A stretch of 36,313 nucleotides of DNA from Candidatus Palauibacter poriticola (GTDB lineage Bacteria > Gemmatimonadota > Gemmatimonadetes > Palauibacterales > Palauibacteraceae): assembly GCA_012270965.1 (NCBI GenBank), contig JAAXHJ010000040.1:1-36313 (forward strand), written 5' to 3'. Shown piece after piece: positions 1 through 36,313 of this stretch. Each line of letters opens with the position of its first letter. Positions within the stretch are counted from its first letter, which is position 1. The notes beneath the pieces are model-generated. The model did no database searches. It saw nothing but the letters and a program-made list of their open reading frames with translations, and was not told where the DNA came from. A program made the position numbers and the translations under genes.

Positions 1-110
1 GGGATCGTGCCCTCGCCCTAATAGACAGTGCGAGCGAGAAAAACGTCTCACCGGCCCCAGAGCCCCGATTCGGCGGTTTGTTCGGCTTGTTTTCGGCAAA
101 TCGCGCCGGA

Positions 111-226
111 CGGGAAGTTCTTGGCACATTTCGGGGCGGATTTCGGGAACTTTCTTCCCGACCGCCGGGAAGTTTCTGCCCTGGCACGGGAACTTCTTCC
201 CGAACCACTCGGGAACCTTTTGGCAC
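111..226. promoter_or_regulatory. Cluster of CGGGAA boxes upstream of the sigma factor gene
   Basis: Five CGGGAA boxes begin at 111, 144, 166, 187 and 210; the last four are 21-23 bp apart, about two helical turns. Two have an inverted partner: CGGGAA-N5-TTCCCG at 144-160 and CGGGAA-N4-TTCCCG at 187-202. A second word, TGGCAC, recurs at 122, 182 and 221. Helically phased repeats with dyads about 105 bp before a regulatory gene suggest an operator array for a dimeric regulator. The boxes also resemble the GGAAC -35 element of ECF sigma factors, but no GTC-type -10 lies at the usual distance. Nothing else recognisable lies in bases 1-330. Confidence 0.45.
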
Positions 227-330
227 CAAAGTCGTGGAAAAAGTACCCTGTCTGCGCGCTGGTCCCACCGGCAGCTTTAGTGTGCGCTTCGGCCAACGAG
301 GCGCGGACTCGTGCCGAAAGGAGCGGACGG

Positions 331-975
331 ATGAACCGCGACGGCGTTCGCAGTACCCGGGGGGACGGGCGGCACAGTGACGACGACCTGCTGCTGAGGG
401 TCGAACCGCTTGTCCAGTCGGTCGCCGTGCGATTCGCGCGGGACGGGACGACCGCCGAGGAACTCGCGCAGGCCTGCCGCATCCGAATCCATGAGAAGCG
501 GAGGCAGTGCCGCGACCCGGAAGCGTTGCTCGGATGGGCGAAGACGCTTTGCCGGCGCGTCTGCGCCGACGCGGTCGGCCGGGACCGGATCGAGCGGGAC
601 CGCCTTGTCGAGAGCGACGGCGAGGTCACTCCGGCCGTGGATACGGCTCCGGATCCCTTGGCAGCCGCCGAGACCGCCGAGTTGCGGCTTCGGATTCGAA
701 GCGCCTTGGCCCGTCTCCCGGCCGAGCAGCGGCGATTGCTGCTCCTCCGCCACTGGTACGGGCTGAGCGCCAACGAGATCGCGCGCCGCGAGAGCCTCCC
801 GGCTTCCACCGTGCGGAACCGGCTGAGGCGCGCCTGCCTGCGGCTGCGGCGCACGCCCGAGCTCGCCTGCTACGCGCCTCGTCGGCCGTCGCTGTGGTCG
901 CAAGTGCCGGGGAAGGGTATGATCAAGGGAGCTAACACCGGCGCTCCTCCCGCGCTTGGCGAGGCAGCGCCATGA
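331..975 (+). CDS. ECF-type RNA polymerase sigma factor
   Basis: A 214-residue sigma-70 family protein of ECF type. The N-terminal part (residues about 20-90) resembles sigma region 2, and the C-terminal part has a clear region 4: LARLPAEQRRLLLLRHWYG followed by the helix-turn-helix around LSANEIARRESLPASTVRNR. A linker of about 45 residues rich in acidic residues separates them. I chose the ATG at 331 because GAAAGGAG lies just upstream; the frame stays open further 5' but that stretch is the repeat-rich leader. The stop overlaps the next gene's start as ATGA, so it is probably cotranscribed and translationally coupled with the histidine kinase and response regulator. No anti-sigma gene is adjacent, so the two-component pair may take that role (inference). 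Confidence 0.8.
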   Translation: MNRDGVRSTRGDGRHSDDDLLLRVEPLVQSVAVRFARDGTTAEELAQACRIRIHEKRRQCRDPEALLGWAKTLCRRVCADAVGRDRIERDRLVESDGEVTPAVDTAPDPLAAAETAELRLRIRSALARLPAEQRRLLLLRHWYGLSANEIARRESLPASTVRNRLRRACLRLRRTPELACYAPRRPSLWSQVPGKGMIKGANTGAPPALGEAAP

Positions 976-1628
976 TCCCCGGCCTGTACTTCGAGGAGAT
1001 ACTCATCCACAAGCTGCTTGCCCGCCCGAGCGACTTCCGGGCGGTGTTCCGCGCATCGCCGGACGCGATGCTTCTCGTCGGTGCCGACGGCCTGCTGAGG
1101 GACGCGAACCCCGAGGCCGAGACGATGTTCGGCTGGTCGCGCGAAGAGATGGTCGGCGAGTCGGTCGAAATCCTGGTCCCCCCCGAGCTTCGGGACCGTC
1201 ACCGCCGCCACCGGGAGTCGTACCACCGCAAACCCGCGTCGCGTCCGATGGGCGTCGGCATGGAACTTGAAGCCGTGCACAAGGACGGCGGCGGGTTCCC
1301 CGTCGAGATCAGCCTCGGTCCGATGACCGACGAGACGGGTGAGGTGCTGGTGGTCTGCGCCGTGCGCAGTCTGGCTCAAAGCCAGATGCTTCGCAGGGTG
1401 GCGGCGGCGAGAGTCCTGGCTGCCGAGGCGGAGCGGTCGCGGATTGCCCGGGACCTGCACGACGAAGTGAAGCAAAGCCTCATGGCCGTCCAGCTTCACC
1501 TCGCCGCCTTGGTGGAAAGGGGAATGGCGGGGGAGGACGCGCCCGAAATGATCTCGGGCGTCCAGGGCGATCTGGACCGGTGTCATGACGCGCTGGACCG
1601 CGCCATACGGGACCTGATGCCTGTCTAG
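972..1628 (+). CDS. Sensor histidine kinase, N-terminal half (PAS + HisKA_3), ends at in-frame TAG
   Basis: Encodes the sensory and phospho-acceptor part of a NarX/DegS-type kinase. A PAS domain spans about residues 22-130 (RASPDAMLLVGADGLLRDAN, then FGWSREEMVGES). The HisKA_3 dimerisation helix follows, with the H-box RSRIARDLHDEVKQSL and phospho-acceptor His163. No signal peptide or membrane segment is visible, so it is probably cytosolic. The ATG overlaps the sigma factor stop, and GAGG precedes it. The reading frame ends at TAG 1626-1628 directly after DLMPV, where family members continue into the HATPase domain; that domain is present in the same frame downstream. As written, this half cannot bind ATP. 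It is either a fresh pseudogene, a site of readthrough, or a sequence error. Confidence 0.75.
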   Translation: MIPGLYFEEILIHKLLARPSDFRAVFRASPDAMLLVGADGLLRDANPEAETMFGWSREEMVGESVEILVPPELRDRHRRHRESYHRKPASRPMGVGMELEAVHKDGGGFPVEISLGPMTDETGEVLVVCAVRSLAQSQMLRRVAAARVLAAEAERSRIARDLHDEVKQSLMAVQLHLAALVERGMAGEDAPEMISGVQGDLDRCHDALDRAIRDLMPV

Positions 1629-2153
1629 TTGGAGGGGCATGGGCTCGAATTCGCGCTCAGCGTCCTTTGCCGCCGTACGGAGGAGCAGGGCTTCGCCATC
1701 GAGCGGGACATCCGCTGGGCGGGCAGGGCGCTGAGGGCCGAGACCAGTCTGGCCGTATTCCGGGTCGTGCAGGAGGCGCTCAACAACGCCAAGCGGCACA
1801 GCGGCGCCGGTAGCGCCAAGGTGAGGTACTGGAGGGAAGGCCGGACGCTGTATGCCGAAGTCAGCGATTCCGGCGCGGGCTTCTCGCCCGACGAGCTTGA
1901 GCCGCATCTGTCGGTCGGCCTCGAGAGCATGCGGGAGCGGAGCCGGATCGCCGGAGGGCGGCTAACCATCGCGAGCGCGCCCGGGGACGGCACGTCGGTC
2001 AGGCTCGAAGTGCCCATTGGGATGACAACCCGGAATGAGCTACTCCTGCCGGGTCGTGCTCGTAGACGACCATGCCGTTGTCCGCGCCGGAATCAAGCTG
2101 CTCATCGAACTCACGGAACGGTACGATGTGGTCGGAGAGGCTTCCTCCGGTGA
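1629..2153 (+). pseudogene. Sensor histidine kinase, C-terminal half (HATPase_c) after amber codon
   Basis: In-frame continuation of the kinase after TAG 1626-1628. It carries an N-box (VFRVVQEALNNAKRHSGA), a G-box (VSDSGAGFSPDEL) and the GLESMRERSRIAGGRL segment typical of HATPase_c in the NarX/DegS family, ending in SVRLEVP. The first codon after the stop is TTG, but no ribosome site precedes it, so independent translation is doubtful. The frame runs about 119 bases into the response regulator gene; the true domain ends near base 2015 and the extra Arg-rich tail is probably not functional. The ATP-binding residues look intact, so the nonsense change is likely recent, or the two halves are joined by readthrough. 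Confidence 0.65.
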
Positions 2154-2718
2154 AGCGGCCGTCGAGCGGGTCAACGCGCTCAAGCCCGACTTGGTGGTCA
2201 TGGACATCCGCATGCCGGGCATGGACGGCATTACCGCCACCCGAAGGATCACGACGCGGAACCCGGATGTCCGCGTGCTGGTGTTGACCGCCTACGACGA
2301 CCCGGAGTATGTCGAGGCCGCGATCGAGGCGGGCGCAATGGGCTGCCTGAGCAAGCGGCGGGCTCGCTCCGATCTGGTCGGAGCCCTCGACATGGTGGCC
2401 GCCGGAAGGATGACGTTCCCCGCGCATGTCGTCGGGCTGCTGTCGAAGGCACGAAACACCTCGCGGAGCCTTGCCGGTGGCTGGGACTCCCTGAGCGAGC
2501 GGGAACGCGATGTCCTGTACCTCACCGCGACCGGCTACACCGCCGAGGAGATCGCCCGCCGGATCCATCTGGCGCCGAAGACCGTCGCGAACTACCGAAT
2601 GTCCCTGAAGAGCAAGCTGGGCGTCCAGAGCCGCGTCGATCTCATGCGGGTTGTTGTGGAATCGGGCCATCTGGCGGACATGCTGAAGACGGCCGGGATC
2701 GGGCCGAAGAATCCGTGA
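2035..2718 (+). CDS. NarL/FixJ-family response regulator
   Basis: A 227-residue DNA-binding response regulator. The receiver domain has the acidic pair D11-D12, phospho-acceptor D57 in LVVMDIRMPGMDG, the conserved Thr in VLVLTAYDD and the Lys in GCLSKR. The LuxR-type helix-turn-helix occupies about residues 150-215: LSERERDVLYLTATGYTAEEIARR, then HLAPKTVANYR. It is the expected partner of the upstream HisKA_3 kinase. Its ATG lies inside the tail of the kinase frame. If the kinase is dead, this regulator would be an orphan or be driven by another kinase. A target could be the repeat array before the sigma factor gene (speculative). Confidence 0.9.
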   Translation: MSYSCRVVLVDDHAVVRAGIKLLIELTERYDVVGEASSGEAAVERVNALKPDLVVMDIRMPGMDGITATRRITTRNPDVRVLVLTAYDDPEYVEAAIEAGAMGCLSKRRARSDLVGALDMVAAGRMTFPAHVVGLLSKARNTSRSLAGGWDSLSERERDVLYLTATGYTAEEIARRIHLAPKTVANYRMSLKSKLGVQSRVDLMRVVVESGHLADMLKTAGIGPKNP

Positions 2719-2871
2719 GCTTGACCCGGTGCTGGGGTTCGCACAACTTCCCGCCAATCAACCCCGACTCTCCCGCATCTTTGACCCGTACGCGTCGGAA
2801 TCGGCGTCCCGGCAAGAGCGGCAGATCGTGCAGCCCTAGTTGAACTTACATGATCTCCTGCCGGGTTTCTG

Positions 2872-2881
2872 GTTTCAGGTG
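2872..2881 (+). repeat. ISL3 left terminal inverted repeat core
   Basis: GTTTCAGGTG, matched by its reverse complement at 4145-4154. It lies 50 bp before the chosen transposase start, a position expected for an IS end. Confidence 0.5.
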
Positions 2882-2930
2882 CTCTGTCGGGCCGGCGGAG
2901 GGGCTCGGAGCGGCCGGGCGGGACGGCGGC

Positions 2931-3911
2931 ATGACGGAGCGGGGACTGTTCGAGCGGGCGCTGGGTCTTACATGGCCGTGGCGGGTGGGGCGGACGGAGT
3001 TCGACGCGGCGGAGCGCCGCCTGGACCTTCATCTGGACTTCGAGCCGGGCGGGACGGTCGACTTCCCCTCCTGCGGGCGCGGGGGCTGCAAGGCGCACGA
3101 CTCGAGTCCGAAGCGCTGGCGCCATTTGGATTTCTTCCGGCACCGGGCCTACCTGCACGCTCGGGTGCCGCGGGTTCGGTGTCCGGCGTGCGGGGTGAGG
3201 CGGGCGGAGGTGCCGTGGGCGGAGCGGAGCTCGGGCTTCACGCTGTGGTTCGAGGCGCTGGTGGTGACTCTGGCCCGGAAGATGCCGGTCAGGGCGGTGG
3301 CCCGTCTGACGGGTGAGCACGACACGCGGCCGTGGCGGCTTCTGAAGCGACGCGTGCGGGAGGCGCGGGCGAGGGCCGACTTCTCGTCGGTGCGGGCGGT
3401 GGCGGTGGACGAGACGGCGTGCCGGCGGGGCCACGACCACATCACGCTGTTCGCGGATCCGGACCGCTCGCGGCTGCTGTACGCCGCGCCCGGGCGCGAC
3501 GCCTCGGTCGTGAGCCTGTTCCGGCGGGACCTCGAGGCGCACGGGGGAGACGCCGAGAGCGTTCGGGATCTCTGCATGGACATGTCCGCGGCGTACATGA
3601 AGGGGGCGCGGGAGGTGTTCGCCGGGGTGGCGGTCACCTTCGACCGCTTCCACGTCCAGCGTCTCATGAACCGGGCGGTCGACGAGGTGAGGCGCGCCGA
3701 GCGCCGGGAGCGACCCGAGCTGAACCGCACCCGCTACCCGTGGCTCAAGAGACGCGGCAGGCTCACCGCCTCCCGGCGCGAGCGGCTTGCCGCGCTCCCG
3801 GACCCGGCGGGCCGGAGTTTCAAGACCGCCCTCGCGTACCGGATCAAGCTTGCCTTCGAGACGTTCTGGAATCTCCCGCCCCGGCTGGTGGAGGTCTACC
3901 TCGGGAAGTAG
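2931..3911 (+). CDS. ISL3-family transposase, main part, ends at in-frame TAG
   Basis: DDE transposase of the ISL3 family. The N-terminus has the family opening (LFERALGLTWPWRVGRTEF), then a zinc-binding region with Cys pairs (about residues 46-90, including RCPACGVRR). The catalytic core starts with VAVDETACRRGHDHITLF and includes DLCMDMSAAYMKGA and TFDRFHVQRLMNRAVDEVRR. The ATG at 2931 gives the usual family N-terminus; the frame is open upstream but would cross the terminal repeat. TAG at 3909-3911 cuts the protein after VEVYLGK, about 80 residues short; homologues usually have Trp or another aromatic residue here, so TGG to TAG is a likely cause. The last catalytic Glu lies beyond the stop, so this product should be inactive. 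Confidence 0.8.
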   Translation: MTERGLFERALGLTWPWRVGRTEFDAAERRLDLHLDFEPGGTVDFPSCGRGGCKAHDSSPKRWRHLDFFRHRAYLHARVPRVRCPACGVRRAEVPWAERSSGFTLWFEALVVTLARKMPVRAVARLTGEHDTRPWRLLKRRVREARARADFSSVRAVAVDETACRRGHDHITLFADPDRSRLLYAAPGRDASVVSLFRRDLEAHGGDAESVRDLCMDMSAAYMKGAREVFAGVAVTFDRFHVQRLMNRAVDEVRRAERRERPELNRTRYPWLKRRGRLTASRRERLAALPDPAGRSFKTALAYRIKLAFETFWNLPPRLVEVYLGK

Positions 3912-4151
3912 TGCGACTGGGCCGCCGAAAGCGGTCTGAAGCCCGTCATCGATGCGGCGAACACGATCCGCGGGCACTGGGACGGCATCCTCCTCCGGTT
4001 CCGATCAAGGATCACCAACGGCATGATCGAGGGAATCAACTCCCTCGTCCAAGCTGCGAAGGCCCGGGCCCGGGGCTACCGGACCACCGAAAACTTCATC
4101 GCCATCGCCTACCTCGTGTGCGGCAAGCTCGACTTCAAACTACCCACCTGA
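3912..4151 (+). pseudogene. ISL3 transposase C-terminal remnant after amber codon
   Basis: In-frame continuation of the transposase. It reads CDWAAESGLKPVIDAA, then HWDGILLRFRSRITNGMIEG, INSLVQAAKARARGYRT and ends in YLVCGKLDFKLPT, which is the canonical ISL3 C-terminus with the catalytic Glu in NGMIEGINS. There is no frameshift and the sequence is well preserved, so the interruption is a single codon. There is no start codon with a ribosome site, so it is not expected to be made alone. Confidence 0.75.
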
Positions 4152-4154
4152 AAC
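4145..4154 (-). repeat. ISL3 right terminal inverted repeat core
   Basis: CACCTGAAAC, the complement of the left core at 2872-2881. The TGA that ends the full-length transposase frame (4149-4151) is embedded in it. Confidence 0.5.
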
Positions 4155-4166
4155 AGTGAGGAACCT

Positions 4167-4449
4167 TTTTTTGTTGAGATGTCCCGCTCCACCCGGAGCC
4201 GCCTGTTCTCACGCCTCAGACGCGACATCTCGCTCCGCGCCTCCGTCGTCAGCCCGTCGCTCCGCGCCTCCGTCGTCAGCCCGTCGCTCCGCACCCCCTC
4301 GTCCAGATCCGCCCGCCTCACCCAGTTGCGGATCGTCTGCGCCGAGGGCTCGAACTCCCGAGCCAGCGACCCCGGCCGCGACCCGCCCGCGCCAGCTCGA
4401 CCAGCCGCTCCCGGTACTCCGGTGGATACCGCCCCGCTCTTGTGGCCAC
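4167..4449 (-). pseudogene. IS3-family transposase OrfA, frameshifted and truncated
   Basis: Remnant of the helix-turn-helix subunit of an IS3-type transposase. The start is GTG 4449-4447 with AAGGAGGTG (4462-4454) just upstream. The first frame reads VATRAGRYPPEYRERLVELARAG; near base 4375 a small indel moves the coding signal to another frame, which reads PGSLAREFEPSAQTIRNWVR, then ADLDEGVRSDGLTTEAR and the leucine-zipper-like LRRENRRLRVERDI. The motif SDGLTTEAR is doubled by a 27-bp tandem duplication. It ends at the A-rich slippery site. Frameshift, duplication and missing OrfB make it non-functional. Confidence 0.7.
4232..4285. repeat. 27-bp perfect tandem duplication within IS3 orfA
   Basis: Two adjacent identical 27-bp copies (4232-4258 and 4259-4285) that start GCTCCGCGCC. 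They add nine residues to the OrfA remnant without changing frame, a typical replication-slippage event in a gene no longer under selection. Confidence 0.85.
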
Positions 4450-4707
4450 GACGCACCTCCTTGGTTGGCTCAACGAAAAGGTGTCCGTGAAACCGGGGCA
4501 GCTCCAGGCCGCGTTCTGCGCGGCGATGGTCGCGAGCGTCTGGTCCGCCGTGGCGTATCCGTTGCGCACCCTTGATGTTGGGGCCGGAGGAGGGGCGGCG
4601 TAAGCACCGCGAGATGTGGTGTTCCGGCCCGACCATGGCCACAACATATTGCGCGTTGCGACAGTGCCTGTTCTCTTCCACCGACTAGCTACGCCGATAC
4701 CGGATCG

Positions 4708-7266
4708 GTGGAAAAAGCGGTTTCGATGCCCGGACGAAGAGCGTACAGAACGATGACGATCCGCGCGGTCGGCGCGGCCCTGGCGCTGGTTCTTGCGGTC
4801 CCCGCGAGCCTTCCCGCGCAGGAGCGCCGGGCTCCGTCCGCCGCGGCGGTGGCCGGGGCCGCCGGCCAGCCCGGCGTCGGTTCGGCGGCCGACCTCGCGC
4901 ACGCGCGGATTCCCGGTCCCGTTGCAGGCGGCGCAGGCCGTGTCGCGGCGGGGCCGAACGACATCGTGCAGGGCGTCTGCACGAACTGCCACAACAGCCG
5001 GCGCCTCGCGGGCAACCTCACCCTCGAATCGTTCGATGTGGATGCCGCGGACGAGCAGGCGGAGACGGCGGAGAAGATGATCCGCAAGCTGCGCGCCGGC
5101 ATGATGCCGCCGCCCGGCCTGCTGCGCCGCCCCGCGGAAGAGGATCTGCTCGAACTCGTCGAGACGCTGGAGGAGATCGTCGACGACGCCGCGGCGCGGA
5201 ATCCGAACCCCGGCGGCCGCACCTTCCAGCGGCTCAACCGTCCCGAGTACGAGCGGGCGGTCCGCGATCTTCTGGGGCTCGAGGTCGATGCGGGCAAGTG
5301 GCTCCCCAACGACCAGATGAGCGCCAACTTCGACAACATCGCCGACGTGCAGGCGCTCTCGCCGACGCTGCTCGACGCCTACCTGAACGCGGCGGCGGAG
5401 ATCAGCCGCATGGCCGTGGGCGACCGCAACGCTCCCGCGGTCAACACGACGTACAAGAACTCGCAGTACGTGTCGCAGCACCCGTGGGACCACGTGGAGG
5501 GGGCCCCGTTCGGGACGCGCGGCGGGATGGTCGTGGAGCACACCTTCCCGGCCGACGGCGAGTACACCTTCTCGCTCGTCTTCACCTCCGGTGCGAACTC
5601 CCGCATGGAGGACGTCGACATCTCGATCGGCGGCGAGCGGGTCGCGCTCCTCCACTACACGCGGCGCGGAGGCGGGGCGGATGACCGCGGCTTCACGCCC
5701 GTCGAGACGGAACCGGTCTTCGTCCGCGCCGGCCAGCACCGCGTTTCGGCGGCCTTCGTCCGGCGGCAGGAGGGGCCGTACGAGGATCTGATCCGGCCGC
5801 ACGTGTGGTCCAACGCCGGCGGCGGTTCGGGCGGAGGCGGGGTCACCACGCTGCCGCACCTGCAGGATCTCATCATCGGCGGGCCGCACAACCCGACCGG
5901 CGTGTCGGAGTCGCCGGTCCGCAAGCGCATCTTCACGTGCCGTCCCACCTCGTCCGGCGAGGAGCGGCCCTGCGCTCGGGGCATCCTGACCGACCTCGCG
6001 CGCAGCGCCTACCGCCGCCCGCTCGCACCGAGCGAGGTCGACGGCCTGATGACGTTCTACGACATGGGCGTCGAGCAGGGCGGGTTCGAGATCGGCGTGC
6101 GCATGGCCCTCGAGGCAGTCCTCGCGAGCCCCTTCTTCGTCCTCCGGCTCGAGCGCGAGCCCGAGGGCGTTGCGAGCGGGCAGGCGTACGCGCTCGAGGA
6201 CATCGACCTCGCCTCGCGGCTCTCGTTCTTCCTCTGGGGCCTTCCGCCCGACGAGGAGCTGCGCGCCGCGGCGGTCGGCGGACGGCTTTCCGATCCCGGA
6301 GAACTGGAGCGGCAGGCGCGCCGCATGCTCGCCGACCCCCGCTCCGAGGCGCTGAGTTCGCGCTTCGTGTCCCAGTGGCTGCGGTTGCAGGATCTCTACA
6401 AGGTCCGGCCCGACCCCAACTTCTTCCCGAACTTCGACGAGAACCTCGCGGACGCGATGAAGCGGGAGACCGAACTCCTCTTCCAGAGCCTCATCCGCGA
6501 GGACCGGAGCCTGCTCGATTTCTTCCGGGCGGACTACACGTTCGTGAACGAGCGCTTGGCCCACCACTACGGGTTCGAGAGCGTGGCCGGGCGCGACTTC
6601 CAGCGCGTGAGCTATCCCGGCGATGAGCGCGTCGGGATCCTCGGCCACGGCAGCGTCCTCGTCCTCACCTCGCTCGCGAACCGCACGTCTCCCGTGCTCC
6701 GCGGCAAGTGGGTGATGGAGGTGCTGCTCGGGACGCCGCCCCCGCCGCCCCCGCCGGGGGTGCCGGATCTGGATGAGACGGAGGATTCGAAGGACGGCCG
6801 CCTGCTCACGACGCGGGAGCGGATGGAGATGCACCGGGCGAGTCCGGCCTGCCGCTCCTGCCACCGGTTCATGGACCCGATCGGTCTCGCGCTGGACAAC
6901 TTCGATGTGACCGGCAAGTGGCGCCTGCGCGAGAACGGGATGCCGCTCGACACGCGCGGCGATTTCTACGACGGAACGCCGGTCGAGACACCGCCCGAAC
7001 TCGTCGGCGCGCTCCTCAAGCGCCCGCTGCCGCTGCTCCGGAACTTCACGGAGAATCTGGCCGCGTACGCGCTCGGCCGTCGGGTCGAGTACTACGACCA
7101 GCCTTGGATCCGGTCGATCGTGGAGGACGCCGAAGAGGATGACTACAAGCTTTCGGCGCTGATCATGGGCGTCGTGAACGGCGATGCCTTCAAGATGAAG
7201 CGGGCCATGCCCGCGACCGCGGTAGAAGAGGAAGTTTCCGAGGAGGTTTCCGAAGACCGCCGCTAG
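4708..7266 (+). CDS. Secreted DUF1592/DUF1588/DUF1585 cytochrome-type protein
   Basis: A large exported protein of the planctomycete-type cytochrome family. After a signal peptide (ALALVLAVPASLPAQ) comes a cytochrome-like segment with CTNCH (C91, C94, H95), then DUF1587 (FQRLNRPEYERAVRDLLGL), a carbohydrate-binding-like middle region, DUF1595 (ARSAYRRPLAPSEVDGL), DUF1592 (DIDLASRLSFFLWGLPPDEE), DUF1588 with a second haem site CRSCH (C715-H719) and DUF1585 (NFTENLAAYALGRRVEYYD). Start is uncertain: GTG 4708, ATG 4726 or ATG 4753 all keep the signal peptide. It is followed 47 bp later by a DUF1552 gene, its usual partner. The biochemical role of this pair is unknown; two c-haem sites suggest periplasmic electron transfer tied to degradation of a polymer (inference). 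The IS remnants end about 200 bp upstream. Confidence 0.85.
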   Translation: MEKAVSMPGRRAYRTMTIRAVGAALALVLAVPASLPAQERRAPSAAAVAGAAGQPGVGSAADLAHARIPGPVAGGAGRVAAGPNDIVQGVCTNCHNSRRLAGNLTLESFDVDAADEQAETAEKMIRKLRAGMMPPPGLLRRPAEEDLLELVETLEEIVDDAAARNPNPGGRTFQRLNRPEYERAVRDLLGLEVDAGKWLPNDQMSANFDNIADVQALSPTLLDAYLNAAAEISRMAVGDRNAPAVNTTYKNSQYVSQHPWDHVEGAPFGTRGGMVVEHTFPADGEYTFSLVFTSGANSRMEDVDISIGGERVALLHYTRRGGGADDRGFTPVETEPVFVRAGQHRVSAAFVRRQEGPYEDLIRPHVWSNAGGGSGGGGVTTLPHLQDLIIGGPHNPTGVSESPVRKRIFTCRPTSSGEERPCARGILTDLARSAYRRPLAPSEVDGLMTFYDMGVEQGGFEIGVRMALEAVLASPFFVLRLEREPEGVASGQAYALEDIDLASRLSFFLWGLPPDEELRAAAVGGRLSDPGELERQARRMLADPRSEALSSRFVSQWLRLQDLYKVRPDPNFFPNFDENLADAMKRETELLFQSLIREDRSLLDFFRADYTFVNERLAHHYGFESVAGRDFQRVSYPGDERVGILGHGSVLVLTSLANRTSPVLRGKWVMEVLLGTPPPPPPPGVPDLDETEDSKDGRLLTTRERMEMHRASPACRSCHRFMDPIGLALDNFDVTGKWRLRENGMPLDTRGDFYDGTPVETPPELVGALLKRPLPLLRNFTENLAAYALGRRVEYYDQPWIRSIVEDAEEDDYKLSALIMGVVNGDAFKMKRAMPATAVEEEVSEEVSEDRR

Positions 7267-7313
7267 ACGGCCCGTGCGGCCGGGCGGCGGTCCGGCGTTC
7301 CGAGAGGGAGAAC

Positions 7314-8750
7314 ATGGAATTCATCACCGGACAGCACCTGCCTCGCAGAACATTCATTCGAGGTGTGGGGGCGACGCTGGCCCTCCCGTTCCTCGACGCG
7401 ATGGTTCCGGCGGGCCGTCTGTGGGGATCGGCAAGCGCGAAGAACCTGACGGAAGGGACGGGGACCCGGCTCATCGCGATCGAGGAAGTGCACGGTCTCG
7501 CGGGGTGCAACCGCGAGCATGGCGCGACGAAGTTCCTCTTCGCGCCGGAGAAGGCGGGGCGCGGATTCGAGATCATCGATGACAGCGCGCTCCTCTCGCT
7601 GCGGCCGTACCGCGAGCACCTGACGATCATCAGCAACACGGACGTGCGGAACGCCGAGGCGTTCACGCCGCCCGAGATCGGCGGCGACCACTTCCGCTCG
7701 AGCGCCGTGTTCCTCACGCAGGCCCATCCGAAGCAGACGCAGGGGTCCGACATCTTCTGCGGCACCTCGATGGACCAGATCTACGCGCAGCGCTTCGGGC
7801 AGGCCACGCCCATGCCGTCGATGCAGTTCTGCATCGAGAACCTCGATCAGGCGGGCGGCTGCACGTACAACTACTCGTGCGCGTACACCGACTCGCTGAG
7901 CTGGGCGTCGCCGACCGAACCGCTGCCCATGATCCGCGATCCCCGGGTCGCCTTCGACCTTCTGTTCGGCGCCGGCGGCACCGAGGCGGAGCGGGCGGCG
8001 CGGCGGGCCACGCGGCGCAGCATCCTCGACTGGATCTCGGGCGAGATCTCCTCTGTTCAGCGCACCCTCGGCGCGGAGGACTCGCGCCGCATGGACCAGT
8101 ACCTGACCAACGTCCGCGAACTGGAACGCCGGATTCGGATGGTGGAGGGGCGAAACTCGAGCGGCGAGGAGCGAGCCCTGCCCGAGGCGCCGGCCGGCGT
8201 GCCCGATTCGTTCACCGAGCACATGCAGATGCTGTTCGACATTCAGGTGCTCGCGCTCGAGACCGACATGACGCGCGTGATCTCCTTCAAGACGGGGCGC
8301 GACGCGCAGAACCGGGTCTTTCCCGACAGCGAGTCGGACCGGCCCTTCCACCCGGCCTCCCACCACGGGAACCGGGAGGAGGCGGTCCTGGAGTTCAACA
8401 AGATCAACCAGTTCCGCGTCGGTCAGCTCCCGTACCTCATCGACAAGCTCAAGAACACCATGCACGGCGACTCGAGCCTGCTGGACCAGAGCGTCGTCCT
8501 GTGGGGGTCGCCGATGGCGGACGCGAACCTGCACAACCACCGCCGCGCGCCGCTCTTCCTGCTCGGCCACGGAAACGGGATGCTGGAGGGGAACCTGCAC
8601 ATCAAGGCGCCGGACGGAACGCCGATGGCGAACGCGATGCTCTCGGTCCTGCACGGGCTCGGCGTCGACGACATGCACGAGTTCGGCGACAGTACCGGCC
8701 CGATGTCGCTCAACCAGGCCGACCCGGCCACGACGGACGCGGGAAGCTGA
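7314..8750 (+). CDS. DUF1552 domain protein, Tat-exported
   Basis: A 478-residue protein of the DUF1552 family, which usually sits beside DUF1592 cytochrome genes. The N-terminus LPRRTFIRGVGATLALPFLDA has a twin-arginine motif (R11-R12) and a hydrophobic stretch, so export in a folded state is likely. The family is related by fold to the alkaline-phosphatase-like DUF1501 proteins, but its substrate is not known. Conserved-looking stretches include GGDHFRSSAVFLTQAHPKQT, GTSMDQIYAQRFG and, near the C-terminus, DQSVVLWGSPMADANLHNH. The ATG at 7314 has GAGAGGGAG just upstream. It is probably cotranscribed with the DUF1592 gene before it and the ankyrin gene after it, whose GTG starts 2 bp beyond its stop. 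Confidence 0.85.
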   Translation: MEFITGQHLPRRTFIRGVGATLALPFLDAMVPAGRLWGSASAKNLTEGTGTRLIAIEEVHGLAGCNREHGATKFLFAPEKAGRGFEIIDDSALLSLRPYREHLTIISNTDVRNAEAFTPPEIGGDHFRSSAVFLTQAHPKQTQGSDIFCGTSMDQIYAQRFGQATPMPSMQFCIENLDQAGGCTYNYSCAYTDSLSWASPTEPLPMIRDPRVAFDLLFGAGGTEAERAARRATRRSILDWISGEISSVQRTLGAEDSRRMDQYLTNVRELERRIRMVEGRNSSGEERALPEAPAGVPDSFTEHMQMLFDIQVLALETDMTRVISFKTGRDAQNRVFPDSESDRPFHPASHHGNREEAVLEFNKINQFRVGQLPYLIDKLKNTMHGDSSLLDQSVVLWGSPMADANLHNHRRAPLFLLGHGNGMLEGNLHIKAPDGTPMANAMLSVLHGLGVDDMHEFGDSTGPMSLNQADPATTDAGS

Positions 8751-8752
8751 GC

Positions 8753-10834
8753 GTGCGCGCGGGTAGCCGTCCGCGGCAAGGCGCCCAGTCGGCGCCGAGA
8801 GCGGTGAGGCCCGGCGGGGGTTCGCCACGGGCGGCCAGGCTCCGGCACGCGTTCGCGGTCGTCTGCGCGGCTGTACTCGTTGCGGCGGGGACGCCGCCGC
8901 ATTCGCCACCGGATTCGCCGGTCGCCGACGCCGCCATGCGCGGCGAAGTCGAGACGGTGCGGGAACTTCTGCGGCAGGGGCTCGACGTCAACGCGGCGCA
9001 GGGAGACGGGATGACCGCCCTGCACTGGGCGGCCGAGCGTGGCGACGCCGAGCTGGCCGACATGCTCATCTACGCCGGTGCCGACATCGCGGCCATCACG
9101 CGCGTCGGGCAGTACACGCCGCTCCATCTCGCGGCGAGAAGGGGTGCGGCGGATATCCTCACCAGCCTGATCGAGGCGGGGTCCGATGTGACGGCCCTGA
9201 CGGAGAACAGCGGCGCGACGCCGCTCCACCTCGCCGCCGCGGCCGGACGCCCCGAGTCCGTCGCCGTGCTGATCGGGGCGGGCGCGGATCCCGATGCGCG
9301 CGAGGCGGAGTGGGGCCAGACGCCGCTCACCTTCGCGGCCGCCGGCAACCGGGCGGAGGCGATCCGGGCGCTCTTGGAGGGTGGCGCCGATCCCGACATC
9401 ACGTCGCTCGTCGTCGACCTGCTCGAGCGGGAGAAGCTCGACCGGATGGCCCGGGAGCGTGAGACGGCGGTGCTCGAGGCCTTCACCGGCGAGGGGGATG
9501 AGGCCCGCCCCCCCACGCCCGGCGAACTGCAGGCTGCCGTCCGAGCGGGGCGCGCCGTGTACGCCGAAGGCTTGCCGGAGGAGGAGGAGGAGGAAGAGGA
9601 GGATCCGAACGATTTCCGCCGCCTCTTCCTGCCCCCCGTGGAGAAGATCGGTGGACTGACGCCGCTCCTGCATGCCGTTCGGCAGGGATACGTGGAATCG
9701 ACGCTCGCCCTCCTCGAAGGCGGCGCGGACATCGACCGGGTGAGCGCCGCGGACGGCACGAGCCCGCTCGGGATGGCGGCGATCAACGGCCAGTTCGACC
9801 TCGTGCTGATGCTGCTCGAACGCGGAGCCGACCCGAACATCGCCTCCGAACTCAACGGCGTGTCGCCGCTGTGGGCGGTGCTCAACGCGAGGTGGCAGCC
9901 GCGCACCCGCTTCCCGCAGCCGCAGGAGCGGTCGCTTCAGCGCGCGAACTACCTCGAGGTGGCGCGGGCTCTCCTCGACGCGGGCGCGGATCCGAACCAC
10001 CGAATCACGCGGCATCCGTGGTACATGGTCTACACGGGCTGCGGCAACCGAAACTGCGGCCTCGTCGACACGAACGGCGCCACCGCCTTCTGGCGCGCCG
10101 CGTACGCGACCGATGTCGAGGCGATGAAGCTCCTCGTCGAGTACGGGGCCGATCCGAACATCCCGACCAAGGCGCCGCCGCGGCGCCAGCGTCTCTCCCC
10201 CGACGAGTTCCTGCGCCAACAGGCGTTGAACGCGCTGCGCGACTCCTCCTACACGGAACTTGCGCCGGAAGAGCGCCTCAAGCTGCTCCAGGACATTCGG
10301 GAGCAGTTGCCGGAAGAGGAGCGAAAGGAGTTCCCCGACAAGGACCTCGACAATCTCACGCAAGACGTGAGGAACAAGCTGATCGAGGCCGCCGAGGCGG
10401 CGGACCAGGCGCGGGCGAACGCGCCGGATGCCTCGGGGTTGCCGCCCGTGCCCCCGGGCGGGCCGGGCGTAATGCCGATCCACGCGGCATCCGGCGTGGG
10501 CTACGGCGAGGGGTTCGCGGGCAACGCGCACCGCCACACGCCCGATGGCTGGATACCGGCCGTGAAGTACCTCGTCGAGGAACTCGGCGCGGACGTGAAC
10601 GCCCGCGACCACAACGGCTACACGGCGCTGCACAACGCGGCCTCGCGCGGCGACAACGAGATGATCCTCTATCTCGTGGAAGTGGGGGGCGACGTCACCG
10701 TCGTGAGCCGCCGCGGCCAGACGACGGCCGACATGGCGAACGGCCCCGTGCAGCGCGTCTCTCCGTTCCCTGAGACGGTCGCGCTGCTCGAGAGCCTCGG
10801 CTCGCACAACAACAACAACTGCCTGACCTGCTGA
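8753..10834 (+). CDS. Secreted ankyrin-repeat protein
   Basis: About 693 residues of ankyrin repeats behind an N-terminal hydrophobic segment (HAFAVVCAAVLVAAGTPP) that looks like a signal peptide or anchor. Repeats include DGMTALHWAAERGDAELADM, YTPLHLAARRGAADILTSL and NGYTALHNAASRGDNEMILY. The array is interrupted by a Glu-rich run (about 9578-9603) and a charged insert (about residues 480-560). It ends with an unusual Asn-rich, Cys-containing tail, HNNNNCLTC. The frame is open far upstream inside the DUF1552 gene, but GTG 8753 is the first start after that gene's stop. Repeats of this kind bind proteins; the obvious candidates are its operon partners or a host target (inference). The three-gene arrangement suggests one extracytoplasmic complex. 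Confidence 0.8.
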   Translation: MRAGSRPRQGAQSAPRAVRPGGGSPRAARLRHAFAVVCAAVLVAAGTPPHSPPDSPVADAAMRGEVETVRELLRQGLDVNAAQGDGMTALHWAAERGDAELADMLIYAGADIAAITRVGQYTPLHLAARRGAADILTSLIEAGSDVTALTENSGATPLHLAAAAGRPESVAVLIGAGADPDAREAEWGQTPLTFAAAGNRAEAIRALLEGGADPDITSLVVDLLEREKLDRMARERETAVLEAFTGEGDEARPPTPGELQAAVRAGRAVYAEGLPEEEEEEEEDPNDFRRLFLPPVEKIGGLTPLLHAVRQGYVESTLALLEGGADIDRVSAADGTSPLGMAAINGQFDLVLMLLERGADPNIASELNGVSPLWAVLNARWQPRTRFPQPQERSLQRANYLEVARALLDAGADPNHRITRHPWYMVYTGCGNRNCGLVDTNGATAFWRAAYATDVEAMKLLVEYGADPNIPTKAPPRRQRLSPDEFLRQQALNALRDSSYTELAPEERLKLLQDIREQLPEEERKEFPDKDLDNLTQDVRNKLIEAAEAADQARANAPDASGLPPVPPGGPGVMPIHAASGVGYGEGFAGNAHRHTPDGWIPAVKYLVEELGADVNARDHNGYTALHNAASRGDNEMILYLVEVGGDVTVVSRRGQTTADMANGPVQRVSPFPETVALLESLGSHNNNNCLTC

Positions 10835-10925
10835 AGACCGGTGCCCTGTCTTGTTTCCCTCCATCGGTGGGCCCGGAGGGACGGCACATGGAAGCGGCGG
10901 ACGAGGACGGAAAGTTGGGGGAGCC

Positions 10926-11246
10926 ATGGCTAGGTACATGTTCCGGACGAGCTACACGCAGTCCGGCCTCAAAGGCTTGATTGCCGAAGGGGGCACCGGA
11001 CGCCGCGAAGCGCTGCGCCAAACGGTGGAGAGCGTGGGCGGCACGCTGGAAGGCTTCTACTACGCCTTCGGGGACGACGATCTCCTACTGATCGCCGATC
11101 TTCCCGACGAGAAGGCCGCCCTGTCGCTGTCGCTCAACATCGCCGCGGCCGGGGCGCTCACCGTCTCCGTGACTGTGTTGCTCGACCCGGCGACCGTGGA
11201 CGAGGCCGTCGCCCAAGGCGTCTCCTACCGCCCGCCGGGAGCCTGA
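10926..11246 (+). CDS. GYD domain protein
   Basis: A 106-residue protein that matches the GYD family by pattern: YMFRTSYTQSGLKGLI at the start, then EALRQTVESVGGTLEGFYYAFGDDDLLLIADLPD and an alternating strand-rich end. This fold is a ferredoxin-like dimer of unknown biochemical role. No signal peptide is visible, so it is cytosolic. The ATG at 10926 follows a GGGGGAG ribosome site, and it lies 91 bp after the ankyrin gene. It faces the decayed Big/LRR gene on the other strand. Confidence 0.75.
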   Translation: MARYMFRTSYTQSGLKGLIAEGGTGRREALRQTVESVGGTLEGFYYAFGDDDLLLIADLPDEKAALSLSLNIAAAGALTVSVTVLLDPATVDEAVAQGVSYRPPGA

Positions 11247-11286
11247 CGCCAGGCGTCCGCCAGCGCGTCACCCACACCTTCTTGCG

Positions 11287-12603
11287 TCAGCGGGGCGGCC
11301 GCAGCGCGCGCAGGCCGCCAACGGTCTCCACATCGAGTCCTCCGGTCCGCGCCAGCACGGCGGGGAGTTCGCCCTCCCAGTCGCGGAGGATGCCTCTGAT
11401 GCGGCCCGTGGCGGCGTCGCGCACCAACGATAGCGCACGCTCGTCGCCGGCATCCACGGTCACCGTGGCGGTGCCGCCCGCCGTCGTACCGGCGGGACCC
11501 GAAAGCGTGATCCGCTCCAGCGACATCCGCCACTCTTACGCGGCCGGGATGGCGAAAAGGAAAGGAGCCGCGGCGCTGCCGCGATGGAGAGCACAGGCTC
11601 CAGCCGGAGTTCTCCATCCACGACGCTCCCCACACGATGATCGTCTCGGCCCGTACAGGTCATTGAACCCGATCCTGAGGTCTTCCAATCGGTCCAGGCG
11701 ACCGAGTATGGCGGGGAGCGCACCCGATAGATTGTTGTCGTTGAGATAGATGCGCGTGACGCGTCCGTCCGGGTCGGTCCGCACGCCGCGCCACTCGGAG
11801 AGGGGGCGGTCAGTCAACCAATTGGTGCTCTCCATCCAGTCCGGACCGCCGTTCCTCCGGTAAAGGATCTCCAACACCTCGCGATCCGAGGCCGTCGACA
11901 AGACCTCAACTTGGGCGGATGCCGACGCTTGGCCGGAGGAGGCGGTCACGGTCGCGGTGCCGGGACCCGCTGCGGTGACGAGACCCGCCGCGTCCACTGC
12001 GGCGACGAGCGTGTCGGAGCTGGCCTAGGCCACTTGGGCGCCTCCGACGGGGTGGCCGTTCCGGTCCCGCACGCGGGCGGCGAGGCGTGCGGTGTCGCCC
12101 ACGGCGGCGAACAGGAGCGATGCGGGCTCCACCTCGACCGACGCGGCGGCCTGGCGCACGGTCACCGCGGCCTCGCCGGAGGCGTTTCCCGACCGCGCGG
12201 TAATCGTGGCAACGCCGGCCGCGACCGCGCACACCACCCCGGCGGAAGACACCGAGGCGACCGCATCCGCGCTCGAAGACCAGGAGACGGACGCCCCGGG
12301 CATGGCCTGACCGCGTTGGTCGCGGACGGTGGCGGCCAGGCGCACCGTGTCGCCGAGGGCCTCCAGGAGCGCCGTGGCCGGCGCGACCTCCACGCTCGAC
12401 GCGACGGGCGGAGGGGGTGGAGGCGGAGGTGGAGCGGCCGGCCCCGTCGCTACGTCCCCGCACGACAGCGCCGCCAGTGTCGCGAGGACGAGGGGTAGGG
12501 GCGCCTGTCCGCGGGCGCCGAGCCGGTTGCGTTGCGCGGGGCGCTTGGCGAGCGGCAGGTTGGGGGCTCCGTTCCGTGATCCCTCGTATCTGCGAGCTTC
12601 CAT
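11287..12603 (-). pseudogene. Decayed lipoprotein with Big domains and leucine-rich repeat
   Basis: Remnant of a surface lipoprotein. The first part (12603-12025) has a lipobox-like LATLAALSC, a Pro run, and Big-type immunoglobulin-like repeats (GASVSWSSSADAVASVSSAG, then VTVRQAAASVEVEP). TAG at 12027-12025 interrupts a repeat exactly where the previous repeat has Trp. The frame then continues ASSDTLVAAVDAAGLVTAAG and passes into a leucine-rich repeat (NNLSGALPAILGRLDRLEDL) until about 11660. There the frame is lost, and a further piece (11526-11287, SLERITLSGPAGTTAGGTA) appears in another frame. So at least one nonsense codon and one or more indels are present. Its apparent start overlaps the start of the divergent lipoprotein gene. 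Confidence 0.75.
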
Positions 12604-15262
12604 GCGTATCGGCCCCGCTCCCGCCCTCTTCCTCTCGTTCCTGTGCGCCGGACCGACGCTCGGCTGCGAGCCCGGTGACGGCGCGCCCGGCGTCTCCGGC
12701 GAATCCGGCCCGCTCGAGACCTCTTCGGCGCGACCCGTGACGCCGGTCCTCGCGGAGGAGCCCCCGCAGGCGTTCGGAGCGTATCCCGGCGTTAGGCACG
12801 GCGGGAATTACATGCACAACTACTACCTGCCGCCGGCACCGGGGACGACGCCCTGGTTCCCCTCATGGTCGCCCGACGGCACCTCGATCGCGGTGGGGAT
12901 GGCCGGTTCCATCTGGGAAGTGGATGTGGAGACGGGCGACGCCACGGAACTCACGCGCGGGGGGACGTACCACTCCTCCCCCTCCTACTCGCCCGACGGC
13001 CGCTGGATCGTATACACGGCCGATTACGGCGGGGAACGGATCCAGCTCGAGATGCTCGACACGGAGACGGGCGAGACGCGGGCGCTCACCGACGACCGCT
13101 TCGTGTACGCCGACCCCGTGTTCTCTCCCGGCGGCGGACGCATCGCGTACGTGTCCAGCGCGCCCAACGGGTTCTTCAACGTCTATATCCGGCAAGTGGC
13201 GGACGGCGACTGGACGGGGCCCGAGATCGCGGTCACGAGCGACAACTCCTACGGGAACAACCGGCTCTACTTCGGGCCCATGGACATGCACCTGTCGCCC
13301 GCGTGGATGCCGGACGGCGAGGAGCTTCTCCTCGTCTCCAACCGCGACGTGCCGCTGGGCTCCGGCAACGTGATCCGGGTTCCGGCGCGCGCGGACGGGA
13401 TCCTGGAAGCGCGGACGGTGCTGCGGGAGCAGACGCTGTACCGCACGCGGCCGGACGTGTCGCTGCACGGCCGGCGCTTCGTCTACTCGTCGACGGCGGG
13501 GGCGGCGGATCAGTTCAACAACCTGTACGTGCAGCCGACGGAGGGCGGGGAGCCGTACAAGCTCACCTTCTTCGAGCACGACGCCTTCCACCCGCGCTGG
13601 TCGCCCGACGGCGAGACGATCGCCTACATCACGAACGAGGGCGGTCTCCCCCAGCTCGAACTCATCGAGACCTACGGCGGGGGGCGGCGGCGGATCGAGA
13701 TCGGGGAGCGTGCCTACGCGGGGCCGACGGGCCTGCTTTCGGTCACGGTGCGCACGGACGCGAGCGGACGTGACCCCGTTCCGGCGCGCGTCACCCTCCT
13801 GGGGCCGGACGGCAAGTACCACGCCCCTCCCGACGAGTACGCCCGCATCGGCCAGCGCGGACGGTATCCGGCCTTCCACACGGACGGGACATTCACCGTC
13901 GCGCTCCCGCCGGGCGAAGCGGACCTCACCATCGTGAAGGGCTTCGAGATCGAGCCGCAGCGCATGAAGGTGGCGATCGAGGCCGGGGAGACGGTGAAGC
14001 TGGCGATCACGCTGCACCGCTTCGCGGACCTCTCGGGGGACGGCTGGCACAACGGCTCCACGCACGTCCACATGAACTACGCCGGAAACCTCCACAACTC
14101 GCTCGAGAACTTGATGTTCATGTCCGCGGCGGAGGACCAGGACATCGTGAACGAGCAGGTCGCGAACAAGGACAACCGGATCCTGGACCACCAGTTCTTC
14201 GTGCCCGGCGGCGGAGAACATCCGGTGTCGGCGGAGACGGAGGAGATGGTCGTCATCGTGGGCCAGGAATACCGGCCGCCGTTCTACGGACACGTGTTCA
14301 TGTTCGGGATGCGCGACCACCTCATCTCGCCGTTCACGACGGGATACGAGGGGACGGCGATCGAGAGCCTGTATCCGTCGAACACGGACATGATGAGGAA
14401 GGCGCAGGAGCAGGGGGCGACGACCGGCTACGTCCATCCCTACTTCGGCGATGTGGACCCGCTCACCTTCGGGCTGATGGGCGGGAAGGGGTTCATGGTC
14501 GACGCCGTGCTGGGGACGAGCGACGCGCTCGAATGGTCCACCGCGGAACGGGCCGGGTTCTTCCCGATCTATGCGCTGTGGAGCAACGACGTGCGCGTCT
14601 GCGCAACCGGCGGTGAAGACTCGATCAGCAACCTGCACGCCACGCCGCTGGTCGGTGCCATGCGGACGTACGTGCGCCCGCCTGACGGGAGCCTGACGGC
14701 GGAGGGCTGGTTCGAGGGCCTCCGGGGCGCCGCGGCGTTCGTGACGAACGGACCGCTCGTCGAACTCACGGTGAACGGGGAGGTCCCGGGTTCCGTGTTG
14801 GACCTCGCGGCGAGCGCGACGAGCGTCGAGGTGGAGGCCGGGGTGCGCTCGATCGTGCCGCTGACCCGCGCTTGGCTCGTGCGCGACGGGGAGGACCTCC
14901 TCGACCTCGAACTCTCCGAGGACCGGATGTCCGCCTCCTTCTCCGGCGATGTCGAGATCGGCGGCAGCGGCTGGATCCACCTGCGGGCCGAGGGAGAACC
15001 GGAGGAACGCTTCCCGCTCGACGCGGCCTATCCGCAGGGGTTTACGAACCCCGTCTGGTTCACGGTGGGAGGCGAGGCGATCCGCGACGCGGCGGGGGCG
15101 CAGTACGGCCTCGACTGGATCGACGAACTGGAACGCCAGGCGCGGGAGTGGCCGGGCTGGCGGTCGCAGTCGGAGCAGGACCACGTCTACGCCCAGTTCG
15201 AAGAGGCGCGGGACGTTTACCGCCGATTGCTCGCCGAGGCCTCCAGCGCGGGTGGCGGGTGA
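12602..15262 (+). CDS. Lipoprotein with TolB-like propeller and CehA/McbA-type metallohydrolase domain
   Basis: An 886-residue exported protein. ATG 12602 gives a lipoprotein signal with lipobox around C22 (LCAGPTLGC). Residues about 70-370 hold PD40/TolB-like blades (FPSWSPDGTSIAVGMAGSIW, SYSPDGRWIVYTADYGGERI, HPRWSPDGETIAYITNEGG). From about residue 475 a PHP-like CehA/McbA metallohydrolase domain begins: DLSGDGWHNGSTHVHMNY, with H488 and H490 in place of the HxH metal motif, and GYVHPYFGDVDPLTF further on. Related hydrolases (carbaryl and similar amide or ester hydrolases) use such histidines for metals, but the substrate here is unknown. The start codon overlaps the divergent pseudogene's start, so its promoter must lie within that gene. 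Confidence 0.8.
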   Translation: MRIGPAPALFLSFLCAGPTLGCEPGDGAPGVSGESGPLETSSARPVTPVLAEEPPQAFGAYPGVRHGGNYMHNYYLPPAPGTTPWFPSWSPDGTSIAVGMAGSIWEVDVETGDATELTRGGTYHSSPSYSPDGRWIVYTADYGGERIQLEMLDTETGETRALTDDRFVYADPVFSPGGGRIAYVSSAPNGFFNVYIRQVADGDWTGPEIAVTSDNSYGNNRLYFGPMDMHLSPAWMPDGEELLLVSNRDVPLGSGNVIRVPARADGILEARTVLREQTLYRTRPDVSLHGRRFVYSSTAGAADQFNNLYVQPTEGGEPYKLTFFEHDAFHPRWSPDGETIAYITNEGGLPQLELIETYGGGRRRIEIGERAYAGPTGLLSVTVRTDASGRDPVPARVTLLGPDGKYHAPPDEYARIGQRGRYPAFHTDGTFTVALPPGEADLTIVKGFEIEPQRMKVAIEAGETVKLAITLHRFADLSGDGWHNGSTHVHMNYAGNLHNSLENLMFMSAAEDQDIVNEQVANKDNRILDHQFFVPGGGEHPVSAETEEMVVIVGQEYRPPFYGHVFMFGMRDHLISPFTTGYEGTAIESLYPSNTDMMRKAQEQGATTGYVHPYFGDVDPLTFGLMGGKGFMVDAVLGTSDALEWSTAERAGFFPIYALWSNDVRVCATGGEDSISNLHATPLVGAMRTYVRPPDGSLTAEGWFEGLRGAAAFVTNGPLVELTVNGEVPGSVLDLAASATSVEVEAGVRSIVPLTRAWLVRDGEDLLDLELSEDRMSASFSGDVEIGGSGWIHLRAEGEPEERFPLDAAYPQGFTNPVWFTVGGEAIRDAAGAQYGLDWIDELERQAREWPGWRSQSEQDHVYAQFEEARDVYRRLLAEASSAGGG

Positions 15263-15283
15263 GCGATAGACAGGCAATGGATC

Positions 15284-15373
15284 GGCGGGTGAGCGGGCGG
15301 CGGCGGGTGAGCGGTGGACGGCGGGTGGCCGGTAGGCGCCGGGTGGCCGGTAGGAGGCGGGTGAGCGGTATAC
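15284..15373. repeat. 18-bp imperfect tandem repeat (minisatellite), 5 units
   Basis: Five units in exact 18-bp register (15284, 15302, 15320, 15338, 15356), with consensus GGCGGGTGRSCGGTRGRC. A related unit begins at 15254, separated by a 12-bp insert, and a decayed one follows at 15374. It fills the gap between the hydrolase gene and the acyl-CoA ligase start. Reading through it gives hexapeptide repeats such as RRVSGG and RRVAGR, but a coding role is not supported. Confidence 0.85.
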
Positions 15374-15404
15374 GGCGGCCGGCGGGCGCGCCGCGGGACC
15401 GCCC

Positions 15405-17012
15405 GTGAGCGAGAGGAGCCCGTACCGTACCGAACTCACGCCGCTCGAGTTTCTGCGGCGGAGCGCGTTCGTATACCCGGACAAGGCGGCGGTCGTGCAC
15501 GGCGACCGCGGCTACTCCTACCGCGAGTTCGAGCTTCGCGTGCGGCGGTTGGCGGCGGGACTCCTTGGGGCCGGTCTTGAGCCGGGGGACCGGGTGGCGT
15601 TCCTGTCGCCGAACACGCCGCCCCTGCTGGAGGCGCACTACGGGGTGCCGGCCGCGGGCGGGGTGCTGGTCGCGATCAACACCCGGCTCGGAGCGGGCGA
15701 GATCGCCTACATCCTGGAGCACAGCGGCGCGCGGCACCTGTTCGTCGACCGCGCCCTCGAGGACCTGGTCGACGCAAACGCCCTGCGCGGCGACGGCGTG
15801 TCCGTGGTGCGGATCGATGACACCGGCGCCCCCGACGATCCATACGAGACGTTTCTCGCGTCCGCTTTCGATGACGCTCCCGGCGGTGGTGGGGAGCCGC
15901 CCCCGCTCGGTCCCGCGGACGAGGAAGATCCGATCTCGATGAACTACACGTCGGGGACGACGGGCCGCCCCAAGGGCGTCGTGTACACGCACCGCGGCGC
16001 GTACCTGAACGCGATCGGCGAACTGATCGAGATGGAGATGACGCCGAGCACCGTCTATCTCTGGACCCTCCCCATGTTCCACTGCAACGGGTGGTGCTTC
16101 ACGTGGGCGGTGACCGCCGTTGGCGGCACGCACGTGTGTCTGCGGGACGTCGATCCCGGCCGCATCTGGGCGCTGATCGAGTCGGAAGGCGTCACCCACT
16201 ACTGCGGGGCCCCGACCGTGCAGATCATGCTCGTCAACGATCCCGCCGCCCGGCGCCTCGGCCACCCTGTACGAACGATGATCGCGGGGGCACCGCCCTC
16301 GCCGACGCTGCTGGAGGAGCTGCGCGGGCTCAACTTCCGGCCCATCCACGCCTATGGCCTTACCGAGACGTATGGTCCGACGGCCACCTGCGCCCGGCAC
16401 GCGGACTGGGACGCGCGCCCCCACGCCGAGCAGGCCCGGCTGCTCGCCCGGCAGGGCCAGGCGTTCGTCACCTCCGACCTCATGCGCGTCGTCGACGAGG
16501 AGGGCCGGGACGTACCGTGCGACGGCGCGACGATGGGCGAGGTCGTGATGCGCGGGAACATCGTCATGAAGGGCTACCACGCGCAGCCCGAGGCCACCGA
16601 CGAAGCTTTCCGCGGCGGCTGGTTCCACTCGGGGGACCTCGCCGTGTGGCACCCCGACGGCTACGTGGAACTCCGGGACCGGGCCAAGGACATCATCATC
16701 TCGGGGGGTGAGAACATCTCCACCATCGAGGTCGAACAGACCGTCGCCCGCCACCCCGCCGTGCTGGAATGCGCCGTCATCGCCATCCCCCACGACGAAT
16801 GGGGCGAACGCCCCAAAGCCTTCGTCACGCTGAAACCGGGAGCCGACGCCACGGAGCGCGAGATCATCGACTTCTGCCGAGATCGGATCGCCCACTTCAA
16901 GTGCCCCGACGCGATCGAGTTCGGCCCCCTCCCCAAGACCTCCACCGGCAAGGTCCGGAAATACATCCTCCGCGACCGCGAATGGACCGGCCGCGACAAG
17001 CGCATCAACTGA
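15405..17012 (+). CDS. Acyl-CoA synthetase (AMP-binding, fatty-acid-CoA ligase type)
   Basis: A 535-residue member of the adenylate-forming superfamily, which activates a carboxylic acid with ATP and joins it to CoA. Motifs are intact: P-loop MNYTSGTTGRPKGVVYTH (about residues 178-195), the A5 motif HAYGLTETYGP (about 313), the GWFHSGDLAVWHPDGYVEL hinge region, GGENISTIEVEQTV (about 433) and the C-terminal catalytic Lys in PKTSTGKVRK (about 512). The MFHCNGWCFTW segment is typical of medium or long-chain acyl ligases of the AlkK/FadD3 kind; the exact substrate cannot be told. GTG 15405 is directly after a GAG-poor repeat stretch, and no strong ribosome site is visible. It is cytosolic, with no gene partner on the same strand. 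Confidence 0.85.
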   Translation: MSERSPYRTELTPLEFLRRSAFVYPDKAAVVHGDRGYSYREFELRVRRLAAGLLGAGLEPGDRVAFLSPNTPPLLEAHYGVPAAGGVLVAINTRLGAGEIAYILEHSGARHLFVDRALEDLVDANALRGDGVSVVRIDDTGAPDDPYETFLASAFDDAPGGGGEPPPLGPADEEDPISMNYTSGTTGRPKGVVYTHRGAYLNAIGELIEMEMTPSTVYLWTLPMFHCNGWCFTWAVTAVGGTHVCLRDVDPGRIWALIESEGVTHYCGAPTVQIMLVNDPAARRLGHPVRTMIAGAPPSPTLLEELRGLNFRPIHAYGLTETYGPTATCARHADWDARPHAEQARLLARQGQAFVTSDLMRVVDEEGRDVPCDGATMGEVVMRGNIVMKGYHAQPEATDEAFRGGWFHSGDLAVWHPDGYVELRDRAKDIIISGGENISTIEVEQTVARHPAVLECAVIAIPHDEWGERPKAFVTLKPGADATEREIIDFCRDRIAHFKCPDAIEFGPLPKTSTGKVRKYILRDREWTGRDKRIN

Positions 17013-17064
17013 ATGTGCGCCGCGCCCATCACGCGGAACGAGCCGCCGTCGGAGGTCACGCGAC

Positions 17065-17836
17065 TCAATTCCCGCTTGGTTCAAGCAGCTTCACCCGGTA
17101 GACGATCACGGGCCCTTCGTCGAACGCCCCCATATACCGGCCCGCCACCGAGTCATGGTTGCCGTCCATGAGGCGCACGTTCTCGGGCGCCTCGACCGTC
17201 CCGAGGTATGCGTAGGTGTCCGGATCGAACGGATCATACAACCGAAACACCGACTGCAGCATGACTTCGACCGGCGGTGAGTGCACGTCGTCCACGCCAA
17301 GCCGGCGCCGCACCCAAGTCGTGCCGTCCGGCGGGCCGGAGTAGACGTAGCCGATGGCCGGGAACGTCGACGGCCACACGGTTGGCTCGAGCTCCTCCCT
17401 CGGCTCGCCGTCGTCGCGCATCAGCTCGGCCCAGTAGTTCTTGAACCGGTTGTCGGGTCCTCGCAGGCGCACGTCGCGGGTTAGTCATCCCACCGGTGCG
17501 CCGGTGCCCGTGAGTATGGACAGGTCGTACTCATCGGTCATGCCCACGGCGATGGTGCCCGGGCCCAGGTGGGCGAAGAGGGGAAAGGCACGAAAGGGAC
17601 GTCGCGCGCCGGTGGGAGGCGCCTCCGGTTCCGAAGTCCAGACCACGTTCCCCTCAGGCCATCGCGTGACCTGCCGCGCGGACCCGTGCACGAGCGCCTC
17701 AACCCGCGGCGGGCGCAACGCCGACCATCGTCGCCAGCATCAGGCATGCGGCGAACGCCGCGCGCCGGCGTCGCGTCGCGCGCGCCTCCTTCGGGGCCGA
17801 TACCCCGCCGGAGCGGAAAAGGTTGAGCGTGATCAT
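17065..17836 (-). pseudogene. Decayed six-bladed beta-propeller-type secreted protein
   Basis: Three in-order pieces of one secreted protein. A start codon at 17836 with a good ribosome site (AAGGAGG) opens a signal-peptide ORF (MITLNLFRSGGVSAPKEA, then AAFAACLMLATMVGVAPAA) that stops at 17699. The frame then shifts, and a propeller-like part continues (17718-17485: FPLFAHLGPGTIAVGMTDEY, DLSILTGTGAPVG). A TGA at 17487-17485 interrupts it; homologous sequence there would be Trp before LTRDV. The same frame then resumes as LTRDVRLRGPDNRFKNYWAEL down to the natural end at 17065. The N-terminal propeller blades appear to be deleted, since the signal peptide meets the C-terminal part directly. Confidence 0.7.
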
Positions 17837-17947
17837 CGCGTTCCTCCTTGGGAAAGGTTTCGGTGAGCCTCCACGTTTGAAGGTTCGCCCCGCCGATCAA
17901 CGGGGTCTCAACTGGTCCGCTCCCGCCGTCCCCGCCTCATCGTCGGC

Positions 17948-17977
17948 TTGACGACCGTTGCCCTCGGCGAAGATCAT
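17948..17977 (+). promoter_or_regulatory. Possible sigma-70-type promoter of the NorC-like operon
   Basis: TTGACG at 17948-17953 and GATCAT at 17972-17977 are 18 bp apart. This would place a transcript start near 17984, about 40 bases before the cytochrome gene. Four of six bases match the -10 consensus, so the call is weak. Confidence 0.3.
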
Positions 17978-18023
17978 CTCGGGGCTCGGGACGACACGAC
18001 CTCAACCCCCTCGAGCGTTTCCC

Positions 18024-18839
18024 ATGTTCACGCCGGCCCGGAAAAAGCTGCTGCTGGCCGTGCTGGTCCTCTCCTTCGGAGTCCAGACGGGGCTGGTGTA
18101 TTCGGACGCGCGCAGCGAGCCCCTCTCGGAGGCGGCACGCGAGGGGCGTGCGCTCTGGCAGCGCCATGCCTGTCAAACCTGTCACCAGCTTTACGGTCAG
18201 GGGGGATTCCTCGGGCCGGATCTGACGCACGCCGCGAGCCGGGTTGATTCGACCCGGCTCGTTTCGTTGTTGACGGTGGGGAGCGGGCAAATGCCGCCGC
18301 TCGGGTTCAGCGACGCGGAGTCGGCGGCGATGGCGACCTTCCTGCGCGAGATGGACCGGCCGGAGATCGGCCGCGGCGAACTGCGGATGGGGACGCCGGG
18401 CGAGGGTGCCGGGGCGCAGGCGGCGTTCGAGCGCGCGATGGAGGCGACGCTCGGGGCCGGGGCGCCCGGTGGCGCGGGATCGGGCGACGGGCCGGACCAG
18501 GACTTGGCGGAAGTCGCCGCCGGGTTCGAGGCCTACCGCATCCGGCCCTGCAGCGCGTGCCATTTCCCGTTCCGCGACTCGCCCGTCGGGGCGCCGGACC
18601 TGTCGCTCGTCGCCGGATCGCTCGCGGCCGACTCGCTGGATCAGGTTCTCGCCGAAGGTCGTCCCCTGATGGGCATGCCGCCGCCGGTGCCGCCGCTCGA
18701 TGAGGCCGGCCGGGCCGCGATCACCGCGTTTCTCGATTTCCTGAGCGCGAACCGCGAGCAGTTGGATGCGGCGACGCGGGCGTTCGCGGCGGACCGCCGC
18801 CTCGACTGGGGCGCGCTGCCGTGGTGGGAGTACCCGTGA
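18024..18839 (+). CDS. NorC-like membrane-anchored dihaem cytochrome c
   Basis: A 271-residue protein. An uncleaved N-terminal anchor (KKLLLAVLVLSFGVQTGLVY) is followed by a NorC-type haem domain with CQTCH (C50-H54), the NorC-like GGFLGPDLTHAASR and the axial Met in SGQMPPLG (M90). Unlike ordinary NorC (about 150 residues), it carries a second haem c domain with CSACH (C176-H180) and the Met-containing LMGMPPPVPPL (about 215-224). It would pass electrons from periplasmic donors to the haem-copper subunit that follows. ATG 18024 gives the natural anchor; a TTG at 17958 is possible but less likely. Its stop overlaps the next gene's GTG as GTGA. Confidence 0.8.
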   Translation: MFTPARKKLLLAVLVLSFGVQTGLVYSDARSEPLSEAAREGRALWQRHACQTCHQLYGQGGFLGPDLTHAASRVDSTRLVSLLTVGSGQMPPLGFSDAESAAMATFLREMDRPEIGRGELRMGTPGEGAGAQAAFERAMEATLGAGAPGGAGSGDGPDQDLAEVAAGFEAYRIRPCSACHFPFRDSPVGAPDLSLVAGSLAADSLDQVLAEGRPLMGMPPPVPPLDEAGRAAITAFLDFLSANREQLDAATRAFAADRRLDWGALPWWEYP

Positions 18840-20236
18840 AGCCCTTCGCGGCCGGCCATCCCGCGCACCAGTTCGCCGTGCTGACGTTCATCCGGGGTGG
18901 GCTCATCGCGATCGCGATCACGCTCGCGGGCGGCATCCTGGCGGCGTCTTACTCCGTGCCGGCGTTCGCGCCCTGGTTCCAGGAGGTGGGCCTCGACCTG
19001 CGCCAGCTGCGGCCGATCCACACGGTTTTCGCCTCCGCGTGGGTTTTCCTGGGCGGCGTCGCCGTGGTGTACCGCTTCCTCCAGGACGAGGGCCCGCCGA
19101 CGACCGGCGACCGCCGGCGCCTCCGGGTCCAGGTCCTGGCTTGGGCGGCCGCCGGCCTCGGGATCCTCCTCACGCTCGGCCTCGGGGTGGGGTCGGGCCG
19201 CGAGTACGTCGGCTTCCACCCCGTCTTCTCACTCCTCATCCTCGCGGGCTGGGTCTGCTACGCGTGGAACTTCTTCCGCCTCGCCGGGAGGCGGTTCTGG
19301 GAGCGGCCGGTGTACGTGACGATGTGGGGCGTGGGGATGCTCTTCTTCATCGTCACCTTCGTGGAACAGCACATGTGGCTGATCCCGGGGGTTTTCGGGG
19401 ATCCCGTGCAGGACATGCGGATCCAGTGGAAGGCGACGGGTACCCTCGTCGGCAGCTTCAACCTCTTCGTCTACGGTTCGGTGATCTACCTGGGCGAGCG
19501 GATCTCGGGGGATCCCGCCTACGGACGCTCGACGACCGCGTACATGCTGTTCGGGGTCGGGCTGCTCAACTCGTTCACGAACTTCGCGCACCACACGTAT
19601 CATCTTCCGGGGCGGGAGTCGGTGAAGTGGATCGCCTTCGTCGTGAGCATGATGGAGATCATCGTGCTCGCGCGGGCCATGTTCGATCTGTGGCGCGCGC
19701 TGAGGACGCCGAGCGACCCGGCGTTCTGCGCGGCCCGGGGCTCGTTCGCGGCGGCGAAGTGGTGGACGTGCGCGATCCTGTTCGGGGCGATCCTCATCTC
19801 GATCCCGCCGCTGAACGCGGTGATTCACGGGACCTATGTCGTTACCGGACACGCGATGGGGGCGATGATCGGCATCGACACGATGATCCTGCTGGGGGCG
19901 GCGATCTGGATCCTGAGCGAGCACTCCCAGACCCGCGAGGGGGGGGATGCCTGGGACAGGCTTCACACGCCGGCCATGCGCTGGAGTCTCATCGGGCTGA
20001 ACCTCTCGGTGGCGGGACTCGTAATCTGGCTGCACCTGGTGGGGACGGCCGTCGGCGTGACGCGGGCGGTGCACGCGCCCGGCGAGACGTACGTGCCGCC
20101 GGACTGGGTGTCCGCTTGGAGCGGGATCGGGTTCGCCGTCTTCGGCATGCTGTCGCTGATCTTCTTCGTCTGGCTCCTCGCGCAGCTCATGCCGCCCGCC
20201 TTCCGGTACTTCCGGCCGTCGACGGAACGGGCATGA
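18836..20236 (+). CDS. NorB-like haem-copper oxidase-family subunit I lacking canonical ligands
   Basis: A 466-residue, roughly 12-helix membrane protein of the haem-copper superfamily, nearest to NorB/CcoN by eye. The low-spin haem ligand His62 (LRPIHTVFASAWVF) and the His pair H252-H253 (NFAHHTYHLPG) are recognisable. The late-helix region reads IHGTYVVTGHAMGAMIG: H339 fits the high-spin haem ligand, but the position two residues on, normally a second His, is Met341. The helix that should carry the first CuB/FeB His (NorB VHLWVEG, CcoN GHNAVG) reads WKATGTLVGSFNLFVYGS, with neither His nor the NorB Glu. So normal O2 or NO reduction is doubtful. GTG 18836 has GGGAG upstream and overlaps the cytochrome stop; its own stop overlaps the next ATG. 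Alternatives are a divergent NO-handling enzyme or a non-catalytic electron-transfer subunit. Confidence 0.75.
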   Translation: MKPFAAGHPAHQFAVLTFIRGGLIAIAITLAGGILAASYSVPAFAPWFQEVGLDLRQLRPIHTVFASAWVFLGGVAVVYRFLQDEGPPTTGDRRRLRVQVLAWAAAGLGILLTLGLGVGSGREYVGFHPVFSLLILAGWVCYAWNFFRLAGRRFWERPVYVTMWGVGMLFFIVTFVEQHMWLIPGVFGDPVQDMRIQWKATGTLVGSFNLFVYGSVIYLGERISGDPAYGRSTTAYMLFGVGLLNSFTNFAHHTYHLPGRESVKWIAFVVSMMEIIVLARAMFDLWRALRTPSDPAFCAARGSFAAAKWWTCAILFGAILISIPPLNAVIHGTYVVTGHAMGAMIGIDTMILLGAAIWILSEHSQTREGGDAWDRLHTPAMRWSLIGLNLSVAGLVIWLHLVGTAVGVTRAVHAPGETYVPPDWVSAWSGIGFAVFGMLSLIFFVWLLAQLMPPAFRYFRPSTERA

Positions 20237-22191
20237 CGGGCGCGGAACGTCCGCTCTGGACGCCGGATCCGGACTTCTCGGCGACGACCAACATGGCGCG
20301 TTTCACGCGCTACGCGAACGAGGAATGCGGGGCGGCGGCCGACTCCCCGGACGCGCTGTGGCGCTGGTCGATCCGCGAGCCGGAGGCCTTCTGGAACGCG
20401 GTGTGGGACTTCTGCGGCGTCATCGGGGAGCGCGGCGAGCGCGTCGTCGTCGACTTCGACCGCCTGCCGGGGGCGCGCTGGTATCCCGACGCGCGGCTGA
20501 ACTACGCCGAGAACCTGTTGCGGCGCCGGGACGACGGGCCGGCGCTCCTCTTCCGGGCCGAGGACCGCGTCCGCCGCGACCTCACCTGGGCGCAACTGTA
20601 CGACACCACCTCGCGCCTCGCCCAAGCGCTGGACGCGCTCGGAATAGAGCCCGGCGACCGCGTGGCGGGCTACGTGCCCAACATGCCGGAGTCCATCGTG
20701 TACATGCTCGCCTCGGCGAGCCTCGGGGCCACGATCTCCACCGCCTCGCCCGACTTCGGCGGGCAGGGCGTGCTCGACCGCTTCGGCCAGATCGAGCCGC
20801 GCGTCCTCCTCGCGGCCGATGGCTACTTCTGGCAGGGGAAACGGTACTCGAGCCTCGAACGTCTGCCGGAGATCGTGCGGCTTCTCCCCTCGGTGGAGCG
20901 GGTGATCATCGTCCCCCACACCGATCCGGACCCGGACCTGTCCGCGATCCCGGGCGCGGTCCGCTTCGACGACTTCATCGGTCCGTGGGGCCCCCGCGAA
21001 ATCGAGTTCCGGCGGCTGCCGTTCGACCATCCCCTCTACATCCTCTTCTCCTCGGGCACGACCGGGGTTCCGAAGTGCATCGTCCACGCGGCGGGCGGCA
21101 TCCTCCTCACCCACCTGAAGGAGCATCGGCTGCACGCGGACATCCGGCCGGGCGACCGCACCTTCTACTACACGACCTGCGGGTGGATGATGTGGAACTG
21201 GCTATCGTCGACGCTGGCGAGCGAGGCGACGCTGGCGCTGTACGACGGATCGCCCTTCCACCCGGGCCCGCACGTCCTCTTCGACTACGCGGACGAGGTG
21301 CGGATAACCCAACTCGGCGTGTCGGCGAAGTTCATCGATGCGCTCGGGAAGGCGGGCCTGCGGCCGCGGGAGACGCACGATCTTTCCTCGGTGCGTACGA
21401 TGCTTTCCACCGGGTCTCCCCTCGTCCCGGAGGGGTTCGACTACGTGTACCGGGACGTGAAGCCCGATGTCCACCTCGCCTCGATTTCGGGCGGGACGGA
21501 CCTGTGCGCGGGGTTCGTCGTGGGGCACCCGCTCCTCCCCGTGTGGCGGGGCGAGATTCAGGCGCCGTCGCTGGGCATGGACGTGGATGTGTGGGATGAG
21601 GAGGGGCGCTCGATGCCGGCGGGGAAGGGGGAACTCGTCTGCAAGTCGCCCTTCCCGTCGGTGCCGACGGGGTTCTGGGGTGATGAGGACGGGAGCCGCT
21701 TCCACGCGGCGTACTTCGACATGTATCCCGGCGTGTGGCGCCACGGCGACTGGATGGAGTGGACGGACCACGGCGGCGCGGTCATCTACGGGCGCTCCGA
21801 CGCGACGTTGAACGCGGGCGGGGTGCGGATCGGGACGGCGGAGATCTACCGCTTGGTGGATCGGATGCCGGAAGTGCTGGAGTCGATCGTCGTCGGACAG
21901 CCGTGGGAGAACGACACGCGCGTCGTCCTCTTCGTGCGGCTCGCCGAGGGCCGGAGTCTGGACGGGGACCTGGAGGCGCGGATCCGCGGGGAGATCCGGG
22001 ACAACGCGTCGCCCCGGCACGTTCCGGCGCGGATCCTGCAGGTGGCGGACATTCCGCGTACGAAGAGCGCGAAGATCTCGGAACTCGCCGTGCGGGCGGT
22101 GGTACTGGGAGAGGCCGTGGAGAACGTCGAGGCGCTCGCCAACCCCGGGTCGCTCGACGACTACCGCGACCGCCCGGAACTCCGCGCGTAA
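20233..22191 (+). CDS. Acetoacetyl-CoA synthetase (acetoacetate-CoA ligase)
   Basis: A 652-residue enzyme that activates acetoacetate with ATP and CoA (EC 6.2.1.16 type). It starts with the family's opening (PLWTPDPDFSATTNMARF) and NYAENLL (LNYAENLLRRRDD). The AMP-binding P-loop is ILFSSGTTGVPKCIVH (about 270-285), then TTCGWMMWNWLSS, STGSPLVPEGFDYVY and SISGGTDLCAGFV. The C-terminal domain includes YGRSDATLNAGGVRIGTAEIY and a catalytic Lys in RTKSAKISELAVR. Length and motifs fit AacS rather than acetyl-CoA synthetase. The ATG overlaps the stop of the NorB-like gene (ATGA), so it is in the same operon, an unexpected link between a respiratory-type complex and ketone-body or PHB-derived acetoacetate use. 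Confidence 0.9.
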   Translation: MTGAERPLWTPDPDFSATTNMARFTRYANEECGAAADSPDALWRWSIREPEAFWNAVWDFCGVIGERGERVVVDFDRLPGARWYPDARLNYAENLLRRRDDGPALLFRAEDRVRRDLTWAQLYDTTSRLAQALDALGIEPGDRVAGYVPNMPESIVYMLASASLGATISTASPDFGGQGVLDRFGQIEPRVLLAADGYFWQGKRYSSLERLPEIVRLLPSVERVIIVPHTDPDPDLSAIPGAVRFDDFIGPWGPREIEFRRLPFDHPLYILFSSGTTGVPKCIVHAAGGILLTHLKEHRLHADIRPGDRTFYYTTCGWMMWNWLSSTLASEATLALYDGSPFHPGPHVLFDYADEVRITQLGVSAKFIDALGKAGLRPRETHDLSSVRTMLSTGSPLVPEGFDYVYRDVKPDVHLASISGGTDLCAGFVVGHPLLPVWRGEIQAPSLGMDVDVWDEEGRSMPAGKGELVCKSPFPSVPTGFWGDEDGSRFHAAYFDMYPGVWRHGDWMEWTDHGGAVIYGRSDATLNAGGVRIGTAEIYRLVDRMPEVLESIVVGQPWENDTRVVLFVRLAEGRSLDGDLEARIRGEIRDNASPRHVPARILQVADIPRTKSAKISELAVRAVVLGEAVENVEALANPGSLDDYRDRPELRA

Positions 22192-22391
22192 CGGCTACAG
22201 GGCCGCCATACGGGTGCCTCACGCTTCTTGCAGGCATCGTGCGCCTGCCCGACTCCGCCGGCGAGTACCGCACTGCCGGCCGTAGCCGACACACCGCCGA
22301 GGGGATCCGTGCTACATTGCTCCTGCGGGCTTGCCACGCGTCGAATGCGGCGGCGGTGACGGCCCGCGCAATTCATGGTTGGAGCGACCAT

Positions 22392-22880
22392 ATGACACTC
22401 TCGACTGCCAAATCCCCGGTATCCCATCTTGGGGGGAGGGCTTCGGCCGCGCTCCTCCTGGGACTTCTCGCCGCGCCGGGCTGCGGCGAATCGGGGCTGG
22501 GGCCGGATGTCCCGGAAAACAACGTAGTTCTGGCCGGGGACGCGGACTGGGGAGACGACCCCTATGTCGCGAACTCGGCCTCGGTGGGTGGGCACGGGTT
22601 GACCGTTGAGGTCTCGTACGCGGGTGGTTGCCGGAGGCACGTCTTCACCTTGGTGATCTCGGAATCGTTCATGGAGTCGGATCCGGTGCAACTCCCGGCG
22701 GTGCTCGTCCATGAGGCGAACGGCGATACGTGCGAGGCCTGGCTGACCAACACCCGCGTCTTCGACCTCGACTTGGTCAGGACGCGCTACCGGCAGTTCT
22801 ACGGACCCGGACCCGGCACGGTCGTGCTGCGAGTCGACGGTCTGCCCTGGGAGGACCTCGTGTACGAGTTCGACGAATAG
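22392..22880 (+). CDS. Small lipoprotein of unknown function
   Basis: A 162-residue exported protein with a lipoprotein signal (ASAALLLGLLAAPGC, lipobox AAPGC). The mature part has SVGGHGLTVEVSYAGGCRRH, then VFTLVISESFMESDPVQ and a C-terminal DGLPWEDLVYEFDE; Cys pairs suggest one or two disulfides. I do not recognise the family. A six-codon ORF at 22375 ends at 22395, overlapping this ATG, and GGAG at 22380-22383 may serve as ribosome site. It ends 9 bp before the peptidase gene, so both are probably cotranscribed. No clear promoter was found in the 200 bp between 22192 and 22391. Confidence 0.7.
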   Translation: MTLSTAKSPVSHLGGRASAALLLGLLAAPGCGESGLGPDVPENNVVLAGDADWGDDPYVANSASVGGHGLTVEVSYAGGCRRHVFTLVISESFMESDPVQLPAVLVHEANGDTCEAWLTNTRVFDLDLVRTRYRQFYGPGPGTVVLRVDGLPWEDLVYEFDE

Positions 22881-22889
22881 GATGGGGAG

Positions 22890-23993
22890 ATGAGACCGGA
22901 GTGCGCCGGGTCGTGCGTTGCACGGGGCGTCGGGCTCGCTGCGGCCGGGGCGCTCGGCGGATTCCTCGCGGCGGGAGGGTGTGTGGCACAAGAGTCATCG
23001 GATTCGGCGGGGAGCGGGATCACGGCGGTCGAGGGGCTTGCGCTGGGGCACTTCACGCTGGAGGAGCGGCCCACGGGCTGTACGGTCGTTCTCGCCGAGG
23101 ACGGTGCCGTGGCTGGCGTGGATGTGCGGGGCGGGGCGCCGGGGACGCGGGAGATCGCCCTCCTCGATCCGGTGAACAGTGTGCGGGAGGTCCACGGTAT
23201 CGTGCTCGCGGGCGGGAGCGCGTTCGGACTCGACGCGGCGTCGGGCGTGGTTCGGCACCTCGAGGAGCGCGGGATCGGGTATCGGGCCGGGGACCATGTC
23301 GTCCCGATCGTGGCCGCGGCGATCCTGTTCGATCTCGGCGTGGGCGGCGGGTCCGCTCGACCGGGACCGGAGTGCGGTTACGAGGCCGCCCGCGCGGCGA
23401 GCGCGGCCACGCCCGCGGAGGGCAGCGTCGGCGCGGGGGCCGGGGCGACGGTCGGGAAGCTCCGCGGCCGCGGCCGCGCGATGAAGGGCGGGATCGGCAC
23501 CGCCTCGATCACCCTCGGGGACGGTCTCAAGGTGGCTGCGGTCGTGGCGGTCAATGCCGTCGGTGATGTGATCGATCCGGCCACGGGGGAGGTCGTGGCC
23601 GGCGTCCGCACGGAGGACGGGGGGGGGTTCGCGGACGCCCGCGAGCTGCTGCGGAAGGGCGAGGTGCGGCCGCCCGACGACGTCGCCTCGGTCGAGAACA
23701 CGACCATTGGCGTCGTGGCGACGAACGCGCGCCTCTCGAAGGCCGAGATCACGAAGGTTGCGCAGATGGCGCACGATGGACTCGCCCGGGCGATCTATCC
23801 CGCCCACACCCCCGGCGACGGCGACACGCTGTTCGGCCTCGCCACGGGCACGCACGAGGACGAGGCAGGCCTCACCCGTATCGGCGCCCTCGCCGCGGAT
23901 GTGGTGGCGGAGGCGATCCTGCGCGCCGTCCGTACCGCGACCGGCCTCCCGGGCTTCCCCTCGGTAGCTGATTTAACGGGGCCTGACGACTGA
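22890..23993 (+). CDS. P1-family (DmpA/NylC-type) N-terminal nucleophile peptidase, lipoprotein
   Basis: A 367-residue member of the P1/S58 family, whose precursors cleave themselves to expose an N-terminal Ser or Thr. The family core is visible: HGIVLAGGSAFGLDAASGVV, VGAGAGATVGK and MKGGIGTASITLGDGLKVAA. The likely cleavage site is N270-T271 in SVENTTIGVVATNARL, like the Asn-Thr site of the nylon oligomer hydrolase NylC; related enzymes act on beta-peptides, D-amino-acid amides or amide oligomers. A signal with lipobox (FLAAGGC, C31) suggests a membrane-anchored periplasmic or surface enzyme, whereas many relatives are cytosolic. ATG 22890 follows a GGGGAG ribosome site. Confidence 0.85.
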   Translation: MRPECAGSCVARGVGLAAAGALGGFLAAGGCVAQESSDSAGSGITAVEGLALGHFTLEERPTGCTVVLAEDGAVAGVDVRGGAPGTREIALLDPVNSVREVHGIVLAGGSAFGLDAASGVVRHLEERGIGYRAGDHVVPIVAAAILFDLGVGGGSARPGPECGYEAARAASAATPAEGSVGAGAGATVGKLRGRGRAMKGGIGTASITLGDGLKVAAVVAVNAVGDVIDPATGEVVAGVRTEDGGGFADARELLRKGEVRPPDDVASVENTTIGVVATNARLSKAEITKVAQMAHDGLARAIYPAHTPGDGDTLFGLATGTHEDEAGLTRIGALAADVVAEAILRAVRTATGLPGFPSVADLTGPDD

Positions 23994-23996
23994 TGG

Positions 23997-24025
23997 TTGA
24001 TGCAGTGATGCATGGGCATTATTCT
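23997..24025 (+). promoter_or_regulatory. Promoter of the VapBC-type operon, probably leaderless
   Basis: TTGATG (23997-24002) and TATTCT (24020-24025) with the ideal 17-bp spacer. A transcript would begin around 24032, practically on the antitoxin ATG at 24033, so the message would be leaderless. The palindrome ATGCAT (24008-24013) inside the spacer is a candidate half of an antitoxin operator. Confidence 0.5.
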
Positions 24026-24032
24026 CTTCACC

Positions 24033-24281
24033 ATGCGTACGACGATCTCCCTCAACGACCGACTTGACAGACAGGTGCGCCGCGAAGCGGCCGCCTGCGG
24101 GATGAGTGTGAGCGCCTTCATCGCCAAGACGTTGGACGATGCGCTAAAGCGACGTGAGCGCACCGAAGTGCCGCCTTTCCGGCTCGTAACCGTGCGCTCG
24201 CGGCCGTGTCCCGGAATCGATCTCGACCGGCCCAGGGCGCTGGAGGCCGATGAGGATGCCGCCCGCTTCGGACGCGGCTGA
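24033..24281 (+). CDS. Ribbon-helix-helix antitoxin (VapB-type)
   Basis: An 82-residue antitoxin. The N-terminal strand and helices MRTTISLNDRLDRQVRREAA and GMSVSAFIAKTLDDAL form a ribbon-helix-helix DNA-binding domain. The tail (VPPFRLVTVRSRPCPGIDL, then an acidic stretch) would bind and block the toxin. ATG 24033 fits the family start; an ATG at 24012 in the same frame would place the -10 box within the gene, so it is less likely. The toxin begins 6 bp after the stop. It probably represses its own promoter through the spacer palindrome (inference). Confidence 0.8.
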   Translation: MRTTISLNDRLDRQVRREAAACGMSVSAFIAKTLDDALKRRERTEVPPFRLVTVRSRPCPGIDLDRPRALEADEDAARFGRG

Positions 24282-24287
24282 TTCCTC

Positions 24288-24731
24288 GTGCTTCTTCCCG
24301 ATGTCAACGTACTGATCTACGCACAAATCGACGGCTCGACGCCGGAACACGACGCATATGCTCAGTGGGTTACTCGCATGGCCACCGGACCGGAACCCTT
24401 CGCCTTATCCGTTCTCGTCCTTTCCGGCTTCATTCGTATCGTGACCCACCCGCGGGCATTCGATCCTCCGATCACGCTCGACTCGGCATTCGCCTTCGTG
24501 TCTTCACTTACGGAGCGTCCGAACGCGCGAATCATTGGTCCCGGCCCCGATCACATGGTGATCTTCGAACGCCTGTGCCGGGCGGCACGAGCCACCGGAA
24601 AGCTCGTCTCGGACGCCCAGCACGCAGCGGTCGCTCTGGAACACGGCTGCACCATGGTCTCGGCCGACGCCGATTTTGGGCGCTTTCCCGAGCTCAGGTG
24701 GCAACACCCGCTGCGAGCCTGGAACGGCTGA
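24288..24731 (+). CDS. PIN-domain toxin (VapC-type ribonuclease)
   Basis: A 147-residue PIN-domain protein, a Mg-dependent RNase in VapBC systems. Acidic site residues are visible: D5 in LLPDVNVLIYA, D109 in LVSDAQHAAVA and D127 in VSADADFGRF. The usual Glu near residue 47 reads SGF in VLVLSGFIRIVTHPRAF, a variant that I believe is common in this VapC subgroup. It starts with GTG 24288, 6 bp after the antitoxin stop. Full length, so probably functional. Confidence 0.85.
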   Translation: MLLPDVNVLIYAQIDGSTPEHDAYAQWVTRMATGPEPFALSVLVLSGFIRIVTHPRAFDPPITLDSAFAFVSSLTERPNARIIGPGPDHMVIFERLCRAARATGKLVSDAQHAAVALEHGCTMVSADADFGRFPELRWQHPLRAWNG

Positions 24732-24805
24732 ACGAGGGAGACCGACGCGCCAGATCGCCGGAGAGGCGTTGAGTCTCGTCGTGCGTGACAAGGTCCGGTG
24801 ACCGG

Positions 24806-26206
24806 ATGAATGCCGGTCTCTGGGTGCTTCTTGCATACGCTGCCGGGCTGGTCGCGCTGGGGGCGTGGATCGGGCGGCGGGTTGGCCGGGCGGGGAGCTT
24901 CTTCGTGGCGGACCGCAAGCTCGGGCCGGTGCTGCTCTTCGCCACCGTGCTTGCCGCGAACGTCGGCGCGGGCACGACCGTCGGCGCGGCGGGACTCGGC
25001 TACCGGGACGGGCTCAGCGCGTGGTGGTGGGTCGGCTCGGCCGGCATCGGGACGATCCTGCTCGCCCTCTGGATCGGGCCGCGCATCTGGAAGGTGGCCG
25101 CGCGCCACGGTCTCCTCACCATGGGCGACTACTTGGAGCTGCGGTACGGCCGCTCCGTGCGGTTGCTGATCGCCGTCCTGCTCTGGTTCGCCACGCTCGC
25201 CATCGTGTCCGGGCAGCTCATCGCCATGGCCGAGATCGTCGCGGTCGTCGCCGGAACCCCGCGCTGGATCGGCGCGCTGGTGGGCGGGATCGTCGTCATC
25301 GTCTACTTCAGCGCCGGCGGTCTCGTGGCGTCGGCCTGGGTCAACCTGGTCCAGCTCATCGTGCTGCTCGCCGGATTCGCGGTCGCGATCCCGTGGGCGC
25401 TCTCCGACATCGGCGGCTGGGCCGCCGTCGGGGCCGCCGGGGCGCGCACGTCGCCGGATTACCTGAATCTCTGGCGGGGCGGCGGGTCCGGCTGGGTCTA
25501 CATCGCACTTCTCGCGCCCGCCTTCATCATCTCGCCGGGGCTGGTGCAGAAGGTCTATGGAGCGGCGGGTCCCCGGGCGATCCGGATCGGACTCCTCGCC
25601 GCCGGTGCCGGGCTCGTGCTGTTCGCCTTCGCCCCGACGCTGCTCGGCATGATCGCCCGCGTCTACGATCCGGCGCTCGCGAGCCGCGAGCAGGCCCTCC
25701 CCATGCTCCTCGCCACCGCGCTGCCGCCCGCGCTCGGACTGCTCGGCCTCGCCGCGGTGTTCTCGGCCGAGGTGAGCTCGGCCGACGCCGGGCTGTTCAT
25801 GCTCTCGACATCTCTCTCGAAGGACCTTTACAAGGGATTCCTGAGACCCGATGCTCCGAGCAGGGACGTACTCCGAGTGGCGCGAGGCGCCGCCATCGCG
25901 GGCGGGACGCTCGCCGTACTGCTCGCGTTCTGGCTCGAAAGCGTGATCGCCTCACTCACGGTATTCTACTCGATCCTTAGCGTTAGCCTGTTCGTGCCGG
26001 TGGCCGCCGGTCTCCACTCCCGGCGCGCCGGTGTGCCCGAGGCCTTGGCCGCCATCGGTGCCGGTCTCGCCGCGCTGGGTGCCGTGCACATCTTCGCTCC
26101 CGCTGACGCGCCCGCCCTGCTCGACCGCACGCTCATTGGCCTCATCGTCTCCGCCGCCGCCTTCGCCCTGGTCGCCGCAGCGCGCGGACACCGGCGCGGC
26201 GCGTGA
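24806..26206 (+). CDS. Sodium:solute symporter (SSS) family transporter
   Basis: A 466-residue inner-membrane protein with about 12-13 hydrophobic helices. Typical SSS features are FFVADRKLGPVLLFATVLAA near the N-terminus, AANVGAGTTVGAAGLGYRDG (the Na+-site helix), a GLLTMGDYLELRYGRSVR segment, and VFSAEVSSADAGLFMLSTSL with SKDLYKGFL. The substrate cannot be told. ATG 24806 is chosen over the in-frame start at 24785 because the hydrophobic N-terminus begins right after it. A 74-bp gap separates it from the toxin, and a perfect hairpin follows 4 bp after the stop. Confidence 0.85.
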   Translation: MNAGLWVLLAYAAGLVALGAWIGRRVGRAGSFFVADRKLGPVLLFATVLAANVGAGTTVGAAGLGYRDGLSAWWWVGSAGIGTILLALWIGPRIWKVAARHGLLTMGDYLELRYGRSVRLLIAVLLWFATLAIVSGQLIAMAEIVAVVAGTPRWIGALVGGIVVIVYFSAGGLVASAWVNLVQLIVLLAGFAVAIPWALSDIGGWAAVGAAGARTSPDYLNLWRGGGSGWVYIALLAPAFIISPGLVQKVYGAAGPRAIRIGLLAAGAGLVLFAFAPTLLGMIARVYDPALASREQALPMLLATALPPALGLLGLAAVFSAEVSSADAGLFMLSTSLSKDLYKGFLRPDAPSRDVLRVARGAAIAGGTLAVLLAFWLESVIASLTVFYSILSVSLFVPVAAGLHSRRAGVPEALAAIGAGLAALGAVHIFAPADAPALLDRTLIGLIVSAAAFALVAAARGHRRGA

Positions 26207-26210
26207 TTCC

Positions 26211-26251
26211 ATCCTTGCAAATCCGGCATCCCGTTCCGGATTTGCAAGGAT
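26211..26251 (+). terminator. Perfect 16-bp hairpin after the symporter gene
   Basis: ATCCTTGCAAATCCGG (26211-26226), a 9-base loop, and its exact complement (26236-26251). It lies 4 bp after the symporter stop, a natural place for a terminator. No T run follows on the plus strand, so a classical intrinsic terminator is not proven; a bidirectional or Rho-assisted structure, or a small mobile repeat, is also possible. Confidence 0.55.
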
Positions 26252-26376
26252 ACGGCAGGTTCGTCTCGAGAGAGGGCTGCGATCCCATCTGTTGTTCGTT
26301 CTTGCGTTTTGCGCGGGCTTCAGCGCATTTCCGGGATCGCGGAACCAAAGATCGTCATTTCTTCCGCAACGTGCTC

Positions 26377-26449
26377 GCTCCCATGGTCTAATGGTTAGGA
26401 TCCCACCCTTTCAAGGTGGGGGAGGTGGGTTCGATTCCCCCTGGGAGCG
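26377..26449 (+). tRNA. tRNA-Glu (anticodon TTC)
   Basis: The cloverleaf folds cleanly. The acceptor stem is GCTCCCA (26377-26383) with TGGGAGC (26442-26448), and G26449 is the discriminator. The D arm is around GGTCTAATGGTTAGGA, the anticodon stem CCACC/GGTGG encloses CTTTCAA, giving TTC, and the T arm contains GGTTCGATTCC. CCA is not encoded. Bases 26252-26376 contain no other recognisable feature. Confidence 0.95.
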
Positions 26450-26601
26450 TTTGACAAAGAAGAGAAGCTTCCGGAACGGGAGCCTCCGAGGGCGCTGCTT
26501 GCCGGACCCGGCGCGATGGGGAAAACATGGCAGCGCCGTGTGATCGAGGGGCAACGCAGAGCGGAGCGGCCGATGCGCGTGCCAGTGGCTGTGCGAATCA
26601 G

Positions 26602-27585
26602 ATGATGCGACGCGGGGTCGGCCCCCGTCGCCTGGCGACCGGCGTCGCCGCGGGCCTCGGCACCCTGTGGGCCGTTGGCGCGGCGGGTTGCGGGGGTGAG
26701 GGGCAGCGGACGCTTTCGATCGCGACCGGGAACACGAACGGGCTCTACTATCCGCTCGGGGGCGGCTTGGCGTCGATCTGGTCCCGGCACCTCGACGGCG
26801 TGAACATGAAGGCCGAGACGACCGCCGGCTCCGTGACGAACCTCATTCAGGTGGCCAAGGGGGAGAGCGAGGTCGGCTTCACGCAGGCGGACGCGTTCGC
26901 CGCCGCGCTCGCGGGCACGGGGCGCTTCCCCGAGCCCATGCCGCTCGTCTCCATCGGCAAGCTCTATCCCAACGTCGTGCACCTCGTGACGACGCGGAGC
27001 ACGGGGATCGAATCGGTGCGGAATCTCCGCGGGCGCCGGGTTTCCGTCGGCCCGCCGGGGTCGGGGAACGCGGTCACCGCCTGGAACGTGCTCGAGGCGA
27101 TGGGAATCGGGGAGTCCGATTTCACCGTCCGGCAGCTCAACTACGCGCAGATGTCGAACGGGCTCAAGGACGGGACGCTCGACGCGGGATTCATCGCGGG
27201 CGGCGTGGGGATGCCCGCCGTGGTCGAGATCGGCGTCTCGCGGGATATGGTCCTCGTCCCCTTCTCGGAGGAGGAGATCGCGACGATCGTGCGGTTGGAG
27301 CCCGCGTACAGTGGTTTCCGCGTGCCGCCGGGGGTCTACCCCGGCGTCGATGAGCCGGTGCTCACGCCGACGCTCTGGAACCTCCTCGTCGTCTCCCGCA
27401 CGATGGAGGAGGGGCTCGCCTACGACCTCACGCGCACGATGCTCGAGCGCCGCGAAGCTCTCGAGAACATCGCCGGCGTGGCGAGCTTCATCACGCCGCC
27501 CTCGGCGCGCGACGTGGGCGACTTCCCGCTCCACCCCGGCGCCCGGCGCTACTTCGACGAAGTACTGGGGCCCGCGGCGCGTTGA
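26602..27585 (+). CDS. TAXI-family TRAP transporter solute-binding protein
   Basis: A binding protein of the TAXI branch of TRAP transporters. A lipoprotein-like signal (LGTLWAVGAAGC) is followed by the family opening LSIATGNTNGLYYPLGGGLA, then MKAETTAGSVTNLIQVAKGE, EVGFTQADAFAAA, SVGPPGSGNAVTAWNVLEAMG and LDAGFIAGGVGMPAVVEI. TAXI relatives bind small organic acids such as glutamate; the substrate here is unknown. ATG 26602 gives the most natural signal; ATG 26527 in the same frame has GGGGA upstream and is possible. The stop overlaps the TTG start of the permease gene. Confidence 0.85.
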   Translation: MMRRGVGPRRLATGVAAGLGTLWAVGAAGCGGEGQRTLSIATGNTNGLYYPLGGGLASIWSRHLDGVNMKAETTAGSVTNLIQVAKGESEVGFTQADAFAAALAGTGRFPEPMPLVSIGKLYPNVVHLVTTRSTGIESVRNLRGRRVSVGPPGSGNAVTAWNVLEAMGIGESDFTVRQLNYAQMSNGLKDGTLDAGFIAGGVGMPAVVEIGVSRDMVLVPFSEEEIATIVRLEPAYSGFRVPPGVYPGVDEPVLTPTLWNLLVVSRTMEEGLAYDLTRTMLERREALENIAGVASFITPPSARDVGDFPLHPGARRYFDEVLGPAAR

Positions 27586-29450
27586 CGGCCCGGCGGCCGC
27601 CCTGGCGGCGCATCCTCTTCGCCCTCGCGGTCGGGCTCTCCCTCTTCCAGCTCTGGCAGAGCACGACCGGCACGCTCTCGGCCACGCTCGGCCGGCCCAT
27701 TCACCTCGCTTGGGTCGTCGTCCTCACCTTCCTCGCCAAGCCCTCGTGGGCGGGGGAGGGCCCGGCCCCGCGCAGGAGCCTGTGCCTCGACGCCGCGCTC
27801 GCGCTCGCCGCCCTCTACTGCGGCTGGGTCATCGTCGGCTTCGACTACCGCGGGGTGGATCACATCCTGTACGGGCTCACGACGCACGACGTGATCGCGG
27901 GCCTGGTGTTCGTGATCCTCCTCTTCGAGGCGACGCGGCGCGCCGTGGGCTGGGTGATGGTGGCCGTGGGCCTCGTCTTCCTCCTCTACGCCGGGTTCGG
28001 GGATCTGCTGCCCGACGTCATCGCGAATCGGGGCTTCTCCCTCGAGCGGATCCTGCGCTTCCAGATCTTCACCGGGGCGGGGCTGTTCGGGACGCCGCTC
28101 GGGATCGCGGCGGGGACCGTGTTCATCTTCGTCCTCTTCGGCGCCTTCCTGGAGGTGACGGGCGCGGGGCGCTTCTTCATCGATCTTGCCTTCGCCGCCG
28201 CGGGCCGGTTCCGGGGCGGGCCGGCCAAGGCGAGCGTCATCGCCTCCGCGGCCATGGGGTCGATTTCCGGCTCGGCAATCGCGAATACGGTGACGACGGG
28301 CGCGCTCACGATCCCGATGATGAAGAAGCTCGGCTACCGCCCGGAGCAGGCGGGCGGGATCGAGGCGGCCGCCTCCACCGGCGGCCAAATCATGCCGCCG
28401 ATCATGGGTGCCGGCGCCTTCATCATGGCGGACTTCACGAACACCCCGTACAGGGAGATCGTGGCGCTCTCCATCGCCCCGGCCATCCTTTACTTCGGGT
28501 GTACGCTCCTCTTCGTCCACCTCATGGCCCTCAAACTGGGGTTGCGGGGGATGAGGAACCCCCCGCCGGTGCGGCGCACCCTACGCGAGGGCGTCCACTT
28601 CGTGGTTCCACTCGGACTCGTGGTCGCGCTCCTCCTCCTCAACTACTCGCCGCCGCTGGTGGGGGCGGTGGGCTGCCTCGCGGTCGTCGTCACGGGGATG
28701 GCGCGGAAGCGGACGCGCGTCGGCTGGCGCACGATCCTCGAGGGGCTGCGAACGGGAGCGGTTCTGGCGCTGCCGATCTCGCTCGCCTGCGGGACCGCGG
28801 GCATCGTCGTGGGTGTCATCGGACAGACGGGGATCGGCCTCCAGTTCACCGAGTCCGTCGTGCAGGCGGCGGGCGGACTCCTGTGGCTCGCGCTCATCTT
28901 CATCGCGGTCGCCGCGCTCGTGCTCGGGATGGGACTGCCCGTAACGGCGGCCTACATCGTGATCTCGGTCATGGCCGCGCCCGCGCTCGAGGGGTTGGGG
29001 CTCCCCCTCCTCGTCGCGCACATGATCATCTTCTGGCTTTCGCAGACGTCGAACGTGACGCCGCCCATCGCGCTCGCCGCCTTCGCGGGGGCGGGGGTGG
29101 CCGGCTCCGCGCCCATGCGGACGGCGAACCAGGCCGTGAAGCTCTCCCTCGGCTTCTTCATCGTGCCCGCCATGATGGCCTATTCGGGGCTGATCCTGGT
29201 CGACGGGATCTCGGTGACGGCGTTCGTCTTCGCCATCGTCTGCACCGTGGCCCTCGTATCGGTCGTCGCCTACGCGATCGAAGGCTTCGCGCTGGCCGCG
29301 TGCAGCGTCGCCCACCGTGCGCTCTTCGCCCTGGCCGGCGCCCTCATCCTGGTCCCGAACGACCCGGTGCGGATCGCGGGCGCGCTGCTGGGCGCCGCCG
29401 TGTTCGCCCTCCACGCCCGAAACGCAGGGGGGGCTCGTACGTCCGCGTAG
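27582..29450 (+). CDS. TRAP transporter permease, fused DctQ-DctM type
   Basis: A 622-residue inner-membrane protein of the TRAP 4TM/12TM fusion family, the usual partner of TAXI binding proteins. The N-terminal small-subunit part has about four helices (to about residue 150). The DctM part includes FGAFLEVTGAGRFFIDLAF, AAMGSISGSAIANTVTTGAL, GGIEAAASTGGQIMPPIMG and VLGMGLPVTAAYIVISV, as well as ASTGGQIMPP-like repeated motifs of the two halves. The TTG start overlaps the upstream stop as TTGA, so the two genes are translationally coupled. It would import a small organic acid with Na+ or H+. It ends with TAG. Confidence 0.9.
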   Translation: MTARRPPWRRILFALAVGLSLFQLWQSTTGTLSATLGRPIHLAWVVVLTFLAKPSWAGEGPAPRRSLCLDAALALAALYCGWVIVGFDYRGVDHILYGLTTHDVIAGLVFVILLFEATRRAVGWVMVAVGLVFLLYAGFGDLLPDVIANRGFSLERILRFQIFTGAGLFGTPLGIAAGTVFIFVLFGAFLEVTGAGRFFIDLAFAAAGRFRGGPAKASVIASAAMGSISGSAIANTVTTGALTIPMMKKLGYRPEQAGGIEAAASTGGQIMPPIMGAGAFIMADFTNTPYREIVALSIAPAILYFGCTLLFVHLMALKLGLRGMRNPPPVRRTLREGVHFVVPLGLVVALLLLNYSPPLVGAVGCLAVVVTGMARKRTRVGWRTILEGLRTGAVLALPISLACGTAGIVVGVIGQTGIGLQFTESVVQAAGGLLWLALIFIAVAALVLGMGLPVTAAYIVISVMAAPALEGLGLPLLVAHMIIFWLSQTSNVTPPIALAAFAGAGVAGSAPMRTANQAVKLSLGFFIVPAMMAYSGLILVDGISVTAFVFAIVCTVALVSVVAYAIEGFALAACSVAHRALFALAGALILVPNDPVRIAGALLGAAVFALHARNAGGARTSA

Positions 29451-29496
29451 CCGTGGGTGCCGCGTGTCCGGGCCCGTCAGTGCGCGGGGGACCGGG

Positions 29497-29571
29497 TTAC
29501 GCATGGCTCGCGAGGGTGTCCTGGACGGCTTGCTGGACTGCGGCGATCTCGCCGTCGGTGAGTTCGCGGAA
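29497..29571 (-). pseudogene. Fic protein C-terminal tail after amber codon
   Basis: Directly after TAG 29574-29572 the same frame reads FRELTDGEIAAVQQAVQDTL and ends SHA at TAA 29499-29497. Fic proteins of this subgroup end with a K/R-rich stretch followed by F-x-x-LTDxEI, so these 24 residues are probably the lost tail; a CAG to TAG change would explain the stop. The rest of 29451-29496 has no feature. Confidence 0.6.
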
Positions 29572-30864
29572 CTATCGGCGGCGACGCCTGGGAAACCGGC
29601 CGTCGTTCTGCATGCAGAGCCGTAGGAGGAGCGAAAAGCGGCGGTCGGGCATGTCCACGATGCGGCGTACCGCGCGGGTGGCGCGATCAAATACGGCGAG
29701 GAAACCGAGTTCCTCGCGCAAGTCGCGGTGCACGGTCTCGGCAAGGCGTTCGTGGAGGTATTCCGCGAAGACGGTCAGGTCGGCGTACCGGTAGAAGTCC
29801 AGCGTTTCGTTCTCGACGAGGATCTCCCGCTCCGGCGTCCACCGCCATTCGACATACTCGCTCAACGGTCGCGAGAAGGTCTCGAGTACTCGGTCGTAAC
29901 CCGCACGGCCTCGGAGGATGGCGGCGGAGACCGGGAGGATGATGTTCGGCGGCCCGTAACCCCGCTTGGCGAGAATGTGGTGGATGAGGAAACGGTGAAC
30001 GCGTCCGTTGCCGTCCTCGAACGGGCGAATGAAGACGAACGCGAACGCGACGATGGCTGCCGCGACGGCGGGCGGCACGGGCTCTTCGGCGACACGCCGC
30101 GTCAGCGCCATCCAGCCCTCCATGAGACGGGGTACGTCGCCGGGACGCGGACAGATGTAGTCGACCGAATCACCGAACCCGGCCGTCGTCCGACCAACGA
30201 AATTCTGATGTCGGCGCCAGTCGCGGGCCGCGTAGCGGGGATCGACGATGGACCCTTGGAGCCGCAGCAGGTCGTCCTTGTCCAGAGGGTCGAACTGGGA
30301 CGCGGCTTCGAGGACCGCGATGAAACGGGCTTCCCGGCGGGCAGTCGGCGCCTCTCCCTCGATCGCGAAGGTCGATCGCGTCTCCCGCGTGTAGAGATAG
30401 TTGAGCGCCCGGTGCAGAATCAGCGGATCACACGCCTCGCACAGGGCTCGCGCCTCCTCGTCGGTCCGTACATCGACCCAGGCGGCGAGCGCTGCGGTAC
30501 GCCGCACCGTCACGCACAGGTCGGCGTTGCCGAGCAGGTTGTCGATGACGCGGTGCCGCCGCGAGTTGCGCCGTCCAGCGGAGATGTGGAGGCGGGGGTT
30601 CAAGGCGTTGACGTAGTTGCCGGAGCCGGCGTCGGGCACATCGAGGGTCCGGCCCGTGAGAGTCTCGTAGAAGAACCAGGCGCGCCGGCTGAAGGCCCCC
30701 GTCGGCTGATCCCGCACCCGACCCTCCAAGGTCGCCGGTTCCATGGCTCTAAGCGCGGCCGCCAGGACGCCGATATCGAAAGCTTCGTGACGCGGCATGA
30801 AACGGAGATGGGATAAATCGTTTACTTTTCCGGGTCCGCTCCCGCGATACGCCCAGTGCAACAC
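29572..30864 (-). CDS. Fic family protein with altered catalytic motif, ends at TAG
   Basis: A 430-residue Fic protein; active members transfer AMP or another phosphate group to target proteins using the His of HPFx(D/E)GNGR. Here the motif reads FIRPFEDGNGRVHR, with Arg280 in the catalytic His position. The inhibitory helix motif is present as STFAIEGE (164-171), marking an intramolecularly inhibited type. The N-terminal part (RHEAFDIGVLAAALRAM, WFFYETLTGRTLDVPDAG) matches a large Fic subgroup, but homologues appear longer at the N-terminus, so the start (GTG 30864 or ATG 30798) is uncertain. TAG at 29574-29572 follows a run of Arg; the same frame continues with a typical C-terminal tail. 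It sits 35 bp after the typA stop. Confidence 0.75.
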   Translation of the reverse strand: MLHWAYRGSGPGKVNDLSHLRFMPRHEAFDIGVLAAALRAMEPATLEGRVRDQPTGAFSRRAWFFYETLTGRTLDVPDAGSGNYVNALNPRLHISAGRRNSRRHRVIDNLLGNADLCVTVRRTAALAAWVDVRTDEEARALCEACDPLILHRALNYLYTRETRSTFAIEGEAPTARREARFIAVLEAASQFDPLDKDDLLRLQGSIVDPRYAARDWRRHQNFVGRTTAGFGDSVDYICPRPGDVPRLMEGWMALTRRVAEEPVPPAVAAAIVAFAFVFIRPFEDGNGRVHRFLIHHILAKRGYGPPNIILPVSAAILRGRAGYDRVLETFSRPLSEYVEWRWTPEREILVENETLDFYRYADLTVFAEYLHERLAETVHRDLREELGFLAVFDRATRAVRRIVDMPDRRFSLLLRLCMQNDGRFPRRRRR

Positions 30865-30899
30865 CCGCCTTCGATGGGCACGCTCCTCGCTCCGTAGCG

Positions 30900-32765
30900 T
30901 CAGTCTCCTCTCGCCTCCGCGGCGGCGCGGCGCATGGCCTTCTTGCGCTTGATGGGGTCGAGGCTGCGCTTGCGGAGGCGGATCGCGTCGGGCGTGACCT
31001 CGATCAGTTCGTCGTCGTTGATGAACTCGAGGGCCAGCTCCAGCGTCAGTTCGCGCGGCGGCTCGAGCCGGACATTCTCGTCCGCGGCGGCGGCCCGCAT
31101 GTTCGTGAGCTTCTTGCCTTTCGACACGTTGACCTCGAGGTCGCCGGGGCGGACGTGCTCGCCCACGATCATCCCGCTGTAGACCTCGACGCCCGGGCCG
31201 ATCAGCATCTCGGCCCGCTCCTGCAGGTTGAAGAGGGCGAAGGCCACCGATGTCCCCGGGCGGTCCGCGACGAGCACTCCCCGGCGGCGGTGTTCCAGGT
31301 GTCCGGCCCGGGGTCCGTATTCGAGGAAGCGGTGGTGCAACTGGCCCTCGCCGCGCGTGTCCGTGAGGAACTCGGAGCGGTATCCGAACAGCCCGCGCGA
31401 TGGAAGCTTGAAGTCGAGGCGCACCGGGCCCTGGTCCGTCGGTCGCATCGAGAGGAGCTTGGCCCGCCGGCTCCCCATCTTCTCCATCACCACGCCCACC
31501 ATCCCGGACGGGACCTCGATCACCGCCTCCTCGTAAGGCTCGAGGATCTCCCCGCCGGGTCCCTCGCGCAGGATGACGCGGGGGCGCGAGACGGAGAACT
31601 CGTACCCCTCCCGCCGCATCGTCTCCATGAGGATCGTGAGATGGAGTTCCCCGCGGCCCGAGACGGAGAGGGTGTCGGGCGAGTCGGTAGGCTCGACGCG
31701 AAGGGCGACGTTGCGCTCCAGTTCCCGGAAGAGGCGCTGCCGCAGTTGCCGCGTCGTGACGTACTTGCCCGTCCGCCCCGCGAAGGGGGCGTCGTTCACC
31801 CGGAAATCCACCGCGAGCGTGGGCCGCTCCACGGCGATCCCCCGCAGACGGTCCCTGCGGTCGGGGTGCGTGATCGTCTGGCCGATCTCCACTCCTTCGA
31901 GTCCGGCCAGCGCCACGATGTCGCCGGCGCTCGCGCGGGGCGTTTCGATGCGCTTCAAGCCCTCAAAGCCGTAGATCTTGAGCACCCGGGCCGGGCGCGT
32001 CTCGTCCGCGGGCACGGCCCCGGGCTCCCCGAGCGGAAGGAGCACGACCCCGTCCCCCTCGGCCACCGCGCCCCGCTCGATGCGGCCGATGGCGATGCGC
32101 CCCACGTAGCTCGAGTGGTCCAGCGTCGAGGCCAGCATCTGGAACGGTCCCTCGGGATCGCCGGCGGGGGAGGGGACCACCGCCATAATCGTTTCGAACA
32201 GCGGCCTCAGGTCTCCGCCTCCCGCCTCGCCGTCCGGCGATGCCCAGCCGTCCCGCCCGCTCGCGTAGAGGAACGGCGCGTCGAGCTGGGCTTCGGTGGC
32301 GTCCAACTCCAGAAACAGCTCCAGCACATCGTCGTGCACTTCGGTGGCGCGCTGATCGGGCCGGTCCACCTTGTTGATGACCACCACGGGCGCGAGCCCC
32401 AGCGCAAGGGCCTTTCGCGTGACGAAGCGCGTTTGCGGCATCGGCCCCTCGGCCGCGTCGACGAGGAGAAGCACGCCGTCCACCATCCGCAGGATGCGCT
32501 CGACCTCGCCCCCGAAGTCCGCGTGGCCGGGCGTGTCGACGATGTTGATCTTCGTCTCGCCCCAGCGCACGGCGGTGTTCTTCGACAGGATCGTGATGCC
32601 GCGCTCGCGCTCCAGCGGGTTGGAGTCCATCACGCGTTCCTCGACCCGCTCGTGCGACTGGAAGGCGCCCGCCTGCCGCAGCATGTGGTCGACGAGCGTC
32701 GTCTTCCCGTGATCGACGTGGGCGATGATCGCAATGTTCCTGATCTTACCGGGCGGGGGTGCCAA
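30900..32765 (-). CDS. typA: Translational GTPase TypA/BipA
   Basis: A 621-residue ribosome-binding GTPase of the EF-G-like family that helps 50S assembly under stress. G motifs are intact: [17 protein letters not shown] (P-loop), [14 protein letters not shown] (switch I), [17 protein letters not shown] and [12 protein letters not shown]. The C-terminal BipA-specific domain is recognisable in [17 protein letters not shown] and [14 protein letters not shown]. Length fits the family. TTG 32765 is the start; GAGG lies 6 bases before it. A good promoter lies about 60 bp upstream. An ordinary housekeeping gene. Confidence 0.95.
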
Positions 32766-32824
32766 GACGCGCCTCGACTTCCGCGTGCTCGCGGTTGGGG
32801 GGAAACGGCGGGGAGCCGGAGGAT

Positions 32825-32853
32825 ATTCTACCGTCGCCGTCGCCGAACGACAA
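32825..32853 (-). promoter_or_regulatory. Sigma-70-type promoter of typA
   Basis: On the minus strand, TTGTCG (32853-32848), a 17-bp spacer and TAGAAT (32830-32825), five of six bases of the -10 consensus. The transcript would start near 32818, giving a leader of about 53 bases before the TTG start. Confidence 0.55.
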
Positions 32854-32937
32854 AGCTGTGCGGGGCGGCGGGGGCTCTGCTAGGTTGGCCGCCAACGTTG
32901 GCGCGGCTTGACACGGTCGGCGCCGGCCGCACGATGC

Positions 32938-33522
32938 ATGGGGCCTGCAACGGAGAGTCCGCTGGGAAGAACGAAGCGATGGTTGGCGGTGGCCGGACTG
33001 TCGGTCGTCTTCGTGTGGGTCTCGATCTGGTTCCGATTCCGGGAGGTCGAGCCTCCTCCTCCTCCCGCACGTGCCGATCTCCGCCTTTGGGACTTCCTCG
33101 GCTGCCGGCACCTCCGGTTCGACGCCTGGCTCGCGGATGAGGGCGGCGAGCCTCCCGAACCCGCCCCGCCCGTGGTGCGGTCGCTCATGCTGTTCGCCGA
33201 CTCCGTCGACGCGTATGGGAGGGAGATGACCGCCTACAAGGCCGTCCCTCTCGAGGGTGACGGAGATCTCTCCGGCATGGAGACGCGCTGGTTCACGCGG
33301 GCCGACACGCTCTGGGTCGTGTGGTCGAGTCCCGAGGTGCGGGGCGCCGTGGCGCTGCGCCGGGCTCGCGGGGAGATGGTCGGCCGGGCGGTGGCACGGC
33401 TACGCGGGCAGGCGGCCGCGGCATCCCCGGCGGGTGATGCCCCGGTTCAGGCCCGGGCGACGTCCTGGGCGGTGAACTGCCATTCCCTGCGTCCCAACCG
33501 GATCGGCCCGGTCGAGCGCTAG
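32938..33522 (+). CDS. Hypothetical membrane-anchored protein
   Basis: About 194 residues. A single hydrophobic segment (RWLAVAGLSVVFVWVSIWF, about residues 13-31) is followed by a Pro run and a periplasmic domain that includes LRLWDFLGCRHLRFDAWLAD, SVDAYGREMTAYKAVPLEG and RWFTRADTLWVVWSSPEVRG. I do not recognise the family. ATG 32938 is preferred over TTG 32908 because it leads directly into the hydrophobic segment. TTGACA at 32908-32913 is a perfect -35 but no convincing -10 follows. It is divergent from typA. Confidence 0.55.
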   Translation: MGPATESPLGRTKRWLAVAGLSVVFVWVSIWFRFREVEPPPPPARADLRLWDFLGCRHLRFDAWLADEGGEPPEPAPPVVRSLMLFADSVDAYGREMTAYKAVPLEGDGDLSGMETRWFTRADTLWVVWSSPEVRGAVALRRARGEMVGRAVARLRGQAAAASPAGDAPVQARATSWAVNCHSLRPNRIGPVER

Positions 33523-33603
33523 GGAGAGGCCTGGCTGGCCGAGCGCAGCGTTCACGCGGGATGCGGCGCCGCTCGAACGCAGCGGGGCTTTCGCCACGGG
33601 CCG

Positions 33604-34002
33604 CTAAAGGAAGGACGGATCGAAGCCCTCGTCCCCGGAGGCCTTCTCGGCGTCTTCACGGACCAGCGTGAGAATCGCGCCTTGGGGTGCGACGAGGTAT
33701 CGGGTGCCTTCGAAGGTGATCTCCACCGCGGCCTTCCGAAAGAAGAGGGCGTAGTCTCCCGGCCGCGCCTGCATCGGGAGATAGCGGGCCTCCGTGGCGC
33801 CGATCTTCCACGGTTCGTCATCGAGTTCGGCGGGCGGCCCGACCGGAGTCCCGGGGCCGACGGCCACGACCGTCCCCGCCTGCACGGCCTGTTTGTCGAT
33901 CGCCGTGGGAGGGAGGTAGAGGCCGACGTTCGTGCGATCCTCGCCCTCCAGCGGCTCGATGAGAACGCGGTCGCCGACGACGATGAGTCTCTTCTCGCTC
34001 AA
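33604..34002 (-). CDS. GroES-like (Cpn10) protein
   Basis: A 132-residue protein with a Cpn10 fold by pattern: KRLIVVGDRVLIEPLEGEDR at the start, a flexible loop region (TNVGLYLPPTAIDKQAVQAG), then GTVVAVGPGTPVG and RPGDYALFFRKAAVEITFEG, with YLVAPQGAILTLV at the end. It is longer than GroES (about 95 residues) because of an insert after VGPG and an acidic tail. TTG 34002 is chosen since AGGAAGGG ends 4 bases before it; an upstream in-frame TTG at 34032 lacks this. No groEL is adjacent, so it is a stand-alone extra copy; whether it caps GroEL is unknown. It ends with TAG. Confidence 0.7.
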   Translation of the reverse strand: MSEKRLIVVGDRVLIEPLEGEDRTNVGLYLPPTAIDKQAVQAGTVVAVGPGTPVGPPAELDDEPWKIGATEARYLPMQARPGDYALFFRKAAVEITFEGTRYLVAPQGAILTLVREDAEKASGDEGFDPSFL

Positions 34003-34153
34003 GGCACCCTTCCTGAAGCCATCCGTTGCCAAGCAGGCCGGCGTGCCGGATCCCGTCGCCGGGGTCCGGTCGCGTCATCGGGATCCGGTCCCGCCGACCG
34101 TGGACCCGCACGATAGGGCACGCGAACGCCGCCGGACAGGCTAACGCTGACGC

Positions 34154-35281
34154 TTAGCGACTGGCCGAAATCCCATCCCCGGGGCCGGCATCGACGCGCG
34201 ACCGCTCCTCCTCCATGAGACCCTCCACGCTCTCCGGGACGAGGAGGCTGTCCGCGATGCGGGCGATCTCCTCCGCCTCGCGCCACCGCGCCTCCAGTTC
34301 CTTCAGTTCTCCCTCCAGCGCCTCGCGCTCGGCCTGCTCGTGCGTCGCCATCTCGATCGCCAGCCGCACGTCCACCTTGAGACCCCCCAGCGTACCCGGC
34401 AGGGGCGTCATCAACCCCTCGATTTTCTTTGCCGGGAGATCCGCCTTTCCCGAGCCGGAGAAGTCGCGCATGGCGCGTCTGGCCGCCCCCGGGAGGAACG
34501 CCTCCGGATGCCCGGCCTCCTCGATCCGGTCGACTGCGGCGCGGATCGCCTTCCGGGCCCCGCCGCGCCGGTTGGCGTGGGCCATGAGCTGGCCCGCGAG
34601 GCCGATCGCCTCACTACCGCGAACGATCATCGTATGTCGGCGGCTCTTGCGCTTGTTCTTCCTGTCCCGCTTTCCCCAACCCGGGATGTGATCCACGCGA
34701 AGGTCCCATCCCGAGGCATCTGCACTCGGCACGAGCCGGGAGGTGTAGAGGTGTTTTCGCTGGACGCGGATGCGGTCGCCGTCCTCGTTCCTGAGACGGA
34801 GGAGAACGCGGTCCCGATACCAGCTTTGGGCCCCTTGGAAGAGCCCCGGAAAGATGCCGCCCATCGCGAATCCGGCGAGCGTACCGCCGACGACGACTGC
34901 GCCCGCCGCCGCTCCGACGGCCCCGGTGACGAGCATGGCCCGCTTGCGGCGCCGGCCGAACTGGTCGCCGTAGCGCCACGCCGCGAACTCTTGGCGGACG
35001 GCATCGCCGACGCGGACGAGTTCGAGTCCCTCCTTCAGCTTCGCGAGGCCGATGTTGTCGGAGGCGACCCGCATGCGGGTGGTCGAGAAGGCGCGCTCGC
35101 AGGCCTCGATCGCCTCCCAGCGGGTCTCCAGCGGCGAGAGGTTCCAGCGCTCGCAGCGCCGGCACACGACCCACAGCCGGCCCTTGGCGCCGTCGAAGGC
35201 GAGGCGGCGGCCGACCGGGAACTCCTCGATGGCCTCGTTCCGGTCGAGGTTCCCGTGGCAGAAGATGCACGTCGTATACAT
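34154..35281 (-). CDS. Zinc-ribbon membrane protein of unrecognised family (copy A)
   Basis: A 375-residue protein. The N-terminus has two Cys pairs, C5-C8 (TTCIFCHGNLDR) and C40-C43 (VVCRRCERWNLSP), which look like a zinc ribbon. A conserved region follows (about 37-121), then a Gly/Ala-rich membrane segment (about 115-150, MLVTGAVGAAAGAVVVGG). The rest is soluble: RKHLYTSRLVP, AIGLAGQLMAHANRRGG, EAGHPEAFLP and a probable coiled coil (THEQAEREALEGELKELEAR, WREAEEIARIADSL). I do not recognise the family. Its ATG directly abuts the TGA of copy B with no gap, so both are translated from one message. Function unknown; a membrane-tethered nucleic-acid or protein-binding role is only a guess. Confidence 0.75.
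   Translation of the reverse strand: MYTTCIFCHGNLDRNEAIEEFPVGRRLAFDGAKGRLWVVCRRCERWNLSPLETRWEAIEACERAFSTTRMRVASDNIGLAKLKEGLELVRVGDAVRQEFAAWRYGDQFGRRRKRAMLVTGAVGAAAGAVVVGGTLAGFAMGGIFPGLFQGAQSWYRDRVLLRLRNEDGDRIRVQRKHLYTSRLVPSADASGWDLRVDHIPGWGKRDRKNKRKSRRHTMIVRGSEAIGLAGQLMAHANRRGGARKAIRAAVDRIEEAGHPEAFLPGAARRAMRDFSGSGKADLPAKKIEGLMTPLPGTLGGLKVDVRLAIEMATHEQAEREALEGELKELEARWREAEEIARIADSLLVPESVEGLMEEERSRVDAGPGDGISASR
34918..35173. repeat. Near-identical repeat, copy in gene A
   Basis: Matches 36058-36313 at an offset of 1140 bp, with a single difference (C at 34968, T at 36108; Gly to Asp in the protein). It covers codons of about residues 37-121 of copy A. The match stops sharply at the membrane segment. 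The other end cannot be seen because the window ends. Confidence 0.95.
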
Positions 35282-36313
35282 TCAGACGTTCTTCCGGACT
35301 TTCGTTGGGTTCGCCCGGCCGGCTTCGGGACGCGCGAGCTCCTCCTTGATAAAGCTCTCGATGGTGCCCGGGACGAAGAGGTTGTCGGCGATGTGCGCGA
35401 TCTCCTCCGCCTCCCGCCACCGCGCCTCGAGTTCCTTCAGTTCCCCCTCGAGCGCGTGGCGTTCGGCCTCCTCGTGCGTCGCCATCTCGATCGCCAGCCG
35501 CAGACCCGGGTTCATGCCGGCGAGGGAGCCGGGCAGGGGCTTCCGAAGCCGTTCGATGTCTCGAGCCGACAAGGTCGCCTTGCGGCGCTCCCCCCGGGAG
35601 GGAGACCGGAGAGCGAAGGAGCCTGAACGCCGGAGGGTGCGTTGCACCGCTTCCGCGGCTTCCGGGAGAAACGCCTCCGGATGCCCGGCGCGCTCGATAC
35701 GGCGCACGGCCCCGCGGATCTCGGTCTCCCTACCCCCGCGGCGGTTGGCCTGCGCCATCAGCTGTCCGGCGAGCCCGATCGCCTCGCGTCCGTGGACGAT
35801 CATCGTCTTCCGCCTGCCCCCTCCGGCATGGCCGGGAAGGTGGTGGACGCGCAGCCCCCAGCCGCATCCCTCCTCATCCGGCACGAGATGGGACGTGTAG
35901 AGGTGCTTGCGCAGAACCCGAACCGGCGCGCCGCGCCGATCCCGAGTCCGCAGGATGACGCGATTGCGATACCACCTCTGCGACAGCCTGGTCCCGATCC
36001 AGAGTCCGCCCACGGAGACAAAGCCTCCCACCCAGAGGGCCCCAACGGCGGTGGCCGCGGCCCCGGTGACGAGCATGGCCCGCTTGCGGCGCCGGCCGAA
36101 CTGGTCGTCGTAGCGCCACGCCGCGAACTCTTGGCGGACGGCATCGCCGACGCGGACGAGTTCGAGTCCCTCCTTCAGCTTCGCGAGGCCGATGTTGTCG
36201 GAGGCGACCCGCATGCGGGTGGTCGAGAAGGCGCGCTCGCAGGCCTCGATCGCCTCCCAGCGGGTCTCCAGCGGCGAGAGGTTCCAGCGCTCGCAGCGCC
36301 GGCACACGACCCA
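35282..36313 (-). CDS. Zinc-ribbon membrane protein paralogue (copy B), 5' end beyond window
   Basis: At least 341 residues; the start lies outside the window, and the apparent first codon near 36307 is internal. It has the same plan as copy A: Cys pair CRRCERWNLSP, conserved region, membrane segment (VTGAAATAVGALWVGGFVSV), RKHLYTSHLVP, AIGLAGQLMAQANRRGG, AGHPEAFLP and the charged helix LEGELKELEARWREAEEIAH. It has an insert of roughly 17 residues relative to A (SFALRSPSRGERRKATLSA region). Its first 253 visible bases differ from copy A by one base, while the remainder is clearly diverged. TGA 35284-35282 is followed at once by the ATG of copy A. Confidence 0.75.
   Translation of the reverse strand, partial: WVVCRRCERWNLSPLETRWEAIEACERAFSTTRMRVASDNIGLAKLKEGLELVRVGDAVRQEFAAWRYDDQFGRRRKRAMLVTGAAATAVGALWVGGFVSVGGLWIGTRLSQRWYRNRVILRTRDRRGAPVRVLRKHLYTSHLVPDEEGCGWGLRVHHLPGHAGGGRRKTMIVHGREAIGLAGQLMAQANRRGGRETEIRGAVRRIERAGHPEAFLPEAAEAVQRTLRRSGSFALRSPSRGERRKATLSARDIERLRKPLPGSLAGMNPGLRLAIEMATHEEAERHALEGELKELEARWREAEEIAHIADNLFVPGTIESFIKEELARPEAGRANPTKVRKNV
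36058..36313. repeat. Near-identical repeat, copy in gene B (cut by window end)
   Basis: Second copy of the repeat at 34918-35173. It runs to the last base of the window, so its full length is unknown and may extend to or beyond the start of gene B. Confidence 0.95.

Follow-up and report, generated by a model that had tools for sequence, protein, structure and literature searches.

Tandem paralogues of Candidatus Palauibacter poriticola with a near-identical N-terminal block: very probable exchange between the copies and likely fusion by crossing-over in a relative

Organization of the locus

The window analysed here, a stretch of 36,313 nucleotides, is an entire contig (C61) of the 99-contig genome of Candidatus Palauibacter poriticola (G000). 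Two tandem paralogues, gene A (downstream) and gene B (upstream), are located on its minus strand as the final two genes, and the contig stops inside B (Table 1). Gene A gave 11 matches with identities of 86-90%, spread over 10 congeneric genomes. As the initial annotation had described, the TGA of B was found to adjoin the ATG of A. The spacing was also zero in five of the six related pairs measured, and a 1-nt overlap was present in the remaining one (G010). The two genes are presumably translated together and would probably act together. A groES homologue was found downstream of A in every pair or single-gene locus of the genus whose downstream side could be examined.

The start of another contig, C41, matches the sequence that relatives have upstream of B. 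Codons 1-8 of B, which are the same as those of A, are encoded in reverse complement by the first 24 bases of C41; neither contig contains codons 9-36 (84 nt, assuming that B and A are of equal length). C41 thus carries the 5' side of B, so that B, as in the relatives, is preceded by a padR gene. Between padR and B, the intergenic DNA contains a tandem array of 8.7 copies of a 22-bp GC-rich unit (C41, L101, positions 148-338).

Table 1. Features of the A/B locus in the window (positions are those of the forward strand)
Feature	Position	Strand	Remarks
Gene A (downstream copy), 375 aa	34154..35281	-	N-terminal block with CxxC...CxxC; hydrophobic segment rich in glycine; middle domain; long helix at the C-terminus
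Gene B (upstream copy), 343 aa visible	35282..36313	-	5'-truncated at the contig end
Near-identical block, A copy	34918..35173	-	Sole mismatch at 34968
Near-identical block, B copy	36058..36313	-	Sole mismatch at 36108; reaches the contig end
Junction, B TGA directly next to A ATG, spacing zero	35279..35284	-	
A C-terminal part including the conserved helix (repeat D2)	34183..34423	-	78% identical to B overall, 88-90% over the helix
B C-terminal part including the conserved helix (repeat D2 partner)	35317..35557	-	Paired with 34183..34423
GroES-like (Cpn10) gene downstream of A	33604..34032	-	Homologue in L040: Pfam Cpn10, 3.6e-12

Protein features and family distribution

Behind its N-terminal domain, the encoded protein has a basic stretch and a hydrophobic segment rich in glycine; then come a mixed middle domain and, at the C-terminus, a long helix. 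Cysteines C5, C8, C40 and C43, arranged in two CxxC knuckles, were invariant in 18 N-domains, and the mean column identity over these 18 members, which were picked from the hits, was 81%. The pattern suggests a zinc-ribbon-like domain with putative metal binding. The whole-protein AlphaFold2 model had a mean pLDDT of 76 and a pTM of 0.63, with segment 125-143 below 50, and a Foldseek search of this model against the PDB gave 0 matches at E≤0.001. The model of the N-domain by itself was poor (pLDDT 50). In a sequence search of the PDB no function could be assigned; the best N-domain hits were viral E6 proteins (E 0.03), limited to the CxxC region. Nothing above the family cut-off (E≤0.1 where none exists) was found for A in Pfam, NCBIfam, PHROGs and PADLOC, for B in Pfam and NCBIfam, or for a B orthologue in PHROGs and PADLOC, and a plasmid search gave no match. 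Judged from these features, the product is a putative membrane-anchored protein with a cytosolic metal-binding N-domain, which may have the same partner in both paralogues.

Of the 298 genomes of the phylum that were sampled, 210 contain a relative of the family (E≤1e-10). The copy numbers per genome are to be read as at least the values obtained, at most 7 candidates having been scored in each genome. In the window genome, three genes clearly belong to the family, and one further hit is weak and partial. Its third member (L005, G000:C27:2719-3714) shows 45% amino acid identity, and similar distant copies occur in several congeners; a more divergent member is present in G006. Five-member clusters with other genes interspersed were observed in two other genomes of the order (L082 and L083). 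Both clusters are accompanied by DinB-like and M28 peptidase genes; UbiA was examined in L083 only. A literature search returned no paper combining Gemmatimonadota with gene conversion, and a term search of PMC10469786 gave no occurrence of paralog, tandem, zinc or hypothetical.

The near-identical block in the window pair

Direct comparison of both copies bore out the single-mismatch repeat that had been annotated. The block measures 256 nt, rather than the 253 nt originally given, and its only mismatch is a C in A against a T in B. Similarity drops off immediately at the low-coordinate side, while the other side is ended by the contig end. The longest exact run between A and B was 205 nt, compared with 35-60 nt in six related pairs, and was matched in none of 10,000 shuffles of the whole-gene polymorphic sites. 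No fourfold difference was present at the 48 sites compared in the N-block of this pair. The homogenised N-block was defined as codons 1-118. Outside it, the annotated divergence held for the middle part. A uniformly diverged C-terminal half was not found: the C-terminal helix, of about 40 codons, retains 88-90% DNA identity in the window pair.

The mismatch at 36108 replaces, in B, a glycine conserved in at least 90% of 30 aligned members by aspartate, and it is either real or an assembly error. The third-position GC of the window pair was 0.94/0.92 (A/B) in the N-block versus 0.83 in the middle, and GC-biased conversion was considered. The corresponding values in the congener G006 were 0.78 and 0.83, and eight other, more distant genes gave a mixed picture.

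The pair in related genomes

The pair was searched for in 17 genomes of the genus, the named relatives being MAGs. It was found in tandem in the window genome, G002, G005, G007, G008, G009 and G010, and distributed over two contigs in G012. A further pair is held by RHO1_bin_70 (L055; RHO1 below), bringing the total to eight assemblies besides the window genome. One gene occupies the same place in G001, G011 and G015 and on another contig of G009 (C95). In G006, one related gene lies next to groES, and the stretch examined contains no match to padR. G003 and G004 contain more distant copies only, and the search of the genus genomes found no match in G013, G014 and G016.

RHO1_bin_70 is titled Gammaproteobacteria, yet its locus is that of Palauibacter, with flanks about 94% identical to those of congeners; it is probably a mislabelled MAG. 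The bin of G009 contains both the pair locus (C103, L042) and the same locus in a form with one gene (C95, L043). The A gene of C95 groups with that of G001, which suggests a mixed bin.

Divergence along the genes

In the pairs of six relatives, the A/B DNA identity per 60-nt window was 82-97% in the N-block, mostly 50-75% in the middle and 83-95% in the C-terminal helix. Fourfold A-B divergence in these pairs was 95/376 (0.25) in the N-block versus 252/432 (0.58) in the middle. Between species, orthologues differed at fourfold sites by 0.23 (A-A) and 0.29 (B-B) in the N-block and by 0.29 and 0.24, respectively, in the middle. The synonymous rate of the N-block is therefore normal between species, yet the split between the paralogues is almost unrecorded in it. 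Fixed A/B differences over the six relatives numbered 1 of 354 positions in the N-block, 103 of 534 in the middle and 1 of 120 in the C-terminal helix; in larger sets the counts were 0 of 354 (8 pairs), 101 of 534 and 1 of 120 (7 pairs for both). In the N-block, 63 sites vary in A and 61 in B, and at 35 sites both genes are polymorphic with the same states; in the middle, 139 and 145 sites vary, and 39 are shared in this way.

Between other loci of the family, fourfold divergence was 0.53 in the N-block versus 0.61 in the middle (896 pairs), which indicates that synonymous sites of the N-block are free to change. In clusters of other genera, the values were 0.45 versus 0.58 for adjacent copies (27 pairs) and 0.48 versus 0.62 for non-adjacent ones (23 pairs). 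G046 is among the few pairs with a stronger signal (12/57 in the N-block versus 23/40 in the middle). Homogenisation in these clusters is weak at most.

Phylogenetic and run tests

In the tree of the C-terminal part, B stood apart from A with a support of 100. The N-block tree had A and B intermixed, and joined the two copies of the window genome (support 100) and those of G012 (83). When the N-block was constrained to two clades, A and B, the AU test gave p 0.003 with all nine pairs (SH 0.063), p 0.18 without the window genome and p 0.5 without the window genome, G012 and G008. An N-block tree in which every genome's A is joined to its own B was strongly rejected, so that the pattern is not one of simple genome-by-genome concerted evolution.

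The within-genome agreement was reached by 148 of 40,320 permuted pairings when all were included, by 148 of 5,040 without the window genome and by 50 of 720 when G012 was also left out. For the longest run, the corresponding figures were 1141 of 40,320, 1141 of 5,040 and 406 of 720. Once the window genome is excluded, the excess of agreement over permuted pairings is weak and the longest run is not significant. Nine pairs were tested for runs within the N-block: G012 had one that covers 28 of 91 polymorphic sites (nominal P 0.0047), and seven had no significant run. Whole-gene run tests, carried out on seven pairs, gave P 0.0013 for G008 and P 0.014 for G002.

Single-gene loci

At the four single-gene loci (G001, G009-C95, G011 and G015) the upstream DNA was found to match the upstream flank of B, and the gene body and downstream flank to match A; padR lies upstream and groES downstream, as in the pairs. 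The four genes occupy three places in the C-part tree. Compared with G009, the leading 16 of 31 informative N-block sites of G011 were B-type and 11 of the following 15 were A-type, ahead of an A body; the switch lies near nucleotide 186. With RHO1 as the reference, the leading 17 of 34 informative sites were B-type, and the switch was less clean against G010, G005, G007 and G008. The loci of G011 and RHO1 share 94% identity in their flanks and differ by one repeat unit. The N-block of G015 was B-type at 20 of 30 sites versus G005 and at 15 of 22 versus G008, its nearest pairs, with A-type sites near the end of the block. No clear switch from B to A was observed at the informative N-block sites of G001 and G009-C95.

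Taken by itself, flank synteny is also compatible with an ancestral locus that never had B. Such a history is less favoured, since B is a single old clade throughout the genus and since the A/B split predates its species, as the fourfold divergence of 0.58 in the middle shows when set against 0.24-0.29 between orthologues. The hybrid N-block of G011 likewise favours loss of B. Unequal crossing-over, which the initial annotation had put forward as able to fuse the genes, is thus a likely origin of the G011 gene and, to judge from the order of its site types, a probable one for G015; it is possible for G001 and G009-C95, where the expected switch was not clear. A collapse of the pair in short-read assembly is also possible for the single-gene loci.

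Discussion

The interpretation that we favour, with a probability of about 0.7, is that A and B are tandem paralogues of old origin in which the first 118 codons behave as a recombining homology island, undergoing both conversion and crossover, while the middle parts are too diverged to recombine. The divergence pattern, the missing synonymous signal of the paralogue split and at least one hybrid gene are observed. Purifying selection on the zinc-ribbon-like N-domain would keep the DNA of both copies similar, and this similarity would allow homologous recombination, presumably of the RecA type, to copy the N-block between A and B and to wipe out their differences, most lately in the window genome. 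The C-terminal helix may be a second island of this kind, less clear than the first. Crossing-over between the direct repeats, about 1.15 kb apart, would delete the body of B and the front of A and leave one in-frame gene with a B front and an A body; the other single-gene loci may have lost B in the same way.

Exchange between A and B has very probably happened. The gene conversion initially proposed is supported by the 205-nt run, the missing paralogue signal in the N-block, the shuffle tests and the shared polymorphisms. Recent exchange is clearest in the window genome and probable in G012; in these two, the N-blocks of the same genome are closer to each other than to their orthologues, a tendency that is weak in the other pairs. 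A single old event followed by a few later ones is also possible. A stricter form of this history, in which one paralogue received the N-block of the other once, at about the origin of the genus (or B originated as a chimera), and both then evolved mostly vertically, with clear recent conversion in the window genome only, is rather unlikely. Two N-block clades are not rejected once the window genome is removed (AU p 0.18), and N-block divergence between A and B at fourfold sites is scarcely lower within genomes (0.25) than between them (0.28). Against one old replacement speak the complete lack of fixed N-block differences over eight pairs and the many shared polymorphisms, the N-block run in G012 and the hybrid of G011. 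Purifying selection alone, acting on a strongly constrained N-domain without any exchange, would account for the conservation of this domain among distant members (81% in 18 sequences). It is highly improbable as the sole cause, since synonymous sites diverge between A and B by 0.25 in the N-block versus 0.58 in the middle when orthologues are alike in both, and since the N-block reaches 0.53 between other loci of the family.

It is also improbable that the result is an artefact of the window assembly, in which reads of A extended the contig end of B and produced a false identity of 205 nt. The contig end does cut the block, its terminal 205 nt are exactly those of A, and codons 9-36 of B are missing from both contigs. 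On the other hand, the block contains a mismatch, a contig break is expected inside a genuine near-identical repeat, and other assemblies show both the pair and the N-block pattern. The concern about an assembly duplication is mostly answered by the independently assembled relatives and by C41, save for the terminal 205 nt. As regards a cassette-like variable family with a shared zinc-ribbon region, as first suggested, the CxxC...CxxC region was confirmed and the variable cassette was not. A variation system in which the N-block shuffles variable output modules, as in antigenic variation, could draw on the clusters of up to five copies in other families, with conserved N-block and diverged middle, on the hybrid gene and on the short partial members of other genomes. 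We regard it as very unlikely: modules of such systems vary rapidly among close relatives, but among six relatives the middle pN was 0.05 (A) and 0.07 (B), the values against the window genome being 0.08 and 0.11, the middle parts remain with their locus, and the window genome has no evident donor stock among its few family genes.

The process is a known kind of gene evolution, here in an unstudied family. Tandem clusters of opsin and globin genes undergo partial gene conversion and produce hybrids by unequal crossing-over. The A/B locus resembles them in its domain-limited homogenisation and in a hybrid gene that probably arose from the tandem repeats, and differs in belonging to an uncharacterised putative membrane-protein family of bacteria. 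The copies of tuf are near-identical over their full length, whereas the homology of A and B stops about one third into the gene. The process presumed for A and B is the same as that described for the gene conversion of tuf in Salmonella (Paulsson et al. 2017, PMC5485169). Concerted evolution in prokaryotes, in which gene conversion keeps paralogues alike, synonymous sites included, has been discussed for genes such as the tandem fla and mtrA (Wang and Chen 2018, PMC6053082). A and B resemble these cases, being more alike in the N-block than their age predicts, at synonymous sites as well. The treatment in PMC6053082 concerns whole genes (the words 'partial' and 'N-terminal' are absent from its main text); in A and B a single domain-sized block is homogenised and the rest consists of old paralogues.

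A more speculative and rather doubtful proposal is that the N-domain is a docking module common to the phylum-wide family and that its DNA serves as a recombination platform. If this were true, a shared partner would keep the N-domain alike, and the likeness would let Gemmatimonadota make new output modules, fuse them and remove them, with the front end kept constant. The locus offers a clear natural bacterial case in which exchange is limited to a single domain and a hybrid gene arises as a by-product, and it draws attention to a putative membrane-protein family that is present in 210 of the 298 phylum genomes sampled and unnamed by the four family libraries searched.
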